NCBI GenBank assembly: GCA_009777615.1
Contig: WRLM01000002.1
Location: 186,001-250,000 of the forward strand
DNA from: Candidatus Methanoplasma cognatum
GTDB taxonomy: Archaea; Thermoplasmatota; Thermoplasmata; Methanomassiliicoccales; Methanomethylophilaceae
Reading direction: 5' to 3'
Length of the DNA stretch: 64,000 nucleotides
Shown here: piece by piece, positions 1-64,000 of the stretch
How positions within the stretch are numbered: the first letter of the stretch is position 1
Layout of the letters: each line of letters starts with the position of its first letter
The notes under the pieces: model-generated
Told to the model about the DNA's origin: nothing
What the model saw: the letters and a program-made list of their open reading frames with translations, nothing else
The model's database searches: none
Position numbers and translations under genes: made by a program

Positions 1-68
1 ATGAAGATAATGAAGGCGTGAGCTTTCATATCCTCTTGCGTGCACATGCCTTTGTGTGCACGTACCTC

Positions 69-76
69 TTTATATG
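69..76 (+). promoter_or_regulatory. TATA box of tRNA-Leu
   Basis: TTTATATG is centred about 27 bases before the tRNA-Leu 5' end, the usual archaeal spacing. Just upstream, 39-45 and 56-62 form a perfect 7-bp inverted repeat (CGTGCAC/GTGCACG) with a 10-base loop. That repeat may be the terminator of whatever gene precedes the window. Confidence 0.6.
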
Positions 77-99
77 AAAAAGTGAATCAGCCCGTTTAG

Positions 100-183
100 G
101 CAGGGGTAGTCAAGCCTGGCCAACGACGCTAGATTCAGGGTCTAGTCCTTAGTGGTCCAAGGGTTCAAATCCCTTCCCCTGCA
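100..183 (+). tRNA. tRNA-Leu (anticodon CAG)
   Basis: Acceptor arms GCAGGGG/CCCCTGC close the molecule and base 183 (A) is the discriminator. The anticodon loop TTCAGGG gives CAG, which reads CTG. A long variable arm makes it a class II tRNA, as expected for Leu. The T loop TTCAAAT is intact. No CCA is encoded. Confidence 0.95.
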
Positions 184-516
184 CTTATCATATCGATCCG
201 TCCGCCTGTTTGCCGCAATTCAGCGGCAAACGGCCTCCCATATCCTATCCGTTGCCCGCACGGGCGTAAGGTCAGATCATATTGGTCGGGATCATATTTT
301 CATTACCGTCGAGCGCCGGCCGGCCGCCATATGCGCAGACACGTCCTTTTTCCCTGAGCTTATGACGAACCAGAACGCCCCGATATTCTCCTTTTGGGAT
401 CGGAATTAAATTGGCTGTTTGTAACAACCCGCAGATGACAGAAGGCTCATATAAAGTGGTTAATTAATGGACGCAGGCGGGGTGAACCCCGCCCTTGTCC
501 CGTTTGATCGTAGGCT
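184..516. other. Intergenic region with two hairpins
   Basis: I see no convincing gene here. A perfect 9-bp inverted repeat with a 6-base loop (208-216 with 223-231, GTTTGCCGC/GCGGCAAAC) could end the tRNA transcript. A second, GGCGGGG-TGAA-CCCCGCC at 476-493, lies just past the stop of the minus-strand LRR gene and looks like its terminator, although no long T tract follows. Confidence 0.5.
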
Positions 517-2271
517 TTACGGCCTTCTCGGGCGTATAACGAACATATACACTACCGCCAGAAGTACTACCGCCGCTATCGCGGCAATCGCGGCGATGAG
601 CGTCGTGTTGCCGCCGCCGGGGGCAGGCTCCTCCGTTACCGCGCCGACGGAGATGATTATCATCTTGGTCTTTGCCGGGCTACTGCTGTCTTCCACCAGG
701 ATGACCGCCGTTGTCGCGGTTTGCTCCGCCGCTGGACGCTCGCCAGTGATCTCTCCCGTATCCTCGTCGATATCAAGCCATGAAGGGCCGGCGCTGATGT
801 AGAAATAGTACGGGGCCGTCCCGCCCGATACGCCGCCCTGTACGGTTATCGGCTTAACGGTCGTCCCAAGTTTACCAGCTGGCACATTGAAGCCCGCATT
901 GTTTGTAAAAGCAAGGGGCGCGCCGCTGTACTGCGGAGAGAAGTAGAAATCCGGTTTATCCCAGCCCGAAGATGGGAAATGAAGGAGGGACGTAGCGCCG
1001 GTCACGTTGGTCTCAGCGGCGATGTAGTTGTAATTTACGCGAAGGTAATTCAGCAATGCGTTCTTGGACACATCAAGCGAGGTCAGTTCGTTGTAAGAGC
1101 AGTCCAGCGCCGTCAGCAACACGTTCTTGGACACATCAAGCGAGGTCAGTTCGTTGTAAGAGCAGTTCAGTACCTCCAGCGATGTGTTCTTTGATAAGTC
1201 CAGCGAGGTCAGGCTGTTGTGGGAACAGTACAGGTCTCTCAGCGATGTGTTCTTGGACACATCCAGGTCGCTCAGGTTGTTATAACCGCAGTCCAGTATC
1301 ACCAGCGATGTGTTCTCAGACACATCCAGCGCGTCCAATCTGGTGTAGTGGCAGCTCAGGCTTTCCAACGATGTGTTCTTGGACACATCCAGCGCGTCCA
1401 GGTCGTTATAAGAGCAGTCCAGGTATACCAGCGATGTGTTCTTGGACACATCCAGCGCGTTCAGTTTGTTTTCGTTGCAATTCAGCCATTCCAACGCTGC
1501 ATTCTTGGATAAGTCCAGTGCGGTCAGGTCGTTGTCGTAGCAACCCAGGCTCCTCAGCGATGTGTTCTCGGACACATCCAGCGCGGTAAATTTATTGCCG
1601 CCGCAATCCAGCCATATCAGCGCTGCACCTTTGGGCACGTCCAGCGCAGTCAGCTCGTTGTTGCTGCAGCGCAGATATTTCAGCGCGGTATTCTTGGATA
1701 CATCCAGCGAGGCCAATTCGTTGTAAGAGCAGTCCAGATCGTCCAGCAGGATGTTCTTGGACAAGTCCAGCGCAGTAATGTTGTTGTCGTGGCAGTTCAA
1801 GTATTCCAGCAGGATGTTCTTGGACAAGTCCAGCGCAGTAATGTTGTTCATCTGACAGCTCAGAATTTCCAGTTGGGTACAGCCGGACACATCCAGCGCG
1901 GTCAGGTTGGCGTTGCCGTTGCAATACAGCCATACCAGCGCGGTCAGGCCGGAGACGTTGAGCATACCGCCTGTCAGACCCTTTACGTCCAGATCCAGAT
2001 ATATTATGCGCTTGTTCGTGGAAGCGCTGCTCCATGTCACGCCCGTCCAGTTGCCGGGCACAGAACTGCCGTCGGCAGGGGCCGCCGTCCAGCCGAGACC
2101 GTTATTTGCGATGATGTCGTTGATAACCGCGACATCGCCGGCGTTATAGTCCCCGGCGGCCCCGAGGACCGTGTTCTCTCGGTCTAAAAATGCGGCCGCG
2201 GTGATCGCCAACAGCGCAGCAATCATCAGAGAGAGGGCCGCCCCTCTCCATCTGTTCTTGTTTCCTCTCAT
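517..2271 (-). CDS. Leucine-rich-repeat surface protein with Ig-like domain and C-terminal anchor
   Basis: This is a predicted exported cell-surface protein of 584 residues. The start at 2271 is chosen because it opens a classic signal peptide (MRGNKNRW, then a hydrophobic run rich in Leu, Ile and Ala). About fourteen 21-residue leucine-rich repeats follow, each built on L-x-x-L-D-V-S-K-N with L-x-C-x-x-N. Next comes a putative Ig-like (He_PIG type) domain, then a C-terminal hydrophobic segment ending RPRRP that should anchor it in the membrane. Cys at a fixed repeat position and the SKNTSL consensus resemble internalin-type LRRs of gut bacteria and archaea, which serve adhesion; the ligand is unknown. 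An in-frame ATG also exists at 2304, but it adds a non-signal extension. Confidence 0.85.
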   Translation of the reverse strand: MRGNKNRWRGAALSLMIAALLAITAAAFLDRENTVLGAAGDYNAGDVAVINDIIANNGLGWTAAPADGSSVPGNWTGVTWSSASTNKRIIYLDLDVKGLTGGMLNVSGLTALVWLYCNGNANLTALDVSGCTQLEILSCQMNNITALDLSKNILLEYLNCHDNNITALDLSKNILLDDLDCSYNELASLDVSKNTALKYLRCSNNELTALDVPKGAALIWLDCGGNKFTALDVSENTSLRSLGCYDNDLTALDLSKNAALEWLNCNENKLNALDVSKNTSLVYLDCSYNDLDALDVSKNTSLESLSCHYTRLDALDVSENTSLVILDCGYNNLSDLDVSKNTSLRDLYCSHNSLTSLDLSKNTSLEVLNCSYNELTSLDVSKNVLLTALDCSYNELTSLDVSKNALLNYLRVNYNYIAAETNVTGATSLLHFPSSGWDKPDFYFSPQYSGAPLAFTNNAGFNVPAGKLGTTVKPITVQGGVSGGTAPYYFYISAGPSWLDIDEDTGEITGERPAAEQTATTAVILVEDSSSPAKTKMIIISVGAVTEEPAPGGGNTTLIAAIAAIAAVVLLAVVYMFVIRPRRP

Positions 2272-2634
2272 GCACTTCACATCCGATAAAGGGAATCGAC
2301 ACATACCTTCAGCACGTGTTCTCGCGTTATTAATACCGCGTGCGGCTTTATTAACGTGACTATGCGGAAAATATGTCCGCCCCGTCTCAGCGGCGGTTCG
2401 CATTTTCTATTTCCCCTTCAAGCCGGAATAGGACGCTGCGCATACAGCGGAACGGCAGCAGCACCGCGCGCCTGCAGGATATCAGACGCGACTGCCTCTT
2501 GCGAACGGACCATCGGTACGCAGATGACAAGATGAGTGTGTGCGGGAGACTTGCCGATGCGGCCGCGAATTTTTCAGCTCTGGGTCTTTGGAAAGCGCTG
2601 TGGCTTCGAGCTGAACAGTGATGGCGTTATATGC
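2272..2634. other. Intergenic region between LRR gene and feo operon
   Basis: No gene is supported. An AT-rich TTAATAAA stretch near 2340-2352 (read on the minus strand) could be the TATA box of the LRR gene. The remainder shows nothing I can interpret until the iron-type operators begin at 2635. Confidence 0.4.
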
Positions 2635-2650
2635 TTTAGGTATGCCTAAA
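2635..2650. promoter_or_regulatory. DtxR/IdeR-like operator 1 of feo operon
   Basis: TTTAGGTATGCCTAAA is a perfect 6-bp inverted repeat, TTTAGG-N4-CCTAAA. The TTAGG half-site is typical of DtxR/IdeR/MDR1 metalloregulators, so iron-dependent repression of feoAB is inferred. It sits directly upstream of the TATA box. Confidence 0.7.
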
Positions 2651-2658
2651 TTTATATA
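2651..2658 (+). promoter_or_regulatory. TATA box of feo operon
   Basis: TTTATATA lies exactly between the two operator palindromes, 26 bases before the feoA ATG. The mRNA is therefore probably leaderless, and a repressor on either site would block TBP or the polymerase. Confidence 0.65.
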
Positions 2659-2660
2659 CT

Positions 2661-2676
2661 TTTAGGGAATCCTAAA
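2661..2676. promoter_or_regulatory. DtxR/IdeR-like operator 2 of feo operon
   Basis: This second copy, TTTAGGGAATCCTAAA, has the same TTTAGG/CCTAAA arms and 4-base spacer. Its centre is 26 bp from that of operator 1. It ends 3 bases before the feoA start and would cover the predicted transcription start. Confidence 0.7.
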
Positions 2677-2679
2677 TTC

Positions 2680-3033
2680 ATGGATAACAACTGTGATTGT
2701 GATTGTGCAAGCAGCTGTACGTGCGAGGGTAAGTGCACCGGAAACGTTTGCGTGCCCATGGACGAGGACTCCTTCAGATCCGAAAGCGGAGTGCCGCTGG
2801 TGACCGCAAGGATCGGCGAGGGCGGTAAGATCGTAAGGGTCTCCGGTAAACAGGAAATAAGGAAATTCCTCTGCGAACTCGGATTCGTTATCGGAGCCCG
2901 CGTATCCGTCGTGAACGAGAACTCTGGAAACCTGATCCTGGATGTGAAAGGGTCCAGGATAGCGATGGACAAAGCAATGGCTTCAAAGATATTCTTCACC
3001 CCCTCTCTGCCGGAAACGGCGGCTCAAAGGTAA
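2680..3033 (+). CDS. feoA: Ferrous iron transport protein A with Cys-rich N-terminus
   Basis: The 117-residue protein carries a C-terminal FeoA SH3-like fold (about 40-115, pattern V-R-V-S-G ... L-G-F-V-I-G-A-R-V-S-V). FeoA is the small cytosolic accessory protein of the FeoB Fe(II) transporter. The first 24 residues are unusual: seven Cys (C5, C7, C9, C13, C15, C19, C24) precede the domain, suggesting an added metal or Fe-S binding tail. The ATG begins right after operator 2, fitting a leaderless message. feoB follows 11 bases later. Confidence 0.9.
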   Translation: MDNNCDCDCASSCTCEGKCTGNVCVPMDEDSFRSESGVPLVTARIGEGGKIVRVSGKQEIRKFLCELGFVIGARVSVVNENSGNLILDVKGSRIAMDKAMASKIFFTPSLPETAAQR

Positions 3034-3044
3034 CCGGCGGGAAG

Positions 3045-5159
3045 ATGACCGTAAGGATCGCTTTGGCGGGGAACCCTAACTCAGGGAAGACCACGATGTT
3101 CAACAGGCTCACCGGAAGCTCCCAGAGAGTCGGGAACTGGCCGGGGGTGACCGTTGAACGTAAGGAAGGCAGACTGAAGGGTGAGGATGACGCTATAATA
3201 GTCGATCTGCCGGGGATATATTCTTTGTCACCGTACTCTCCCGAAGAGGTGGTCTCCAGGGATTTCCTTCTGAAGGACAGGCCGGAGGCGGTGATCAACA
3301 TCGTCGACGCCTCGAACCTGGAAAGGAACCTGTACCTGACCACTCAGATCGTTGAGGCCGGGATCCCGACAGTCATCGCGCTCAACAAGATGGACGCGGT
3401 TGCCAGAGAAGGCATAAAGATAGATCTGGGCAAGCTGTCCAAGGCCCTCGGATGCACGATCGTCGAAACGACCGCCCTCAAAGGGGACGGCGTCGAGGAA
3501 CTTTCCCGCGCCGTCATGTCCGCCGTCGGGACGAAGGCAGATAACGCCCTCAGATACTCAAAGGAGCTGGAAGGATACGTTTCGACGGTCGAGGGTATCC
3601 TTCGGGGGGAAGTGCCCGAGGAGGCCGAGAGATGGTACGCCCTCAAGCTGCTGGAGAGGGATGAGAGACTAAAGAAGGACATCGACGGGGACGCCTGGGA
3701 GAGGATAGAGGCCGTTGTCTCTTCAATGGAATCGAAGATGGACAACGACGCCGACAGCATCATCGCCGAGGAAAGGTACTCTTTGATAGGGAGGATAGTA
3801 GGCGAATCTGTCGATAAGAGCGGCAGCGTAAGGAAAGGAGAGACCCGTTCGGACAGGATCGACAGGATCGTGACCAACCGCTGGCTTGGGATCCCCATAT
3901 TCGCCGCCGTAATGTTCGCCATATATTTCATCGCGATAGAGACGATCGGGTCATTGGGGACGGACATTCTCAACGGTTACATAAGGGACACTCTGATGCC
4001 GTCCGCCGAAGGATGGCTCACCGACGCGGGGGTCGCGGACTGGCTGGTCGGGCTGATCGTCAAGGGGATCATAGGGGGCGTCGGGGCCGTAATAGGGTTC
4101 CTGCCGCAGATGATGGTGCTGTTCGTTATATTGGTAATGCTTGAGGAATGCGGGTACATGTCCAGGGTGGCCTTTGTGATGGACCACCTGTTCCGCAGGT
4201 TCGGTCTGTCCGGGAAATCCCTCATCTCCGTCCTGGTTGGGATGGGATGCGGCGTCCCCGGCATAATGTCGTCAAGGGCCATCCAGGGTGAGACGGAGAG
4301 GAAGATAACCGCAATGACGGTCACATTCATACCGTGCTCCGCAAAGCTTCCAGCCATTGCCCTCATAGCCGGCGCCCTGTTCGGAAAGAGCGCTTTTATA
4401 GCGATATCCGTCTATTTTATGGGAATATTGTGCATATTGATGTCCGGAATAATCATGAAGAAGTGGAGGTCCCTCGCGGGAGCCCCGTCTCATTTCATCA
4501 TGGAACTTCCTCCGTATCACGCTCCGCATGCGTTCAGCGTCATAAGATCGACGCTGGAAAAGACGTGGTCCTTCGTAAAGAATGCCGGCACCTTCGTGCT
4601 GCTGGCGTGTGTGCTCGTATGGTTCCTGTCATCGTATGACTGGGGCATCAACAGCGTAGGCGCGGCGGATTCGATGCTGGCCGACATAGGCAACTCTTTG
4701 AAGTGGATATTCGTGCCGCTCGGATTCGGGGACGATTGGGAGTTCACCATGGCGACCATCACAGGTCTGCTTGCGAAGGAGAACCTTGTCGGTACGCTCG
4801 GAGTGCTATTCAGCCCCGGAGGAGGGGAGGAGCTTTGGGATGTCATAGGCGGCATGCTCACGCAGGCCGGAGGATATGCGTTCCTTCTGTTCAACATGAT
4901 ATGCGCTCCCTGCGTTGCGGCAGTCGGCGCGATGAGGAGCGAGCTCGGGTCCTGGAGAGGCGCCGCGAAGGCGGTCATTTACCAGTGCCTGCTGGCATAT
5001 GCGATCGCCCTGATATTCTATCAGTTCGCTTCGGTATTCATGGGAAATGGTCTGGGATTGGGGATTGTGCCCGCGGTCATAGCTTTGGCAGCGCTGATCT
5101 ACATGCTGGCCTCAAAGGACCCCTTCAGCATCTTCAGGAAGGTGAGGCGGGATGCTTAA
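3045..5159 (+). CDS. feoB: Ferrous iron transporter FeoB
   Basis: This 704-residue integral membrane protein imports Fe(II) using an N-terminal G domain. GNPNSGKT (9-16) is the P loop, DLPG (54-57) is G3 and NKMD (114-117) is G4. A helical spacer follows, then a multi-helix core containing the two Gate motifs, including GCGVPG near 405 and the IPCSAKLPA stretch. The length is typical of FeoB. It lies between feoA and a Cys-rich membrane gene whose start overlaps its stop, so the three form one iron-regulated operon. Confidence 0.97.
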   Translation: MTVRIALAGNPNSGKTTMFNRLTGSSQRVGNWPGVTVERKEGRLKGEDDAIIVDLPGIYSLSPYSPEEVVSRDFLLKDRPEAVINIVDASNLERNLYLTTQIVEAGIPTVIALNKMDAVAREGIKIDLGKLSKALGCTIVETTALKGDGVEELSRAVMSAVGTKADNALRYSKELEGYVSTVEGILRGEVPEEAERWYALKLLERDERLKKDIDGDAWERIEAVVSSMESKMDNDADSIIAEERYSLIGRIVGESVDKSGSVRKGETRSDRIDRIVTNRWLGIPIFAAVMFAIYFIAIETIGSLGTDILNGYIRDTLMPSAEGWLTDAGVADWLVGLIVKGIIGGVGAVIGFLPQMMVLFVILVMLEECGYMSRVAFVMDHLFRRFGLSGKSLISVLVGMGCGVPGIMSSRAIQGETERKITAMTVTFIPCSAKLPAIALIAGALFGKSAFIAISVYFMGILCILMSGIIMKKWRSLAGAPSHFIMELPPYHAPHAFSVIRSTLEKTWSFVKNAGTFVLLACVLVWFLSSYDWGINSVGAADSMLADIGNSLKWIFVPLGFGDDWEFTMATITGLLAKENLVGTLGVLFSPGGGEELWDVIGGMLTQAGGYAFLLFNMICAPCVAAVGAMRSELGSWRGAAKAVIYQCLLAYAIALIFYQFASVFMGNGLGLGIVPAVIALAALIYMLASKDPFSIFRKVRRDA

Positions 5160-5316
5160 CGCGGCTACGTTTGCGGTAGCGGCCGCCGTTCTCATGGTGA
5201 TCGCGCTCTCCGCATACTTCACATACAGGTCTCTTAAGCGGGGCGGGTGCTCATACTGCGGCGGGTGCCCTAAAGCCGAGGATCCGGCCTGTGAAGGATG
5301 CAGGAAGAGGGAGTGA
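5152..5316 (+). CDS. FeoB-associated Cys-rich membrane protein
   Basis: A 54-residue ORF overlaps the end of feoB by 8 bases. It has one N-terminal membrane helix (about 3-25), a basic stretch (RSLKR), then a Cys cluster C-x2-C-x2-C ... C-x2-C in the last 25 residues. This is the layout of the FeoB-associated Cys-rich membrane family found at the end of feo operons and thought to assist Fe(II) import. The Cys residues could handle iron or redox chemistry. Confidence 0.8.
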   Translation: MLNAATFAVAAAVLMVIALSAYFTYRSLKRGGCSYCGGCPKAEDPACEGCRKRE

Positions 5317-5318
5317 CC

Positions 5319-5591
5319 TCAGCTCATCAGGATGGACAATATCAGGAACACCAAGATCATGGCGGCAAGAACCGACGCCGTTCTGACCCATTTCCAGTCC
5401 TTTTCGGCTACGAGGTGGAAAAGCGTCGTCAGGACGCCTATGAAAGGGGACGCTATCAGCACAAGGGCGCCCAGCCACATGATCCTGTCTCCTACGTCCT
5501 GTTCCGAAAGGACCAGCCCCGCCGCGAGAAGGGCGATCCCCGCGAAGAGACAGCATTTCAGGGAGAGGGATGTGGCGTCGCTCATTTTCAT
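5319..5591 (-). CDS. DUF1634 family membrane protein
   Basis: This 90-residue protein has three predicted membrane helices and the DUF1634 look (GDRIMWLGALVLIASP followed by LTTLFHLVAEKDWKW). DUF1634 genes commonly sit beside TauE/SafE anion exporters. Here the start at 5591 overlaps the end of that gene by 4 bases, so the two are translationally coupled. Function unknown; probably an accessory of the exporter. A second in-frame ATG lies at 5585. Confidence 0.75.
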   Translation of the reverse strand: MKMSDATSLSLKCCLFAGIALLAAGLVLSEQDVGDRIMWLGALVLIASPFIGVLTTLFHLVAEKDWKWVRTASVLAAMILVFLILSILMS

Positions 5592-6409
5592 AACACACCA
5601 CCTGCCTCAAGGAATATTATCACCGATATGGCAAGGAGCAGTATCGAGAAGTATCTCCTCATCGGGCCCGCGTCGATCAGCCTAGAGGCCCTTGTGCCGA
5701 TGATCGAGCCGAGGAATGCGCCCACGGCAATCGCGGCGGCATAATCCAGAAGAAGGTCCCCGTGTATGAAGTAGACGATCGCGCCGGAGAATGCGGTTAT
5801 CCCGATCATATAGCTGCTTGTCGCGGTTGCGACCTTTATGGGTACGCGCATGTGAATGTTCATCAGAGGGATCTTGATGGTCCCCCCTCCCACGCCGGTC
5901 AATGAGGACAGGACGCCGGCGGCGGTACATGCCAAAAGGCCGCTTTTGACGTTCTTGACCTCATATCTCTTAACGGTGTGGTCCTTGCTGTCTGAGTATG
6001 AGAAGTTCATACTCCCTTCCCCCTCCGAGTGCTCGATTATCCTCTCTTTTCTGAGGATCATGCTCACGGCGCTGTAGATCAGCACGCAGCCGAACATGAA
6101 AAGCAGGACCCAATTCGCGGCATACATGGCAAAGAAAGCACCCGCCATCGCGCCTATCGATGTTGTTATCTCAAGCAGGAGTCCCAGCCTTATGTTGGCG
6201 GAGCCGTTCTTCACATAGAACGAAGCGGCCCCGGCGGAGGTGGCGATTATCCCCGTCAGACTCACGGCCACGGCCTCGCTTGCGGAAAGGTCGAACAGAA
6301 TTGTCAGCACCGGGATGAAGATAATGCCGCCGCCTATGCCGAAAAGGGCGCCGATGGTGCCCGCACCGATCCCTATCGCAACAAGGGCAATGATCAGCAG
6401 AGGGTCCAT
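5588..6409 (-). CDS. TauE/SafE family anion permease
   Basis: The 273-residue polytopic protein carries the duplicated TauE/SafE signature: G-x-x-x-G-x-x-x-G-I-G-G-G near the N-terminus (19-29) and again in the second half (SSLTGVGGGTIKIP). The family exports sulfite, sulfoacetate or related organosulfur anions across the membrane, but the substrate cannot be read from sequence. It is co-transcribed with the DUF1634 gene downstream and is divergent from the ThiI-like gene. Confidence 0.85.
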   Translation of the reverse strand: MDPLLIIALVAIGIGAGTIGALFGIGGGIIFIPVLTILFDLSASEAVAVSLTGIIATSAGAASFYVKNGSANIRLGLLLEITTSIGAMAGAFFAMYAANWVLLFMFGCVLIYSAVSMILRKERIIEHSEGEGSMNFSYSDSKDHTVKRYEVKNVKSGLLACTAAGVLSSLTGVGGGTIKIPLMNIHMRVPIKVATATSSYMIGITAFSGAIVYFIHGDLLLDYAAAIAVGAFLGSIIGTRASRLIDAGPMRRYFSILLLAISVIIFLEAGGVL

Positions 6410-6464
6410 GTTCCTGTGAATACTTCGGAATTATTAATTTTTGACGTGAAATAATATATCGGAA

Positions 6465-7337
6465 ATGAGCATTCAAAGGTCAGTGCCAATAATACTTGCA
6501 AGATATTCAGAGATCGGCCTCAAGAGCACGCCGGTCCGCGTTAAATTCGAGAACAGACTGAGAGATAATATGATGTCGATGCTGGCCGCCGACAGAGTGG
6601 AGGCGCTGGTAACGAAGAAGGACGCAAGGTTCTACGTTGAGGCGGACGACATCGACGCGGCGGTATCTTCCGTGAAGAGGGTGTTCGGCATATCGTCTCT
6701 GTCCGTGGCGGAGGTCTGCTCCTCAGAAATGGAGGACATATGCTCGACCGCCGCGAATTACTCGCTGAGCAGACTTAAGGCCGGAGAGTCCTTCGCCGTC
6801 AAGGCGAGAAGGGAAGGTAGCCATAACTATACGAGCCTGGACGCCGGGAGGGAGGTCGGTTCCGCAATATTCCTTGCCAACGAAGACAAAGGCGTCAAAG
6901 TTGACCTCACGAATCCGGACGTCACGTTCTATCTGGAGATCAGGAATAATAAAGCGTTCATCTTCGGTTCATACGTAAGATGCCATGGCGGCCTTCCGTT
7001 AGGCACGCAGGGGAAGGTCATCGCGGAAGTGCGGAACGAAAGGGATGTCCTTTCGGCGTGGCTGATGATGAAGCGGGGCTGCAAGGCGATCGTCAAAGGG
7101 GATAAGCAGCCGCTGCTGGAGAGGTATGACCCGGAGATAAAATACGGGGAAGAGCTGTCTCCGGACATACTGGGTATTGTAAAGGGAATATCGTTGCAGG
7201 AGCTGGAAAGCCTGTCAGTATCAGACTATGGGATACCTTTGTTCTTTCCCACCGTCGGCATGAGCGACAGGGAAGTATCTTCAATGCTTGAAGCGATAAA
7301 AGAAGAATCGGCCCCGTCCGGAAGGACGGGACAATGA
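6465..7337 (+). CDS. THUMP-domain ThiI-like protein lacking the PP-loop
   Basis: Residues 1-170 match the ferredoxin-like and THUMP portion of the tRNA 4-thiouridine synthetase ThiI, and GGLPLGTQGKVIA (175-187) with AWLMMKRGC (198-206) match the sequence flanking the PP-loop. The catalytic S-G-G-x-D-S-x-V motif between them is replaced by V-R-N-E-R-D-V-L, so ATP pyrophosphatase activity should be lost. The protein is 290 residues against roughly 390 for full ThiI and has no paired catalytic Cys. It may keep tRNA binding. A hairpin (7313-7330, CCCGTCC-GGAA-GGACGGG) overlaps the last codons and may be the terminator. Confidence 0.8.
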   Translation: MSIQRSVPIILARYSEIGLKSTPVRVKFENRLRDNMMSMLAADRVEALVTKKDARFYVEADDIDAAVSSVKRVFGISSLSVAEVCSSEMEDICSTAANYSLSRLKAGESFAVKARREGSHNYTSLDAGREVGSAIFLANEDKGVKVDLTNPDVTFYLEIRNNKAFIFGSYVRCHGGLPLGTQGKVIAEVRNERDVLSAWLMMKRGCKAIVKGDKQPLLERYDPEIKYGEELSPDILGIVKGISLQELESLSVSDYGIPLFFPTVGMSDREVSSMLEAIKEESAPSGRTGQ

Positions 7338-7357
7338 GTTTAGTGTTTTGAAGAGGG

Positions 7358-7981
7358 TTACTTCCCCTTTCTTCCCTTGGCCTCTATCGAAGGTCTGATC
7401 TTTTCGGCGCCTTTGCCCTTGTTCCTAAGGCCGCGTCCCGCTATTCCGGCGGACGTTAGCCCGCGGTATACGCGGTTCTTGTTGGCGCTGTCGCAGATCC
7501 AGTTGATCTTCGGGTCGGCCTTGATGACGGGGTGCGCCGGATCGACGAGTATTATCTCATACCACTCATGCTGCCCGTCCGCGCCCACCCAGTACGAGTT
7601 GAGCACCTCTAAGTTGGGGTATCTCTTCGCGGTCCTTTCCTCGGCCATTCTCTGGAGGCTCTTTCCGGTGGTTATCTTGTTGATACCTTTCCGCTTCGCC
7701 CTCCTTCCGGCGGTGATGGCTCTCTTTCTGAACGAACCTTTCCTTACTCTGCCCCTTACCACGACGTAACCCTGTTTGGCCTTGTAACCGAGGGCCCTTG
7801 CCCTGTCAAGCCTCGTGGGCCTCTCGACCCTGATGAAGTTCTCTTCTCTCCTCCATTGGATCTTTCTCTCGTGGTTGAGCTCTTTCAAATAGGTCTTGCC
7901 CGGGTTTTTCCAGGCATCCCCAATATAACTGTACATGCTTTTCCCGTTCACCGGGCGCGCATCCTGACCTTCGTCACTCAT
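7358..7981 (-). CDS. rpl15e: 50S ribosomal protein L15e
   Basis: A 207-residue member of the L15e family, a large-subunit rRNA-binding protein of archaea and eukaryotes. The basic core and the C-terminal [17 protein letters not shown] stretch are typical. The start at 7981 (MSDEGQ) is chosen because GGTGAG lies 4 bases upstream; an open extension further 5' has no family match. It converges on the ThiI-like gene and is divergent from the secreted-protein pair. Confidence 0.95.
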
Positions 7982-8102
7982 TTTCTCACCTTTTTCGGAT
8001 TCACCCCGGAGGGCACATTTCCGCCAGAACATTGAGTTCTGTACTACCGTCCATACAAATGACCTATTTAAAGGTACTTTCGTTAAAGGCGGCAGGTGCG
8101 GG

Positions 8103-8152
8103 CTATAAATACGCACAGTCAGATTCTGTGTCTTGGTACTTACAAGGAGGAG
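8103..8152 (+). promoter_or_regulatory. Promoter and strong SD of secreted protein 1
   Basis: CTATAAATA (8103-8111) is the TATA box and AAGGAGGAG (8144-8152) a strong Shine-Dalgarno before ATG 8158. The stretch between them (ACGCACAGTC ... CTTGGTACTT) is repeated before the paralogue at 9172-9220. Promoter, leader and gene were therefore duplicated together, and both messages carry leaders, unlike many genes in this window. Confidence 0.65.
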
Positions 8153-8157
8153 AAACC

Positions 8158-9078
8158 ATGGAATTTAAGAGTAAAATGCGAGAGGACAGATCAGGAATAT
8201 CTACAATCCTTATCGTCATAATCGTCGCCGTCATTGTTGTCGTGGCAGCCGCCGCGGCATATGTGGTCTTGTCCGGCGATGACAATAAAGAGGAGACTGT
8301 AAAAGAGACTGTGGCACCCGGGTCGTTGATGATATATGAAATTTCTGCGTTCGGAATGGTAGTCGGAGGATTTACGATGGAAGTGATCGGACAGAACACT
8401 GATGAATATTTCATGAAGACAACAACGACCTATACAGGTCTATTGACGACATTCGAATATTCCTTAGAATCTAAAGGTATGGATGAGGGTTGGAAGAAGA
8501 CAGGCACCACTCAAATCGATACGGTCTACTACGGCAGAAAGAACGTAGACGTATGGGAACTTACTGAAGGCGGGGTCACTTCAAAGTCTTATGTCGATAC
8601 CTCAAACATAGATTTGTTATACAAGATGGATCTTATAATAGACGGAACTCCTGCTGTGGCAGACTTGAAACAATATGAGTTTAAGTGGCAGACCTCATAT
8701 GAGGAGTCGGAGTCAATAGGCATGACCTATGAATACTCTGGGACATCAACTGACGGGAGCCTGTATACCTGCAAAGTGGTATGCGTCGCAGACTGCACAG
8801 GGGGCAAATACGGAGTAATGTATGACATTGGGGGCGGCAAATCATATTTCCTCAGCGACAACCCGCAAGGATTACCCGCGGACGCTGTGAATAAAGGCAC
8901 CACAAGCACTATCGGTTCTCCATTAGACGGCAATGTGCTCGTCCAGCAGTGGGTATTCGAGGGTTTGGGCGGAGATATCCAATTTTACTATGACCCTGTG
9001 ACGCACATCGTGTACAGATTCATCATTCAGGATGAGGATGGAAATCTGATAACCTTTAATCTTAGCAAGAAGCCTTGA
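8158..9078 (+). CDS. Pilin-like exported protein, paralogue 1
   Basis: I do not recognise the 306-residue product by family. The N-terminus has a charged head ([13 protein letters not shown]) followed by ISTIL and a long Ile/Val/Ala helix, like archaeal type IV pilin-type class III signals that a prepilin peptidase cleaves before the helix. An acidic linker (GDDNKEE) and a roughly 260-residue beta-rich extracellular domain follow. It shares QTSYEESE, the SYVD-x-SN region and the C-terminal D-P-V-T-H-x-V-Y-R with the neighbour at 9225. A surface role is likely; an A24 peptidase is encoded at 47797. Confidence 0.7.
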
Positions 9079-9171
9079 ATAAATGCAGAAAATACCTTTC
9101 AAACAACTTTCTTTTTTTATAATTCTCTCATCGAGCACGGCTTTTTAATAACACAACAGATGGGCAGACTA

Positions 9172-9220
9172 CTTATACGCACTGTCTGATTTGGCCTTGG
9201 TACTTGCTACAAGGAGGAGG
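9172..9220 (+). promoter_or_regulatory. Promoter and strong SD of secreted protein 2
   Basis: The TATA-like CTTATAC begins at 9172 and AAGGAGGAGG (9211-9220) is the Shine-Dalgarno before ATG 9225. The ACGCACTGTC and CTTGGTACTT blocks match the promoter of paralogue 1 almost base for base. Confidence 0.6.
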
Positions 9221-9224
9221 AACC

Positions 9225-10166
9225 ATGGAATTTAAGAGTAAAATGCGAAAGGACAGATCGGGAATATCCACGGTCCTGATCGCTATTGTTGTAATAGTCG
9301 TGGTGGTCGTGGCTGCCGCAGCGGCGTATGTCGTCTTGTCTGGTAATGACAACGACGACGGAGAAAAAGAAGCCATAGCTCCCGGAACGGTGCTGGAATA
9401 TGATATGTCATTATTTGGGGTCGTCGTTTTCGCGACATATAAGGTGGACATCGTTGGACAGAATGCAGATGAATATTTCATCAAGGTCACTCAAACCTTT
9501 GTTGAAGGGGGGTTAGAGTACTCTGCCTACACAGTAGATTCGAAAGGAATACCAGATGGAGCGACGAGGACCGGCACCACTCAGCTCGATACTATCCACG
9601 GCAGTAAAACTGTGAACATATGGGAGCAAACCGAGGACGGAGAAACTGTGAAATCCTATGTCGATCCCTCGAACCAAATGTTGATGTACAAGCAAGAAGG
9701 AATGGCGGAGGGGCTTCCTATAACGCTCGATCTGACGAAATATGAACCCGTCTGGCAGACCTCGTACGAGGAGTCGGAGGCAATCGGTACGGTCTATGAA
9801 TACACAACTATAGTCGGAGGACACAGCTATGACCGCGACATGGTATGTGTCGCAGACATCACAGGCGGCAAGTATGGGATGTCTTTTGATGTGTCAAACC
9901 TCCGCGACACCGACGATGTAGGTAAGTTATGCTACATCTCCAACTATCCGGAGGGGCTACCGGCGGACGCCGTTAAAGTCGGAGGGATAATCACCATTGG
10001 CGCGGCGAATTACGGCAATGTGCAGGTCGAGAAGTGGAGTATGTCCGTGACGAATGAATCCGGAATAACGATAGGTGCATCGTTCTACTGTGACCCTGTG
10101 ACCCACACCGTATATAGGGCCGTGTTCGATGAGAGCGGAACGCCGATTACATTTGAACTCAAATAA
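9225..10166 (+). CDS. Pilin-like exported protein, paralogue 2
   Basis: The 313-residue paralogue of the upstream gene starts with nearly the same leader ([18 protein letters not shown], then a hydrophobic helix and an acidic linker DNDDGEKE). The ectodomain keeps QTSYEESE, a D-x-TGGKYG stretch and C-D-P-V-T-H-T-V-Y-R at the C-terminus. The two look like a tandem duplication that diverged in the ectodomain. Location is inferred to be the outer cell surface; no ligand or enzyme motif is visible. Confidence 0.7.
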   Translation: MEFKSKMRKDRSGISTVLIAIVVIVVVVVAAAAAYVVLSGNDNDDGEKEAIAPGTVLEYDMSLFGVVVFATYKVDIVGQNADEYFIKVTQTFVEGGLEYSAYTVDSKGIPDGATRTGTTQLDTIHGSKTVNIWEQTEDGETVKSYVDPSNQMLMYKQEGMAEGLPITLDLTKYEPVWQTSYEESEAIGTVYEYTTIVGGHSYDRDMVCVADITGGKYGMSFDVSNLRDTDDVGKLCYISNYPEGLPADAVKVGGIITIGAANYGNVQVEKWSMSVTNESGITIGASFYCDPVTHTVYRAVFDESGTPITFELK

Positions 10167-10395
10167 ACCCACATGAATTGGGAGTAAACAGCTTCTCAAA
10201 CACTTTATTTTTTATATCTCTTATGTGGCGTATCAAGCAGGGCCCACTCTTGCTTTGATAAACAGTTCTTCTGACAGTAGCGACGAACCGTCCAGAAGCT
10301 GAGCCGGAGACGGAGGCTGAAGGATGTTCGAACGGACATTTACGAGGGGCTTATAAACACAGCCGCCCATTTGCGATGGGTGTGTCGCAAGCGGC

Positions 10396-10830
10396 ATGCG
10401 ATCCAAGCAGAAAATAAACTTAAAAAGAGGCATATGTGTGATTGAAGATAGAAGAGAATGGTGGTTTATTTACATTATAACCGTTTTCACTGCTCTGACA
10501 GTCTTCTTTACGTTTATGACCTATGTCTCATTTTATTTTATTCTTTTGGCGTTTATTTTTATGTTTGTGGTTTTTGTCACAGACTGGGTTACGTTTGATA
10601 TGAGCTTTTATAGCTGGTTTAACCAAATAATAAGAGAAGCTGAAGGAAATACAAAGAAAGGAAAAAAAAATAGATGGGAATGGACAATGGAAATTGAAGG
10701 ATATAGAAAAGATGGAACCACGATAAAAAGAACAAAGCGGTCCATTTGGATAGCAGGGACAGTAGGGACAATGATATGCATTCTTTGTTTAGCTCTGATG
10801 ATCTACCTTATCCCTCCGGCACTGTTTTGA
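10396..10830 (+). CDS. Hypothetical membrane protein, AT-rich
   Basis: This 144-residue protein has no family I recognise. Two adjacent aromatic-rich helices (about 23-66) and one C-terminal helix (about 120-142) flank a basic cytosolic loop containing GKKNRWEW. The gene is clearly more AT-rich than its neighbours, which hints at recent acquisition. TATA-like CTTATAAA at 10349-10356 supports the ATG at 10396; a GTG at 10438 preceded by AAGAGG is an alternative start. Confidence 0.5.
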   Translation: MRSKQKINLKRGICVIEDRREWWFIYIITVFTALTVFFTFMTYVSFYFILLAFIFMFVVFVTDWVTFDMSFYSWFNQIIREAEGNTKKGKKNRWEWTMEIEGYRKDGTTIKRTKRSIWIAGTVGTMICILCLALMIYLIPPALF

Positions 10831-10926
10831 CGAAGATAAAATGATATGGGGGCGCTCCCCCTTCATCCGATGGCTTTCTTCATTGATTCTATCCCTATAT
10901 AAATAACAAATAAGATACGGGATTGA

Positions 10927-11646
10927 ATGGCCGTCGCAATAGTCTGTCCGAAGCATTCTATAAATCCCGCATTATTGGCTATGCTAGCCGAAACCACATC
11001 GGGGAAAGTACTGAAGATCATCGGCAGTAAAAAAGAGAATGATATCACAGGATACGATGAGGCGATCATCGTCTATCAGTACTCTTTATCGTCCATCAAT
11101 AGTGACTTCATAAGATTTTGTGAGAAAAGAAACAACTTAAAGAAGGTGACGCTGGTGATTGACATACCGGTGTTCCATATCGAAAAGAATCCAGAATGGA
11201 TGAATAATGCAAAGGAATTGATATCGTTTTTCAGTTCTCAATATAAAGAAAGAGAGGTAAGAGCGGCTGTAATGAACGTTGGCGATCTGGATGTATTGGT
11301 TCAGAGGAAGTACGCAGATGAGTTGGAGGCAAGGTTCTTAGCCGTGATGAACAAAACCGAATTGTCAAGGTGTAATGTGGCAATTGTGTTCAATGCAAGA
11401 TCTGATGAGCGTAAGGAAATAAGCGAAACTAAGGGAAGCATAATCGCAATTGTCCTTATAATCTTAATGTCCTTCTCTTTAATTATTCGTATTATACGTC
11501 ATCTCTCTCATGCGCTGTGGATGGGTATAATGTGTTCTTTAGTGCCTATATTTATTATATTGAGATATCTGGGGCGCCGGGGTGATCAATTTGCGTATTG
11601 GAACGGAGATATTTTTTTCCACCCACCAATAAGCCGGAAACCATGA
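10927..11646 (+). CDS. Hypothetical protein with two C-terminal membrane helices, AT-rich
   Basis: The 239-residue product is unrecognised. An alpha/beta N-terminal region (1-150, strands such as AVAIVCPK and VTLVIDIPVF) recalls a flavodoxin- or response-regulator-like fold, but no signature residues confirm this. Two hydrophobic helices (about 172-190 and 195-215) follow, so the soluble domain is membrane-tethered. Base composition matches the preceding orphan, and the pair probably arrived together. Confidence 0.5.
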   Translation: MAVAIVCPKHSINPALLAMLAETTSGKVLKIIGSKKENDITGYDEAIIVYQYSLSSINSDFIRFCEKRNNLKKVTLVIDIPVFHIEKNPEWMNNAKELISFFSSQYKEREVRAAVMNVGDLDVLVQRKYADELEARFLAVMNKTELSRCNVAIVFNARSDERKEISETKGSIIAIVLIILMSFSLIIRIIRHLSHALWMGIMCSLVPIFIILRYLGRRGDQFAYWNGDIFFHPPISRKP

Positions 11647-11685
11647 AACCCAGTTACCAAAATGTTTGGGGGAGTTTCCTTTCAA

Positions 11686-14094
11686 TCAAAAGAAATCTTC
11701 GAGTCTGGGACTCTTCGAGGCGGTCTTCGGCGCGGCAGCCTCCTTCTTCTTTTTCTCCGAGGTATCCCTCGTTCCGTGATCGACATCGAAGAGCGTTGAC
11801 TGCTGGCTCCCCATCATGAGGTCCTTCTCCCCCCATCCGAATACCTCGGTTATTCTGGAGGCTGTCTGCGCCAGCCTTTCCGCATAGTATCCGAAGTCCG
11901 GGTCTCCCTCGAAATCCGCGCCGCTCACATAAGGTTCGACCTCCTGCGGCACTATATTCCCGTTAGTGACTATCCATGATACTTTCATTCCCGGTATGAA
12001 GTCGTACCCTTTCTCGATCAGCTTCTTGGCGGCCTGCACATTGCTCATTCTCTCCGGATTCTCGTAAACGTTCAATCCCCTGCAGGTCCTGGAGATAACA
12101 AGCTCGGACACATCGACCTTCTTGGCAAGCGTATCCCTGATGACCTTTTTGACCAGAGCTACCGCGTCCTCGTTCTTCTCGTCAAGTATCTTCTCGAACA
12201 GCTCCATCAGAAGGCGGCTCTGCAGCTCGAATGAATCTGACCTCCTTATCTCGTACCCTCTGACCAGAAGTTCCTCCGACCTCACGGGCCAGACCACTCT
12301 CCCCACATATCTCTTCTTCTTTCCGTGGGAGAAGAGGGGCTCCAGCAGCTTTTCGAACTCCAGCGTGCCGCCTTCCGTGGAGAATCTCTTCGCCATCCCT
12401 TTACCGAAATCGACGGAGCCGTCCAGATCGTTCACGGGAGACTGCATGAACACGGAGTCGGTGTCGGAATAGATCACGGTTATCCCCTCCTTCCCGACCT
12501 CACCTATTATCCTCTTAACGTTATCCCTCGCAAAAGCGGTTATCGCCGCGCCGATGTTCTTGTCCGTGAAACGGTAGAAGGATGATGCGAAAACGCCGTA
12601 GAAGGTGTTCATCAGCACCTTCACGGCCTCCTGAAGGCCGTTGAGGTATCTTCGTTCCACATCATCCGATGCGGATCTCATCCTTTCTTTGATCTCATCC
12701 CTTTGGCGCATAAGGTCGCTCAGTATCTTCGGGAGGATACCCACTCTTTTGTCCGGGGACAGGAACCTCGCGCCGGAGGGCGCCGAAATGGTGCCCTGGG
12801 GGGAAAGAGTGGTGAAGCATATGTTCTTCGCTATTATCAGCGAAGGATACATCGATTTGAAATCGAGCACGCATACCCAATGATAGAGCCCGGGGTTCAT
12901 CGTGTGGACGTATCCTCCCTCTATCGGGTCCCCCGATTCTCTCCTCCCGGTCATCGGGACGCCTACTTTCTGTCTGTCAGCTTCCCTGATGAGAAGCGAA
13001 TCCGCAAGCTGGGAAGAACCGGCATTGAGCGCGTCGTCAAGCGGAAGCTTCGAAACGGTAGAAAGGTCCATGCCTTTCCTCACGGTACCTATCTTCAAAA
13101 GGATCTTGAGGGCAAGTTCCGCATCCTTTATGCAGTACTCTATCACCTTCTCCCGGTTGTTCTTCCATTCCTCGTCCATTTTCTTGGGATCCACGTCAAG
13201 CTTGGACTCTCCCAGCACCTGAAGCGAAATGGCGTTCAGGGTCTCCTGCTTAGGCCGCAGCTCGCGCTTCGCGGCCCACCAAGCGTCCACCACGATGCGC
13301 CCTTTAAGTCTCCAGAATCTCTCGTTGACCACCCGCGGTTGCCCCATATCCCTCCCCCATGGCAGCGCGTCCTTCATTTTGTTGGCCTGGGCCCTTTCCA
13401 TGATCTTTCTGATGTCATAATTATCGATGTTGTATCCCGTTATGATGTCTGGGTCTTCTTTTTTTATCAGTTCTGCGAACTTGGTTATGATGTCCTTTTC
13501 GCTACCTGTCAGAGGCTCACAGCTCCGGTATGCTCCGTCCTCCTCGACGACCGAACATATGGTGTAGATGAAATCATGCTGGATGCTGTTCTCGATATCG
13601 AACGAAAGGAACCTCAATCCCGGATCGAACGACTCTATGTTCTCGAAGGAGGACATCCTGAAGATTATGTCCGTGGCATACGGGCCGGTCGCTCTCTCGC
13701 CCGTCACCCTTATGCATGAGCCCATGTCATTATCGTAGACGAACCGGTGGTGGAAGGGGATGTCCGCCGCGAGTACGACGTACCCTTTCTTTTTCCATTC
13801 GTTGCGGTACTCCGGGACCTTCCAGGGATATTTGACCGTCGCTTTGAGCACCTCGTGGAAAGAACCTTTGTAGAAAAGGCGGTCCCGTTCCGTCTTCAGC
13901 ACCTCCGGGTCCCTTGTCAGGACCGTTTCGGCATCGTCCTTGGGGTCGACTATGAAGAAGTAAGGGTCGAACCCGTAGTAAAGGATGGTGACGGACTTCT
14001 TCTCTCTGGTCTTTCCGAACAGCTCCACGAACACATCCCCGTTCGCATCGCTGCTGTATGATGCCGTTATGAGTCTTACGTCCATCATCTCCAT
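11686..14094 (-). CDS. polB: DNA polymerase family B
   Basis: This is an 802-residue replicative B-family polymerase with 3'-5' proofreading. Exonuclease motifs are SFDIEN, YNIDNYD and YCIKDAEL. Polymerase motifs are DFKSMYPS (A), KVLMNTFYG (B) and YSDTDS (C). The last residues, SPRLEDFF, look like a PCNA-interacting box without its usual Gln, and STLFDV lies a little before. It starts 4 bases after the YchF stop, so the two are co-transcribed. Stacked ATGs at 14094 and 14085 leave the exact start uncertain. Confidence 0.95.
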   Translation of the reverse strand: MEMMDVRLITASYSSDANGDVFVELFGKTREKKSVTILYYGFDPYFFIVDPKDDAETVLTRDPEVLKTERDRLFYKGSFHEVLKATVKYPWKVPEYRNEWKKKGYVVLAADIPFHHRFVYDNDMGSCIRVTGERATGPYATDIIFRMSSFENIESFDPGLRFLSFDIENSIQHDFIYTICSVVEEDGAYRSCEPLTGSEKDIITKFAELIKKEDPDIITGYNIDNYDIRKIMERAQANKMKDALPWGRDMGQPRVVNERFWRLKGRIVVDAWWAAKRELRPKQETLNAISLQVLGESKLDVDPKKMDEEWKNNREKVIEYCIKDAELALKILLKIGTVRKGMDLSTVSKLPLDDALNAGSSQLADSLLIREADRQKVGVPMTGRRESGDPIEGGYVHTMNPGLYHWVCVLDFKSMYPSLIIAKNICFTTLSPQGTISAPSGARFLSPDKRVGILPKILSDLMRQRDEIKERMRSASDDVERRYLNGLQEAVKVLMNTFYGVFASSFYRFTDKNIGAAITAFARDNVKRIIGEVGKEGITVIYSDTDSVFMQSPVNDLDGSVDFGKGMAKRFSTEGGTLEFEKLLEPLFSHGKKKRYVGRVVWPVRSEELLVRGYEIRRSDSFELQSRLLMELFEKILDEKNEDAVALVKKVIRDTLAKKVDVSELVISRTCRGLNVYENPERMSNVQAAKKLIEKGYDFIPGMKVSWIVTNGNIVPQEVEPYVSGADFEGDPDFGYYAERLAQTASRITEVFGWGEKDLMMGSQQSTLFDVDHGTRDTSEKKKKEAAAPKTASKSPRLEDFF

Positions 14095-14098
14095 GCTA

Positions 14099-15286
14099 TC
14101 ACTTGTTCGCCACTATCCGGACGACGTCCCCGTCCTGGAGCACATAGTCCGCTCCGACCGTCCTTTTTGTCCTGGCGTTGATCGCTCTTATGAATTTGTC
14201 CCCGAGTTCCGTGTGTACTTTGTATGCAAGGTCCCTTGCGGTCGAGCCTCTGGGGACGAGGAAGCAATCCGGCAGAACGCGCCCGAAATGATCGGTGTAT
14301 TTAGATTCGTCCTCCACAGGATACACCGCAATGAGGTCCAGAAGCTTGAAGACGCAATCTTCCAGACATGCCTGCACCCCTGTGCCGTTTTGCTCTTTCA
14401 TTTTCTCTGCCATGTAATCAAGGGCCTTTTTCTGCCCTTCGGTGAGCGCGACGCCGGGCTTGACTGTAAAGCCAGTATTGCCGGGAACATAATCTATGAG
14501 CCCCGCGGCTCCGGCCTTCTTCAGTGCGAGTTCCGTCTCGGCAAGAGTGGGGACGGCTTTGTCGCCCATTTTTCTCAGTTTGTCAAGGTTCTCGGGGGGA
14601 GAGATGTCCGCTTTATTCATTGCGATGATCATAAGTTTGGATATCTCCCTTATCCTGATGCATAGTGCCAGCAGCTTCTCGTCATCCCACAGGGTCGGGT
14701 CCTGCGGCAGCTCCACATGTCTCAGGGCCTCTTTGATCTGCCCCTCCGTCACGTTCAGTCCGGCAAGTCTCTCCTGCAGTATGGTCTCCGGTTTGCTTCC
14801 CTGCATCTTTGCCTGTCTGGCTATTTTGCTCAGACCGTTCTTTATTATCTCCCTCATCCAAAGGGCTATCTCCCTTCTCAGGAACACGACGTCCTCCGCG
14901 GGATCGCACCCGCCTTCAGGGACAACAATGCCTTCAATGTTCGTGGTCCCGCTTGCGTCCACAACGTTGATGAACGCATCCGCCTGCCTGAGGTCGTCCA
15001 GGAACTTGTTGCCCAGCCCCTTTCCTTCCCAGGCATCTGGAACAAGGCCGGCCACGTCCAAAAGCTCGATCGGTACCATCCTTGTTCCGCCGATGCACGC
15101 GGAGTTGTGGGGCGTGCACTGAACCCCCAGATCCCTGCACGGACACGGCGTCCTGACGTATGCGATGCCCTTGTTAGGCTCTATCGTTGTGAAGGGATAG
15201 TTCGCGATCTCCACCGGCGCCATCGTCGCGGCGCCGAAGAACGTCGATTTCCCGACGTTCGGTTTTCCTACTATGCCGACCTGCAT
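14099..15286 (-). CDS. ychF: YchF/OLA1-type GTPase with TGS domain
   Basis: A 395-residue Obg-related ATPase/GTPase that associates with ribosomes. GKPNVGKST (7-15) is the P loop, DVAG is G3 and MNKAD is the G4 equivalent. A helical domain is inserted after G3 and a C-terminal TGS domain ends at VLQDGDVVRIV. A Cys-rich loop after residue 45 (CPCRDLGVQC) is typical of the archaeal forms. It is the first gene of a two-gene unit with polB. Confidence 0.93.
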   Translation of the reverse strand: MQVGIVGKPNVGKSTFFGAATMAPVEIANYPFTTIEPNKGIAYVRTPCPCRDLGVQCTPHNSACIGGTRMVPIELLDVAGLVPDAWEGKGLGNKFLDDLRQADAFINVVDASGTTNIEGIVVPEGGCDPAEDVVFLRREIALWMREIIKNGLSKIARQAKMQGSKPETILQERLAGLNVTEGQIKEALRHVELPQDPTLWDDEKLLALCIRIREISKLMIIAMNKADISPPENLDKLRKMGDKAVPTLAETELALKKAGAAGLIDYVPGNTGFTVKPGVALTEGQKKALDYMAEKMKEQNGTGVQACLEDCVFKLLDLIAVYPVEDESKYTDHFGRVLPDCFLVPRGSTARDLAYKVHTELGDKFIRAINARTKRTVGADYVLQDGDVVRIVANK

Positions 15287-15415
15287 ATGATCCTATCTGT
15301 ATCGGGTTCAGGTTGTTATACATTTACTGCCGGCCGCGCCGCGGCGGACTTGCGTCTTATGCGAATGAGAAATAAGGGTGAGGGGACTCGCCCCTCTGAA
15401 AAGGTTGGGTGCCGT

Positions 15416-15841
15416 TCAGATGCCGAAGAACTCTTTGACCTTCGGGCGGAACAGATAGTACAGTATCAGCACGATGACGAGCAGGGAGATCGCGAACGGG
15501 AGCACGAACACCGCATCCAAGCCGTCTGCCGTGATCACCAGATACATTGAGTACAGCATGAGGATCAGGCCTATCCCGTACAGGAGCACCGCTATGTACC
15601 ATGCGATGGACCATCCCCGCCAGATCGAGATACCGATTATCAGCAGTATCAGGGCGCCGATGATCCCGCCGTATCCGATGAATTCTACGCTGCCTATGTA
15701 TTCCGCAAGGTCTACGCCAAGGTCCGCGAATATCGTGTCCGCGAACAGCGCCAGCGCCGACATGACAAGTATCAATACCGCCGCCAATATAGTGAAGAAT
15801 CCGATTATTGCAATCAATATGGGTCTGCTTTTGCCTTCCAT
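15416..15841 (-). CDS. Hypothetical four-helix membrane protein
   Basis: The 141-residue product has four predicted membrane helices and a short basic C-terminus (FRPKVKEFFGI). I recognise no conserved family beyond a DUF-like small archaeal membrane protein. A TATA sequence (TTTATATA on the + strand, 15862-15869) lies about 25 bases upstream of the ATG, so the message should be leaderless. It is a single-gene unit between KsgA and YchF. Confidence 0.65.
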   Translation of the reverse strand: MEGKSRPILIAIIGFFTILAAVLILVMSALALFADTIFADLGVDLAEYIGSVEFIGYGGIIGALILLIIGISIWRGWSIAWYIAVLLYGIGLILMLYSMYLVITADGLDAVFVLPFAISLLVIVLILYYLFRPKVKEFFGI

Positions 15842-15964
15842 GATAATCCATTGGCCAACAAGTTTATATAGATTCCTCTCACCCCGTGCGGTTTCCCCAC
15901 ATATCCAGCCAAAAAATTACATTCAGATAAGCTCTTCCTCCGGCAGACCGAAACATGGCCGATA

Positions 15965-16765
15965 TTACCCTTTAAATCCCCCGCTGCACAGGAATATAGA
16001 ATTGGCGATATCCGCGATCTCAGCCGGCCGGAGATCTTCTATCCTCGATTCCAGAAACGGGACGTTCCAGCCTTCTTTGATCATACCGGCCGCTCTTAGA
16101 GATGTTCCTATCTTCTTTCGTCTGTGGTTGAACGTGGCCTCTGTTACCCTAAAGAACGATCCTTCATCGAACACCTTGAACGGGGCGGGTCTGGGCATGA
16201 TCTCGACTATCGCCGAATCAACCTTCGGCTGAGGTTTGAATCTGGAACTCGGCACCTTTTCCAAGATCCGGCAGTCCGCTTTGTAGAACAGGTTCACCGT
16301 AAGCCGGGAGTAATCCGGGCTGCCCACGTCCGCGGTCATCCTGTCGGCGAATTCTTTCTGTACCATGACGACCCCCCTCTTGAAATCATGTTCCAGAAGC
16401 TTGAATATTATCGGCGTGGACACGCTGTAGGGGAGATTGCTGACGAACACGTCGAAGGGAGGGAAGGGGACCTTGACCGCATCCCCTCTTATCAGGCAAA
16501 GTCTCCCGCCGTATTCTTTCTCTATGTGGCCGGCCAATGCGTCGTCGATCTCGATACACGTGACGTCGCCCGTGCGTTCGATGAGCCTTGACGTCAATAT
16601 GCCCAGTCCCGGTCCGATCTCCAGCACTCTGTCTCCGGGGGATATCTTCGCAAAATCAACCTGGCGGTCTGCGACGCGGTCATCTGTGAGAAAGTTCTGC
16701 CCTTTGCTTTTCTTAGGGATAACGCCGGTCTCGGCCATCAGTCTGCCGGTCTCTCCTCTGTTCAT
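15965..16765 (-). CDS. ksgA: 16S rRNA dimethyladenosine transferase KsgA/Dim1
   Basis: The 266-residue SAM-dependent enzyme dimethylates two adjacent adenosines near the 3' end of 16S rRNA. Visible motifs are GQNFL near residue 22, the SAM loop EIGPGLG, EIDDAL and the catalytic NLPYSVSTP. Its start overlaps the stop of the DUF655 gene by 4 bases. It is the last gene of the eIF1A-to-KsgA operon, an arrangement conserved in many archaea. Confidence 0.96.
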   Translation of the reverse strand: MNRGETGRLMAETGVIPKKSKGQNFLTDDRVADRQVDFAKISPGDRVLEIGPGLGILTSRLIERTGDVTCIEIDDALAGHIEKEYGGRLCLIRGDAVKVPFPPFDVFVSNLPYSVSTPIIFKLLEHDFKRGVVMVQKEFADRMTADVGSPDYSRLTVNLFYKADCRILEKVPSSRFKPQPKVDSAIVEIMPRPAPFKVFDEGSFFRVTEATFNHRRKKIGTSLRAAGMIKEGWNVPFLESRIEDLRPAEIADIANSIFLCSGGFKG

Positions 16766-17310
16766 TTGGACACGAAGAGATAGCGTTTCATGCTGTTGTC
16801 GGTCAGTTCAAGCACGATCCGCGCAGATATGAGCTTCTCCGGGTTCTTGATCACCGCGCGTTCGCTCAGGTCCTTGAAGTCCTTGAAGTGTCCGTTCTTT
16901 GCGCGCTCGTCGAGTATGGCCATCATGGTCTTCTTGCCGAGGCCCGGAAGCTCTTCCAGCAGGTGCTTCCTCATGGATATCGGTTCCGCCTCGTTGAAGA
17001 ATCTTATGAACCTCTGCTGGTTCGCCAGAACGATCTCGCTGACGCAGTATTCCAGCTCGGCTACCGCGCCGTGCGTGAGCTCCGACGGCCCGACGCGTCT
17101 TTTCACATGGTCGATGGCGGTCCTCTTTGCGGCGTCCTTACCGATGTATACCCTCTCGCCGATGTTGATGACGGCGTCCGGTTTAGGGACGAGTTCAAAA
17201 AGTTTGAACTCATCATCGCCCAAAGCATAGCACAGCGGCTCCTTCTTTGAGAAATTGCCGCTCGGCACGCCCTGCGAAAGATAATCCAGTATGTATGCGA
17301 ATTCTTCCAC
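16762..17310 (-). CDS. DUF655 RNA-binding protein
   Basis: The 182-residue DUF655 protein has an N-terminal beta-rich part (about 1-60) and a helix-hairpin-helix near 115-150 (LEELPGLGKKTMMAILDERAK), suggesting nucleic acid binding. DUF655 is almost always encoded between rpoF and ksgA, hinting at a role in ribosome or tRNA maturation. The start is GTG at 17310; no ATG fits the family start. Confidence 0.85.
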   Translation of the reverse strand: MEEFAYILDYLSQGVPSGNFSKKEPLCYALGDDEFKLFELVPKPDAVINIGERVYIGKDAAKRTAIDHVKRRVGPSELTHGAVAELEYCVSEIVLANQQRFIRFFNEAEPISMRKHLLEELPGLGKKTMMAILDERAKNGHFKDFKDLSERAVIKNPEKLISARIVLELTDNSMKRYLFVSK

Positions 17311-17334
17311 CGTGATCCCTCACAGAGAATAGTA

Positions 17335-17652
17335 TTACAGATATTTACCCACTACCTCGATTATCTGGTCAATGGTCTGGGGTTCGATCGCAAGTCTTTC
17401 TTTCGAGAAGATCGCCCGCACGTCCTCGGGGTATTGGGGGAGAAGGTCCGCTATCTTGACCGCGGCGAACTCGCTGACGCCCTCTATGGCGCTGACCTCC
17501 TCTACGATCTTCCGGGAGTTCTCGGCCGACACGGAGCATACTGTCCGCGCGTGCTCCATAGCAGCCTTTTGTGTAGTAAGAAGCTCTCTCTTTTCATGCT
17601 CTTCCGAGAGAAGGTCCCTGACCTCGGCCAGTGTTATGTACTGATCGGACAT
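17335..17652 (-). CDS. rpoF: RNA polymerase subunit F (Rpb4 homologue)
   Basis: A 105-residue RpoF, which pairs with RpoE to form the stalk of archaeal RNA polymerase. The C-terminal HRDC-like helices (ADLLPQYPEDVRAIFSKER) are typical. It sits 21 bases after L21e and ahead of DUF655, the usual archaeal order. Confidence 0.92.
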   Translation of the reverse strand: MSDQYITLAEVRDLLSEEHEKRELLTTQKAAMEHARTVCSVSAENSRKIVEEVSAIEGVSEFAAVKIADLLPQYPEDVRAIFSKERLAIEPQTIDQIIEVVGKYL

Positions 17653-17673
17653 AGGATCACCGTCGAAAAGTGT

Positions 17674-17967
17674 TCATTCCCTGTTCCTTACAAGGTGCTC
17701 AGGGCGCGCTACGACCATCTTGGTCTTGTTGCCGTCCTTTACATTGATCTCATACGCGGCCCCCCTCGGACCGATGACGACGCCGGTAAGCCCATGGAAT
17801 CTGGAAAATGGCATACCTTTGTGAACGCTGGGATCAATGATGATGTTGACCTTCTCTCCTGCTTCGAACTGCTGGAAAGCCTTCGTTATGGGCGAAAGTC
17901 CGTGCGCCCTCGGTTTTTTCTTCAGGAGCTGGCGGGTCTTTGTCCTTGTTCCTCTGGATGCCTGCAT
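17674..17967 (-). CDS. rpl21e: 50S ribosomal protein L21e
   Basis: A 97-residue L21e with the basic N-terminus and SH3-like core (FHGLTGVVIGPRGAAYEI) of the family. It begins 1 base after the Pus10 stop, so translation is probably coupled. Confidence 0.95.
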   Translation of the reverse strand: MQASRGTRTKTRQLLKKKPRAHGLSPITKAFQQFEAGEKVNIIIDPSVHKGMPFSRFHGLTGVVIGPRGAAYEINVKDGNKTKMVVARPEHLVRNRE

Positions 17968-17968
17968 C

Positions 17969-19204
17969 TTAATCCCTCGTTGGTTCTTGGTAATTGATCG
18001 CTATCACGTCGAGCGTCTGCACGGCGCATCGTATGCCGAGCGCGTCGGAGAAGTTCGGCGCAGTCCTTCCCTCGTCCCCGGAAACGAACTCCTTGACATA
18101 TGTCCCGGATTCCGTGTTCAGAGTCAGGTCGAACACATCATCGCCTATCATCTCCGCCTTGACCCATAGGATCCTCCTTTTTCTCACAAGGTCGGCACGT
18201 CTGTGCTCCACCCTGCGTGGCGTCCTCTGGTCAATGTGGACATTCTCGAATGATAAGGCTACCTCATTTACTCTTTCTTTATTAACTTTACCCTCAGCTT
18301 TGACCCTAACCTTGTATGTTTTGTCGGGGTCAGCGCCTTTGTACTCCTGCACGGCACCGCGGGGAACGAAGTGCAGACAGGTATATCCGGCAAGATCTGA
18401 CGCGTTAGCCCTCTTTTCAAGCTCGTCGAGGTCGATATCCCTTACCCGAGGTCTGCTTATCTCCAGCACGAACGGCCTCCCTTCGCCCAGCATGCAGGCG
18501 TCTATGTCCTCCCGCCCCATGCCGTGGAAGAAATGCTCCTCCCCTCCGGACATCTCCAGCGCTATGTCGCCGATTATCTCCTGCACGGACGTTTGGTACA
18601 TCTTGCCCGTGTCGCTGCATCTGGCACACCCTCTGCCTTTGCAGGCCCTGCAGGGCCATATGGTCTGGGGTATCTCGCGGCTGTATTTGTAATACCTTCC
18701 GGCGATGAAGACCGGAGCGATATCCAGCGTGACGTCCGCGAACCTGGTGTCGACGCAGGCCACTACCTGCGGATTCTTGAACTCGACCGGGCGGTTGATA
18801 AGGGGAAGGGCGAGCTTTCCGATCTCTCTGTTGAGCTCCGTCTTGATGGATTCGGTATTCTCAAGCCCGTACGTCTCCCAGAGGGCTTTCTCTCTGTCGG
18901 AGATCTCCGGCTCTACTCTGGAACCGACGAGGAAATTGTCCGAACGTACGCCGTTTACGCTTTCGGCCACGGCATTTGCGAACCTGTCCATAAGATCGAA
19001 CACGTTCTCGCAGAGGCCGCAGACGTCCGGGGCCGGGATATCCTTTCCGTTCACGGACAGAGCCTCTCTGATCATCCTGCCGCGTACGTCGTTGGTCATC
19101 CCCGTCCCGATTTTTCCGAACATCCTTCCGAGGCAGCGGTCGCACAGGCCGCATGATGCCGGCCCTTCCGCCTTATCCAGGATCTCCAAGGTCCAGTCTT
19201 CCAT
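17969..19204 (-). CDS. pus10: tRNA pseudouridine synthase Pus10
   Basis: This 411-residue enzyme makes pseudouridine at positions 54 and 55 of archaeal tRNA. Cys motifs CGLCDRC and CGLCEN near the N-terminus form the zinc and THUMP-containing domain, and CRACKGRGCARC lies mid-protein. The catalytic region reads GREDIDACMLGEGRPFVLEI; the family usually has Arg two residues after the catalytic Asp, but here it is Cys. The start at 19204 is preferred over an open extension because GTGAG lies upstream. It follows the KH gene by 10 bases. Confidence 0.93.
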   Translation of the reverse strand: MEDWTLEILDKAEGPASCGLCDRCLGRMFGKIGTGMTNDVRGRMIREALSVNGKDIPAPDVCGLCENVFDLMDRFANAVAESVNGVRSDNFLVGSRVEPEISDREKALWETYGLENTESIKTELNREIGKLALPLINRPVEFKNPQVVACVDTRFADVTLDIAPVFIAGRYYKYSREIPQTIWPCRACKGRGCARCSDTGKMYQTSVQEIIGDIALEMSGGEEHFFHGMGREDIDACMLGEGRPFVLEISRPRVRDIDLDELEKRANASDLAGYTCLHFVPRGAVQEYKGADPDKTYKVRVKAEGKVNKERVNEVALSFENVHIDQRTPRRVEHRRADLVRKRRILWVKAEMIGDDVFDLTLNTESGTYVKEFVSGDEGRTAPNFSDALGIRCAVQTLDVIAINYQEPTRD

Positions 19205-19214
19205 AGCATTACGC

Positions 19215-19760
19215 TCACAGGTCAAAACCCATCTCGGCGATCCTGAGCCTTGGGCGCTGGCTTTCCAGATAATGGTATACGGTGGCATGCTCGCTTCCGT
19301 TCAGGATGAGTTCCACCGCATGTTTTGCTACCGGAAGGCTGATGGAATTCCCGATCAGGGATACGGTGTTCCCGTACACCGACATGTAGCAGCCGGTAAG
19401 CTCCTCTATGATCCTTCTGGTCTTTCCGCCGGTGCCTATAAGCCTTCCTCTTACCCTCCCCAGCTGGTTGGGTCTGCTCCCGGCAACATCCTTCAGGTCT
19501 ATCGTTTCGAAGTATTCGTCATCCTCGAAAAGCCGTACCGCTTTGTCAGGGTTGAATCCTCTCCCTATTGCTTTGATCACATCCATGATCTTGAGGGCCA
19601 TAAGGGGGTCGGTGCCTTCGGCCTCTTCATTGAAAAGGACCAGTCCTTCGGCGTCGATATCCAGCTTTATCCCGGATGTCTTTTCCAGCATCTTCTTTGT
19701 TTCGCCGCTCTTTCCTATGAGTGTACCGACGCGGTCATTCGGTATTTTTACAGACCTCAT
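19215..19760 (-). CDS. KH-domain RNA-processing protein (Dim2/Krr1-like)
   Basis: The 181-residue protein holds two KH domains. GKSGETKK (about 17-24) marks the first and GTGGKTRR (about 108-115) the second. Archaeal relatives of eukaryotic Dim2/Pno1 bind pre-rRNA near the 3' end of 16S. That fits its position between RIO1, another small-subunit maturation factor, and Pus10. The ATG overlaps the RIO1 stop by 4 bases. Confidence 0.9.
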   Translation of the reverse strand: MRSVKIPNDRVGTLIGKSGETKKMLEKTSGIKLDIDAEGLVLFNEEAEGTDPLMALKIMDVIKAIGRGFNPDKAVRLFEDDEYFETIDLKDVAGSRPNQLGRVRGRLIGTGGKTRRIIEELTGCYMSVYGNTVSLIGNSISLPVAKHAVELILNGSEHATVYHYLESQRPRLRIAEMGFDL

Positions 19761-20554
19761 TCCTCATCCTCTCCGTCGTCATCCGTACCGTTCAATATTT
19801 CATCCATTATCTTATCGGGACTTATCACGTCCGCCCCTCTGTTCCTGAAGAAACGGTTGACGTTGTTGATGTCCCTTATCAATAGGTCCTTGGCGTTGAA
19901 AAAGTCATTGGCCATGGCCTGTCCGCAGTCTATCAGTATAGGCTGGCCTTCCCAGACCAGCACGTTGTACTCGCTGAGATCCCCGTGTACAAGGTGGGCG
20001 TCCTTCCACCCGTCTATGATGAAAGAGAGGACCTCGTCGTACATCTCCGTCGGATCATCCAGCGTAACATCCTTAAGCTGGGGGGCCGGACCGCTCTCCC
20101 CGCCTATGTATTCCATCAGAAGGCAGTTCTTGTCAAATGTTATCGGCTCCGGCACGGGCAGTCCCGCCTCGGCGTATCTCTGGAGGTTCTTGAACTCCTT
20201 GTTGGCCCACGCGTAGATCAGTTTCCACCGGTTGCCGGCAACACCCCTGAACCTGGGGTCGCCCTCGATATATCTGCCGACGTTCTTGAAGGTCGACGTG
20301 GAGGTCCTGAAGATCTTGAGTGCGACCGGGTCCCCGTCCTCGTCCGTAGCGTAGAAAACGTTCCCTTCCTTTCCGGTGGAGATCGGATACTGCACAGTGT
20401 CGATGAAACCGCTTTTCATGAGCTCATAGATGGTCATCAGAGTCTTCTTGTCAAAGACCTCTCCGTCCGTCTGGCGCTCGTCACCCGTCTTATTGGTCTT
20501 CAGGGCGTCTACGCGCTGTTCAAGATAAGAGAATTTCTCGTCGTAGGAGGGCAG
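19757..20554 (-). CDS. rio1: RIO1-type serine protein kinase, probable CTG start
   Basis: RIO1 is an atypical kinase for late small-subunit maturation. Visible motifs: the nucleotide loop STGKEGNVF, ALKIF, the catalytic loop VHGDLSEYNVL and the metal-binding LIDCGQA. The first in-frame ATG (20437) would remove the conserved N-terminal helix (YDEKFSYLEQRV ... GEVFDKKTLMTIYEL), which is encoded upstream in frame. Between the in-frame stop (20557) and 20437 there is no ATG, GTG or TTG. CTG at 20554-20552 lies 6 bases after GGTGGTG and gives 265 residues, a normal RIO1 length. It begins 17 bases after eIF1A. Confidence 0.85.
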   Translation of the reverse strand: MPSYDEKFSYLEQRVDALKTNKTGDERQTDGEVFDKKTLMTIYELMKSGFIDTVQYPISTGKEGNVFYATDEDGDPVALKIFRTSTSTFKNVGRYIEGDPRFRGVAGNRWKLIYAWANKEFKNLQRYAEAGLPVPEPITFDKNCLLMEYIGGESGPAPQLKDVTLDDPTEMYDEVLSFIIDGWKDAHLVHGDLSEYNVLVWEGQPILIDCGQAMANDFFNAKDLLIRDINNVNRFFRNRGADVISPDKIMDEILNGTDDDGEDEE

Positions 20555-20571
20555 TCAGAACACCACCGTTT

Positions 20572-20901
20572 TCAAAAGATGTCCAGGGCCGCCGGCACCT
20601 TACCCTTCTTGCTGAGGTTCACCGCCTGGGTCCTGGTATATCTGAACCTCACGTCACATTTGTCGGGCTGGAAATCCCAGAGCGAGACGATCAGCAGGTC
20701 CCCCTCGCGTATCCACATCCTCTTCTTGATCTTGCCCGGGATGCGGCCTACTCTGGATACTCCGTCCTCGCACATCACCTTTATCTTTGATGCACCGAGC
20801 AGCTGGTCGGCTATTCCGAACATCTCGCCTTCTTTTATGTTCGGCATACGTACGCGTGATACGTCTTCCTCTGTGCTCTCAAACGGCTCTTCTGCGGGCA
20901 T
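20572..20901 (-). CDS. eif1a: Translation initiation factor eIF-1A
   Basis: The 109-residue OB-fold factor stimulates initiator tRNA and mRNA binding to the small subunit. MCEDGVSRVGRIPGKIKKRMWIREGD is the S1-like core in outline; only its key KIKKRMWI segment is diagnostic. The start at 20901 is preferred because GGAGATCA precedes it. It heads the eIF1A-RIO1-KH-Pus10-L21e-RpoF-DUF655-KsgA operon, with a TATA-like TTTAAA near 20940. Confidence 0.94.
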   Translation of the reverse strand: MPAEEPFESTEEDVSRVRMPNIKEGEMFGIADQLLGASKIKVMCEDGVSRVGRIPGKIKKRMWIREGDLLIVSLWDFQPDKCDVRFRYTRTQAVNLSKKGKVPAALDIF

Positions 20902-21035
20902 TTGATGATCTCCGTGCAGGCCATGTAACATTAATCTCTTTTAAATGTTATCCTAAGACGCATAAACTTTTTATCAAAACAATGCGGGTCCGCAACAAAA
21001 AACTATTTTAACCATATCAATAATGAGCGCCGTAA

Positions 21036-21108
21036 GCTCTGATAGTGTAGCGGCCAATCATTCAGCCCTTTCGAGGCTGACACCCGGGTTCGAATCCCGG
21101 TCAGAGCA
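21036..21108 (+). tRNA. tRNA-Glu (anticodon TTC)
   Basis: Acceptor arms GCTCTGA/TCAGAGC with discriminator A. The anticodon stem CAGCC/GGCTG holds loop CTTTCGA, giving TTC. T loop TTCGAAT is intact. CCA is not encoded, and the length is 73 bases. Confidence 0.95.
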
Positions 21109-21117
21109 CATACCCCT

Positions 21118-22224
21118 TTACGATCTGAAGAGTTTCTTGCGGTACGCGTCGCTTTTCTTTGCGATCTCGTCCACGTTGTCCCTGTTAACGATATGCACCT
21201 CCGGCAATTTCTTGGGATTCGACGTCAGCATGGCCTTCATCAGGTACGGATCGGAGAAGTCCTTCCTTTTCAGTTTCTCCCTGTCCCAGTTCCCGATGAG
21301 GTCGAAGACCGCTTCTATCCCTTCATTATAGAACTCCTGAGCTAACACCGCCGCGACCGTGCAGTCCCTGGACATCACCGCGACGTTTGATTTCCTGACC
21401 GCGAAGTCGCAGCCGTTGAAGGACATAGCCAGACCGCCTCTGTCCTGTATCGTGTCCAGCGCATGGATGTCGGTTATGTCCCCTCCTATGAACGCCGTAC
21501 CTTCGAAATCGATCTCCGTCCTTCTCCTCAGGTCGATGAGGAAGTACGCTTTCTCGTTCGCTCCGACCGCCCTCATGTTCCTCATCATCGCCGAGATCGG
21601 CAGTTCCCTGATCTTTATGTTGAATATGTCATCCAGGGTCCTTATCATATCCACTTCGTCCTGCTGAAGCTTTACGGGGACATCCAGCTCATACTCCTGT
21701 CCGGGCATCCTCAGGCCGGTGATCTTGCGCGACATCTCCCTGAGGGCCTTTGCGTCCTCTCTGCTGATCTTGTTCTCATCGAATGAAAGGTTCGTAAAGT
21801 CGACCACGCCCAGAGGGAGGCCGAGTTCGTCGCAGACATTCAGGACGTTATGCTCGTAAGACGTAGTTGTAATGAATGTGGGCATGGTGTCCATCAGATG
21901 CCCCATGGCCCTCTTCGCTTCAGGCAAGAGCCTCAGCGACTCGCCGCAGTGTTTCATCGCCGCATAGTCGGTCATGCCGAACGCCTTCAGGAAGGGCGCG
22001 ATGAACCTCATGACATTACCGGAACGTCCGTCCGACCTGTTCAGCACATAAGCGACGATATCGTCGTATCTCGCTATGAGATCGTAGAACTTGTCGCCTT
22101 TGGCTATGAACCTCTGGCACAGGTCCCTGGAACTGTTGTTGGACTGAAGGAACCCTTTGCAGCTGCATACGAGCTGTTTGTCATGAACAAGACCTAATTC
22201 GGCAAGGGGGTCGTACTCGTTCAT
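21118..22224 (-). CDS. HAD-like protein related to EhaR, catalytic Asp apparently lost
   Basis: The 368-residue protein resembles, from memory, the family annotated as energy-converting hydrogenase A subunit R, a HAD-superfamily branch (GDKFYDLIARYDDIV, TTSYEHNVLNVCDELG). In that family motif I reads D-C-E-G; here the aligned stretch is S-C-K-G (VCSCKGF, residues 19-25), so the nucleophilic Asp seems missing. Late motif DITDIHALD and KSNVAVMSRD are HAD-like. No hydrogenase genes are nearby, so the EhaR name should not be read as function. Confidence 0.45.
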   Translation of the reverse strand: MNEYDPLAELGLVHDKQLVCSCKGFLQSNNSSRDLCQRFIAKGDKFYDLIARYDDIVAYVLNRSDGRSGNVMRFIAPFLKAFGMTDYAAMKHCGESLRLLPEAKRAMGHLMDTMPTFITTTSYEHNVLNVCDELGLPLGVVDFTNLSFDENKISREDAKALREMSRKITGLRMPGQEYELDVPVKLQQDEVDMIRTLDDIFNIKIRELPISAMMRNMRAVGANEKAYFLIDLRRRTEIDFEGTAFIGGDITDIHALDTIQDRGGLAMSFNGCDFAVRKSNVAVMSRDCTVAAVLAQEFYNEGIEAVFDLIGNWDREKLKRKDFSDPYLMKAMLTSNPKKLPEVHIVNRDNVDEIAKKSDAYRKKLFRS

Positions 22225-22232
22225 GTAACACC

Positions 22233-23051
22233 TCAGAGAGATCTCTCGACCTCGGAGGTCACATCATACGGTTTCATCAGTACTTTGCCGTCCTCCACAA
22301 GCCTCTTTTCTTCGATCCTTACCTTGCCGCCCGCGAACAGCCCGATCGTCGAAACGATAAGCGGCAGTTCCCGTCTGGCTCCCTCTTCCCTGATCTTCTT
22401 GAAGAGCGGCTCCTCCGCGCCCTCCGCTCTTATCACGTCCTCCAGCGATGAGGAGGCGACCTTCCTATCCAGGTCTTTCCAGAGGGTGTCGAACCCGCGG
22501 CCTCTGATAGGGAATCCGCAATATGTCAGCGCGGCGCCTCTGTCCCACTCCTCCGTGCATATGTGGATCATCGCGCCGTGCCTGTCCGCTTTGTCTCTTA
22601 TCAAAGACCATATGACCTCCTCCCAGGTCCCTTTCGGACCGTCCGGGAGCGCGGGGTGGAGGTTGATCATATCGTACTCCCTGCAGGTGTCGTCGTCCAT
22701 CCAAAGCATGTATCCGGCGAGCACGCCGAGGTCGAATCCGTATGTGCCGGTGAGTTCTCTAAGCTTCTTCCCGTATTCGTTCCTCCAGGCCTTCTCGTCG
22801 CTCTTGCGCAGATCGGGAAGGAACTCCTTCCATGACAGCTTTATCAGAGGTATGCCGTAACTTTCGACCAGATCGAAGAACATCTTTCTCTGTTCCTTCT
22901 TGGGGTTCGGCTCCTCTTCGTTGTTCCAATTGCAGAACACAAATGATATTTCCACATCCAGCTGTCCGCGTTCCTTTTTGTCCATGACCGTTTTCAAAAG
23001 ATTCCTGGAACCAGGACCTCTTCCCGTAGAGAACCACCCCAGCCTGAGCAT
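22233..23051 (-). CDS. GART-type formyltransferase-like protein
   Basis: The 272-residue protein has the formyltransferase fold of PurN-type glycinamide ribonucleotide transformylases. The N-terminal strand and glycine turn (LGWFSTGRGPGSRNLL) and the active-site NLHPALPDGPKGTWEEV are visible. It is longer than PurN (about 190-210) and diverges at the C-terminus, so the true substrate is uncertain. Its stop lies 8 bases before the HAD-like gene start, so the two form one unit. Confidence 0.7.
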   Translation of the reverse strand: MLRLGWFSTGRGPGSRNLLKTVMDKKERGQLDVEISFVFCNWNNEEEPNPKKEQRKMFFDLVESYGIPLIKLSWKEFLPDLRKSDEKAWRNEYGKKLRELTGTYGFDLGVLAGYMLWMDDDTCREYDMINLHPALPDGPKGTWEEVIWSLIRDKADRHGAMIHICTEEWDRGAALTYCGFPIRGRGFDTLWKDLDRKVASSSLEDVIRAEGAEEPLFKKIREEGARRELPLIVSTIGLFAGGKVRIEEKRLVEDGKVLMKPYDVTSEVERSL

Positions 23052-23088
23052 GATATCATTCAGCCTAAGGAGATGACAGTATATTTCT

Positions 23089-23496
23089 TTATACGTCGAA
23101 TATGACCGTCACCGACGGTTCGACGGCATCCACGGACATCATGTGGAAGGTCACGGCCTTGATCTCCGATCTTATGCGGTGGCGTTCCCTGTCTAGATTC
23201 TCTCCCTTTCCGGTGCATATCACCCTGCCGCCGTCGAACCTGACGGCAAGATCGCACAGCACGACCCCGTCGCAATCTTCGAGGAAAAGCAATTCCGACA
23301 GGAAGGAGTACAGCCGATCCTCCGGGCCATCCCCGGATACCGTTATCTCAAAGGTCTTGACTGGTCTGATCCCGGAAAGGTCGACGGTCTGATCGAAGAG
23401 CGCATAGCCCGCGTTGGCGAAACACTCTTCCAGCGTCCCCCCGTAGGCTTTGACCATAAGGTCCGCGGTATGGTCGATCAGGTCATATCTTCTCAT
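23089..23496 (-). CDS. Archease
   Basis: A 135-residue archease, the cofactor that speeds guanylylation and turnover of the RNA ligase RtcB. The DHTAD motif (8-12) carries the metal-binding Asp and the C-terminus ends in the conserved V-x-V-I-F-D-V strand. No rtcB is in this window. It is transcribed away from NadX. Confidence 0.93.
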   Translation of the reverse strand: MRRYDLIDHTADLMVKAYGGTLEECFANAGYALFDQTVDLSGIRPVKTFEITVSGDGPEDRLYSFLSELLFLEDCDGVVLCDLAVRFDGGRVICTGKGENLDRERHRIRSEIKAVTFHMMSVDAVEPSVTVIFDV

Positions 23497-23585
23497 GTTC
23501 CCCGATATGGCGGAGGGGTATATGGTGTTGCTGTCCTCCTTCCATGTGCGTAAACCTTAATACGAATCACCCGATTTGTCCGTCC

Positions 23586-24392
23586 ATGCGCATAACCATC
23601 GTCGGTTGCGGTTCCATCGGTTCCAAGCTTGCAAAAGCAGCCGATGCGATCAGCGAGGTCAAAAGGATCTATCTTCTGGATAAGAGTAAAGAGGTCGCCG
23701 AAAGTACGGCGGCGGGGCTGAAGAAAGCGATAGTGATAGATTCTGTCGAGGATGAACTTTACCATTCCGACCTCGTGATAGAGGCGGCCTCACAGGAGGC
23801 GGCGAAGGAGATCCTCCCGAAGGTCGTCTCGAGAGGCGTGGACATAATGATAATGTCCGTCGGTTCTCTTGTCGACGATGACTTCAGGAACATGGTCTTT
23901 GACAAGGCCAGGACGGCCGAGGCGAAGGTATACATCCCCACCGGCGCGCTGTGCGGCTGCGACGGACTCAGATCAGCATCCGTCGACGAACTGGATGAGG
24001 TCGAACTGATAAGTATGAAAGGTCCGAAGAGCCTTCTGGGCGTGGAGTACATGGAGAGCAGGGGGATAGACGTGGAGAAGATCACCGAGAAAACGACCAT
24101 CTACAGCGGATATGCCAGAGAGGCGGTTAAGCTGTTCCCGAGGAACATCAATGTGGCCGCGACGGTAAGCCTTCTGGGCATAGGATTCGACAAAACGAAG
24201 GTCACGGTAGTGGTGGATCCTGAGATAAAGAGCAACTCCCATGAACTGAGGATCAAAGGGAGATTCGGGGAGATGAACTGCCACACTTACAATGTTCCGG
24301 AGCCGGACAACCCGAGGACATCGCATCTGGCGACCCTTTCGGCGATAGCGGCATTGAAGAGGATAGTCCGCAACGAGTGGTTCGGCGTCTAA
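23586..24392 (+). CDS. nadX: L-aspartate dehydrogenase
   Basis: The 268-residue NAD(P)-dependent enzyme oxidises aspartate to iminoaspartate, the first step of NAD synthesis. The Rossmann loop is GCGSIGSKLA near the N-terminus, and the catalytic region is VYIPTGALCGCDGLRSA. The start at 23586 is chosen because a TATA-like CTTAATAC lies about 27 bases upstream (leaderless) and because homologues begin just before the glycine loop. nadA and nadC are not in the window. Confidence 0.9.
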   Translation: MRITIVGCGSIGSKLAKAADAISEVKRIYLLDKSKEVAESTAAGLKKAIVIDSVEDELYHSDLVIEAASQEAAKEILPKVVSRGVDIMIMSVGSLVDDDFRNMVFDKARTAEAKVYIPTGALCGCDGLRSASVDELDEVELISMKGPKSLLGVEYMESRGIDVEKITEKTTIYSGYAREAVKLFPRNINVAATVSLLGIGFDKTKVTVVVDPEIKSNSHELRIKGRFGEMNCHTYNVPEPDNPRTSHLATLSAIAALKRIVRNEWFGV

Positions 24393-24428
24393 GCAAACCT
24401 TTTAGCAGACATTATCTTATTATTGAAT

Positions 24429-25517
24429 ATGGAAAGGTCACGTGCCGAAAGGCTGATCTCAAATGCGGAAGGTCTCGATGCGATAGTCATACTGAATGAC
24501 GGAGACCCGTTCCTGGATTCCACGTTCTGGTATCTGACGGAATTGACGGGGGGATCGTTCGAAGGTTCCATGGCGGTCGTCCGTAAGGACGGGAGCCTGG
24601 ATGTCATTGTCAGCGTCCTGGAAGCGGAAACGGCCGCGGCCAGCAAAGGGGATGTGCGCGTTTACCATGACCGCGAAGAAAGGGATGGTTATCTCAGGGA
24701 AGCGCTGAAAGGCGCCTCTAAAGTTGGGTTCAACACCCACAACGCATCTTATTCGATGGTCGAGTACGTAAAGAGGACTGCCAAAGGGATCGATGTGATA
24801 GACGCCGCGCCGGCGGTCTTATCGACGGTCACTGTGAAAGATGACAAGGAGATAGAGCTGATAAGGAAGGCGTGCGGGATATCCTCGCGGGTCGCAGGGG
24901 AGATACCGGACGTGCTCTCAGAAGGCGTGACAGAGAAAGAAGCGGCTTTCAGAATTGACGCGAGGATGAGAGAGCTCGGCGGAACGGGTAACGCATTTGA
25001 TACCATATCCGCATTCGGCGCTAACAGCTCGAAGCCGCATCATTCCCCCACCGATAGGAAGCTAAGTAAAGGCGACACGGCGCTTTTCGACTTCGGCACC
25101 AAATTTGACAGATACTGTTCGGACATGACCAGAACGGTCTTTCTGTCGAGGCCGCCGGAGATCCTGGAGCGGGCGTACGAGACAGTTCTGGAGGCTCAGG
25201 CAGCGGGGATCGAGAGATACATGGACGGAGCGCCGGCCAAGGATGCGGACCTTGCCGCAAGGGAGGTTATCGACAGAACGGAGTTCAAAGGGAAGTTCAT
25301 TCATTCTTTTGGCCACGGTATAGGCATGGATGTGCATCAGGGCATATCAGTATCGCCAAGATCTGAGCACATCCTGAAAGAGGGGAACGTCGTTTCGGCA
25401 GAGCCCGGGATATACATCCCGGGGGTTGGCGGAATTAGGATAGAAGATACCTGCCTGATAACAAAGAACGGATGCGAAAGGCTCACCGATTTCGACAGAA
25501 GGATCACATTTGTCTGA
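24429..25517 (+). CDS. pepQ: M24 family Xaa-Pro aminopeptidase/dipeptidase
   Basis: The 362-residue cytosolic metallopeptidase cleaves X-Pro bonds. An N-terminal creatinase-like domain (1-125) precedes the pita-bread catalytic domain. The five metal ligands are visible as FDFGTKFD, SDMTRTVF, HSFGHGIG, SAEPGIY and IEDT. ATG 24429 is chosen; a TTG two codons earlier is less likely. Confidence 0.9.
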   Translation: MERSRAERLISNAEGLDAIVILNDGDPFLDSTFWYLTELTGGSFEGSMAVVRKDGSLDVIVSVLEAETAAASKGDVRVYHDREERDGYLREALKGASKVGFNTHNASYSMVEYVKRTAKGIDVIDAAPAVLSTVTVKDDKEIELIRKACGISSRVAGEIPDVLSEGVTEKEAAFRIDARMRELGGTGNAFDTISAFGANSSKPHHSPTDRKLSKGDTALFDFGTKFDRYCSDMTRTVFLSRPPEILERAYETVLEAQAAGIERYMDGAPAKDADLAAREVIDRTEFKGKFIHSFGHGIGMDVHQGISVSPRSEHILKEGNVVSAEPGIYIPGVGGIRIEDTCLITKNGCERLTDFDRRITFV

Positions 25518-25545
25518 ACGGCCGAATCATCCCCCGACAAGAGTT

Positions 25546-26655
25546 TTATCCGGCTGCCTGATGTACCAGCTTGTAATTGGCACTTCGGCCGCCCGCTTTG
25601 TCTGTGATCAAAATGCCCTTTTCGATAAGATCCTTAATGTCGCGCAAAGCAGTGTCGGCAGAACATTTTGTTATCTTTGCCCATTTTGAGGTTGTCAGGT
25701 TTCCGGAAAAGCCATCAAACAGTTTGTTGATCATGAGACGTTGGCGCTCGTTGATCACGACATCCTTATACTTTTCCCAAAACGCCGCTTTCAGCAGGAT
25801 GTTCTGCATACTCTCCTCCGTTTCCTTCAGGGCGCTCCTGAGAGAGCTTAGAAACCATGTGAGCCACTCTGTGATGTCGCTTCCGCCGTGTTGCGCCTTT
25901 TTTAGTGTTTCATAATACTCGCTGCGCCGAGAAAGAAGTTGGTTCGACAGGCTGTAGAAACGTTCCGCAGATTTTTCGCTACGGGCAAGCAATAGATCTG
26001 AGATCGCCCGTGCGATCCGTCCGTTACCGTCGTCGAAAGGGTGGATGATGACAAACCAGAAATGTGCGATAGCAGACCTCAGCACGTCGTCTATGATGAT
26101 TTTATCATCATTGAACCATGAAAGGAACTTGTCCATTTCTGCTTTCACATCCTTCGCGGCAACCGCCTCATAATGGACTTTTTCCTTTCCTATAGCGCCC
26201 GAGACCACCTGCATCTCTTCGGTCCGGTACTTCGCCACTGTGATCTTGTTCATTCCGCTGTATCCAGTCGGAAAAAGCGCGGCGTGCCATCCGAACAGGC
26301 GCTCTTCCGTCAGCGGACTTTGATAATTTTGCGTGGCGTCAAGCATCATTTCGACGACGCCCTCCACGTTGCGGGACGTTGCGACAAGCCCCGCCGCATT
26401 TATTCCGAGACGCCGGGCGATAGAGGAGCGGACCTGCTCATAATCCAATCTTTCACCTTCGATTTCCGATGACTTCAGCACATCAAGCGTCAGATTATCA
26501 AGATTTTTTTCCTCTTTCGATGAAAAACCGAATGAATGGACCCGCCCAAGGATCTTACCCTGCAAAAGGCGGACCTCGCCTAACGGAACACTCAGGGCCG
26601 CATTCTGCCAAGTGAAATCCGTCCAATTCTCGTGTTGATAGATATATGTGGGCAT
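25546..26655 (-). CDS. Fic domain protein (DUF4172-Fic-HTH)
   Basis: This 369-residue Fic enzyme probably transfers AMP or another nucleotide part to a target protein. An N-terminal DUF4172-type region carries the inhibitory S-x-x-x-E-G helix (SSEIEGE), followed by the full catalytic motif HPFDDGNGRIAR and a C-terminal winged-helix segment (LTTSKWAKITKCSADTALRDI). That tail suggests DNA binding and self-regulation, in keeping with the repeated palindromes upstream. ATG 26655 follows a TATA box (about 26676-26687) by 25 bases. It is an accessory gene with no obvious partner. Confidence 0.88.
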   Translation of the reverse strand: MPTYIYQHENWTDFTWQNAALSVPLGEVRLLQGKILGRVHSFGFSSKEEKNLDNLTLDVLKSSEIEGERLDYEQVRSSIARRLGINAAGLVATSRNVEGVVEMMLDATQNYQSPLTEERLFGWHAALFPTGYSGMNKITVAKYRTEEMQVVSGAIGKEKVHYEAVAAKDVKAEMDKFLSWFNDDKIIIDDVLRSAIAHFWFVIIHPFDDGNGRIARAISDLLLARSEKSAERFYSLSNQLLSRRSEYYETLKKAQHGGSDITEWLTWFLSSLRSALKETEESMQNILLKAAFWEKYKDVVINERQRLMINKLFDGFSGNLTTSKWAKITKCSADTALRDIKDLIEKGILITDKAGGRSANYKLVHQAAG

Positions 26656-26666
26656 CAAAAATGGTC

Positions 26667-26765
26667 ATGCGGTAAATATATAAAACATTTTCCGCATTTT
26701 TGCGGTGAATAATTATGATATATACCGCATTTTTGCGGTGAATGACCAAGGTTTTCACCGCATAT
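26667..26765. promoter_or_regulatory. Promoter with repeated palindromic operators for the Fic gene
   Basis: CCGCATTTTTGCGGTGAAT occurs exactly twice (26692-26710 and 26725-26743, 33 bp apart), and each contains the hairpin CCGCA-TTTT-TGCGG. Single half-sites flank them: ATGCGGT near 26668, next to the minus-strand TATA, and CACCGCAT near 26757. Four ACCGCAT-type half-sites around one promoter suggest cooperative binding, perhaps by the Fic protein's own winged helix. Confidence 0.6.
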
Positions 26766-26817
26766 CGACTAAAGAATGTTGCCGAATTATGCCGCCAGTG
26801 TCAGAATCGCCAATGGT

Positions 26818-27195
26818 TCAGAACGCTTTTTCGATGGTGATAGGCTGGCGGTCGCCTGCATGTTCCATCGACGAGCAGTCTTCAAGGATCCTGCCGATCT
26901 TCGCCACGGGGTAACGCGATACCGGCAGGCCGTCCTCCCCGCTCAAAGGAGTGGGTCCGAAAAATAAACACAGCGCGCCGACCTTCGGCCAGTAGGCGAT
27001 GTCTCCCGTCTCTAATTTCGTGACAAGTTCTTCCGGGTCGGCGTAGTCCACCGGCATCTCGAAGTATATCTGGTTACCCAGCATGTTTATCCTGGAGGTA
27101 AAAGGTAAAGAGAGCCAGAGGGCGTTGGAGATATCCGAGTCATCAAGTTCGGCAAGATATTCGCCGTTCCTCGTCCTGATCCGGATCCTGCTCAT
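26818..27195 (-). CDS. Cyclophilin-like fold protein (TM1367/DUF369 type)
   Basis: The 125-residue protein matches the small cyclophilin-like family in which strand patterns such as GDIAYWPKVGALCLFFGPTP and the final VAKIGRI are conserved. Isomerase activity has not been shown for the family, and the job is unknown. It precedes the Fic gene on the same strand and follows ilvC by 20 bases, so it may be the tail of the ilvC transcript. Confidence 0.75.
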   Translation of the reverse strand: MSRIRIRTRNGEYLAELDDSDISNALWLSLPFTSRINMLGNQIYFEMPVDYADPEELVTKLETGDIAYWPKVGALCLFFGPTPLSGEDGLPVSRYPVAKIGRILEDCSSMEHAGDRQPITIEKAF

Positions 27196-27214
27196 CGCCG
27201 CCAGCTCGTTGATA

Positions 27215-28198
27215 TTACTTTCTCTCGAAAAGCTGTCTTATCTCTCTGCCGACGACTTCGAGCTGCAGATTCTTCTCGTCCTCTTCCATCCTCTTGAGGT
27301 TGACGAGGCCGGCGGCCCATTCCGCACGCCAGTCATCCTTGAATTTGCCGGATTCGATGTCGTTGAGCAGGGATTTCATTCCCTTCTCGGCCTCTGCAGT
27401 TATCACTCTGTCCCTCCTGGTGAGCCCGCCGTATTCCGCGGTGTTGGAGACAACATGCCACATCAATTCGAACCCGCCTTTGTTGATCAGGTCGGTGATA
27501 AGCTTCACTTCATGCAGCACTTCGAAATAGGCCATCTCCGGAGGGTATCCTCCCTCGACCAATGTTTTGAATCCCGCTTTGATGAGCGCCGTAACTCCTC
27601 CGCAGAGGACAGCCTGCTCTCCGAATAGATCGGTCTTGGTCTCGTTATCGAAGGTAGTCTCGAACACTCCGGCGCGGGTCGCCCCCAGTCCTTTGGCAAG
27701 TGCCAGAGCGATCTTCTTTGCATTTCCGGTGGCGTCCTGATGTATGCAGACGAGCGCCGGAACGCCGAATCCCTGGAGGAACACTTCTCTTTCGATGTCG
27801 CCGGGGGATTTGGGTGCCATCATGATGACGTCGATGTCCTTCCGCGGAACGATGAGCTTGTATGTTATCGCGAATCCGTGGGCGAACTCAAGCGCGGCGC
27901 CCTCTTTGAGGTTGGGTTCCACATACTGTTTGTAGAAATCCGGCTGTACCTCATCCGGGAGCAGCATCATAACGACATCCGCTCCTTTGACGGCGTCGGC
28001 GAACTCCGCCACTTTCAAACCGTCTTCCTTGGCCTTCTTCCAGGACTTGCCGTCCTTCCTCACTCCGACGGTCACGTCCAATCCTGAATCGTGGAAGCAG
28101 AGTGCCTGCGCTCTTCCCTGTGCCCCGTATCCCAGCACCGAGACCTTCTTTCCTTTGAGGACATTCAAGTCCACATCCGAGTCGTGGTAAATGTGCAT
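27215..28198 (-). CDS. ilvC: Ketol-acid reductoisomerase
   Basis: This 327-residue enzyme converts acetolactate to dihydroxyisovalerate in valine, leucine and isoleucine synthesis. The NADPH loop GYGAQGRA and the C-terminal metal ligands (DLFGEQAVLCGG, and the E in FEVLHEVKLITDL) are present. ATG 28198 is preferred to the GTG at 28207 because GGTGG lies 5 bases before it. ilvB is on the same strand 7 kb upstream, separated by the island. Confidence 0.96.
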   Translation of the reverse strand: MHIYHDSDVDLNVLKGKKVSVLGYGAQGRAQALCFHDSGLDVTVGVRKDGKSWKKAKEDGLKVAEFADAVKGADVVMMLLPDEVQPDFYKQYVEPNLKEGAALEFAHGFAITYKLIVPRKDIDVIMMAPKSPGDIEREVFLQGFGVPALVCIHQDATGNAKKIALALAKGLGATRAGVFETTFDNETKTDLFGEQAVLCGGVTALIKAGFKTLVEGGYPPEMAYFEVLHEVKLITDLINKGGFELMWHVVSNTAEYGGLTRRDRVITAEAEKGMKSLLNDIESGKFKDDWRAEWAAGLVNLKRMEEDEKNLQLEVVGREIRQLFERK

Positions 28199-28239
28199 TT
28201 TTTCCACCTTTGGCTTAGAGGCTCAACTCTTCGGTTACA

Positions 28240-28841
28240 CTAATACTTATCGCAGGCATGGCTCTGGCCTCCGGCAGAGCCAGCACTGGGCCGCCCCAGC
28301 AGCACTCGGGCCGTGGCTCCGACAACCCCCGCGCGAACCTGTGAAAACAGCGGTTCCTGATTGTTCCCAGCGGCCTCTCGCCCGCCCGTCTGGACGGCGG
28401 GAGCCGCCCTGGGCAAACCCCCGTCTCGCATACGATGCGCTCACAGTGCCTGAGTCACAGTGAGCAGAGCCCGATGTAAACACTCAACCCTGCTAGAAGG
28501 GCATGCGGCGCCACGCCCCCGCGCATCATGCCGGCATCCGGGGGGTTCGGCACAACACGTTGGGGAGTGGGGGGGGAGAGGAGGCGCGGGGGATCGCGGC
28601 GACCCGTGTGGCCGAACCGGACCCCACGGAGCGGCCCGCCAGCGGCACGATGGACAGGCGTGCCATGCGGGCCGCGGGACAGGCGTGCCATGCGGGCCGC
28701 GGGACAGGCGGCGGCCACGTCGGGGGATGTTCTCCCCATTGGGGCCAAGAGGCGACACCCTGGGAAATCTGGGGGGCTGTGCCAAAAGATTGATTTCCTA
28801 TAAACCATATAGCATAACTGGGGAACATAGCCGGGGTTGAA
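28240..28841. other. G/C-rich non-coding region at island edge
   Basis: About 600 bases contain no convincing gene; the open frames here are side effects of high GC. It holds an 8-G run near 28569-28576 and a 25-bp tandem repeat at 28653-28702 (unit GACAGGCG ... GGCCGCGG, two perfect copies, then 8 bases of a third). The composition differs sharply from ilvC. It may be degraded sequence or a spacer brought in with the island. Confidence 0.5.
28653..28710. repeat. 25-bp tandem repeat
   Basis: Two identical 25-bp units (28653-28677, 28678-28702) are followed by 8 bases of a third. The unit starts GACAGGCGTG and ends GGCCGCGG. Confidence 0.9.
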
Positions 28842-29297
28842 ATGAAAATATCTACAAAGGGGAGATACGCTCTCAGGATCATGATCGATGTGGCCGAGAA
28901 CAGCATGTATGGAAAAGTCACGGTCAAAGAGATCTCTAGGCGGCAGGACATATCCGTGAAGTACCTGGAGCAGATTGCGAACGTCCTGACGCGTGCGAAC
29001 CTGTTGCGGAGTGAGCGCGGGTCGCAGGGCGGGTATGCGCTCACCAGGCCGCCGGATGGGTACACGGCGGGCGAGATATTGCGCACAATCGAGGGCAAGT
29101 TCGCCCCTGTGGCATGTCTAGAAGATGAGACTAACCAATGCAAACGCGCGGACATCTGTAAAACGGTTAATTTTTGGAACGGGCTTTACAAGGTGATCGA
29201 TGAGTATCTGGACTCCGTCACCCTTCAAGACCTGGTCGCGCAGAGCGCAATAGGCATAGGGCCGGAGTTCGACAGCAGGCGCCCCCAATCGTCGTGA
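28842..29297 (+). CDS. Rrf2 family transcription regulator (CymR/IscR-like)
   Basis: The 151-residue protein has the Rrf2 winged helix (MKISTKGRYALRIMIDVA, then SERGSQGGYALTRP as the wing). Three Cys spaced as in IscR (C110, C118 and C124 region, ACLEDETNQCKRADIC) could hold an Fe-S cluster. Its neighbours are O-acetylhomoserine sulfhydrylase and cysteine synthase, so it most likely controls sulfur amino acid synthesis, as CymR does in Firmicutes. Bacterial type; probably acquired by transfer. Confidence 0.85.
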   Translation: MKISTKGRYALRIMIDVAENSMYGKVTVKEISRRQDISVKYLEQIANVLTRANLLRSERGSQGGYALTRPPDGYTAGEILRTIEGKFAPVACLEDETNQCKRADICKTVNFWNGLYKVIDEYLDSVTLQDLVAQSAIGIGPEFDSRRPQSS

Positions 29298-29432
29298 ACA
29301 GTAGAGCAGAGCCAAGCTCATCAGGAACGGAAAACCGTTGCATCGTGCGGCTAACGTCGCGTTTTCTCTTCGGCTTAAATCATAGTATTTATATAGGAAT
29401 TATATGTTATACTGCAAGCGGGAGGAATTCTA

Positions 29433-30713
29433 ACGAAGGAGAAAAACTACAGATTCGAGACCAAACAATTGCACATCGGGCAGGAAGACCCTGACCCGGC
29501 GACCGACTCGAGGGCCGTGCCCATCTACGCGACTACCTCATACGTGTTCAAGGACTGCGCCCAAGCGGAAGGGAGGTTCGCTCTGAGGGAGGGCGGCAAC
29601 ATATACGCAAGGCTCATGAACCCGACATCGGATGTGTTCGAAAAACGCATAGCAGCCCTCGAAGGGGGCGCGGCCGCCATCGCGACATCTTCCGGCGCGG
29701 CCGCCATCACGTACGCGGTGCAGAACATAGCGCTCGCGGGCCACAACATAGTGTCGGACAGGAGGGTCTATGGCGGCACGTACAACCTGTTCGCCCACAC
29801 GCTCAGGGACTTCGGCATCACGGCGAAATTCGTAGACGGCGACGACCCGGCGAACTTCGAGGAAGCAATCGATAGCGGCACAAGGGCGTTGTTCATAGAG
29901 ACGCTGGGCAATCCTAACTCCACCATCGTCGACGTGGACGCGGTAGCGGCCGTGGCGCACAGACACGGCATACCGCTCATCGTCGACAATACATTTGCGA
30001 CGCCGTACCTGTTCCGCCCGATCGAGCACGGGGCGGATGTGGTCGTCCACTCGGCGACAAAATTCATAGGCGGGCACGGGACGGCCCTGGGCGGTGTGAT
30101 AATAGACGCGGGCAGGTTCGACTGGGCGTCGAACGACAAATTCCCGGGGCTCTCGCGGCCGAACCCGAGCTACCACGGAATCGTGTTCACCGACGCGGCA
30201 GGGGACATCGCATACATCGTGAAGGCCCGTGTCACTTTGATGAGGGACACTGGCTCAACCCTCAGCCCGTTCCATTCTTTTCTGTTCCTGCAGGGGCTCG
30301 AGACTCTGTCGTTGAGGATGGAGAGGCATGTGCAGAACACGTTGAAAGTGGTCCGATACCTGTCGAGACACCCGCGGGCGGAGAGGGTGAACCACCCCTC
30401 GCTCGAGACTCACCCCGACAGAAAGCTCTACGAGAAATATTTCCCTGACGGGGCGGGCTCGATATTCACCTTTGAGATCAGGGGCGGTGAGAAGGAGGCG
30501 AAAGATTTCATCGACAGGTTGGAGCTGTTCTCGTTGCTCGCCAATGTCGCTGACAGCAAATCCCTCGTCATACATCCAGCGAGCACGACACACTCCCAGC
30601 TCAGCGAGGCCGAGATGCTAGAACAGGGCATAAAACCCAACACGGTGAGGCTGTCGATCGGCACAGAACACATCGACGACATAATGAACGACCTGGAGCA
30701 GGCCCTCCAATGA
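29433..30713 (+). CDS. O-acetylhomoserine sulfhydrylase, probable ACG start
   Basis: This PLP enzyme makes homocysteine from O-acetylhomoserine and sulfide. The Cys/Met-metabolism motifs are [22 protein letters not shown] and the PLP lysine in [13 protein letters not shown]. The first usable start codon by ordinary rules (TTG 29469) falls inside the conserved N-terminus [10 protein letters not shown]. The frame is open upstream to ACG 29433, which lies 7 bases after GGAGG and gives 426 residues, the normal family length. A TATA-like TATTTATATA and a possible Rrf2 site (ATAGGAATTATATG) lie at about 29386-29405. Confidence 0.88.
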
Positions 30714-30738
30714 CGGGCCGTCGGTTGGGGATACGGAC

Positions 30739-31677
30739 ATGACGGAAAGGATCGCGAAAAGCATCACCGACCTGATTGGCGGCACCCCGCTCCTGGAGCT
30801 TTCCAAGTATGGTGCTCTGAACGGGATCGGCGCACAGGTCGTCGCCAAACTGGAGTACTTCAACCCGCTCGGCAGTGTGAAGGACCGCATAGGCCTCGCG
30901 ATGATCATTGACGCAGAGGAGAAAGGGTTGCTGAAACACGGTTCTTTGATCATCGAGCCCACGAGCGGGAACACCGGGATCGCGCTGGCTTTCGTTGCGG
31001 CGGCGAGAGGGTACAGGCTGACGTTGACCATGCCCGACACAATGAGCGCCGAGCGGCGCGATATGCTCAGGGCGTTCGGAGCGGAGCTTGTTCTGACAGA
31101 TGGGGCGAAGGGGATGAGGGGTGCCATCGCCAAGGCCGACGAGCTGCACAGGGCTGCGACGGGTTCCGTGCTTTTGGGGCAGTTCTCCAACCCGGCCAAC
31201 CCGGATATACACAGGACAACCACGGCACAGGAGATCTGGAGGGACACAGGCGGCAGGGTGGACATCCTCGTCGCCGGCGTCGGGACAGGAGGGACGATAA
31301 CAGGGGTCGGCGAGGTGCTCAAGGAGAAGGACCCTGACATCCAGATCGTCGCCGTCGAGCCATCGGGTTCGCCAGTGCTTTCGGGGGGAGGGGCAGGCGC
31401 ACACAAGATCCAGGGCATAGGGGCAGGGTTCGTGCCCGACATTTATAACGGGGACGTCGTGGACGAGGTGTTCACAGTGGATGATGGGCAGGCATTCGAT
31501 GCAACGAGGCAGTTAGCGAGAACCGAGGGATTGTTCGTCGGGATCTCATCCGGCGCGGCAGCATATGCGGCGGCCGAGGTCGGGAGGCGTCCCGCAAATA
31601 AAGGCAAGAGGGTAGTGGCGATATTCCCAGACGCAGGAAGTCGGTACTTGTCAACGGGGCTGTTCGACCAATCCTGA
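30739..31677 (+). CDS. cysK: Cysteine synthase (O-acetylserine sulfhydrylase)
   Basis: The 312-residue PLP enzyme makes cysteine from O-acetylserine and sulfide. The PLP lysine is in LGSVKDRIG and the substrate loop is [20 protein letters not shown] binds the cofactor phosphate. It follows the sulfhydrylase by 25 bases, so both are likely under the Rrf2 regulator. No serine acetyltransferase is encoded nearby. Confidence 0.95.
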
Positions 31678-32051
31678 AAGGCGTCATGGCAATCGCGTCC
31701 CCCCCCCCTGTGCCCCTTAACACTTCCTGCGTAGAGGGGAAGTATCCCGATGAGGAACCCCCCGCAAGGCTCAAAGGGAGGGGGGAGTATCGCGCCCTTG
31801 AAGTTCCAGATGCCATTGGGCATGTATAGGGCGCACTACAACCCCTGCGGGCCGAGGGGAAGCCACCGTGCCCGAGGGGCCCCTTTGCCCGTGATTCCTG
31901 ATCATCGGCGGGGCACGGGCTGGAGATGATATGCTACACGCACAGTAGCGTGCGCCCGCTCGAACCCCATAGGAGCCAAGGATACCATGTCGGAAAACCG
32001 TGAGTATTTATTAAAAATACGCTATCGTGAGGCGGGCTGAATGTTGAGGCG
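31678..32051. other. Non-coding gap with poly-C tract and AT promoter
   Basis: I see no gene I can support; a 47-codon frame at 31686 has no recognisable content. An 8-C run lies near 31699-31706. Close to the next gene, ATTTATTAAAAAT (about 32005-32017) is a good TATA region and forms part of an inverted repeat GTATTT/AAATAC. Confidence 0.45.
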
Positions 32052-32057
32052 ATGGAT

Positions 32058-32996
32058 ATGCCGATAGAAAGCGATGGGTCACATGAAGCATTTGAGACAA
32101 AGGATGCCCACTCCGGGAGCTCTTCATTGAGGTTGAGCTATCGCCCCCCTTATCGTTGGGAGCAGATACTGGATTTTCTCGGAGGCAGGGCGATAGCTGG
32201 TGCCGAGATGGTCAAGAACGGCGAGTACCTGCGCACGGCTCGTTTAGAGACAGCCGATGGAAGCTCTGTATCCGGTTGGTTGCGGGTGATCCACAGGCCT
32301 GAACAAAACGCGTTGGCCGTCACGGTTAGCGAGGCCCTGACCCCCGTCTTACCTAAAGTGTCGGCAAGGGTGCGGCATCTGTTCGACCTGTGTTGCGACC
32401 CTTACGAAATATACGGGGCGCTTCAGGCGATGAACGAGATCCGACCCGGCGCATGTGTCCTAGGGACCCGGTTGCCGGGATGCTTCGACGCCTTCGAGAT
32501 GGCGGTGCGAGCGATCCTCGGGCAACAAATAACCGTCAAGGCGGCAGGCACATTGGCGGCGAGGGTCATCGACAGATACGGCACGTCGATCCAAACGGGG
32601 ATAGAGGGGCTGACGCGCATCTTCCCCGCCCCGGAATCGGTCCTCGCGATGGGCGACGATATAGAGGACAACCTCGGCACGTTGGGCGTCACGGGGGCGC
32701 GGTCAAAGACTATCCGCGAGCTGGCGCGGCTGATGGCGGAAGGGGAGGTGGAGCTTGGTCTTCGCGCTCGGCCGGAAGAAGAGATGAAGAGGCTGATGGG
32801 TATCCGCGGCATTGGGAATTGGACGGCGCAGTACATAGCGATGCGGGCAATGGGGTGGACGGATTCTTTCCTCGAGACGGATGCGGGCATAAGAAAAGCG
32901 CTCCCTGGCTACTCGCCGAAGGAACTGCTGGGCATTGCGGAGGCGTGGCGGCCTTGGCGCAGCTATGCCACAGTCGGCCTGTGGGACACATTATGA
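32058..32996 (+). CDS. alkA: AlkA-type DNA-3-methyladenine glycosylase
   Basis: This HhH-GPD glycosylase removes alkylated bases from DNA. An N-terminal AlkA_N-like domain (1-115) precedes the catalytic domain. The helix-hairpin-helix reads LMGIRGIGNWTAQYIA and the catalytic Asp lies in LETDAGIR. ATG 32058 is favoured over the in-frame ATG at 32052 because GAGG is too close to the latter. ogt follows 16 bases on, making an alkylation-repair pair. Confidence 0.88.
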   Translation: MPIESDGSHEAFETKDAHSGSSSLRLSYRPPYRWEQILDFLGGRAIAGAEMVKNGEYLRTARLETADGSSVSGWLRVIHRPEQNALAVTVSEALTPVLPKVSARVRHLFDLCCDPYEIYGALQAMNEIRPGACVLGTRLPGCFDAFEMAVRAILGQQITVKAAGTLAARVIDRYGTSIQTGIEGLTRIFPAPESVLAMGDDIEDNLGTLGVTGARSKTIRELARLMAEGEVELGLRARPEEEMKRLMGIRGIGNWTAQYIAMRAMGWTDSFLETDAGIRKALPGYSPKELLGIAEAWRPWRSYATVGLWDTL

Positions 32997-33012
32997 AACG
33001 AGGGGGGGGGAC

Positions 33013-33552
33013 ATGTACTACTCAACGACATACAGATCGCCCGTCGGCATGATCAAACTCGCTTGCAACGACGGCAAACTTGTGGGGTTGTGGACGGAGG
33101 GGCAAAAATACTACGGCGGCACCATGCCGGAGGCCATGGTGGAAAACGACGACATGCCGATTTTTGGCATGGCCAAAGAATGGCTGGACAGGTATTTTGC
33201 AGGTGAAAGGCCCGAAGTCGCCGAACTGCCGTTAGCCCCCATCGGCGGAGAGTTCCGTCAAAGGGTATGGGGTATTCTGCGTGGAATCCCATACGGCGAG
33301 GTCATCACCTATGGCGACATCGCTAGGAAAACAGCGGCAATCATGAACAGGGGGAGCATGTCAAGCCAAGCGGTAGGCGGGGCCGTCGGGCATAACCCCA
33401 TATCCATCATCATCCCCTGTCACCGGGTGGTAGGGTCAGACGGCAGCCTGACAGGATTCGCCGGAGGCGTCCGAATGAAGGCCTGGCTGCTTGAACTGGA
33501 GGGGGCGGACATGTCCCGCCTGTTTGTCCCATCGAAGGGAACGGCCCTTTAA
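33013..33552 (+). CDS. ogt: Methylated-DNA-protein-cysteine methyltransferase
   Basis: The 179-residue suicide repair protein takes methyl groups from O6-methylguanine onto its own Cys. The active site IIIPCHRVVGSDGSLTGFAGG is intact around PCHRV, and IPYGEVITYGDIA is the DNA-binding helix region. A 9-G tract (33002-33010) forms the Shine-Dalgarno just before ATG 33013, so its length could vary and alter translation. Bacterial type. Confidence 0.93.
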   Translation: MYYSTTYRSPVGMIKLACNDGKLVGLWTEGQKYYGGTMPEAMVENDDMPIFGMAKEWLDRYFAGERPEVAELPLAPIGGEFRQRVWGILRGIPYGEVITYGDIARKTAAIMNRGSMSSQAVGGAVGHNPISIIIPCHRVVGSDGSLTGFAGGVRMKAWLLELEGADMSRLFVPSKGTAL

Positions 33553-33700
33553 CGTGGCCCCGGCGCCCATGCGCCCTGAGAAAGCGGCGGGGGAACATCG
33601 GGGCCGGCTAAAAATAGCCCGATCCCATAGGGCCATGCGGGGGCGTCCAAGTCGCGCTCCGGCTCAGAGGCGCACGATGCTTATCGCAGGCCCCCGCCCC

Positions 33701-34941
33701 TCAGACGCCATAGGGCGGGCCGTAGCCGCCCATCAGCAGGAAGTCCCTAAGATGGACGCCCACGACCCCCTCGTCGTTGCGCTCCGCGTGCCTGTCCATC
33801 GACACGACGTACTTCGGGAAGCTGTCCCCAATCTCCTTCAGCGGGCCGAACTCGCGCCCGTACGCCTCGTCGGTGGGTAGCTCAAGGCACACCTGCACAT
33901 AGACCCTGCGCCCGTCGGCCTTCTCGGCGACGAAGTCGACCTCCCTATTGCCGAGCTTCCCTACGTACACATCGTACCCCCGTCTCACCAGTTCCATGTA
34001 GACTATGTTCTCAAGGATGCCCTGTATGTTGTCGGCCCTGAACCCGCGCACCGCGTACTGCAGGCTGTGGTCGGACAGGTAGTACTTGTCGTTGGTCTCG
34101 AGCAGGCGTCTGCCTTTGATGTCATAGCGTTGCGCACGCTTTATGAGGAAACCCTCCTCCAGGTACCTCAGATAGTTGACGATGGTCTCCGGATCCGTTC
34201 CCTTCCTGCCTTGGCTTTTCAGGTAGTTAGCGATGCCTGACGGGGACACCAGGTTGCCCACGTTGTCGTAGATGAACGTGACGATTTTGTCCATGAGCTG
34301 AGGGTTCTTCACGGAGTTCCTTCTCACGACATCGCGGAACAGCGCGGTGTTGTGGATCTCTGTCACAATGCGCATCGCCTCATGCATGGAATAATCGAAC
34401 ATCGAGACCGAGGGGAAGCCGCCGAGCCTGATGTACATGTCGAGATCTGAGCCGCCCGCGATCACTCTCTCTTCCCTGAAACGGACGAACTCCTTGAACG
34501 ATAGCGGATGCATGCTGAAACTGATCGTCCTGCCGCCCAGCAACGAGGAGTAGTCGCTGTCGAGCAACCTCGAGTTCGAGCCTGTGACATAGATATCTGT
34601 GTTCCTCAGCCTGATCGAGTTGACGGCCTTTTCCCAGCCTGTGACCTCCTGGATCTCGTCCAAGAAAACGTAATGCCTTTTTTCGTCTTCTAAACGCCCT
34701 TCGAGTACTTCGCCAGTTCGACATAGCCTTTGATGTCGAAGAATTCCGACGTCTCGAAGTTCATCTCGATGACATGGCCATGGTCGGCCCTTTCTGATAT
34801 CTCCTTCTGGATGAGTTTAAGGAGCTTGCTCTTCCCGCTGCGCCTGACGCCTGTGATTACCTTTATGAGTGGTTTGTCGATGAACCCCCTTATCTCGTCT
34901 ACATATGCCGGTCTGTCTATCAGGGGCTCGTCTTCGCTCAT
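33701..34941 (-). pseudogene. DUF4143-type AAA ATPase, frameshifted
   Basis: Two adjacent frames together encode one ATPase. The upstream frame (34941 down to about 34705) carries the Walker A GVRRSGKS and ends at a stop 11 codons too early. The downstream frame carries Walker B (HYVFLDEIQEV), the sensor region TGSNSRLL and the C-terminal DUF4143 domain. Restoring one base near 34700-34707 would join ELAKY to LEGRLEDEKRHYVFLDEIQ. The most economical reading is a 1-base deletion. ATG 34941 follows GGTGAG. Such ATPases are common mobile accessory genes. Confidence 0.8.
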
Positions 34942-34988
34942 ATGCTCACCCATTGAACGGTACGGCGAGCACATATTTATTATCAGCG

Positions 34989-35060
34989 AAAAATATCGGT
35001 ATAACACTAAATTTTTTTTGATCAATTCTAAAAATATCGGTGTTACACTAAATTTTTTTA
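34989..35060. repeat. Direct repeat upstream of the ATPase
   Basis: AAAAATATCGGT-R-T-W-ACACTAAATTTTTTT occurs twice (about 34989-35019 and 35030-35060, 41-bp period). The second copy centres on GTGTTACAC, a near-palindrome. The position, 50 to 120 bases before the ATPase start, suggests operators or a duplicated promoter. Confidence 0.7.
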
Positions 35061-35137
35061 TGAAAAAGCTCCGAAAAACACCAGCATCATTTGATACAGC
35101 AAATACGGTGATCGGGGGTCAGGTCTGCGGAATCATT

Positions 35138-35166
35138 CAATTCTGCAACCGACGATTGCAGAATTG
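35138..35166. repeat. Perfect 11-bp inverted repeat at island edge
   Basis: CAATTCTGCAA (35138-35148) pairs with TTGCAGAATTG (35156-35166) across a 7-base loop. No T tract follows, so it need not be a terminator. It lies about 80 bases beyond the end of ilvB, where the island meets core sequence. Apart from this and the ATPase repeats, 34942-35247 has no gene. Confidence 0.75.
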
Positions 35167-35247
35167 TGCTATGGTACAGAACACGGCCGCCTGAGGTAAA
35201 GTGTCAGCCTCCAGGCTCCATATGAGCCTGGAAGCCGTTAAGGTGTT

Positions 35248-36921
35248 TCAGAATTTGCAGCGCCCTTTGACCAGCGGCTGAGCCGGGTTCGCGGGGATCA
35301 TCGGGGTGATGTCCTCCTCGCAATCCACCATTATCTCCACCAGGCAGGTCTTTCCGCTGTCGAACGCTGTTTTGAGAGCGTCTCTTATCTCTCCGGACCT
35401 TTCGACATGGATGCCCTTCGCCCCGAACGCTTCGGCTATCTTCACGAAGTCGGGATCGGCCCCGAGCTTGGTGTTGCTGTATCTCTTGTCCCAGAACAGT
35501 TTCTGCCACTGCCTGACCATACCCAGCCATCCGTTGTTCAGCAGACAGATCACCACAGGGAGATCCTCCGCGACCGATGTGGCGATGTCCTGCATGACCA
35601 TCTGCAGTCCGCCGTCGCCGGTTATCGTAATGACCTTCTTGTCCGGACAAGCGGCCTTCGCGCCTATCGCGGACGGAAGACCGAAGCCCATGGTGCCGAA
35701 ACTGCCTGATGAGATCAGCTGTCTGGGACGGTCTATATCAAGATAGTGCATCGCCCACATCTGGTTCTGTCCCACATCCGTCGTGATGATGATGTCGGGA
35801 TCCTCTCTGGTGATCCTGTTGATCTCGTACATGATCTTCTGCGGGACGATAGGATTGTTGTCGTAGTTGTAGTCGCATTTGCAGCGCCTCTTCAGCTCCT
35901 GGATGTTCTTGTCCCATGCGGGGCGGCTGCCTGCGCACCCCTCAAGTTTTTCGATGAGCATGCGGACGGCCTTCTTAGCGTCGCCCTGTATGTTGATGGC
36001 CTCCCTCTTATGCTTGTTGAACTCCGTGGCGTCGATGTCAATGTGGATGACCCTGCTCGATGCCGGAGGAGCGGTCTGAGGGCTGTAGGTCCTGTCGGAG
36101 AACTTCGAGCCGACGGCGATTATCAGATCGGATTCCCTGAACGCATGAAGCGAGCACATCTTGCCGTGCATACCGAGGGATCCCATGCAGAGGGGGTGTG
36201 ATGTCGGGATGGCCCCGATTCCCATCAGCGGCGTTATCACCGGTATGTTCGCCATCTCGGCCAGCTTCACGATATCGGGGCTGGCATTGGCTCCTATGAC
36301 CCCTCCGCCCACCAGCATGACCGGCTTTTGGGCCTCTTTGATCCATTGGACGGCCTGATCTATGCTGGAATAGTCCTCTTTAGGAGGCTTTGTTCCGTAT
36401 GTCTCGTTGCAAAGCGATTCGTCCATCTCGGCGTTGACCTGATCGGTGGGGATGTCAATGTGGACCGGGCCCGGCCTTCCTGTCTGACAGACCACCCAGG
36501 CCTCATGTATAGCGTGCGGGAGCCTGTTCAGGGACAATACTCTGAAGTTGTGTTTTGTTATGGGCATCATCAGGCTGTATGCGTCGACCTCCTGGAAAGC
36601 GCCGAGTCCTAACGAACCGGTGCCGACCTGGCCTGTTAATGCGATCATCGGTATCGAGTCAGCGTACGCTGTGGCGATACCTGTGACAAGGTTCGTAGCT
36701 CCCGGGCCGCTGGTGGCGATGCACACGCCGGGGAAGCCGCTTGCTCTGGCGAAACCGTCCGCCATGTGAGCAGCGCACTGCTCATGGCGTACGAGGACGT
36801 GCCTTATCGATGATTCAAGCATTTCATCGTAGACGGGAATTACTACGCCGCCCGGGTACCCGAACATTGTTTCAACTCCTTTATCCTCCAGCATTTTGAG
36901 TAGCGCTCTAGATCCTTTCAT
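35248..36921 (-). CDS. ilvB: Acetolactate synthase, catalytic subunit
   Basis: This 557-residue ThDP enzyme condenses pyruvate into acetolactate, the first step to valine and leucine. The N-terminal catalytic Glu is in RHEQCAAHMADG and the ThDP/Mg motif is GDGGLQMVMQD ... NNGWLGMV. GAGGTGAGGT precedes the ATG and TTATAAG near 36957 is the TATA box. The regulatory subunit gene ilvN, usually next, is absent; instead the island begins 50-100 bases after the stop. Confidence 0.95.
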   Translation of the reverse strand: MKGSRALLKMLEDKGVETMFGYPGGVVIPVYDEMLESSIRHVLVRHEQCAAHMADGFARASGFPGVCIATSGPGATNLVTGIATAYADSIPMIALTGQVGTGSLGLGAFQEVDAYSLMMPITKHNFRVLSLNRLPHAIHEAWVVCQTGRPGPVHIDIPTDQVNAEMDESLCNETYGTKPPKEDYSSIDQAVQWIKEAQKPVMLVGGGVIGANASPDIVKLAEMANIPVITPLMGIGAIPTSHPLCMGSLGMHGKMCSLHAFRESDLIIAVGSKFSDRTYSPQTAPPASSRVIHIDIDATEFNKHKREAINIQGDAKKAVRMLIEKLEGCAGSRPAWDKNIQELKRRCKCDYNYDNNPIVPQKIMYEINRITREDPDIIITTDVGQNQMWAMHYLDIDRPRQLISSGSFGTMGFGLPSAIGAKAACPDKKVITITGDGGLQMVMQDIATSVAEDLPVVICLLNNGWLGMVRQWQKLFWDKRYSNTKLGADPDFVKIAEAFGAKGIHVERSGEIRDALKTAFDSGKTCLVEIMVDCEEDITPMIPANPAQPLVKGRCKF

Positions 36922-37043
36922 GAGTATACCTCACCTCAGTATCAAAAAACCCTTTCTTATAATTGATGTATGAATCGCCGGACCCCGCAGCCGAAACACG
37001 TAAGATTATTTTATTCGTAGGTGATTAGGCACTGAGGTATACG

Positions 37044-38060
37044 GTGTCTGGAATAAAGGTCGGGATAAACGGTTACGGCACGATCGGCAAGAGAGTCGCG
37101 GCCGCAGTAAGCAAACAGGACGATATGGAGGTCGCGGGGGTAACGAAGACGAGACCCACTTTCGAAGCGCGGACCGCCGTCGATAGAGGGTTCGATCTCT
37201 ATGTCCCCGAGGGGAGTCTCAAGACCTTCGGCGACGCCGGGGTCCCGGTCAAGGGAACGATCAAAGACCTTTACAAAGCCGCAGATATAATCGTGGACTG
37301 TACACCCGGCGATGTGGGGGAGACGTACAAGGCCGAATACGAAGCGGCGGGGAAAAAAGCGATCTTCCAGGGCGGGGAGGACCACAGCCTTACCGGCATA
37401 TCCTTCAACTCCACCGCCAACTACAGCGAGTCATGGGGCGCTCAGTTCTCCAGAGTGGTATCATGTAATACGACGGGGCTGCTGAGGACCCTGAACCCGA
37501 TAGACAGGTCGATAAAGATAAAGAACGTCCACGCCACACTCATCAGGAGGGCGGCGGATCCCGGCGACAGCAGGAGCGGCCCGATAAACGGGCTGGAACC
37601 GTCGGTGAAACTGCCCACCCATCACGGGCCGGACGTGAAGAGCGTGATGCCCTGGCTGAACATCAGCACGATGGCCGTCAAGGCGTCCACGACCATCATG
37701 CATCTCCATACGGTCGCGGCCGAGCTCGAGAGGGAATCCAAAACAAGCGAGATATTGGACATAATGCGCGCATCCCCCCGCGTGATGCTTGTGAACAGCG
37801 GCAGCGGAGTGAAAGGCACGCCCGAGATAATGGAGCTGGCAAAGGATCTCGGAAGGGACAGGTCCGACATGTACGAGGCGGTAGTATGGGAGGATGGCGT
37901 GAAAGTGGTCGGTAACATGCTTTATTATTACCAGGCCGTGCACCAGGAAGCGGACGTCGTGCCGGAGAACATCGACTGCATAAGGTCCATGTGCAAACTG
38001 CAAGAAGACGCAGCCGCATCAATATCTAAAACGAACAAAGCTCTCGGAATAAAAAAGTAA
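37044..38060 (+). CDS. gap: Glyceraldehyde-3-phosphate dehydrogenase, archaeal type II
   Basis: This 338-residue enzyme interconverts glyceraldehyde-3-phosphate and 1,3-bisphosphoglycerate. The Rossmann loop is GINGYGTIGKRV and the catalytic Cys lies in VVSCNTTGLLR, as in archaeal GAPDH. The start is GTG 37044, 5 bases after GAGGT. PGK follows 10 bases later, coupling consecutive glycolytic steps in one operon. Confidence 0.95.
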   Translation: MSGIKVGINGYGTIGKRVAAAVSKQDDMEVAGVTKTRPTFEARTAVDRGFDLYVPEGSLKTFGDAGVPVKGTIKDLYKAADIIVDCTPGDVGETYKAEYEAAGKKAIFQGGEDHSLTGISFNSTANYSESWGAQFSRVVSCNTTGLLRTLNPIDRSIKIKNVHATLIRRAADPGDSRSGPINGLEPSVKLPTHHGPDVKSVMPWLNISTMAVKASTTIMHLHTVAAELERESKTSEILDIMRASPRVMLVNSGSGVKGTPEIMELAKDLGRDRSDMYEAVVWEDGVKVVGNMLYYYQAVHQEADVVPENIDCIRSMCKLQEDAAASISKTNKALGIKK

Positions 38061-38070
38061 GGGTGAGAAC

Positions 38071-39306
38071 ACGAGAGAATTCAACACCCTGGAAGATTTC
38101 AATTTCAAGGACAGGACGGTCCTGCTGAGAGTGGACATAAACTGCCCTCTCGATAAAAAGACGCTAAAGATACTGAACGACGCGAGGATAAGGAGCATCA
38201 TTCCCACCGTAAGGGAATTGGTCGGGAAAAGGGCCAAGGTCGCGATCCTTGCGCACCAGAGCAGAAAGGGCGCATGGGACTTCATCGGCCTGGAGCAGCA
38301 TGCCGCTCTGCTTTCTAAAAACCTCAATGCGCCGGTCCGGTATGTGAACGATATCATCGGAGACGAGGCCAAGAGGATGATATCGCAGATGGGGCCGGGA
38401 GATGTTCTTCTGCTGGGAAACGTAAGGGAGCTGGAATGCGAGGCCGTCACGGCGGAGATGAGCCAGCACGCCGAGGCGGAACTGGTCGCGGAACTTCTCC
38501 CCTTCATTGATTACTATGTTTGCGACGCGTTCGGGGCGTCACACCGCGCGCAGTGCTCTCTGGTGGGGTTCCCCGTCAAGCTGCCCTCGGCGTCGGGGAG
38601 GCTGATGGCCAGGGAGCTGTATGCCCTCGAGACGATATTCGACAAGCCGAGGCGGCCGTCCGTATTCATCCTGGGCGGGGCGAAGTTCGGGGATGTTCCC
38701 TTTATGATAGACAGCGTCCTTAAGAACGGCGTCGCCGACACCGTGATCGTAGCGGGACTTGCGGGGAACGCCTTCCTGCTGGCAAGAGGCGTCGATATAG
38801 GGGAGGCCAGCAGCAGGGTGCTCGCCGGCGAGCTTACCGAAGAGAATTTCCAGGCGGCAAGGGACGTCCTCAGCAAATACGGTCAGAAGATACTGCTGCC
38901 GGTGGACGTCGCGGTGGAAAGGGACGGCAGGAGGGTCTGCGTGAACACGGGAGACATGCCGACGCCCGAACCGGCGCTGGATATCGGAGATCAGTCCATA
39001 GAGAAATTCAGAAAGGTCATACTTTCCTCCAAAACATCGTTCATGTCAGGCCCCGCAGGGATGTTCGAGAAGCCAGGATTCGAAGCGGGAACGAAACAGC
39101 TCATGATGGCGATGGTCGAAAGCAAAGGACTGTCGGTCCTCGGCGGGGGACACACAGCGGGCGCCGCGGAAAGGTTCGACCTGGCCGACAGGGTGGCATA
39201 CGTAAGCACGGGAGGCGGCGCACTGGAGACATTCCTTCTGCATGAACCGCTGCCCGTGATAGAGGCCCTGAGATACTCAAAGGAGAGGTTCGGGCCGGTT
39301 CACTGA
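38071..39306 (+). CDS. pgk: Phosphoglycerate kinase, probable ACG start
   Basis: PGK transfers phosphate between 1,3-bisphosphoglycerate and ADP. LLRVDINCP and LAHQSRKG bind substrate, FILGGAKFGD and LGGGHTAG bind nucleotide. The conserved N-terminus (REFNTLEDFNFKDRTVLLRVDIN) is encoded upstream of the first ordinary start (GTG 38131), which would delete the substrate-binding Arg-Val-Asp-x-Asn. ACG 38071 sits four bases after GGTGA, the spacing used by other genes here, and gives 411 residues, a normal length. The upstream in-frame stop is at 38050. Confidence 0.9.
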   Translation, partial: TREFNTLEDFNFKDRTVLLRVDINCPLDKKTLKILNDARIRSIIPTVRELVGKRAKVAILAHQSRKGAWDFIGLEQHAALLSKNLNAPVRYVNDIIGDEAKRMISQMGPGDVLLLGNVRELECEAVTAEMSQHAEAELVAELLPFIDYYVCDAFGASHRAQCSLVGFPVKLPSASGRLMARELYALETIFDKPRRPSVFILGGAKFGDVPFMIDSVLKNGVADTVIVAGLAGNAFLLARGVDIGEASSRVLAGELTEENFQAARDVLSKYGQKILLPVDVAVERDGRRVCVNTGDMPTPEPALDIGDQSIEKFRKVILSSKTSFMSGPAGMFEKPGFEAGTKQLMMAMVESKGLSVLGGGHTAGAAERFDLADRVAYVSTGGGALETFLLHEPLPVIEALRYSKERFGPVH

Positions 39307-40484
39307 TCCTTCGGGCACGCGGGGCAGATGGAGGCGCGCTTCATTCTGGATAATGCTTCTTTTATACGTTCGACAGGTTCCGTGACCGTCATGCGTATGT
39401 AGCCCTCGGCCGAATCTCCGAATCCCGGCCCCGGCGTCACTATTATGCCGATATCGATCATCATCTTCGTGAACTCATCCGACCTCATACCGCAGTCGAA
39501 CCAGACGTAGAACGTCCCTTTCGGCATGGTCACATCGAATCCGAGTTCCCTGAGGCCGTTCACGAGGACCTCCCTTCTTTCCGCATAGATGTCCATGTTG
39601 TTCTTTATAACACCAGGCAGCGCCCCGTCTTCCGGGTACATTTCGAGGGCGGTGATCCCCGCTTTCTGTATGAAAATGGGGGCTCCCGAATCTATCTGGC
39701 CTTTGCACTTCTTGAGCCCTGATATCAGATCGGGGTGGCCGACGGCGTAACCCAGCCTGAACCCGGTCATGTTGAACGTTTTAGAGAAGGATCCGAACTC
39801 GATGCAGTCCGGTCCCGCCTGAAGCGCCGACGGGGCGCGGTAGTCGTCGTAGCACATCTCCGAGTAAGCATTGTCGAAACAGAGTATCGTGCCCCTTTGC
39901 TGGCACCAGTCGTATACTTTACGAAGGTACGCAAGGTCGCATGTCGCCCCCGTGGGGTTGTTGGGATAGTTGATATAAAGCATCTTCGCGCCGGTCGGGC
40001 ATTCATCTACATCAAGCAGCCAGTTCTTTTCCTTTCTGAGAGGTATGAGTACGCATTTCGCCTCATTGAAGAGCACGGACGCCCCCGAGTATACGGGATA
40101 CCCAGGGCTCGGCGCAATGATGGTCTCTCCCGGATTCACGAAAGCCTGGGATATATTGAAGATCGCCTCCTTGGATCCCAGGGTTATACACACCTGCCTG
40201 TTTGGATCGACGTCTATGTCGAACCTCTTCTTATACCACTTTGCGACCGCTTCCCTGAGGTCCCTCTCGCCGGCCGAGCTGGAATATTTCTGATTCTCGT
40301 TCGATTCGGCAGTTATCTGCAGTGATTTCACGATCTTGTCCGGGGTCTGGAGGTCCGGGTCCCCTATACCGAAATCGATCATATCCATTCCTTCCTGTCT
40401 TTTGACCGCCGCAAGCTCTTCCAATCTAACAAATAGATAAGGCTGAAGTTTTTTGAGCCTTTCAGACTGCTCATAGTTCACCAT
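39300..40484 (-). CDS. dapL: LL-diaminopimelate aminotransferase
   Basis: The 394-residue class I/II aminotransferase carries PLP motifs INYPNNPTGA and, at the lysine, FGSFSKTFNMTGFRLGYA. As last gene of the lysine operon it most likely makes LL-DAP directly from tetrahydrodipicolinate, skipping succinylase or acetylase steps; no dapD or dapE is present. An aspartate aminotransferase is the alternative reading. ATG 40484 is chosen; a GTG at 40493 overlaps the dapF stop. Confidence 0.8.
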   Translation of the reverse strand: MVNYEQSERLKKLQPYLFVRLEELAAVKRQEGMDMIDFGIGDPDLQTPDKIVKSLQITAESNENQKYSSSAGERDLREAVAKWYKKRFDIDVDPNRQVCITLGSKEAIFNISQAFVNPGETIIAPSPGYPVYSGASVLFNEAKCVLIPLRKEKNWLLDVDECPTGAKMLYINYPNNPTGATCDLAYLRKVYDWCQQRGTILCFDNAYSEMCYDDYRAPSALQAGPDCIEFGSFSKTFNMTGFRLGYAVGHPDLISGLKKCKGQIDSGAPIFIQKAGITALEMYPEDGALPGVIKNNMDIYAERREVLVNGLRELGFDVTMPKGTFYVWFDCGMRSDEFTKMMIDIGIIVTPGPGFGDSAEGYIRMTVTEPVERIKEALSRMKRASICPACPKDQ

Positions 40485-40489
40485 AGTGT

Positions 40490-41323
40490 TCACTCTTCCG
40501 TTATGCTGCCTTCATATATCAGCACCGCAGGCCCTTCCATGTGCACATGTTCGAGGCCCTTTTCAACAGTTACTTTAAGCCATCCTCCCGGAAGGCGCAC
40601 GTCTATAGGCTCGTCGAACGGCACCATGCCGTTCAGCGCGGCGGCAGTGGCCGACGCGCAAGCGCCAGTGCCGCAGGCCAGCGTCCAGCCGGCCCCCCTT
40701 TCATGCACCCGGATGTATATGTTCCCTTCTTTGATCTTGCAGAATTCGATGTTCGTTTTCTTGGGGAAGAAGGGGTGCTCCCCGAGCATCGGTCCAAGCT
40801 TCTCCATATCGTTGTTGCTCAGGTTCGAGAAGGTTATGAAATGGGGGTTGCCCATCGATACCGCATTCCCCTTTATGCTGTACCCCTCTACCGCAAACGG
40901 CTGGTCTACGAATCTGCCGTCATAGTCTATCGGGATCGATCTCCCGTCAAGTACGGGGGCGCCCATATCCACCATCACGGTGGTGACCTTCCCGTCGTCC
41001 AGGAACACCTTCGCGGTCTTCACGCCCGCGGGGGTGGCGACCGTGAATATCTCTTCGTCCACGATCTTGAAATCATACGCATGCTTGGCAAGGCATCTTA
41101 TCCCGTTGCCGCACATCTCCGCTTCCGAACCGTCCGCGTTGATGACCCTCATGCTCACATCGGCGCCTTTACCGGGAAGGAGGAACACCACCCCGTCCGC
41201 GCCGATGCCGAAATTCCTGCTGCACCACAGTTTGCATCTCTCGCTGTCTATCTCAACGTCTGTGTTGATCCCGTCGATCAATATGAAATCGTTCCCTATT
41301 CCGTGATATTTCCAGAACTTCAT
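40490..41323 (-). CDS. dapF: Diaminopimelate epimerase
   Basis: This 277-residue cofactor-free epimerase converts LL-DAP to meso-DAP. The two catalytic Cys are in AEMCGNGIRC and LACGTGACAS. The start overlaps the lysA stop by 4 bases (ATGA). Confidence 0.95.
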   Translation of the reverse strand: MKFWKYHGIGNDFILIDGINTDVEIDSERCKLWCSRNFGIGADGVVFLLPGKGADVSMRVINADGSEAEMCGNGIRCLAKHAYDFKIVDEEIFTVATPAGVKTAKVFLDDGKVTTVMVDMGAPVLDGRSIPIDYDGRFVDQPFAVEGYSIKGNAVSMGNPHFITFSNLSNNDMEKLGPMLGEHPFFPKKTNIEFCKIKEGNIYIRVHERGAGWTLACGTGACASATAAALNGMVPFDEPIDVRLPGGWLKVTVEKGLEHVHMEGPAVLIYEGSITEE

Positions 41324-42576
41324 CTGATGAGCCTCTCCGGTATCCGCTGGTGTCTCCACAGCTCCTCTATCCGCTCGGAATCCCTTATCAGTTCGGCCTT
41401 CCCGTCGTTGACGAGGACCTCTCTGCAGAGGGGGCGGGAGTTATAGTTGCTTGACATTGAGAACCCGTATGCGCCCGCATCATATATGACAACGATGTCC
41501 CCTTCTTCGGGATTCGGAAGCACGCGGTCCCGCGCAAAATAGTCGCCGGTCTCGCAGATGGGGCCGACGACATCGTACTTCGCGGTGCACGCCTTCCCGA
41601 ACTTGTTGCCTATCTCCACATGATGATATGCTTCGTACATGGCAGGCCTTATCAGTGTGTTGAACCCCGTGTCCACGCCGACATACTTCTTAACGCCAGC
41701 GTCCTTCACGTCGACACACCTCGTCAGCAGGACGGCGGTATCGCATACGATATATCTGCCGGGCTCAAGTTTCAGCGTCCTCACGTCCGTCTCTTCAAGC
41801 ACCATCTCTGTAAGATTCGCGGCAAGCTCGCCGATGTCCATCTCGGGCTCATTCGGACGGTAGGGTACGCCCATACCGCCGCCCATATCTATGAATTCGA
41901 GGTCGATCCCGTTATCTTTCAGCTGATTGGTCATTTCGACCAGGACCTCCATGACCTCGGTGAAAGGTTCGCTGGACTGGCCCCCGGAGCCTATGTGTAC
42001 GTGAATGCCCCTCGGTTCGAAGCCGAGTTCTTTCGCGCGGAGGTAGGTCTTGATGACCTCCTTCCTGGGAATCCCGAATTTCGAGCCCTCGGCGCCGGTG
42101 ATGACCTTTCCGCTGTGTCCCGAGCCGACGCCGGGAGTTATCCTGAACGATACGGGGAGCCCCTTCTTTATCTTGGCCAGCCTTTCAAGTTCTGATGCCG
42201 AATCAATGTTGACCATGACGCCGAGGCCGGTCACCGCTCTCAGCTCTTCGTTGCTTATGTTGTTGCCCGTGAATATTATCCGGTCGGGCGTGAAGCCCGC
42301 CTTCAGGCAGGTCATGATCTCTCCTATGGATACGGCGTCGATGCACGAACCCTCGCTCTCAAGTATCTTCAGCACCGCAAGGCTTGAGTTCGCTTTGCAG
42401 GCGTAGTGTACCTGGGTTCTCATGTGCTTTGAGAACGCGCCGTAGATGTTGCGGTAGTTCTCCCTCAGCCTTTTCTCCTCAATGGCATACACAGGGGTTC
42501 CGAATTCTTCCGCGATCTCCGTCACGGGTATGCCGCCGAACAGCATCACGCCGTTCCTGCTGTCAAAGTCCCTCAT
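41320..42576 (-). CDS. lysA: Diaminopimelate decarboxylase
   Basis: This 418-residue PLP enzyme decarboxylates meso-DAP to lysine. The PLP lysine is in VHYACKANSS, GSGGQS and EPGRYIV bind the phosphate, and CETGDYFARD carries the catalytic Cys. ATG 42576 follows GGGGGAG and lies inside the end of lysC, overlapping by 14 bases. Confidence 0.95.
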   Translation of the reverse strand: MRDFDSRNGVMLFGGIPVTEIAEEFGTPVYAIEEKRLRENYRNIYGAFSKHMRTQVHYACKANSSLAVLKILESEGSCIDAVSIGEIMTCLKAGFTPDRIIFTGNNISNEELRAVTGLGVMVNIDSASELERLAKIKKGLPVSFRITPGVGSGHSGKVITGAEGSKFGIPRKEVIKTYLRAKELGFEPRGIHVHIGSGGQSSEPFTEVMEVLVEMTNQLKDNGIDLEFIDMGGGMGVPYRPNEPEMDIGELAANLTEMVLEETDVRTLKLEPGRYIVCDTAVLLTRCVDVKDAGVKKYVGVDTGFNTLIRPAMYEAYHHVEIGNKFGKACTAKYDVVGPICETGDYFARDRVLPNPEEGDIVVIYDAGAYGFSMSSNYNSRPLCREVLVNDGKAELIRDSERIEELWRHQRIPERLIR

Positions 42577-43936
42577 CGGATCTCCCCCTGACAAATTTGC
42601 TGTGCAGTATCTTCACGACATCGATCGCCTGGGACATTGGAACGACGAAGTTAAGGGAAACGTCGGAAGCGCCCTCGGAGATCATCTGCACACTTGCTTT
42701 CGCTTCCTTGACGGCGGTGAATATATCAGCCGACACTCCGTATTTCGAAAGGAGGTTGTCCCCCACGGCGCACACAAGCGCCACATCGCCCTTGACCTCG
42801 ATCCTCTCTATGTCCTCCGGGTCCAAAGTGTTCAGCCTGGCCAGAATGGATTTCACATCGTTGTTGTGCACGAGGAAGGCGACCGTCGAAAGGGATGTTG
42901 ATATAGAATAGATGACAACCTCGTTCTCCGCTATCTTCTCGATTATGCGCGCCACCATATCCGGGTGGAAGGCGATCTCCGCCGAACTTATCGCTATCAC
43001 GGAAAGGTCGGTCTTGAGCGCGACGCTCATGAGCATGTCGTCCTTCGGCTTTCTGAGATGGTGTATTATTGTTCCGGGCTCATCAGGCTTGAACGAATTC
43101 CTCACTTTGAGAGGAATGTGCTTCATCCTTACCGGTTCTATGGTCCTGGGGTGAAGGACCTTGGCGCCGAAGTATGCGAGCTCCGCCGCCTCGCCGAAAT
43201 TCATCTCGTCGATCTTCACCGCATCCGGCACTATCCGGGGGTCGGCGGACATGAAGCCGTCCACATCCGTCCAGATCTCCAGCAGGTCCGCGTTCATCGC
43301 GTTGGCCACAACCGCCGCGGAATAGTCGCTTCCCCCCCTGCCGAAGGTAAGCGGCAACCCGTCCTCCTTTATGCCGTAGAACCCGGTGATCACGGGGATC
43401 ACGCCGTCATCGACGTAAGGTTTGACCTTCATCATCATCGCCGATTCGGTCTTCTGCAGGTTGGCGCTTCCGGAGAGGGGCCTCCCCTCCGCACATATCC
43501 CGCAATCCTCCGAAGTGAGCGCGACTGTCTTCTCGCCGGCCCCCCTCAGCGCGCAACTGAGTATCAGGGAGGAGAACCTCTCTCCCTGAGAGGTTATGTT
43601 ATCTTTGTAGTAAGGGTCCTTCGAAGCGTCCTCATCGTCAAGAAGATCTCTGAACTTTGCCATCCTTATGTTAAAGTCATTCATGAACTCCGCCATCTCT
43701 TCTTCTTTGAGCAACAGCCCGGCGGCTTCGAGATGCTTCTTCTCAAACCCTTCGATGAGCTCCTCTTTATTTTTGGGAAGGTTTTCGACCCCGTTCACAA
43801 GGAAATTGGTTATGCCGGACATTGCCGATACCACAACTACCTTGTCGTTCTTTTCGTGCGTTATTATCCTTACCGCCCTCTGCAGGGCCTCGGGGGAACC
43901 GACGCTGGTACCCCCGAATTTCATGACCTTCATCAT
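42563..43936 (-). CDS. lysC: Aspartate kinase
   Basis: The 457-residue kinase phosphorylates aspartate, the first step to lysine, threonine and methionine. MKFGGTSVGS is the nucleotide motif and FGRGGSDYSA the substrate loop. The C-terminal third holds two ACT domains, so feedback by lysine is likely. ATG 43936 overlaps the dapB stop by 4 bases. asd, the next pathway gene, is not in this operon. Confidence 0.95.
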   Translation of the reverse strand: MMKVMKFGGTSVGSPEALQRAVRIITHEKNDKVVVVSAMSGITNFLVNGVENLPKNKEELIEGFEKKHLEAAGLLLKEEEMAEFMNDFNIRMAKFRDLLDDEDASKDPYYKDNITSQGERFSSLILSCALRGAGEKTVALTSEDCGICAEGRPLSGSANLQKTESAMMMKVKPYVDDGVIPVITGFYGIKEDGLPLTFGRGGSDYSAAVVANAMNADLLEIWTDVDGFMSADPRIVPDAVKIDEMNFGEAAELAYFGAKVLHPRTIEPVRMKHIPLKVRNSFKPDEPGTIIHHLRKPKDDMLMSVALKTDLSVIAISSAEIAFHPDMVARIIEKIAENEVVIYSISTSLSTVAFLVHNNDVKSILARLNTLDPEDIERIEVKGDVALVCAVGDNLLSKYGVSADIFTAVKEAKASVQMISEGASDVSLNFVVPMSQAIDVVKILHSKFVRGRSDEGL

Positions 43937-44712
43937 AGACCCAAAACCTCGTTCAGACTGTGGACCTTTCCGTCCTTCTTTCCATAGACCCATCTTATGG
44001 ATTCTATGAAACCTTTGGCGAGCGCATCTCTCGAGCCCATGCTGTGCTTCAGCTCTATCCTTTCTCCGCTTCCGGCGAATATGACCGTATGGTCGCCGAC
44101 AATATCGCCGCCGCGTATAGAATGCACTCCGATCTCCCTCTTTCTCGCTCCGGTCACGCCCTCGCGGCCGTATGTGATGTCTTCGATGCCGGTCGTCCTC
44201 ATCATCCGCTTCACGGCCTCCGCCGCTGTGCCGGACGGCGCGTCCACCTTTTGGTTGTGATGCGCCTCTATCACCTCTATATCATAATCGTTCAATGACG
44301 CCGCGAGTATCTCGCACATCTTCCAGAACACATTGATGCCCACGGCGAAGTTCGCCGAGTGGACGGCGGACGTCTTGTTCTTGGCGATCTCGTCCCCCAT
44401 CTTCTTTATCACGTCATCGGGTATCGCCGTCGTGCCGAGGACGATGTTCACTCCCTTTGCAGGTATCTTGGTGATGATGTTCGCGGCGGCCTGCGGCGCC
44501 GTTATGTCAACATAGACATCGGCATTCTCCAGCACCTCATCAAGGCTGTCCTGTCCCTTCGCGATGATCCCCGGGTATATCTCCTTCCCGAACATCTCCT
44601 CCGTCGGTGCGATCATCGCGCCGACGAGTCTCATGTCACTGCTCTTCTGTATGATGTCACAGACCGTACGCCCCATCTTGCCTGTTGCGCCTCCCAATGC
44701 TACGTTAATCAT
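43933..44712 (-). CDS. dapB: 4-hydroxy-tetrahydrodipicolinate reductase
   Basis: This 259-residue NAD(P)H enzyme makes tetrahydrodipicolinate. GGATGKMGR is the nucleotide loop; EAHHNQKVDAPSGTA carries the catalytic His and Lys. ATG 44712 follows GTGATGAA just after the dapA stop. Confidence 0.95.
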   Translation of the reverse strand: MINVALGGATGKMGRTVCDIIQKSSDMRLVGAMIAPTEEMFGKEIYPGIIAKGQDSLDEVLENADVYVDITAPQAAANIITKIPAKGVNIVLGTTAIPDDVIKKMGDEIAKNKTSAVHSANFAVGINVFWKMCEILAASLNDYDIEVIEAHHNQKVDAPSGTAAEAVKRMMRTTGIEDITYGREGVTGARKREIGVHSIRGGDIVGDHTVIFAGSGERIELKHSMGSRDALAKGFIESIRWVYGKKDGKVHSLNEVLGL

Positions 44713-44716
44713 TTCA

Positions 44717-45586
44717 TCACAACCCAACGCTCTTCAGCGCATCGTCGACGGACGCGCGGCTCTTATCGGTAATTTCGGTCAGCGGAAGTCTCAGCGCTCC
44801 GGACCCGTACCCCATCTTGGACATGACATATTTTATAGGAATGGGGTTGGTCTCGACGAACAGCGCATCGAACACCGGAGTAAGTTCGGCGATCATCTTG
44901 TCAGCTGAGGCATTGTTGCCCTCAAGGAGCGCGCGGACCAGCTCTCCCATCTTTCCGGGAAGGCAGTTCGACGTCACGGAGATCACCCCGTCGCCGCCGC
45001 TGCGTATGAGCGCGGGGGTGAATGCATCGTCCCCGCTTAGGACCTCGAATCCCTTTGGCTTATTCTTTATTATCTCTCTGACCTGGTCGATGTTGCCGCT
45101 TGCTTCTTTCACCGCGCATATCCCATCGATCCCCGCCATCCTGATCATTGTTTCTGCGGTGATGTTCGAGGCCGTCCTCCCAGGGATGTTATAGACGACG
45201 ATCGGGATATCCACGGATTCGGCTATCGCCTTGAAATGCTGATATATGCCTTCCTGAGTGGGCTTGACGTAATAGGGGGAGATCGAGAGCAGGCCGTCGA
45301 CCCCGAGGTCCTCGGAACGCTTGCTCAGCATCACGGCCTCCGCCGTCGAATTGCTGCCGGCGCCCGCCACCACCTTCGCTCTCTTCACGTGGTCCACCAC
45401 CACTTCCACCACTCGTATATGCTCCTCGTGGGTCAGCATCGCCGACTCTCCTGTGGATCCGCACGGGACTATCGTGCCTATGCCGTTCTCCTCCTGGAAT
45501 TCCACAAGTCTCCTGAGGCCTTCCTCGTCGACCTTGTTGTCTTTGGTGAACGGCGTTATTATTGCGGTGGACGTACCTCTGAACAT
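44717..45586 (-). CDS. dapA: 4-hydroxy-tetrahydrodipicolinate synthase
   Basis: This 289-residue TIM-barrel aldolase joins pyruvate and aspartate semialdehyde. The Schiff-base Lys is in GICAVKEASGNI, the Tyr in VVYNIPGRT, and PCGSTGE binds pyruvate. It starts 1 base after the stop of the Lrp-like gene. Confidence 0.96.
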   Translation of the reverse strand: MFRGTSTAIITPFTKDNKVDEEGLRRLVEFQEENGIGTIVPCGSTGESAMLTHEEHIRVVEVVVDHVKRAKVVAGAGSNSTAEAVMLSKRSEDLGVDGLLSISPYYVKPTQEGIYQHFKAIAESVDIPIVVYNIPGRTASNITAETMIRMAGIDGICAVKEASGNIDQVREIIKNKPKGFEVLSGDDAFTPALIRSGGDGVISVTSNCLPGKMGELVRALLEGNNASADKMIAELTPVFDALFVETNPIPIKYVMSKMGYGSGALRLPLTEITDKSRASVDDALKSVGL

Positions 45587-45587
45587 C

Positions 45588-46010
45588 TCAATTCTCTCCG
45601 AAGTGTTCTTTCAATATGAGCCGGGTACGGGTACTGAGTATATTTTCATATCTTCTTACTTTCTCGATGATCTCGTTGAGGTTCTGGGACGTATCGACGT
45701 CCACCAAGGCGATTATGTCCTGGTCGCCGGTGACCTCGAACACTTCGGTCACTCCCTCGTAGCTCGCCAGTTCCTTAGCTATCTCTTCGGTGTCAGTGTT
45801 AACGTCTATCCTTATCTCCACCAAGGCCTTGACATTCTTGGAGCTGGTCTTGATGGTGAAACCTCTGATCACTCCCTCTTCGGTCATCTTATGCACTCTG
45901 GTCCTTACCGTCCCCTCGGACACACCCAGCTGATTCGCCACCTCCACGAAGGGGCGGCGGGAATCTTTCTTCAGGATCTCCAATATCCGTTTGTCAAGGT
46001 TGTCTATCAT
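45588..46010 (-). CDS. Lrp/AsnC family regulator of the lysine operon
   Basis: The 140-residue protein has an N-terminal winged helix (IDNLDKRILEILKKDSRRPF, then VSEGTVRTRVHKM) and a C-terminal RAM ligand domain (GDQDIIALVDV). As first gene of the lysine operon it probably senses an amino acid, lysine being the obvious guess, as LysM does in Sulfolobus. ATG 46010 follows GGTGA by 4 bases. A TATA box (TTTATATTATAG read on the minus strand) lies at about 46063-46074. Confidence 0.88.
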   Translation of the reverse strand: MIDNLDKRILEILKKDSRRPFVEVANQLGVSEGTVRTRVHKMTEEGVIRGFTIKTSSKNVKALVEIRIDVNTDTEEIAKELASYEGVTEVFEVTGDQDIIALVDVDTSQNLNEIIEKVRRYENILSTRTRLILKEHFGEN

Positions 46011-46128
46011 CGAATCACCACAATTGCTTGATTTCGTAAACCATTTGCGCATAAGCCTAACTATAATATAAAAATTGCCATGTAGACGTCAAAGAATCAA
46101 CGAAAAACATCGTTGGCGGCGGGCGGGA

Positions 46129-47739
46129 TCAATCGTCTTTCCGAAGGTCTTCTCTGCTGACGGGGTCGAGGTGGACGTCTATCTGCGGGAACGGCACGCT
46201 TATCCCGTTCTTCTTGAAGGACTTGAATATCGCCTCTCTCAGCTCCCCGCAGATCTTCCCGCTGTCGTTGAAGTCGTAGACGTAGCAGGCGAGTCTGAGC
46301 TCTATGCCAGAGTCGAGGAATGCCGACACCCTCACTGAAGGAGGGCTCACGGACCCGTTTGTTATGACATTCGGGTGTTCCTCCGCGGCGACCTTCGTGA
46401 TCTCTTTCGCAAGATCGATATCGTTCTCGTACGCGATGTTCATGAACACGGTGACCTTATAGATCAGGCCGTCCCCGGTCAGGTTCACTATTGCCGAAGA
46501 AGATACCATGTTGTTGGGCATTATCACCGTCTCCTCATTGTCCCAGTTCTCGAAGACTGTGCTCATTATGTTCACCGCCGACACCTTATAGATCATGCTG
46601 CTGCTGCCGATCTTCACAAGGTCCCCGGATTTGAAGGGGCGGGTAAGCAGCAGGACCATGCCGCTGAAGAACTGGTTCAGTATGTTCTGCGCCCCCAGCG
46701 TTATACCCAGGCTGACTATTCCCGCGCCCGTTATTATGGCGGTTAGGTTGAATCCCCAGACGGACAGCATCAAAGCCACGGCCATCACCGAGATCACCAG
46801 TTTCCCCAGCAGGCGCAGAAGCGGCTCGATATCGACGTCCCGCTGGCCGATGCGCTTGTTCTTCGACATCTTGGATATCGCGTGCTGGATGAATATGAGG
46901 TAGACCATCCAGGCGATCATCGCTCCCAGCACTATGTAGAATATCTCGAACCAGCTCTCGGCCACCCCCACTATCTCTTCGGATGCGCCGTACACGCGGA
47001 GGCTGTTATCGAATGCATACAGCAAAAGCACGGGAGGGGCGAATGTCCTGACGGTTTTCCTCAGTTTTTTGCTCTCTTCTTCATAGTTGTGAGTGAAGAT
47101 GCGGAGGATAAGAGGCACCAGTATGACCACGGCAAGGGCGCCGATGATCAGCCAGAGTATGAAAGTGATCACAGCGGACGCAAGGGGGCCGTCGAAAGGT
47201 TCCGGGAGAGGATTGTCGAACACCCCCAGTATCTTGTTGTAAGCGTCTCCTGACGACAGAGGCGACAGCACGACAATTTTCACCCACACCGGACCTGTCG
47301 GAACGGGTTCGGGATCCTCATACATGGACGTCACTGTCAGGATGATGCCGACATTATATGTGCCGGCAGCAGCGTACCTTCCGACATCGACCGAGACCTT
47401 GATGGATTGGTACGTATCTCCTTTGAGAGTGAAATTTCTGTCCGCTTCGTCCACGTAGACCGATATGCCCGGCGCGGAATCGAAGCTCACCGATATCATC
47501 CTGGAATGGGACGTATCGGGCCCTGAAGGGACTACGTAATTGACGACCTCAATCCAGAAACTTTCGGAAGAACCAGCGTTGATCTCAAGATCGTCGTGTC
47601 CGTACAATACCAGTCCCACTTCTCCCGGGAGGGCGTCGGGGCCGGTGACCGCCGAGACGGGGGCCGCCGCGGGCAGGATCAACAGCATTGATGCTGCAGC
47701 GACAACCAACAGCAAGGCTGGGACTTTCGCCGGTCTCAT
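46129..47739 (-). CDS. MscS-type mechanosensitive channel with extracellular domain
   Basis: The 536-residue protein begins with a signal peptide (about 1-30), followed by a beta-sandwich ectodomain (about 40-160, VGLVLYGHDDLEINAG ...) seen in archaeal surface proteins. Four to five membrane helices follow and the MscS pore helix reads GAGIVSLGITLGAQNILNQFF. The C-terminal beta and alpha-beta domains are normal. It should release solutes on osmotic down-shock; the added ectodomain may sense the cell envelope. Confidence 0.9.
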   Translation of the reverse strand: MRPAKVPALLLVVAAASMLLILPAAAPVSAVTGPDALPGEVGLVLYGHDDLEINAGSSESFWIEVVNYVVPSGPDTSHSRMISVSFDSAPGISVYVDEADRNFTLKGDTYQSIKVSVDVGRYAAAGTYNVGIILTVTSMYEDPEPVPTGPVWVKIVVLSPLSSGDAYNKILGVFDNPLPEPFDGPLASAVITFILWLIIGALAVVILVPLILRIFTHNYEEESKKLRKTVRTFAPPVLLLYAFDNSLRVYGASEEIVGVAESWFEIFYIVLGAMIAWMVYLIFIQHAISKMSKNKRIGQRDVDIEPLLRLLGKLVISVMAVALMLSVWGFNLTAIITGAGIVSLGITLGAQNILNQFFSGMVLLLTRPFKSGDLVKIGSSSMIYKVSAVNIMSTVFENWDNEETVIMPNNMVSSSAIVNLTGDGLIYKVTVFMNIAYENDIDLAKEITKVAAEEHPNVITNGSVSPPSVRVSAFLDSGIELRLACYVYDFNDSGKICGELREAIFKSFKKNGISVPFPQIDVHLDPVSREDLRKDD

Positions 47740-47796
47740 GAGGACCAGGACCCTATAATAGAATAAAATAATATCTGTTGATGCGTTAGATGGTCC

Positions 47797-48660
47797 GTGG
47801 AGACGGAAGAGATACTCGGGCTTTCTGCGTTCGTCATAACGATGGCGGTGCTGGCATCGGCAAGCATAAGCGATTGGAAGGAAAGAGAGGTCTCAGACAG
47901 GCACTGGATGGTGCTGGGCATCGCCGGATTGATCTTTGCTGTTTCCTACTCGATCTACCTGACCGGGTTCAGGTGGGAGTACGTTTGTCTTGCCGCAGGA
48001 ACGGCAATGATCATTCTGGACATCCTCTGGGACAGAGAGTTCAATCCGCTCGCGTTCTATGCCGTTATGGCTTTGCTTTTCGTCGTGCCTCTTTATCCGA
48101 ATATGTCCGAGCATATCATGATCGCGTGGGCCTCGATACCCCTGTGCTACCTTATCTATGTGGGGATGTACATTCTCGGAATAGTGCGGGGCGGGGCGGA
48201 CGTGAAGTGTCTGGTCACGCTTTCGGTCATGTTCCCTCTGTACCCAAGCTTCCTCGGGCTGCCGCTGGTGGACATACCCGGCAATATTGCCAGTCAGATA
48301 TTCGTTCTTTCAATATCTGTCCTGTTCCTGGCCGCGGTGATGACCGTTCCAGTTATAATGTACTTCATAGCGAGGAATGCAAAAGCAGGCGGTCCGAGCA
48401 AAAGGATGTTCTCAGGATACAGGATGGAGATATCGAAAGCGGAGAGTTCCGATGTCTGGCCCATCGAGGACATAATAGACGGCGAGCCGGTATCCATAAA
48501 GATACCTAAGGACGAGGACATACCAGGCATATACGCAAGGCTCAGGGAAGCCGGACGCGAGGAGGTCTGGGTGACCCCCATGATACCTTTTGTGATAATG
48601 ATCGCCGCCGCAACGGCGGCGATAGTTCTGATAGGCAATCCGCTGTTCCTCATATTTTGA
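47797..48660 (+). CDS. A24 family prepilin/prearchaellin peptidase
   Basis: The 287-residue polytopic aspartic protease cleaves class III signal peptides of type IV pilin-like proteins. The two catalytic Asp are visible in SISDWKEREV (D26 region) and GGADVKCLV. A cytosolic domain near 195-250 and a last membrane helix follow. The start is GTG 47797. The secreted pair at 8158 and 9225 are plausible substrates. Its 3' end overlaps that of the convergent radical SAM gene by 11 bases. Confidence 0.85.
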   Translation: METEEILGLSAFVITMAVLASASISDWKEREVSDRHWMVLGIAGLIFAVSYSIYLTGFRWEYVCLAAGTAMIILDILWDREFNPLAFYAVMALLFVVPLYPNMSEHIMIAWASIPLCYLIYVGMYILGIVRGGADVKCLVTLSVMFPLYPSFLGLPLVDIPGNIASQIFVLSISVLFLAAVMTVPVIMYFIARNAKAGGPSKRMFSGYRMEISKAESSDVWPIEDIIDGEPVSIKIPKDEDIPGIYARLREAGREEVWVTPMIPFVIMIAAATAAIVLIGNPLFLIF

Positions 48661-49642
48661 TGTGCATCCTGTGTCTGCACTGGGCGCAGCGGTCGCCGTT
48701 CAGCGCCACAAGGTCGACGAGATACCCCGTGCGGCGGATCACCAGCGCCCCGCAGTTGGGGCAGTACGTGTCCGAGGCGTCGTCGGACAGCACGTTCCCC
48801 ACATAGACATACTCGAGCCCGCACTCCATCGCGATCGCTCTGCACATATGCAGCGTCTCCAGGGGAGTGATGGGGACGTCCAGCATCTTGTTGTCGGGAT
48901 GGAATCTTGAGAAATGTACGGGGGTCTCCGGGGACAGCTTGTCGCGTACCCACGAGGAGAACTGCTCTATCTCTCGTGCAGAGTCATTGTATCCAGGTAT
49001 GACCAGGTATGTGAGCTCCAGGTGCACCCCCTCATGGCTCACTATCTCGGAGGACCTCATGACGTCATCCAGATGCGCGCCGCAGACCTTGGTATAGAAT
49101 TCGTCGGTGAAACCTTTGATATCTATGTTCATCGCGTCGGTCACTCCGCACAGCTCTTTCAGGGGATCCTCGCAGATCAGGCCGTTGCTCACCAGCACAC
49201 ATCTCAGATCGGGCGCTTCCTCCACTATATCCATGATATACTCGAACCAGATCACCGGCTCGTTGTAAGTGAATGCGATCGCGTCGAACCTCTCTTTCCT
49301 GCAGAAGGCGACGATCTCCTCCGGAGACTCGTAGGTGGTGCGCTTCCTGCCGGAAGGGGACATGGATATCGCATAGTTCTGGCAGTGTCTGCAGGACATG
49401 TTGCATCCGATCCCTCCGATGGAGAATATCTTGGTCTTTGGGTAATAATGGTAGAACGGCTTCTTTTCGATGGGGTCTACGCTGAAGGACGAGACCTTAC
49501 CGTAATTGTTGGCGATCAGTTTATCCTCCTCGCCTTTTCTGGACAAGCATACTCCGAATCCCTCCGTCGGTATCCTGCACCTGTGCGGGCACAGGTCGCA
49601 GATGTACCTTTCACCGTCCCGGTGGTAATGTCTAGCTTCAAT
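48650..49642 (-). CDS. AmmeMemoRadiSam radical SAM enzyme, probable ATT start
   Basis: The radical SAM cluster motif is CNMSCRHCQNY, and FTYNEPVIWFEY, NIDIKGF and the C-terminal CPNCGA/CAQC zinc site match the AmmeMemoRadiSam system enzyme (often named AmrS). The conserved N-terminal Cys cluster (ICDLCPHRCRI ... GVCLSRKG) is encoded upstream of the first ordinary start, TTG 49546. The frame remains open to ATT 49642, where homologues begin (M-E-A-R-x-Y), giving 330 residues. No clear Shine-Dalgarno is seen; the ThiL stop is 7 bases upstream. AMMECR1 and Memo genes are not in this window. Confidence 0.82.
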   Translation of the reverse strand: MEARHYHRDGERYICDLCPHRCRIPTEGFGVCLSRKGEEDKLIANNYGKVSSFSVDPIEKKPFYHYYPKTKIFSIGGIGCNMSCRHCQNYAISMSPSGRKRTTYESPEEIVAFCRKERFDAIAFTYNEPVIWFEYIMDIVEEAPDLRCVLVSNGLICEDPLKELCGVTDAMNIDIKGFTDEFYTKVCGAHLDDVMRSSEIVSHEGVHLELTYLVIPGYNDSAREIEQFSSWVRDKLSPETPVHFSRFHPDNKMLDVPITPLETLHMCRAIAMECGLEYVYVGNVLSDDASDTYCPNCGALVIRRTGYLVDLVALNGDRCAQCRHRMHIKI

Positions 49643-49649
49643 GTTCGGA

Positions 49650-50591
49650 TTAATGCCTGCCGTTTCCCATCGCCTCTCTTCTGTCCCCGTAGTTTATGTA
49701 GGGCGCATCGTCGTTCGTAACTATACCGATTACGGAAAAATCCACGTCCTGAGAGTACAGTGCTTCCATTTCCTTCTTGTCGAATGTGAAAAGCAGTTCG
49801 TAATCTCCGCCCCAATAAAGCATCATCTCTTCTTTGGTGACGCCGGTCTCGGATGATACGAGGTCCACGCCGTCCCCTTCCGGCAGGAAGGCCATGTGGA
49901 TCTCCATCCCGACACGGCTGGCTCTGCAGACGCTCTTCGCCCCCTCCGCAAGCCCGTCCGACAGATCGATGCAGGAGGTCACCGCACCGGATGACGACAG
50001 GGCAATTCCGTCCCCGACGCGGGGTATGGGCGTCATGAGGGAGGAAGAGGACACATAGCCGTCTAGGTCATTCTCCCCCGCGAAGAATCCGGCCGCCGCC
50101 GACCCCAGCGAACCGGTGACCGCCACCACGTCCCCGGGCATCGCGCCTGATCTGAGCATGGGAGTCCTCCCGTTCATAGAACCGATCGCTGTGCACGACA
50201 CGGCTCCGCACCCGAACTTGGTGTCCCCGCCATATATGTGGGCTCCGAAAGATCCGGCGCATTTGTCCATTCCGGCCATGATATCGTACAGAGAATCGGC
50301 ATCGAGCTCCGGCGGCATAGTGAGGGCGGCAAGCAGACCGACGGGCTCCGCGCCCATGGCGGCCAGATCGCTTATGTTGACCGCCGCGGCCATCCACCCG
50401 AACTCCTCGTAGGTCATTCCTTTAGGAAAATGTCTCTCGAACGTTACGCTGTCCGTGCAGGCGACCGTGTCCCCGCCGGACGAGGGGATGAGAGCGGAGT
50501 CGTCCCCAGGGCCCAGGCCCGGCGACCGCCGGATTATGCTCTGAATGACCCGGATAAGCTCTCTTTCTCCCAATTCTTTCAAAGAAACCAT
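49650..50591 (-). CDS. thiL: Thiamine-monophosphate kinase
   Basis: This 313-residue enzyme phosphorylates thiamine monophosphate to the diphosphate. GPGDDSALI, FERHFPKGMTYEEFGWMAAAVNISDLAAMGA in outline, GGDTKFG and DLSDGL are family motifs. ATG 50591 is chosen because homologues start with the L-x-E-L-G-E-R helix. Confidence 0.92.
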   Translation of the reverse strand: MVSLKELGERELIRVIQSIIRRSPGLGPGDDSALIPSSGGDTVACTDSVTFERHFPKGMTYEEFGWMAAAVNISDLAAMGAEPVGLLAALTMPPELDADSLYDIMAGMDKCAGSFGAHIYGGDTKFGCGAVSCTAIGSMNGRTPMLRSGAMPGDVVAVTGSLGSAAAGFFAGENDLDGYVSSSSLMTPIPRVGDGIALSSSGAVTSCIDLSDGLAEGAKSVCRASRVGMEIHMAFLPEGDGVDLVSSETGVTKEEMMLYWGGDYELLFTFDKKEMEALYSQDVDFSVIGIVTNDDAPYINYGDRREAMGNGRH

Positions 50592-50700
50592 TGCAAATAG
50601 TATAACTGCGGCCGCTAAATAAGTTATCCGATGGCGGCTCGGCCCCTGCCGCGAATAAATAATTAATATTAGTGGCAACAATCCACTGGGACGGTCTCAA

Positions 50701-51942
50701 ATGAAAATCGATATCAAATACGGCAAGGACGGGGTCCAGAGGACGGAGGTTCCGGATAAGAACTACGTAGGAACATTCTATCCCATGGATGTCGAATGCG
50801 GGGATCCGGACGAAGTGATAAACGGATCCATAGACAACCCCATCGGGTACGGGTCGCTGTCCAAATTCCTGGAAGGCGGGAAGGATATAGTCTTCATAGT
50901 CAACGACGGAACAAGGCCGACGCCCACCGCGAAAGTGCTTGACGCGCTATCGAAAAGGATGGACCTGCGCGAAGCCAGATATCTGATCGCCACGGGAACC
51001 CACAGAGATATGACCCAGGAGGAATACGATTTCGTATTCGGTAAACATTACGCATATCTCAAGGACAGGATAATTTCCCACGACGCCAAGAAATCCGAAT
51101 GCGTCAATCTCGGCAAGTCCAAGAACGGCACCCCGATGGAGGTCAACAAGATCGCCGTGGAGGCCGACAGACTCGTGATAATCACAAGCGTCGAACCTCA
51201 CTACTTCGCCGGGTACACCGGAGGAAGAAAATCGTTCCTCCCTGGAGTAGCGTCATACCTGACAATAGAGACCAATCACAAACTGGCGATGAGAGAGGAG
51301 GCGCAGTCCCTGGTCCTTGAAGGCAACCCGGTGCACGAGGACATGATGGATGCCCTGGAAGTGGTCAAGGGCAAAGAGATATTTTCGATACAGATGGTCC
51401 TCGACCGTCATCAGCACATATACAAGGTCGCGTCCGGAAGCCTGAACCCGGCATTCGATCAGGCGGTGGAATGGGCCAACCAGGTGTTCTCCGTTCCAAT
51501 ACCCGAGAAGGCGGACATCGTGATATCGGTCGCCCCCTACCCCATGGACGTGGACCTTTACCAGTCGCAGAAAGCTCTGGACAACGGAAAATGGGCGCTT
51601 AAGGAGGGGGGAAGGATAATAATGGTCTCCAAGTGCAGGGAGGGCGTGGGGCACGCGACGTTCCTTACGCAGCTCTCCTCTTCGAAGGACCCTAAGCAGG
51701 TGCTTGAGAACCTGAGCAAAGAATACAAACTCGGATACCACAAAGCGGCCAAGATGGCCGAGATAGCGGTCTGGGCCGACATATGGGCGGTGACAGACCT
51801 GGACCCGGAGATGATAAAGGCGGCAAACATCACGCCGTTCCCGACGGTGGACGCCGCTGTGAAGGAAGCGCTCAGACAGAAGCCTGACGCGAAGGTCATA
51901 GTACTGATGGACGGAAGCGTAACAATACCCAGAGTTGAATAA
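50701..51942 (+). CDS. LarA-family (lactate racemase-like) protein
   Basis: The 413-residue protein carries the LarA signatures: DGTRPTP near 68, ATGTHRDMT near 97 and the pincer-cofactor binding EPHYFAGYTGGRKSFLPG near 165. LarA-type enzymes use a nickel-pincer nucleotide to racemise alpha-hydroxy acids. Its operon partner is an Fe-S oxidoreductase, so alpha-hydroxyacid metabolism is plausible. No larB, larC or larE is visible here. TTAATATTA near 50660 is the TATA box. Confidence 0.88.
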   Translation: MKIDIKYGKDGVQRTEVPDKNYVGTFYPMDVECGDPDEVINGSIDNPIGYGSLSKFLEGGKDIVFIVNDGTRPTPTAKVLDALSKRMDLREARYLIATGTHRDMTQEEYDFVFGKHYAYLKDRIISHDAKKSECVNLGKSKNGTPMEVNKIAVEADRLVIITSVEPHYFAGYTGGRKSFLPGVASYLTIETNHKLAMREEAQSLVLEGNPVHEDMMDALEVVKGKEIFSIQMVLDRHQHIYKVASGSLNPAFDQAVEWANQVFSVPIPEKADIVISVAPYPMDVDLYQSQKALDNGKWALKEGGRIIMVSKCREGVGHATFLTQLSSSKDPKQVLENLSKEYKLGYHKAAKMAEIAVWADIWAVTDLDPEMIKAANITPFPTVDAAVKEALRQKPDAKVIVLMDGSVTIPRVE

Positions 51943-51943
51943 G

Positions 51944-53041
51944 ATGAGCGGTTTCGAGACAGATAAGATAAAGAAAGTGAAAGAGGCGCTGAACACCTGC
52001 ACCATGTGCGGGTTCTGCAAGAGCGTATGCCCGTCGTTCAAATCGATCGGGTGGGATTCGGCTGTGTCAAGGGGGAGGATAATCCAGACCTACGGGCTGC
52101 TCACCGGACAGCTGGAGGCGGATGACTCCGTTGTGGAGAACATGTACACCTGCACCACATGCGCAGATTGTTCCAGACGCTGCCCGTCGACTGTGGACAT
52201 TGTTGAGATAATAGAGCTGTGCCGCGCCGACCTTGTGAAGAACGGATACATACTTCCCAAGCACAAAGCGATCGTGGACAGCATTCTGAAGTACAACAAT
52301 CCATACTCGGAAGAGAAGTCTGTGGCCGAGACCCTCGGGATGAAGCCGCGCAAAGCTAAGATCGGCTACTTCGCGGGATGTACAGCCACGTACAGAGAGA
52401 AGAAGATAGCCGCGGCGTCGCTCTCAATACTGAAGAAACTGGGCGAGGACTTCACCACGATCGACGAAGTGTGTTGCGGCTCGGTCCTTCAGAGGATCGG
52501 CGCGGATGAAGAGAAGAGCATAGAGCTGATGAAGAAGAACGTGGAAGCGATAAAAGCGCTCGGCATCGAGACACTGATCCTCTCTTGCTCGGGCTGTTAC
52601 AGGATGTTCAAGACGGAGTACCCCAAATTCGTGGATGTTCCTTTCGAGGTGCTGCACATGTCTGAGTACCTGGCGAAGCAGGACCTTAAGCTGAAACCCC
52701 TCGGCAACGTCAAGCTGACATATCACGACCCGTGCCACCTCGGAAGGCACTGCAAGGTCTATGGTCCCCCGAGAGAGGTGCTGAAGAAGTTCCCCGACCT
52801 GAATTTCAAGGAGATGAAGTTCAACAAGGCCTCAAGCCACTGCTGCGGCGGAGGCGGAGGAGTAAGGTCAGCCTACCCGGAGGAAGCGAAGGATATTGCC
52901 TCTACAAGACTGGACGAAGCGAATTTCGCCGACATAATAGTCACGGCATGTCCGTTCTGCGTTGCGAATCTGGTCTCGGCGGTCGGCGACCGCAAGGTGA
53001 AGATCATGGACCTGACGGAACTGGTCGACGCATACCTCTGA
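51944..53041 (+). CDS. Fe-S oxidoreductase with two CCG domains (HdrD/GlcF-like)
   Basis: The 365-residue protein has two [4Fe-4S] ferredoxin motifs (CTMCGFCKSVCP and CTTCADCSRRCP) and two CCG domains (GCT ... EVCCGS ... LSCSGC, then DPCHLGRHC ... SHCCGGGGG ... ACPFC). This is the layout of HdrD, GlcF and LldE-type electron carriers. Coupling to LarA (1-base gap) suggests oxidation of a hydroxy acid feeding a heterodisulfide or membrane carrier, with the flavin subunit elsewhere. It lacks membrane helices. Confidence 0.88.
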   Translation: MSGFETDKIKKVKEALNTCTMCGFCKSVCPSFKSIGWDSAVSRGRIIQTYGLLTGQLEADDSVVENMYTCTTCADCSRRCPSTVDIVEIIELCRADLVKNGYILPKHKAIVDSILKYNNPYSEEKSVAETLGMKPRKAKIGYFAGCTATYREKKIAAASLSILKKLGEDFTTIDEVCCGSVLQRIGADEEKSIELMKKNVEAIKALGIETLILSCSGCYRMFKTEYPKFVDVPFEVLHMSEYLAKQDLKLKPLGNVKLTYHDPCHLGRHCKVYGPPREVLKKFPDLNFKEMKFNKASSHCCGGGGGVRSAYPEEAKDIASTRLDEANFADIIVTACPFCVANLVSAVGDRKVKIMDLTELVDAYL

Positions 53042-53043
53042 CG

Positions 53044-53832
53044 ATGCATCCCTCCGATCTTTGGAAAAGGCCGACTGGCCGGCCGCTGATAATGGGGATA
53101 CTGAACGTCACCCCCGATTCCTTCTCGGACGGGGGCGCGTACCTATCAAAGGAAAGCGCGCTGGAACGCGCTTACCATCTCATAGACGAAGGCGCCGATA
53201 TGCTGGATGTGGGCGGGGAATCCTCAAGGCCCGGCTCCGATACCGTTACCGAGGAAGAAGAGATCCGGAGGGTCATCGGAGTGATAAGAGATCTGGTTCC
53301 TACTGTTGATATCCCCATCTCGATAGACACTGCTAAGCCGCATGTCGCGGAAGAGGCAGTATCGGCGGGCGCATCCCTCATCAACGATATCTGGGGATTG
53401 AGGGATGAGACCATGGCCGATATCGCGATATCCAATGATATCCCGGCGGTGATCATGCACATGCACGGGACGCCGAAAACTCTCGGAACGGATACGATGG
53501 AAGGAGACGCCCTCAGTGAGATCAAAAGATTCCTCAGCAAGAGGGCGGAGCACGTCATAAGCAAAGGGATGAAGGAAAGGAACATCATACTTGATCCGGG
53601 CGTAGGTTTCGGAAAGACCCATGAACAGAGCATGATGATCGTAGAGAACAGCGGATGGTTCAGCAGCGCATACCCCGTTCTCATAGGGCCGTCCAGAAAA
53701 AGATTCCTTTCTCACTATTACCCAGATATGGAAACGGATGAGGCTACGGCGTCGGCATCCGTAACGGCCGCTGACAACGGCGCAAGGATACTGAGGGTGC
53801 ACAATGTCGGTAAGGTAAGGTCCCGCTTATGA
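53044..53832 (+). CDS. folP: Dihydropteroate synthase
   Basis: This 262-residue TIM barrel joins a pterin diphosphate to p-aminobenzoate. MGILNVTPDSFSDGG is the pterin-binding first loop, VGGESSRPGS is next, and SRKRFL and LRVHN come near the end. ATG 53044 follows the Fe-S gene stop by 2 bases; an open upstream frame merely lies inside that gene. It implies folate-type pterin synthesis in this archaeon. Confidence 0.92.
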   Translation: MHPSDLWKRPTGRPLIMGILNVTPDSFSDGGAYLSKESALERAYHLIDEGADMLDVGGESSRPGSDTVTEEEEIRRVIGVIRDLVPTVDIPISIDTAKPHVAEEAVSAGASLINDIWGLRDETMADIAISNDIPAVIMHMHGTPKTLGTDTMEGDALSEIKRFLSKRAEHVISKGMKERNIILDPGVGFGKTHEQSMMIVENSGWFSSAYPVLIGPSRKRFLSHYYPDMETDEATASASVTAADNGARILRVHNVGKVRSRL

Positions 53833-54033
53833 CGCCTGCATAAAGATACCGACCGCCAGTATCGCCGCCACGCTCACCACGGTCAAGACCGCGAAAAGCA
53901 TGTTATCCTTCTTTTCCTTTTTGATCCTGGCCTGTTCCTTCCAATAGCAGTCCTCCGAACAGTACGCCTGGTCGAAAGGTACGGGATCCCCGCATGTTTT
54001 GCAGTGGTCGTGTTCGGGCAGCTTCACGGTCAT
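53827..54033 (-). CDS. DUF2116-type zinc-ribbon membrane protein
   Basis: The 68-residue protein has an N-terminal treble-clef zinc ribbon (HCKTCGDPV ... AYCSEDC) followed by a basic linker (RIKKEKK) and one C-terminal membrane helix. Its function is unknown; small archaeal relatives are widespread. It converges on folP and is divergent from the ubiquitin-like locus. A treble clef so close to E1/E2 genes is noteworthy, but the Cys spacing is not that of a RING. Confidence 0.8.
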   Translation of the reverse strand: MTVKLPEHDHCKTCGDPVPFDQAYCSEDCYWKEQARIKKEKKDNMLFAVLTVVSVAAILAVGIFMQAS

Positions 54034-54148
54034 GACGGTTCATCGCGGTCATGGTTTAAATCTCTCGCCTCATCCTGCCGCGCTTTAGCCGTATCATACG
54101 ACAGATGACAGAATTAACACGGTCAGCCGAGCACGGCCCCCGCGTCAT

Positions 54149-54425
54149 ACTTATAATCAAGCATACCTATGCTGAAGATCAGGAGGACGTAACGGTTCCC
54201 GAAAGGACCGGGTTCCTTACGGGAACCGCTCGCCTGTCGTTCAGGGAATATCAAGAATAATGACGGTCCTGATACCGCCTATGACGACAGTTATCCGGAC
54301 TTTACCGGATGGTTGTCGCATAAGTATATGTCTCCTACCGGGTCGGTTCCGGGTTCGCCGGGTTTGAAGTGGTCGGCGAATCCGAACTGCCCAACTACCG
54401 GCGTCTCTCGCTATGTCAGCCTTTT
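54149..54425 (+). ncRNA. Candidate structured non-coding RNA with its own promoter
   Basis: A TATA-like CTTATAAT (54149-54156) precedes a GC-rich stretch by about 25 bases, and CTTTTT (54421-54426) could terminate it, giving an RNA of about 250 nt. Hairpins: CGGTTCCCG/CGGGAACCG (54193-54201 with 54220-54228, extended inside by AAGG/CCTT); TCAGG/CCTGA (54241-54245 with 54268-54272); ATCCGG/CCGGAT flanked by CGACA/TGTCG (about 54285-54318); and GGTTCGCCG/CGGCGAATC (about 54353-54383) extended outward by GGTTC/GAACT. A long-range helix AGGAGGAC/GTCTCCT (54181-54188 with 54330-54336) could close the 5' part. I find no RNase P or SRP signature. Confidence 0.45.
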
Positions 54426-54489
54426 TAAAACAGACTCGTGTTAACTGTAGCATAACTCGGGGACGGACACCGGCGTCCGGCCGCCAACA

Positions 54490-54497
54490 GTTTATAC
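54490..54497 (+). promoter_or_regulatory. TATA box of the ubiquitin-like operon
   Basis: GTTTATAC lies about 25 bases before the GTG chosen as the E1 start. The region from the ncRNA end (54426) to here shows no other feature. Confidence 0.55.
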
Positions 54498-54517
54498 GCA
54501 CAATGAGGGGGTACCGC

Positions 54518-55285
54518 GTGAAAGCAAGGGAATACGACGCCGACCGGTTCGACAGGATGAAAAGGATAGGCTGGCTCGACATCGAAAAGATACGGACATC
54601 CAGATGCCTGGTGGCGGGCGCGGGCGCGCTGGGGAACGAGGTCATAAAATGTATGCTGCTGGCGGGATTCGGTGACATCACCGTCGCGGATATGGACCGC
54701 ATCGTCCCGTCCAACCTCAGCAGATGCGTATTCTTCAGAGAGGCCGACGCAGGAAGGAATAAAGCGGAGGCCGTAGCGGAAAGGGCGTCCGAGCTCCACT
54801 CAGGAACAAAGATAACTCCCTTTACATCAATGATACAGGAACTGGAGGACTGGGATTTCGACATCGTGATGGGATGTCTCGACAACATATCCGCCAGACT
54901 CCACGCCAATTCCCATGCGAGATACCACAGGATACCGTACATAGACGGCGCCACGGACGGTTTCAGAGGTAAGGTACAGGTCGTGTTCGAAAGCGGGCCG
55001 TGTCTTGAATGCGGGATGAACAGCTCCCACATGAAGCTGATGGACGAAAGGTTCTCCTGCACCGGAGGAGGCACAATTTTCGTGCCTAAACTGGCGGCGG
55101 AGATAACGACAACGTCGGTGATCGCGGCCGTGCAGGTAAGGGAAGCGATGAAAATATTATCAGGTAAGAGGGAGTTGAGTATCATGAATGTCATGTACTA
55201 CGACGGGATGTCGGGAACTATGCAGTATCTCGAGATCCCGGAGGATCGTAACTGTTCGAATCACTATACGGAGGAATTGAAATGA
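54518..55285 (+). CDS. E1-like ThiF/MoeB-family adenylating enzyme
   Basis: The 255-residue protein is a minimal E1, which adenylates the C-terminal Gly of a ubiquitin-like protein. GAGALGNEV (34-42) is the nucleotide loop; ADMDRIVPSNLSRCVFF (57-73) supplies the Asp and catalytic Arg; GRNKAEA and CLDNISARLHAN follow. CLEC (162-165) is half of a zinc site. C181 (ERFSCTGGG) aligns with the crossover-loop Cys of MoeB/ThiF and is the best thioester candidate. GTG 54518 is chosen because a TATA box lies 25 bases upstream and GAGGGG 7 bases upstream; ATG 54503 is possible. It overlaps the Ubl gene by 4 bases. Confidence 0.9.
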   Translation: MKAREYDADRFDRMKRIGWLDIEKIRTSRCLVAGAGALGNEVIKCMLLAGFGDITVADMDRIVPSNLSRCVFFREADAGRNKAEAVAERASELHSGTKITPFTSMIQELEDWDFDIVMGCLDNISARLHANSHARYHRIPYIDGATDGFRGKVQVVFESGPCLECGMNSSHMKLMDERFSCTGGGTIFVPKLAAEITTTSVIAAVQVREAMKILSGKRELSIMNVMYYDGMSGTMQYLEIPEDRNCSNHYTEELK

Positions 55286-55524
55286 CCGTCAGAATTACCG
55301 TGGTCAACACGCTGAACAGCTCATCCATAAGGATGGAACTGGAGTCATATGAGTCTGTGGAAGATATAATCGACACCGCCGCTGAGTATTGGGGGAAGGA
55401 TGCCGGCGCCTATGTTCTCAGAAAAGGATCGAAACTCCTCAACAAGAGCCAGAGCATAGATGAGATAAACCTCAGAGATGACGACGTCATTGAGATGATC
55501 CCGGACCCGGAAGGCGGAAGCTGA
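55282..55524 (+). CDS. Ubiquitin-like modifier ending Gly-Gly-Ser
   Basis: The 80-residue beta-grasp protein has a ubiquitin-like order of strands and a helix (SVEDIIDTAAEYW, 25-37), followed by L-R-K-G-S-K-L-L-N (46-54) and D-D-D-V-I-E-M-I-P-D-P. It ends E-G-G-S: a Gly-Gly at 78-79 plus one extra Ser. That tail needs removal before activation, as in eukaryotic and Caldiarchaeum ubiquitin precursors, but not in MoaD or ThiS, which end in Gly-Gly. Lys 39, 48, 51 and 55 could serve in chain formation. The ATGA overlap with E1 and TGAG-ATG spacing to E2 couple the three genes. Confidence 0.88.
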   Translation: MTVRITVVNTLNSSSIRMELESYESVEDIIDTAAEYWGKDAGAYVLRKGSKLLNKSQSIDEINLRDDDVIEMIPDPEGGS

Positions 55525-55525
55525 G

Positions 55526-56011
55526 ATGGGCCTGGTAAAACCTGTGCTGATAAAGAGGATCAACAATGAGATCCTCGGCCTTAACGATCACCTGAGGATA
55601 AGGATCCCCCCGGTGCCGGAGAACGCGGGATTCCCGATCGAGATAAGCATATCGCTCAAAAACACTCCCGCAAGGATATCCAGGGACGAGATAGGCAACG
55701 ATCATGTCTTTGCCATTGTGGTGTCAGACAACTATCCGTACGAAAGGCCGAGGGCAAGGTGGATGACCCCCATATTCCATCCGAACATAATGATGCCAGG
55801 CGACGGCGGATTCGTCTGCGTGAAGACGCTTGACAACTGGTCATTCGGGTCGTCGCTCCTTTCTTTTGTTAAGGGGGTGGAACAGCTGATCTCAGACCCG
55901 AATCCGATGAACCCCTACGGCACGGACTCCTGCATGGAAGCGGCGAAGTGGTATGTCAAGAACAAGCCGAAGTTCGAAGCCAAAGTAAGGTACGGTGAGC
56001 ACGACGCCTAA
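55526..56011 (+). CDS. E2-like ubiquitin-conjugating enzyme
   Basis: The 161-residue protein has a UBC fold in the expected order: helix 1 (about 3-18), strands, then YPYERPRARWMTPIFHPNI (70-88) with the HPN tripeptide at 85-87. The catalytic Cys is C98 in GGFVCVK. W105 and DPNPMNPYG (124-132) match the region after the active site in eukaryotic E2s, and the C-terminal helix is A-A-K-W-Y-V-K-N. It would take the modifier from the E1-like protein and pass it to a substrate, perhaps without an E3, since none is nearby. True E2s are rare in archaea. Confidence 0.88.
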   Translation: MGLVKPVLIKRINNEILGLNDHLRIRIPPVPENAGFPIEISISLKNTPARISRDEIGNDHVFAIVVSDNYPYERPRARWMTPIFHPNIMMPGDGGFVCVKTLDNWSFGSSLLSFVKGVEQLISDPNPMNPYGTDSCMEAAKWYVKNKPKFEAKVRYGEHDA

Positions 56012-56504
56012 GATAATCTCCTCGGACGCGCCAGACATAGAATTCAGGACAAGGCCGGTGAAAGGCGTGTCACTTTACATCACCGAAGGGACGATAGCGT
56101 CAATGACGGACCATGCGGATGCGGGATATCTGGAAAACAAAGAGGTGATGGGCCTGCTGATAGGACACATTCTGAAAGATGAGGGCGGCATTTACGTGAG
56201 GGTAACGGATACGGCCACGTCCGGCCTGGATGCGGATGAGGCGAGCGTAAGGTTCAGCAGGGATGCCATAGAGGATCTGTTCGATTCTATCGACAAGTGC
56301 GAAGGGGATGCGGTGGTAGGATGGTATCACTCGCATCTCGGGATAGGGTGTTATCTTTCGGACATAGACATAAGGACACATACGGGCATATTCGGTAACG
56401 AGACAGGGTTTGCCGTTGTGATCGACCCGTCCGATTCCACTCTGGCAGCATTCTCATGCATAGGCGGCGAACCGCAGAAGGTCCCGATGATAATCCTGAC
56501 GTGA
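55995..56504 (+). CDS. JAMM/MPN+ metalloprotease (deubiquitinase-like)
   Basis: The 169-residue zinc protease carries the complete JAMM signature: Glu50 in NKEVMGLLIG, then H112-S-H114, Ser122 and Asp125 in HSHLGIGCYLSDID. Rpn11-like JAMM proteins remove C-terminal tails from modifier precursors and release conjugates. The obvious targets are the Gly-Gly-Ser tail of the neighbouring Ubl and its conjugates. The start is GTG 55995, overlapping E2 by 17 bases; no better start lies nearby. It ends the four-gene operon and converges on the HxlB gene. Confidence 0.9.
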   Translation: MSTTPKIISSDAPDIEFRTRPVKGVSLYITEGTIASMTDHADAGYLENKEVMGLLIGHILKDEGGIYVRVTDTATSGLDADEASVRFSRDAIEDLFDSIDKCEGDAVVGWYHSHLGIGCYLSDIDIRTHTGIFGNETGFAVVIDPSDSTLAAFSCIGGEPQKVPMIILT

Positions 56505-57032
56505 TCATACCCATATGGCATGTCTTTTCCGCATGTCCTCTTCCGTGACGTTAAGCCTTTTCATCAGCTCCGGTATTATGCAGTCGAAGAAGAAGAGCAC
56601 TGTATCCTCGAATATCGTACCGAGCGGAGCCAGTACCGGATCCATCGCATCCTTCTCGATCTTAAGGAGGATGGTGGTGTTCGATGCCGCCGCAAGCCTG
56701 CTTGTCGCCGACGACGTCAGCGACACGACGTGTGAGCCGATGCGCCTGGCGATCTCCGCCGTCTGGACGACCGACATCGTACGGCCGGTGTTCGAAACAA
56801 GTATCGTAAGGTCGTTCTTCCCGATTATCGGAGTGGTCATGTCGCCCACGAAATGGACCTTCAATCCGATCTGGACCATCCTGACCGAGAACAGCTGTCC
56901 GATGAGGCCGGACCTGCCGGAGCCGTAGACGAATATCTTCTCCTTTGAAATGATAAGATCGATAAGGGTATCCCAGTCCTCTCCGGGTATCGAATACACC
57001 ACGGCTTTGCAGCGTTCTTTCAGGTAATCCAT
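56505..57032 (-). CDS. hxlB: 6-phospho-3-hexuloisomerase (SIS domain)
   Basis: The 175-residue SIS-domain isomerase interconverts 3-hexulose-6-phosphate and fructose-6-phosphate, part of the ribulose monophosphate route that archaea use to make pentoses. YGSGRSGLIGQLFSVRMVQIG and SNTGRTMSVV are the sugar-phosphate loops; the final R-K-R-H-A region is typical. ATG 57032 follows AGGA by 4 bases. The synthase partner HxlA is not in this window. Confidence 0.88.
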   Translation of the reverse strand: MDYLKERCKAVVYSIPGEDWDTLIDLIISKEKIFVYGSGRSGLIGQLFSVRMVQIGLKVHFVGDMTTPIIGKNDLTILVSNTGRTMSVVQTAEIARRIGSHVVSLTSSATSRLAAASNTTILLKIEKDAMDPVLAPLGTIFEDTVLFFFDCIIPELMKRLNVTEEDMRKRHAIWV

Positions 57033-57048
57033 CGTTTCCTGCAAGGTC

Positions 57049-58089
57049 TCATTCCTCTGCGGCAACGGCCATTTCCGCTTTTCTCTTTTCCTTCAGCGCC
57101 CTGGCGACCCTTTTGCTCAAGACCCTCTCGTTGATGATCCTCATGTACATGGCGTCATGTTCCAGCAGAGGCGATGCGGATATTATCGTCGCTTCCGGCT
57201 TGAGGTCGCAGAGCGCCTCCGCCAGAGGCTCGAACCTCAGGTCCCCCTTCTTTATCGGAGTAAGCCTTTTTTCGTTCCCGTCGCTGTATTCGACGCCGGC
57301 GAAGGCCGTGTGGATCATGTCCTTGCAATATGGTTCGACCTGCTGCAGAAGCTCAAGGAAGTCCTCCGATTCCATCAGAGAGCCGTTGGTCCTCGAATGG
57401 TGGTGGGGGAAGTTGATCACCGGAACGACCCCGTCAATGGAGTCGCAGAGGTCCAGCACCTGGTCCAGCGAGCCGTATACCGATTGATGGCCGGTTATCT
57501 CCACGCCGAGTTTCGGCCTGATCCTGTTGTCTTTCCACCAATCCATTATCGCCGCGACGTTCTCTTCGATGTTGGCATCTATCTCCTCTTCGGGAAGCTT
57601 TCCCGTGTAAAGGCCCAGGTTGGTGACCACGACATCTCCGTCAAGGGCGTTCACGATGGTCGCCGCCCTTCTTATGCTGTCGATGCACGATCCGGTCAGC
57701 TCGTTGTTCGAACCCAGGTCCATATAGTATGGGGTGTGCAGCGATATGTTAACGTCCAGTCTCTTTGCTATGTTCCCGATGCCGTAAAGTTCGCCGAAAT
57801 TGTTGGTTATTCCTGACGACATATAGATGAGGCCGTCTTCTTCCTCTATGACGGTCTCCGGATCGGATATCAGCTCACCCCCCCTCTCCAGCTCTATGAC
57901 AAAGCCGTCTGTGACATCTCTGATCCTGATGCCCACTTCCTCCTCGTTCGGATATCTTCCGTACACACCCGCCCTCACCATCTGGATCCCGAGAGCGTTA
58001 AGGCTCAGGTTGTGCACGTCCTCTATCCCGTCTTTCAGTGTTCGCCCTTTACAGGACAATGGTATTCCGGCCGGTCCGAATCTTATCAG
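57049..58089 (-). CDS. AP endonuclease family 2 TIM-barrel protein, probable CTG start
   Basis: This Endonuclease IV/xylose-isomerase-like barrel is usually described as a deoxyribonuclease IV-like protein of archaea. HTPYYMDL, LGVEITGHQS and INFPHHHSR include likely metal ligands. The conserved N-terminus (IRFGPAGIPLSCKGRT) is coded upstream of the first ordinary start, TTG 58059, which would cut it off. CTG 58089-58087 lies four bases after GGTGA, as for other genes here, and gives 346 residues. TATTTAATA-type sequence near 58126-58133 is a likely TATA box. It is followed after 16 bases by hxlB. Confidence 0.82.
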   Translation of the reverse strand: MIRFGPAGIPLSCKGRTLKDGIEDVHNLSLNALGIQMVRAGVYGRYPNEEEVGIRIRDVTDGFVIELERGGELISDPETVIEEEDGLIYMSSGITNNFGELYGIGNIAKRLDVNISLHTPYYMDLGSNNELTGSCIDSIRRAATIVNALDGDVVVTNLGLYTGKLPEEEIDANIEENVAAIMDWWKDNRIRPKLGVEITGHQSVYGSLDQVLDLCDSIDGVVPVINFPHHHSRTNGSLMESEDFLELLQQVEPYCKDMIHTAFAGVEYSDGNEKRLTPIKKGDLRFEPLAEALCDLKPEATIISASPLLEHDAMYMRIINERVLSKRVARALKEKRKAEMAVAAEE

Positions 58090-58236
58090 GGTATCACCAA
58101 CTGCGACATGTGAATGCTGGAGACTATTAAATAGGTGCGCACACGAATGTTCTTCCTATAATAAAAAGAAAAGCCAAGATAGTTTTATAAACAACCTCCC
58201 CATACGACGGTTACCCAATGTCGGGAGAGTCAGAAA

Positions 58237-58599
58237 ATGAGTGAAAGCTTCAAAACGAATCCCTACCTCATTGCCTTGATATCAGACCTCAAGGCAAAGA
58301 CGAGGGAGAACGGAGCTGCCATCTGGCGAGACATAGCGCTTAGGCTTGAGAAACCGAAAAGGAACTGGGCCGAAGCAAACCTCAGCAAACTTGAAAGGTA
58401 TGCGAAGGACGGGGACACTGTGATCGTCCCCGGAAAAGTTCTCGCCGCAGGCAGCGTAACAAAGAAGATGACAGTGGCAGCATACAGTTTCTCGGATGCC
58501 GCAGCGGCGGGCATAACCGCCGCCGGAGGAAGGACGTTGACAATAAGGGAGCTCATGGAAACCAATCCAGAGGGTTCCAATGTGAGGATCATGAGGTGA
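58237..58599 (+). CDS. rpl18e: 50S ribosomal protein L18e
   Basis: A 120-residue L18e, first of the L18e-L13-S9-RpoN operon conserved across archaea. The core AKDGDTVIVPGKVLAAG is typical of the family. Confidence 0.95.
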   Translation: MSESFKTNPYLIALISDLKAKTRENGAAIWRDIALRLEKPKRNWAEANLSKLERYAKDGDTVIVPGKVLAAGSVTKKMTVAAYSFSDAAAAGITAAGGRTLTIRELMETNPEGSNVRIMR

Positions 58600-58604
58600 T
58601 ATGA

Positions 58605-59030
58605 ATGGTTACGGTCATTGATGCAAAAGGACTGATCCACGGCAGGCTTGCCAGCAATGTCGCCGAAATGATCATGGGCGGGGAAGAGGTAGTGATCCTC
58701 AATGCGGAAGCAATTGTGATAACGGGTCGGAAAGAGATCGTATTCGCCGACTTCAAAGCAAAGGTCGACCGCGGAGACACCACGAAGAGGAAAGGACCCT
58801 TCTATCCCCGCAGGGCGGATCTGCTTTTCAAGCGCTGCGTCAGAGGTATGATACCTTGGAAGACGAGCAGCGGAAGGGACGCATACAGGAGGCTCCACGT
58901 GTTCGTGGGGACGCCTAAGCAGTTCGAATCATGCGACAAACTGAGGCCCGAAGAGGCAGACAGAGAGATCACCGGCAAATACACAACCCTGGGAGCCGTC
59001 TCAAAATTCCTGGGATCCAACGTGAGATGA
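58605..59030 (+). CDS. rplM: 50S ribosomal protein L13
   Basis: A 141-residue L13. KRKGPFYPRRADLLFKRCVRGMIPWK in outline marks the central region, with RGMIPWK the key part. GGTGATATGA precedes the ATG. Confidence 0.95.
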   Translation: MVTVIDAKGLIHGRLASNVAEMIMGGEEVVILNAEAIVITGRKEIVFADFKAKVDRGDTTKRKGPFYPRRADLLFKRCVRGMIPWKTSSGRDAYRRLHVFVGTPKQFESCDKLRPEEADREITGKYTTLGAVSKFLGSNVR

Positions 59031-59034
59031 TCTC

Positions 59035-59433
59035 ATGGAGCACGTAAATACAAGCGGAAAAAGAAAGACTGCGATCGCGAGAGCGACCGTCAAAGAGGGT
59101 ACCGGCAGGGTGACGATCAACAAAGTGCCTCTGGAAACATACGGCCCGGAACTGGCAAGACTCAAGATCCAGGAGCCTCTGGGTCTTGTGCCCGAGAAGG
59201 CGTCCGGAGTGGACATAGCGGTGCTTGTCAACGGAGGAGGAGTGATGGGTCAGGCCGCAGCGGCAAGGACCGCGATAGCGAGAGGCCTGGTCGACTTCTA
59301 CAAAGACGAAGAGATGGAAGCGGTGTTCAGAGCGTACGACAGAACGCTCATCATCAACGATGACAGAAGGAAGCTTCCCAAGAACCCCCTCGGACACGGC
59401 GCCCGCGCCAAGAAGCAGAAGTCATATCGTTAA
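59035..59433 (+). CDS. rpsI: 30S ribosomal protein S9
   Basis: A 132-residue S9 starting SGKRKTAIARA and ending in the basic tail H-G-A-R-A-K-K-Q-K-S-Y-R that reaches the P site. Confidence 0.96.
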   Translation: MEHVNTSGKRKTAIARATVKEGTGRVTINKVPLETYGPELARLKIQEPLGLVPEKASGVDIAVLVNGGGVMGQAAAARTAIARGLVDFYKDEEMEAVFRAYDRTLIINDDRRKLPKNPLGHGARAKKQKSYR

Positions 59434-59442
59434 GGTGATATC

Positions 59443-59634
59443 ATGATAATACCGGTGAGATGTTTCACATGCGGAAAGGTGGTCGGAAGCGCGTACCCCG
59501 AGTATGTCAAGCGCGTAGGCATGGGAGAGAACCCCAAGGATGTCCTGAACAGCCTCGGGTTCGAGAGATACTGCTGCCGCAGGATGATCGTATCCCATGC
59601 GGACCTCATCGGAGAGATAGCGCCTCTCGGATAA
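59443..59634 (+). CDS. rpoN: RNA polymerase subunit N (Rpb10 homologue)
   Basis: A 63-residue zinc-binding subunit. C-F-T-C-G near the N-terminus and R-Y-C-C-R-R-M form the atypical zinc site. GGTGA lies 4 bases before ATG. Confidence 0.96.
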
Positions 59635-59656
59635 ACCATTTAACAAAACCAATTAA

Positions 59657-59729
59657 GGGCCCGTGGGGTAGCTTGGTATCCTTGTAGCTTGGGGTGCTAT
59701 TGACTCCAGTTCAAATCTGGGCGGGCCCA
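59657..59729 (+). tRNA. tRNA-Pro (anticodon GGG)
   Basis: Acceptor arms GGGCCCG/CGGGCCC with discriminator A. The anticodon loop TTGGGGT gives GGG. T loop TTCAAAT is intact. It follows rpoN by 22 bases and may be part of the same transcript. Confidence 0.95.
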
Positions 59730-59927
59730 CCTTACTCTATATCCAGCACATCAATTTTGAAATCCAATAACATCTTTGACCGTCGTTTTCGGCATTCGTT
59801 TTTCTGTTATTGAACGCTCTATCTCATTACTTTAACTTTTTAATTTTTAGAACACCTGCTACAAATAATGGCTAGCATTTAGAAAAGTATGAAGTTAAGG
59901 TTTGTGTTAAGAAGTTTAGAATCGCCA

Positions 59928-60932
59928 TCACTCCATGGCGACATTGAATGAAGTTTCGGCAATGAGCTTGCAGTACTCTGACAGCCTTTTCGCGCTGAAC
60001 AGCACCAAGTCTCTGGGAGTTATTGACAGACAGTCTGTCAACACGGCCGTTTTCGAGGCTTTGCAGGTCATCTCCATTATCAGATCGGATTCCTTTACCA
60101 TCTTCTCGGCCAGTTCCATATCTTTGTCGACCCAGCTTTTCACAGCGTTCGTCAGGAGTTCTATGGCCTTCATTCCGTAGTCGTACGTATCCCGGTCTAT
60201 CTTGGTGAAGGTGCAGTCATTTTCTGACATTTTCATGAGGTATTTAGACACCACAATTATATGATCGCCTATTACCTCCAAGATCCTGGTCAGAGAAAGG
60301 CAGGCGGTCAGCTCAGGCAGCGGGAGACCCAATCTGCTGGAAGTCGAAAGACTCTTCTGACATATGTTGCACTGCCTGGCTATAAGCCAGTAGATCCTGT
60401 CTATCTCCACGTCTCTGGATTTCATGTCCGCTATGATATCGAGGTTGCCGGTGTAGGCGGCCTCGTACATATCATGTATCATCCCTTTGATCAACAGCTT
60501 CATCCTTTCAATTGTTTTCTTCGGCTCTATGGCTTTGTGTTCCAAGAGGTCCGAGATAAGCACATGCGTATCGTCAGCTTCGACTATCTCAAGACCGATG
60601 GCGGTCTGTACGAAGTTGGCGATCGCACCTGATACTGCACTCGGAATAGGATGCTCCGTTGTGATCAACATAGATGTATGTCCCGCGATATATGCGCCTA
60701 TAAGCTGCCTGTTCAGGAATCCGCGGTCTTTGATCTTCGTAGCATCGATTGTCTTTGTGCAGCGCTTGGGTACCGGGGCATTGCCCTTGGGATACAATGT
60801 CAAGCTGCCGTCCGGTTGCGACTGAACACCTACTGTATCGTTTTTGTTCAGCCCAACCGAATTTGCCCATTCTTTCGGAAGGGTTATCATGAATGACGAC
60901 CCTCCCGTTATCTGTACACGCCTTACGTCCAT
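59928..60932 (-). CDS. AbrB-PhoU fusion phosphate-signalling regulator
   Basis: The 334-residue protein has an N-terminal AbrB/SpoVT-type domain (RRVQITGGSSFMITLPKEW ... LNKNDTV, 4-45) fused to two PhoU helical bundles (EVIGDHIIVVSKYLM and KRLSEYCKLIAE are the metal-binding repeats). Archaeal proteins of this type control phosphate uptake genes. A perfect palindrome lies 13 bases upstream of the ATG, and the AbrB domain may bind it. No pst transporter genes are in this window. Confidence 0.87.
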   Translation of the reverse strand: MDVRRVQITGGSSFMITLPKEWANSVGLNKNDTVGVQSQPDGSLTLYPKGNAPVPKRCTKTIDATKIKDRGFLNRQLIGAYIAGHTSMLITTEHPIPSAVSGAIANFVQTAIGLEIVEADDTHVLISDLLEHKAIEPKKTIERMKLLIKGMIHDMYEAAYTGNLDIIADMKSRDVEIDRIYWLIARQCNICQKSLSTSSRLGLPLPELTACLSLTRILEVIGDHIIVVSKYLMKMSENDCTFTKIDRDTYDYGMKAIELLTNAVKSWVDKDMELAEKMVKESDLIMEMTCKASKTAVLTDCLSITPRDLVLFSAKRLSEYCKLIAETSFNVAME

Positions 60933-60944
60933 GGTTCTACATTA

Positions 60945-60956
60945 TGTACATGTACA
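60945..60956. promoter_or_regulatory. Palindromic operator upstream of the PhoU gene
   Basis: TGTACATGTACA is a perfect 12-bp palindrome between the PhoU-gene ATG (60932) and an AT-rich TATA region (about 60957-60985). It would overlap the transcription start and suits autoregulation by the AbrB domain. Confidence 0.6.
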
Positions 60957-61398
60957 ATATAATAATATCTATATCTACAAACTATAAAATATAGGTAATA
61001 TATATTTAAATCCTGTAATTCTTTTTACTTGAAAGGAGGACATACACAGACAAAAACGAAAATAATTAGTAATATATTGTGAAGATATTCTTGAATATAA
61101 CGGGGTATGCTGGCTAAAATATGGAGTATGCAAGTTGATACAATGGGCATGATTTTGTGCCCCAGGTAGGTTTTATTAAATATGGAGGTTTTTCTAGAGA
61201 ATCTATCTATAAATGATGATTTAAGGGCGACGTATACGCTGTAGAGTGGTATTTTTCACTATTGGAGGCTATATATGGATTATGTATCAAACAGGCACTA
61301 AATATACCAAATGAATACAGAATGAAGTATAGAGGAACAGTAAGACGACCGCACCGGGCAGAGATCTGCTCTATAGTATGAAACAATGGTCAAGTAGG
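60957..61398. other. AT-rich intergenic region without a supported gene
   Basis: Around 440 bases of markedly AT-rich sequence with scattered TATA-like runs (for example AATATATATTTAAA near 60999). Only very short frames exist. A GAAAGGAGGACATAC near 61030 resembles a Shine-Dalgarno but no ORF follows. It may be remnant sequence or a regulatory spacer. Confidence 0.4.
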
Positions 61399-61425
61399 GA
61401 GCGGGCCCATCCGGATTCGAACCAA
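61399..61425 (-). pseudogene. tRNA-Pro-like 3' fragment
   Basis: The + strand segment 61399-61423 matches 61931-61955 (3' part of tRNA-Pro(TGG)) with three differences in 25 bases, covering T loop, T stem and the acceptor 3' strand. Read on the minus strand it gives TTCGAATCCGGA then TGGGCCC. No matching GGGCCCA acceptor 5' strand is found in the 100 bases where the rest should lie, so I call it a fragment. Confidence 0.55.
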
Positions 61426-61515
61426 AGCCAACGGCGCACCCGAGCCGCGACGACGCCGTGCTGCAGTCAGCAAGTCTCGTTCTGCCTGATCTCCCTGAGG
61501 GCTATGCGCCTGATA

Positions 61516-61833
61516 TCAAACTTCGTAGACGAGTCTTCTGTCGCGTAACATCTCTTTCATGAAGTTTTCTTTGATGTGCGGATCTTCGGTGATGATATCC
61601 ACTCCGGTTCCGAGAGCTTCCTCAAGATCATTCATAAGGCCGCCCAGCCCCATCAGGCTGCGGATGCGCCCCGGCATGATGTAGAAGTCATAGTCGCTTT
61701 CCTCGCCATTATCTCCGCGGGCTCTTGAACCGAACAGATATATTCTTTCAACTCCCCGTTTTTCAGCTATGGGTGCAACTATATCGCACAATTCTTCAAA
61801 TGTGAGATTACATTTTGTCTCTGCTGAACCCAT
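61516..61833 (-). CDS. MNT-type nucleotidyltransferase
   Basis: This 105-residue protein has the minimal nucleotidyltransferase signature LFGSRARGDNGEESDYDF with both metal-binding Asp. Such MNT proteins usually act as antitoxins paired with HEPN toxins by AMPylating them; no HEPN gene is adjacent. ATG 61833 is chosen because TTATAAAA near 61870 (minus strand) gives a short leader; a longer open frame runs back into tRNA-Pro and is not real. It lies between the tRNA fragment and tRNA-Pro(TGG). Confidence 0.8.
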   Translation of the reverse strand: MGSAETKCNLTFEELCDIVAPIAEKRGVERIYLFGSRARGDNGEESDYDFYIMPGRIRSLMGLGGLMNDLEEALGTGVDIITEDPHIKENFMKEMLRDRRLVYEV

Positions 61834-61932
61834 GCAGAACATATCGGCTGAATACTCTATAACGGTTTTTATAACAAGGATCCGTAACAGCATGCATTCC
61901 TGACAAGTGTTTTGAGCAAGGACTGGCGGGAG

Positions 61933-62005
61933 TGGGCCTATCCGGATTTGAACCGGAGTCAATGGCTCCCAAAGCCACAAGTATACCAGGCTAGCCCATA
62001 GGCCC
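61933..62005 (-). tRNA. tRNA-Pro (anticodon TGG)
   Basis: Acceptor arms GGGCCTA/TAGGCCC with discriminator A. The anticodon stem TGGCT/AGCCA holds loop TTTGGGA, giving TGG. T loop TTCAAAT is intact. Confidence 0.95.
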
Positions 62006-62048
62006 CTAGACGGCTGATGATTATGAAGATATTAAGTTTTGCCCAAGG

Positions 62049-62600
62049 TCAGAGGATGTCTCTCAATTTCTCAAGAAGCAGCTCTACGGCGCGGCCTCTG
62101 TGAGAAACGCCGTTCTTCTCGTCCAAGGGGATCTCCGCGAAGGACATTTTCCCGTCATGGCTGAATATGGGGTCGTACCCAAAGCCCCCGGTTCCCTTTT
62201 CCTCTTCAAGGATAATGCCGCCGCAGACACCGGTGACGATCACATCCCTGCCGCATATACTGCATCCTATGCAGCATTTGAACGCCGCGCCTCTGTTATC
62301 TATGCCGTTCATGAGCTTCAGTATCCCTTCGTTGCCGATCGTCTTCTGAACATATGCCGACCAGACACCGGGGAACCCCCCGAGGCGATCGATGAAGAGG
62401 CCGGAATCATCGATTATGAAATCAGATATGCCTTTGGACTTCAGCTCTTCCATGCCTTTTCTGACGACCTCTTCGAGGTCTGAGGACTGTATCTCGTCAT
62501 AAGGTACTTTCAAGTGCACCGTTTCTATCCCGAGTCCTTCGAAAGAACGCTGATATTCCATTACTTTTCCCGGATTGGAGGTTATTATGTTGATCTTCAA
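62049..62600 (-). CDS. rdgB: Non-canonical purine NTP pyrophosphatase (RdgB/HAM1)
   Basis: The 183-residue housecleaning enzyme hydrolyses ITP, XTP and dITP to monophosphates. TSNPGKVMEY is the N-terminal motif, DDSGLFIDRLGGFPGVWSA the substrate loop, and FGYDPIF with SHRGRA complete the site. The start overlaps the Bud32 stop by 4 bases. Confidence 0.95.
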   Translation of the reverse strand: MKINIITSNPGKVMEYQRSFEGLGIETVHLKVPYDEIQSSDLEEVVRKGMEELKSKGISDFIIDDSGLFIDRLGGFPGVWSAYVQKTIGNEGILKLMNGIDNRGAAFKCCIGCSICGRDVIVTGVCGGIILEEEKGTGGFGYDPIFSHDGKMSFAEIPLDEKNGVSHRGRAVELLLEKLRDIL

Positions 62601-63220
62601 GTGTATCTGCCTCTGTTCTTTATCTCTTCTATTTTGCGCAGTAACGCTTTCGGCTTTTCTTTGATCGAAAGATATGCGGCCATAAGTTCCGAGAAGGCAC
62701 CCGCGAGGCCCGGATGGGCCGAGGTGAACGCTCTTTCCAAAAGATGCACGTCCACCCCCATGTCTTCAAGCTCGGCCTTTGTCCTCCCCATCGAGAAATC
62801 TATCAAACACATCTTTCCGTCATCCGTAATTATCATATTCGAGGTCGTAAGGTCCCCGTGACATATCCCGGCATTGTGGAGTCCCGCGACGGCGGCTCCG
62901 ATCATTCTGCATATCTCCGGCGCAGAGCCCGGGTCCCCGTCCAGCTTTTCCTTGACGTTCACGCCTTTTACCAGTTCCATCGTGATGGAGAACTCCTTCA
63001 GATCTATATCATACACCACGGGAGTCCTTACGCCAGCCTTTCTGGCCTCCTTCATGAGCCTGGCCTCGTTCCTCGTCCTGGATGAGCGAAGCTCATTATC
63101 GAGCTCGGCCGCTCTGTACCTCTTCGGGGACCTTATTTTGATCAGAGCGTCCCTTCCGAGGAAACGGGAGGCGAAGATATCCGCTTCAGCCCCTTTAGCC
63201 ATCGGCACCGGGTCGGTCAT
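62597..63220 (-). CDS. bud32: KEOPS kinase/ATPase subunit Bud32
   Basis: The 207-residue RIO-like small kinase is the Bud32/PRPK subunit of KEOPS, which makes t6A in tRNA. AKGAEADIF is the nucleotide loop, HGDLTTSNMII the catalytic loop and LIDFSMGR the metal-binding motif. In many archaea it is fused to Kae1; here it stands alone with rdgB, a common pairing. ATG 63220 is preferred over TTG 63229. Confidence 0.95.
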   Translation of the reverse strand: MTDPVPMAKGAEADIFASRFLGRDALIKIRSPKRYRAAELDNELRSSRTRNEARLMKEARKAGVRTPVVYDIDLKEFSITMELVKGVNVKEKLDGDPGSAPEICRMIGAAVAGLHNAGICHGDLTTSNMIITDDGKMCLIDFSMGRTKAELEDMGVDVHLLERAFTSAHPGLAGAFSELMAAYLSIKEKPKALLRKIEEIKNRGRYT

Positions 63221-63274
63221 GGGGGTCAATCTGCAATCTTATGTAAATAAATAGCCGTGAACCGATTTGAGACC

Positions 63275-63949
63275 ATGAGATACACGATCACAGGGGACAA
63301 CCTTCAGTTTGTGAATGTGCAGCTGGACGCGAACGAGGTCCTGCAGTCCGTTGCCGGGAGCATGGCGTACATGACCGGCAACGTGGTCATGGAAGCTAAG
63401 ATGCAGGGAGGCCTCCTGAAAGGGCTGGGTAGGTCGATATCGGGAGCATCCCTTTTTCTTGTGGAGTACAGGTCCAAAGGCGGCACAGGGATCGTAGGTC
63501 TCGGAGGCTCAGTACCGGGCAAGATCGTCGATCTCGATATCGGCAAAGGCAAATGGATCGTCCAAAAGACCGGATATCTCGGATCGCAGGAGACCGTGGG
63601 ACTCAGCATAACGTTCCAGAAGAAATTTAGCAATATCCTATTCGGCGGGGAGGGACTCGTCCTTCAGGAGCTGAGCGGGACGGGCATAGCGTTCATCACA
63701 GCATGCGGGGACTTCAACATCGTAGACCTGAGACCGGGCGAGCAGTACAAGGTCGCCACGGCCAAGGCCGTTGCCTGGCAGGATACCGTGAAATATGACA
63801 TCGAATCGGTCGGAAAGATCAAAACGGCCATGTTCGGCGGGGAGGGGCTGTTCGTCACCACTCTCACCGGTCCGGGTAAGATAATCATCCAGTCCATGAC
63901 GCTCTCGGAACTCGCGCTTTCGCTGATACCGTTCCTTCCGAACAAATGA
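63275..63949 (+). CDS. AIM24/TIGR00266 family protein
   Basis: The 224-residue beta-rich protein shows the family pattern: an early V-Q-L-D-A-N-E ... A-G-S-M-A-Y-M, the central G-L-G-R-S and G-G-E-G-L repeats and a late G-P-G-K-I-I-I-Q-S. Function is unknown in archaea; the yeast relative Aim24 is mitochondrial. ATG 63275 lies about 27 bases after TGTAAATAAA, giving a leaderless message; a GTG at 63257 is less likely. Confidence 0.85.
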   Translation: MRYTITGDNLQFVNVQLDANEVLQSVAGSMAYMTGNVVMEAKMQGGLLKGLGRSISGASLFLVEYRSKGGTGIVGLGGSVPGKIVDLDIGKGKWIVQKTGYLGSQETVGLSITFQKKFSNILFGGEGLVLQELSGTGIAFITACGDFNIVDLRPGEQYKVATAKAVAWQDTVKYDIESVGKIKTAMFGGEGLFVTTLTGPGKIIIQSMTLSELALSLIPFLPNK

Positions 63950-63953
63950 GGTG

Positions 63954-64000
63954 ATGACGCGGCTTACACAGGGAGTACAAGATAGAAGATCATGCTTATG
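63954..64000 (+). CDS. Possible start of a further gene (truncated by window)
   Basis: ATG 63954 follows GAGGTG directly and opens a frame (MTRLTQGVQDRRS ...) that continues to the end of the window. The fragment is too short to identify and the start could be further downstream. Confidence 0.2.
   Translation, partial: MTRLTQGVQDRRSCL

Follow-up and report, generated by a model that had tools for sequence, protein, structure and literature searches.

The phosphoglycerate kinase (PGK) gene in the window, the 64,000-nucleotide stretch of DNA analysed here, is predicted to start at an ACG codon at position 38071. We put at roughly 87% the probability that a ribosome placed by a Shine-Dalgarno (SD) motif begins this gene at the ACG with a CAU initiator tRNA and methionine, and that the ACG replaced an ATG at the base of the genus and has since been kept. 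The sequence-only reading had already proposed this start, and comparison with relatives supports it: the codon matches the position of their ATG, lies at the expected distance from the SD motif and recurs across the genus in separately assembled genomes.

The window belongs to a 1.62 Mb archaeal genome of the genus Candidatus Methanoplasma. These organisms are methane-making Methanomassiliicoccales of the termite gut. PGK was identified by its match to PF00162 (E = 6.5e-107) and is single-copy in this genome.

The PGK start region

The PGK frame is open from a TAA at 38050, and its earliest ATG, GTG or TTG is the GTG at 38131, inside the conserved RVDIN motif. Reading the frame thus bore out the earlier claim that no standard start lies between these two points. 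The codons AAA AGT AAG GGT GAG AAC lead to ACG 38071, which is followed by AGA GAA TTC AAC ACC. The predicted N-terminal peptide, from the ACG-coded residue or just after it, is KDFNTLEDFNFK. The ACG does stand four bases 3' of GGTGA (38062-38066), as had been noted, and a GTG at 38063 within the SD motif (GGGTGAG) is out of the PGK frame in this genome. Table 1 lists the features of the window.

Table 1. Features of the window discussed in the text.
Feature	Position	Strand	Basis
RIO1 kinase gene, CTG start 20554-20552 directly after an in-frame TGA	19757..20554	-	PF01163
aIF1A gene, directly upstream of RIO1	20572..20931	-	TIGR00523, alignment
O-acetylhomoserine sulfhydrylase-like gene, ACG start 29433-29435	29433..30713	+	PF01053
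Type II glyceraldehyde-3-phosphate dehydrogenase (GAPDH) gene; stop TAA ends at 38060, 10 nt before the ACG	37044..38060	+	TIGR01546 (E = 3.7e-134), ORF
Shine-Dalgarno motif GGTGAG	38062..38067	+	Sequence; duplex energy -8.5 versus a median of -3.7 at random sites
ACG start codon of PGK (predicted)	38071..38073	+	Comparative evidence
Phosphoglycerate kinase gene, 411 codons and stop	38071..39306	+	PF00162
First in-frame ATG/GTG/TTG of PGK, V of RVDIN, too late for a start	38131..38133	+	GTG
AmmeMemoRadiSam radical-SAM gene, probable ACG start 49663-49661	48650..49663	-	TIGR04337
AP_endonuc_2 family gene, CTG start 58089-58087	57049..58089	-	PF01261

GGTGAG lies at the usual distance for a ribosome-binding signal, and its energy (-8.5) is matched in strength by 27% of first-ATG genes. 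The SD energies of all ACG and CTG genomes of the genus fall between -7.9 and -9.3, and that of the one ATG genome (G004) is -4.0. Codon and SD strength may therefore trade off, a single case but a telling one. The motif by itself is no proof and the case rests on comparison, because GGTGANNNNACG has a single occurrence in the window, where chance predicts 2.1, and is not enriched; GGTGANNNNATG occurs five times against 2.1 expected. In an SD-anchored census of 353 ORFs of the sample, ATG accounts for 27 of the 81 in-frame codons that follow GGTGA at a distance of 4-6 nt and is clearly enriched, while ACG (2) and CTG (3) are too noisy to establish a genome-wide excess. A strong SD precedes 11 of 58 CTG and 9 of 57 ACG codons, compared with a mean of 9%, and GCA and GCT are likewise above the mean.

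A search of 41 genomes, the window's own included, matched PGK in 38. Thirteen of the 17 genus genomes gave an N-terminal PGK locus and were read; the others had no match (G008, G009), only the C-terminal part (G010) or a 53-residue piece without a locus (G016). The same codon in close relatives, which the sequence-only reading had named as a check, reads ACG in 11 of the 13 species, CTG in one (G001) and ATG in one (G004). Outside the genus, 16 of 17 loci carry ATG at this column and the remaining one (G019) has it one codon upstream; seven further matching rows without a locus are left out of this count. The near-cognate codon therefore occupies the place at which the orthologues, G004 among them, have ATG.

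Besides one unrelated bacterium (L074), left out, the 23 named PGK loci comprise 12 repeats of those already counted and ten others. Six of these ten have a plain ATG at the start column (RGIG1513, SIG6, Nt197P4bin30, COG_1, Th196P4bin34 and Cus372_bin25), and in UBA328, AS06rmzACSIP_150 and Methanomethylophilus 1R26 an ATG precedes the column by one to three codons. The tenth, SIG2, is of another lineage; its first standard start is the GTG at codon 16. Its start region (L068, near 1992-2000) reads TGA GGT GTT AAG ACG GCC, and either ACG or GTT may be the start.

We propose that the ancestral start was ATG and gave way to ACG near the base of Candidatus Methanoplasma, after which one lineage moved to CTG and another to ATG. 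On the protein tree the ACG label requires two changes when ACG and ATG rows are considered, and three in the larger set that counts the CTG row. More than one path of replacement is conceivable, because the sister records UBA328 and AS06rmzACSIP_150 have GTG-ATG, the ATG falling inside the SD and an ACG following shortly after.

Start codon or threonine codon

The strongest competing explanation, which we nonetheless consider improbable, is that translation starts upstream, at a GTG inside the SD or at another codon, and that the ACG is an ordinary Thr codon. An in-frame GTG does lie three codons 5' of the start column, inside the SD, in six of the 13 genus genomes (G007, G012, G002, G003 and G014 with ACG, G001 with CTG), and the two sister records carry their GTG-ATG. 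The PGK start is accordingly less sure in these six. Against this, five of the 13 (the window's own genome, G015, G013, the single-contig G006 and G011) have no in-frame ATG, GTG or TTG anywhere between the upstream stop and codon 20, and hence no standard upstream start. Of the remaining two, one has an ATG 21 codons upstream and the other has ATG in the start column itself. Nor is the GTG inside the SD preceded by an SD of its own.

What is conserved appears to be the triplet rather than the amino acid. In 11 of 11 ACG genomes the codon ends in G, whereas none of the 89 other fourfold codons of PGK conserved as an amino acid, 10 of them Thr, keeps its third base throughout. Invariance within either subset of these genomes is suggestive, because among ordinary codons 7 of 106 are invariant by chance in the six ACG genomes with an out-of-frame GTG, and 7 of 103 in the other five. 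The distance between the SD and the ACG varies in the genus between 4 and 5 nt, so that the spacing from GTG to ACG differs by one base; the stretch 5' of the ACG is therefore not translated in the PGK frame.

Less probable again is C-to-U editing of the mRNA, which would turn ACG into AUG as in chloroplasts. We know of no case of such start-codon editing in archaeal mRNA. The CTG of the G001 PGK gene and the CTG start of RIO1 lie beyond repair by C-to-U. The accessible text of PMC9845219 describes ACG-to-AUG start-codon editing for chloroplasts, whose DNA, like that of PGK, has ACG as the start codon, and states that such editing has not been observed in bacteria. The chloroplast ACG thus becomes AUG in the RNA, which the CTG codons of Methanoplasma cannot.

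A start at GTG 38131 would use the earliest standard start codon in the frame and leave the first 20 codons untranslated. We give this very little credence: the protein sequence encoded by those 20 codons is conserved throughout the order, the codons differ from G006 mainly at third positions (1, 5 and 10 by codon position), and a start there would truncate the RVDIN strand, which in the PGK family contributes residues that bind substrate. A sequencing or assembly error, with ATG read as ACG, is an unlikely cause of a codon that appears to be kept through the genus; the window genome is one assembly, but the same ACG occurs in 11 species and in separate records that include the single-contig G006, and since no base error would arise again in each of 11 species, this explanation is refuted for PGK, which answers indirectly the raw-read check that the sequence-only reading had named.

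Other near-cognate starts

The sequence-only reading had grouped PGK with four further genes as five such cases in the window. They are a mix of ACG and CTG, and one of them had been misplaced. The CTG proposed at 20552 for RIO1 proved to be conserved. It is the start codon in 11 of the 15 genus loci with an N-terminus, and the other four have ATG at the same codon; three relatives at order level carry ATG in the same position, others close to it. In the ten full-length CTG genes, with the partial locus L175 left out, each of the 13 conserved Leu columns uses more than one codon, and the third base varies in all 50 fourfold columns.

The RIO1 gene and its conserved CTG come immediately after the gene for aIF1A, which takes part in selecting start codons (20552-20931 on the minus strand of the window). 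A feedback on initiation fidelity is conceivable for this arrangement.

The radical-SAM gene is the misplaced case. The ATT proposed for it (49642-49640) is the wrong codon, as this column reads I, M, V or R among relatives and its SD energy is -5.7, compared with -9.7 for the ACG at 49663. The gene probably starts at this ACG, a reading that draws on the alignment of the genus loci: ACG is found in 15 of 16 (L217, which runs off its contig, is left out), mostly behind GGYGATGG, with ATG in G003. Conservation counts for less here, because the end of the upstream reading frame overlaps this codon and constrains it too. PGK, RIO1 (CTG) and the radical-SAM gene (ACG) would appear to behave alike in the genus.

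The two remaining cases are narrower. The CTG of the AP_endonuc_2 gene (58087) occurs here and in G001 only, the other 15 of 17 genus loci having ATG, GTG or TTG. The ACG of the sulfhydrylase-like gene (29433) was confirmed in the window, but its one close orthologue, L126, has ATG. A Toprim-thymidylate kinase gene elsewhere in the genome (G000:C1:112543) has an ACG as well, in a single genome and with standard starts in its orthologues. A base error is possible at 29433 and at G000:C1:112543, because each is a single-genome case with standard starts in orthologues.

In L048 (12543-13565) one gene fuses a Toprim-like part with a thymidylate kinase; the two give separate matches in several genus genomes. 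L136, the sulfhydrylase paralogue of G006, has no ATG, GTG or TTG between its upstream stop at codon -21 and codon 72; in its orthologues an ATG or TTG stands near codons -13 to -34. An 896-codon frame at G000:C2:61575 on the plus strand has coding-like sequence before its first GTG, GGAGGAGATACC followed by ATC GTC ATA AAG. From these codons, a start at ATC or ATA is possible.

To gauge frequency within the genus, 89 reciprocal-best pairs between the window genome's sample and G006 were read by hand. Five lack a standard start at the onset of conservation: PGK, RIO1, AP_endonuc_2, the radical-SAM gene and the sulfhydrylase. For the sulfhydrylase the partner is a paralogue, and the AP_endonuc_2 gene and the radical-SAM row of the window's own genome failed the automatic filter. 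In a control pair from another genus (G030 and G033, 138 pairs), at least one clear CTG start with ATG in the partner and at least one gene ambiguous in both were found among the pairs listed, along with other ambiguous ones. An excess in Methanoplasma over the control genus is not established by this comparison, in which the 89 pairs were hand-read and the control was judged only among the pairs listed.

The control gene on the minus strand of G030:C1, in a frame with its upstream stop at 10519 of the sample, reads GGGGGTGAGGAT CTG AAC and has ATG in its G033:C69 partner. It likely has a CTG start, which suggests that near-cognate starts are not restricted to Methanoplasma. A 261-codon frame at about 147121 of G030:C1 (plus strand, in L286) and its G033:C17 partner are conserved from FDVYSTTTGLRQISNP, and neither has a standard start 5' of the conserved part.

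Initiation machinery, parallels and significance

The initiation machinery of Methanoplasma appears ordinary. A tRNA scan (30 tRNA loci among 44 matches) contained an initiator-type gene at G000:C6:97306 with anticodon CAT, an A1-U72 pair and three G-C pairs in the anticodon stem, the last two of which we take as the marks of an initiator. A changed initiator with anticodon CGT reading ACG was rejected: among these 30 loci the initiator-type gene has CAT, and the tRNA with CGT is a Thr tRNA. No loss of aIF1 (SUI1) was found, with PF01253 matched in 37 of 41 genomes and full matches scoring 80-86 bits in the genus and 80-89 elsewhere, judged on scores only. No loss of aIF1A was seen in the alignment of the genus, in which one locus (L159) yielded no readable aIF1A frame in the automated reading.

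We propose that the GGTGAG motif would set the ribosome on the mRNA at the ACG, probably assisted by the termination of GAPDH translation 10 nt upstream if the two genes are coupled. The CAU initiator tRNA would then pair with ACG at positions 1 and 3, with a mismatch at position 2, and methionine would be put in. The weak codon may hold PGK output below that of GAPDH. The simplest account of these starts is that the normal machinery initiates at a near-cognate codon, enabled by a good SD and, in PGK, RIO1 and the radical-SAM gene, by an upstream gene whose end either overlaps or lies no more than about 20 nt away.

The infC gene of E. coli starts with AUU and is autoregulated by its product IF3. 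Like PGK, it is a housekeeping gene whose near-cognate start codon would be conserved by selection. It is, however, bacterial, uses another codon and encodes a fidelity factor itself, and we know of no IF3-type feedback for PGK. The closest parallel to infC here is RIO1, with its CTG directly behind aIF1A.

ACG starts are known in yeast ALA1, adeno-associated virus (AAV) VP2 and Sendai virus. As proposed for PGK, these are read by the CAU initiator tRNA, but by scanning ribosomes and usually for an extra isoform, whereas initiation at PGK would be SD-led and yield the only product. The Sendai virus ACG is also cited in the accessible text of PMC9845219.

Near-cognate starts have been described in another methanogen. 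Ribosome profiling of Methanosarcina mazei found about 5% CTG among unannotated small ORFs, and ACG does not occur in the accessible text of that report (PMC11456600). Those CTG starts belong to small unannotated ORFs, as far as this text goes, whereas PGK is a core enzyme whose start is kept through the genus. In the sugar regulators of Enterobacteriaceae, non-ATG starts are conserved and useful to fitness (PMC11445065, searched text). The likeness to PGK lies in the conservation of weak start codons; the searched text names GTG, and neither ACG nor CTG occurs in it. A review of archaeal initiation gives AUG, GUG and UUG as start codons, with no occurrence of ACG in its accessible text (PMC7531240). 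A literature search mostly of sources outside subscription journals found no conserved archaeal ACG start and no non-AUG starts in Methanomassiliicoccales. Near-cognate starts are thus already known, but a genus-wide conserved ACG in an archaeal gene appears, from these partly accessible sources, to be new.

A broader and rather doubtful idea is that start-codon selection in Methanoplasma is relaxed or regulatory, ACG and CTG being stable, heritable starts for what may be several percent of genes. PGK and RIO1 would be among them, and initiation fidelity could act back on RIO1 through its place directly behind aIF1A. For annotation, gene callers limited to ATG, GTG and TTG would trim PGK by 20 N-terminal residues, including part of a conserved strand, and would likewise damage the RIO1 and radical-SAM proteins. 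A single-copy gene of central metabolism that keeps ACG, with its mismatch at the middle base, would provide a natural test of start-codon selection in archaea, and also of whether selection favours weak starts as a means of setting protein levels.

Follow-up and report, generated by a model that had tools for sequence, protein, structure and literature searches.

The question raised by this locus is whether a termite-gut methanogen of the order Methanomassiliicoccales can attach a ubiquitin-like protein to other proteins and, if so, which protein would act as the ligase. The locus consists of four plus-strand genes, E1, Ubl, E2 and JAMM, which are read directly as a compact operon at positions 54518-56504 of the window, the 64,000-nucleotide stretch analyzed here. 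The E1 and Ubl genes overlap by 4 bases, the Ubl and E2 genes are separated by 1 base, and the E2 and JAMM genes overlap by 17 bases, in agreement to the base with the preliminary description of this DNA.

The operon and its four products

A putative TATA-like box (TTTATA, 54491-54496, plus strand), recognized by its match to the consensus, lies upstream of the operon, and a Shine-Dalgarno sequence (GAGGGGG, 54505-54511) precedes the GTG start of the E1 gene. The surroundings are ordinary housekeeping genes, as had been proposed (LarA, an Fe-S oxidoreductase, FolP, SIS and the ribosomal proteins L18e, L13 and S9), and no rhodanese or tRNA-thiolation gene was found among these neighbors. A small membrane treble-clef protein of the DUF2116 family is encoded beside the operon (53830-54033), and DUF2116-like reading frames adjoin three relic loci of the kind described below (L129, L130 and L132). 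This neighbor was rejected as an E3, as it remains beside the Ubl gene where the E2 is gone.

The nearest named relatives of the host are 'Candidatus Methanoplasma' from termite guts. The E2 is found throughout Methanomassiliicoccales and is carried by 83 of 101 relatives. In all 82 related genomes that have the four genes, these are collinear on one strand, and the operon is therefore not a chance arrangement. It is a core feature of the order, missing from some genera through loss. The claim of a Ubl operon in an archaeon thus holds, except that the operon is not unusual in its lineage. Across the phylum Thermoplasmatota, 77 of the 390 genomes sampled contain the E2. Several Thermoplasmatota have two E2 loci each (L147 and L148 in G105, L162 and L163 in G140, and also G116 and G173), so that the system is duplicated there. 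In two other members of the phylum a Ubl-like sequence and an E2 share one reading frame (L155, 1931-2596, in G424; L156, 1702-2298, in G101), which is possibly a Ubl-E2 fusion. At L114 (G042) the Ubl frame is broken and the E2 is split, due either to an assembly error or to early decay.

The first gene (54518-55285, plus strand) encodes a ThiF/UBA3-like adenylating enzyme of 255 residues (Pfam ThiF, 4.6e-50). In a profile search of the PDB, the adenylation domains of eukaryotic Uba1 (5.6e-40), NAE/UBA3 (3e-38) and SAE2 (4e-36) are the nearest to it, and MoeB (2e-29) and UBA5 (4e-19) are further away. The ATP loop GAGxxGNE and residues N66, R69, K82, D122, T197-T198 and Cys181 are invariant in the alignment of 28 members. 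Cys181 (codon 55058-55060, plus strand), which is situated in a shortened crossover loop, is the candidate thioester residue and may be the catalytic cysteine; a search of the PDB with the C-terminal half of the E1, meant to place this residue by alignment, did not retrieve MoeB or UBA5. The C162xxC165 motif (55001-55012, plus strand), invariant in the same alignment, pairs with C246xxH249 in a probable zinc site, the zinc binding being our assumption from the MoeB and UBA2 families. The homology to UBA3 breaks at the insertion point of the Cys domain and picks up again at ITTTSVIAA. The E1 therefore contains neither the separate Cys domain nor the UFD of eukaryote-type E1s, and looks like an intermediate between MoeB-size enzymes and full E1s. 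As these domains bear on the mode of E2 recruitment, their lack counts against the explanation that we favor below.

The Ubl gene (55282-55524, plus strand) encodes 80 residues that end in PDPEGGS, as previously read. Similarity of the sequence alone to ubiquitin is weak, with a Pfam match of 0.0012 that is below the Pfam cut-off. The fold predicted by AlphaFold2 (pLDDT 88.5) is clearly ubiquitin-like, the best Foldseek match in the PDB being SUMO1 (E 3.9e-8, TM 0.84). The protein thus has the features of a beta-grasp modifier with a C-terminal Gly-Gly. P74, D75, P76, G78 and G79 are invariant in an alignment of 36 sequences, and Gly78-Gly79 (55513-55518, plus strand), the predicted mature C terminus, is invariant in every genome with an E2 and a complete Ubl gene. 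Ser80 (55519-55521, plus strand) is a one-residue C-terminal extension that varies among relatives: the tail reads PDP-E/Q-GG followed by 0-9 variable residues, ending exactly at Gly-Gly in 27 of 81 family members and carrying 1-9 residues in the others.

The third product is a ubiquitin-conjugating enzyme (55526-56011, plus strand; Pfam UQ_con, 7e-14), the profile of which matches RAD6/UBE2B in the PDB (7.6e-14). His85-Pro86-Asn87 (55778-55786, plus strand) is invariant in 36 sequences, as is Cys98 (55817-55819, plus strand), which aligns with the active-site cysteine of RAD6-type E2s. The predicted structure (pLDDT 89) matches the UBC fold with a probability of 1.0 and, from a shallow alignment, with moderate TM scores of 0.47-0.70. 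The protein encoded by the fourth gene (55995-56504, plus strand; Pfam JAB, 1.5e-14) is an Rpn11-like JAMM/MPN+ metalloprotease probably of the JAMM-3 type, with the E...HxH...S..D motif, nearest among solved structures to yeast Rpn11 (9.1e-27), Caldiarchaeum Rpn11 (4.6e-22) and CSN5 (2e-20). Its Glu50 (56142-56144), His112-Ser-His114 (56328-56336) and Ser122...Asp125 (56358-56369, all plus strand) do not vary among the 33 JAMMs whose motif is intact; the histidine motif is lost in 4 genomes. The JAMM probably trims the Ubl precursor and deconjugates the Ubl. The key catalytic residues seen earlier in all four genes are thus present and invariant among relatives. The ThiF, UBC and JAB profiles recover their proteins, the E2 model folds as a UBC domain, and C98 aligns with the active-site position.

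A membrane RING protein and the proteasome genes

The preliminary description found no RING or other E3, which is correct for the window and does not extend to the genome. A genome-wide search for RING proteins yielded a single protein of 206 residues; the searches used the 176 residues that start from an inner methionine. This candidate E3 is encoded outside the window (contig C1:276101-276628, minus strand), upstream of Pop5 and psmA, the gene for the proteasome alpha subunit. It has an N-terminal transmembrane helix, a RING of the C-C-C-C-H-C-C-C type and zinc ribbons. The helix is present at 43 of 51 loci, and C61, C64, C76, H83, C86, C93 and C96 are invariant in the family alignment. One zinc ligand, the second cysteine of C-x-C, is replaced by serine or threonine at L211, L213 and L214. 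With 25 bits the protein stays under the 27.3-bit Pfam cut-off; the profile of the family matches the RINGs of eukaryotic E3s (RNF165/Arkadia, 7e-8; also RLIM, RNF4, gp78, Hrd1 and DOA10).

Throughout the families that were sampled in the order, the RING gene precedes Pop5 and psmA, in a superoperon that also carries RNase P and exosome genes. In several families the RING is separated from Pop5-psmA by a gene of the FtsZ family (L197, L200, L203-L206 and L209-L213). Among genomes that are at least 90% complete, 48 have both E2 and RING, none has E2 without RING, 1 has RING without E2, and 11 have neither (Fisher 3.5e-11, uncorrected for relatedness). The sole genome with RING and without E2 (G052, 91% complete) represents an assembly gap or a true loss. 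Three genomes of lower completeness have E2 and no RING (G024, G050 and G076); in these the psmA region is missing or cut in the assembly. The E2-less genomes retain Pop5-psmA without the RING gene; for G017, the absence is uncertain, as its contig begins just upstream of Pop5.

On the psmA tree there are 7 changes of the RING against 8 of the E2, and three of the 4 independent pairs on supported branches are concordant for their joint loss, so that tree-aware support for the co-loss is limited. Relatives of the RING also occur in members of the class that have no E2. In three outgroup lineages within Thermoplasmatota, the RING gene is found inside the operon, in the order RING-E1-Ubl-E2-JAMM (L160), RING-Ubl-E2-JAMM (L147 and L215) or RING-E2-JAMM (L216 and L217), which independently supports the link. 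The membrane RING beside the proteasome gene is probably the missing ligase.

Losses of the E2, the Gly-Gly and the JAMM site

The repeated losses of single components provide clean natural experiments on the role of each part. Genomes without the E2 were inspected for surviving Ubl, E1 and JAMM. Five genomes of a single genus (g4; L126-L130) have neither E1 nor E2 at the locus; their retained Ubl is devoid of Gly-Gly, and it adjoins a degraded JAMM, recognized by weak similarity (E 0.0009-0.5 within a small set) together with its position. In G074 a Ubl without Gly-Gly is the sole remnant, and in G053 the E1 is degraded, the JAMM is dead, and the Ubl is relocated and also lacks Gly-Gly. Thus, in these three lineages, no surviving Ubl that was found without an E2 keeps its Gly-Gly, in keeping with the proposed chemistry.

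The active-site residues of the JAMM are lost in 4 genomes of two lineages (G003 and the genus g12), which keep E1, Ubl and E2, and all four Ubls beside these dead proteases end exactly at Gly-Gly. In the window's own genus, the other members with a readable tail have one extra residue after Gly-Gly. In total, a tail accompanies an active JAMM in 53 genomes and a dead one in none, and tailless Ubls accompany an active JAMM in 23 and a dead one in 4 (L121, where the apparent death of the JAMM is due to a contig end, is excluded). That dead JAMMs are seen only with tailless Ubls fits the JAMM as a maturation protease. The earlier proposal that the extra serine and the adjacent JAMM imply precursor processing is therefore retained for tailed lineages and dropped as a general feature. 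As tails are absent in 27 of the 81 Ubls, processing cannot be the sole role of the JAMM, and the 23 tailless genomes with an intact protease fit an additional deconjugating role.

In the closer pairs of relic Ubls and dead JAMMs, dN/dS is about 0.12-0.37, with dS often saturated; these proteins are therefore apparently kept for some function. In g4, this suggests purifying selection on the Ubl without Gly-Gly and on the degraded JAMM-like reading frame. A combined picture may be drawn tentatively, and we think it less likely than not: a minimal pathway in which the 255-residue E1, with neither Cys domain nor UFD, charges the canonical E2 and the psmA-linked membrane RING guides the Ubl to proteins, perhaps those of the membrane, that are destined for the 20S proteasome, and which after its loss would leave a non-covalent module of Gly-Gly-less Ubl and dead JAMM under purifying selection.

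The proposed pathway and its relation to known systems

The gene set, the families and folds, the invariant catalytic residues, the co-occurrence and the synteny, as read from the genomes, bear out the description of the E1, E2 and JAMM genes as a ubiquitin-like conjugation operon, and from them we infer the chemical steps, the E3 activity and the nature of the substrates. The system is, in our judgment, quite likely a reversible ubiquitin-like conjugation system that is native to Methanomassiliicoccales and has a wider distribution in Thermoplasmatota. The residues that follow the Gly-Gly of the Ubl would be trimmed by the JAMM. Gly79 would then be adenylated by the minimal E1 and transferred to a thioester, probably on Cys181, and the Ubl would be handed to Cys98 of the E2. 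The separately encoded, membrane-anchored RING would act as the E3, and the JAMM would remove the Ubl from its targets. Some of these targets, perhaps membrane proteins, may reach the 20S proteasome; this step, suggested by gene order only, is the weakest of the scheme. Besides the E1 architecture, points that count against the scheme are the moderate TM scores of the E2, the weak sequence match between Ubl and ubiquitin, the RING score under the Pfam cut-off and its serine or threonine substitutions, the RING relatives in E2-less members of the class, and the limited tree-aware support for co-loss.

The E1 and Ubl might instead function like ThiF/ThiS, MoeB/MoaD or UbaA/SAMP in thiocarboxylate chemistry, with conjugation being secondary. 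The E1 is indeed ThiF-sized and also matches the TIGR02356 ThiF and MoeB models, and the Ubl is a beta-grasp protein with a Gly-Gly that is the exact terminus in many relatives. A sulfur carrier, however, leaves an obligate E2 and the RING unexplained: the E2 with invariant HPN and Cys98 is in the operon of every four-gene genome. Moreover, the operon is not adjoined by sulfur-transfer genes of the rhodanese or tRNA-thiolation kind, the thiazole cluster of this genome is separate and has its own ThiF and ThiS-family gene, and the E1 profile is closer to Uba1/UBA3 than to MoeB. Scores are under the equivalog cut-offs (ThiF, 115 against 275 bits; MoeB, 96 against 266; MoaD, 16 against 49.5); a thiamine or molybdopterin role was rejected on these cut-offs and on the location of the thi cluster, and we regard sulfur transfer as very unlikely. 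Least probable of all is an anti-virus defense of the Bil/Bub/CBASS E1-E2-JAB type. The kinds of genes are those of Bil operons, and the E1 is weakly similar to the PADLOC E1-E2/BilD models and to BubCD. Against this, the similarity of E1 and JAMM to defense models is weak, the Ubl and the E2 have no match among the PADLOC models, the E1 has no N-terminal inactive half, the neighbors are housekeeping genes rather than a defense island, and collinear conservation throughout the order differs from the patchy spread of defense systems. Models, context and inheritance thus led to the rejection of this role.

It is also conceivable that the cascade needs no E3 and that the RING is an unrelated membrane zinc-finger protein, co-lost by coincidence. 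SAMP systems work without an E3 (PMC11354881), the RING is under its Pfam cut-off and has relatives in E2-less genomes, and genome-reduced lineages shed many genes at once. Coincidence would not readily account for a RING gene within the operon in three outgroup lineages, nor for its presence in 48 of 48 genomes with E2 against 1 of 12 without; all three apparent exceptions have a missing or cut psmA region, and the profile reaches true E3 RINGs. We therefore consider coincidence improbable and retain the RING as the candidate E3 of the conjugation system.

Most of what is known of archaeal ubiquitin systems comes from Aigarchaeota and Asgard archaea that are uncultivated. What appears to be a smaller form of the same cascade belongs here to the core traits of an order of methanogens with gut members. 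Methanomassiliicoccales include species in culture or enrichment, and archaeal ubiquitin-like conjugation could therefore be tested in living cells. The linkage of RING and proteasome genes suggests that a connection between tag, ligase and protease may exist beyond eukaryotes and their nearest relatives, and a reduced pathway resembling the ubiquitin-proteasome route may operate in these archaea. The general kind of system is already known (Caldiarchaeum and Asgard ubiquitin, PMC5654768, PMC6043591; JAMM-3 operons). Three parts appear to be new, namely the pairing of a canonical E2 with so small an E1, a membrane RING linked to the proteasome genes, and the relics with Gly-Gly-less Ubl and dead JAMM. 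The literature search found no account of the system in Methanomassiliicoccales in the open main texts that it covered, and priority is therefore uncertain.

The SAMP/UbaA/desampylase system of Haloferax shares with the present one a small ThiF-type E1, a modifier ending in Gly-Gly and a JAMM. SAMP conjugation needs no E2 or E3, whereas here the E2 is always present; membership was rejected, as the UbaA model scores 84 bits against a cut-off of 450 and the desampylase model 34 against 130. Bil and Bub operons also combine Ubl, E1, E2 and JAMM. They differ in E1 architecture, and the present system has an Rpn11-like JAMM, a housekeeping context and a linked RING, so the Bil parallel drawn earlier is valid for the kinds of genes and is otherwise weaker, with no PADLOC match of Ubl or E2 and a weak one to BilD. 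In the UFM1/UBA5/UFC1 cascade, a minimal E1 has its catalytic cysteine in the adenylation domain, and the precursor has a short tail past the mature C terminus. The minimal E1, with Cys181 in the putative catalytic role, and the short-tailed precursor are common to both. Unlike the UFM1 cascade, the E2 here has a canonical HPN, the E1 profile is nearer to Uba1/UBA3 than to UBA5, and the protease is a JAMM rather than the UfSP cysteine protease.

JAMM-3 proteases share operons with Ub, E1 and E2 homologues (PMC6043591, Fuchs 2018); no taxa are named for these in the main text of that paper. The present system, set beside this group by its description there, very probably falls within it, as the JAMM is similar to Rpn11/CSN5 and the operon has Ub, E1 and E2 and no RING; a trans RING, tails or losses such as those described here do not form part of that main-text account. 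The other parallel drawn in the preliminary description, the Caldiarchaeum subterraneum operon (Ub, E1l, E2l, the srfp RING and Rpn11; PMC5654768, PMC6043591), is supported: if the RING in trans is counted, the component set is the same, and the JAMM is Rpn11-like in both. In Caldiarchaeum, trimming of the C-terminal extension of the Ub precursor by the JAMM was shown biochemically, whereas here it is the genes that point to it; the pro-peptide there is nine residues long, and here PDPEGG is followed by 0-9 extra residues. Unlike the RING of Caldiarchaeum, the candidate E3 here is membrane-anchored and has its gene in trans, next to psmA, and the host is a methanogen rather than a member of the Aigarchaeota or Asgard archaea. 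Cys and UFD/UBL domains are present in the E1 of Caldiarchaeum (PMC5654768) and absent from the 255-residue E1, and the system described here therefore represents a variant.
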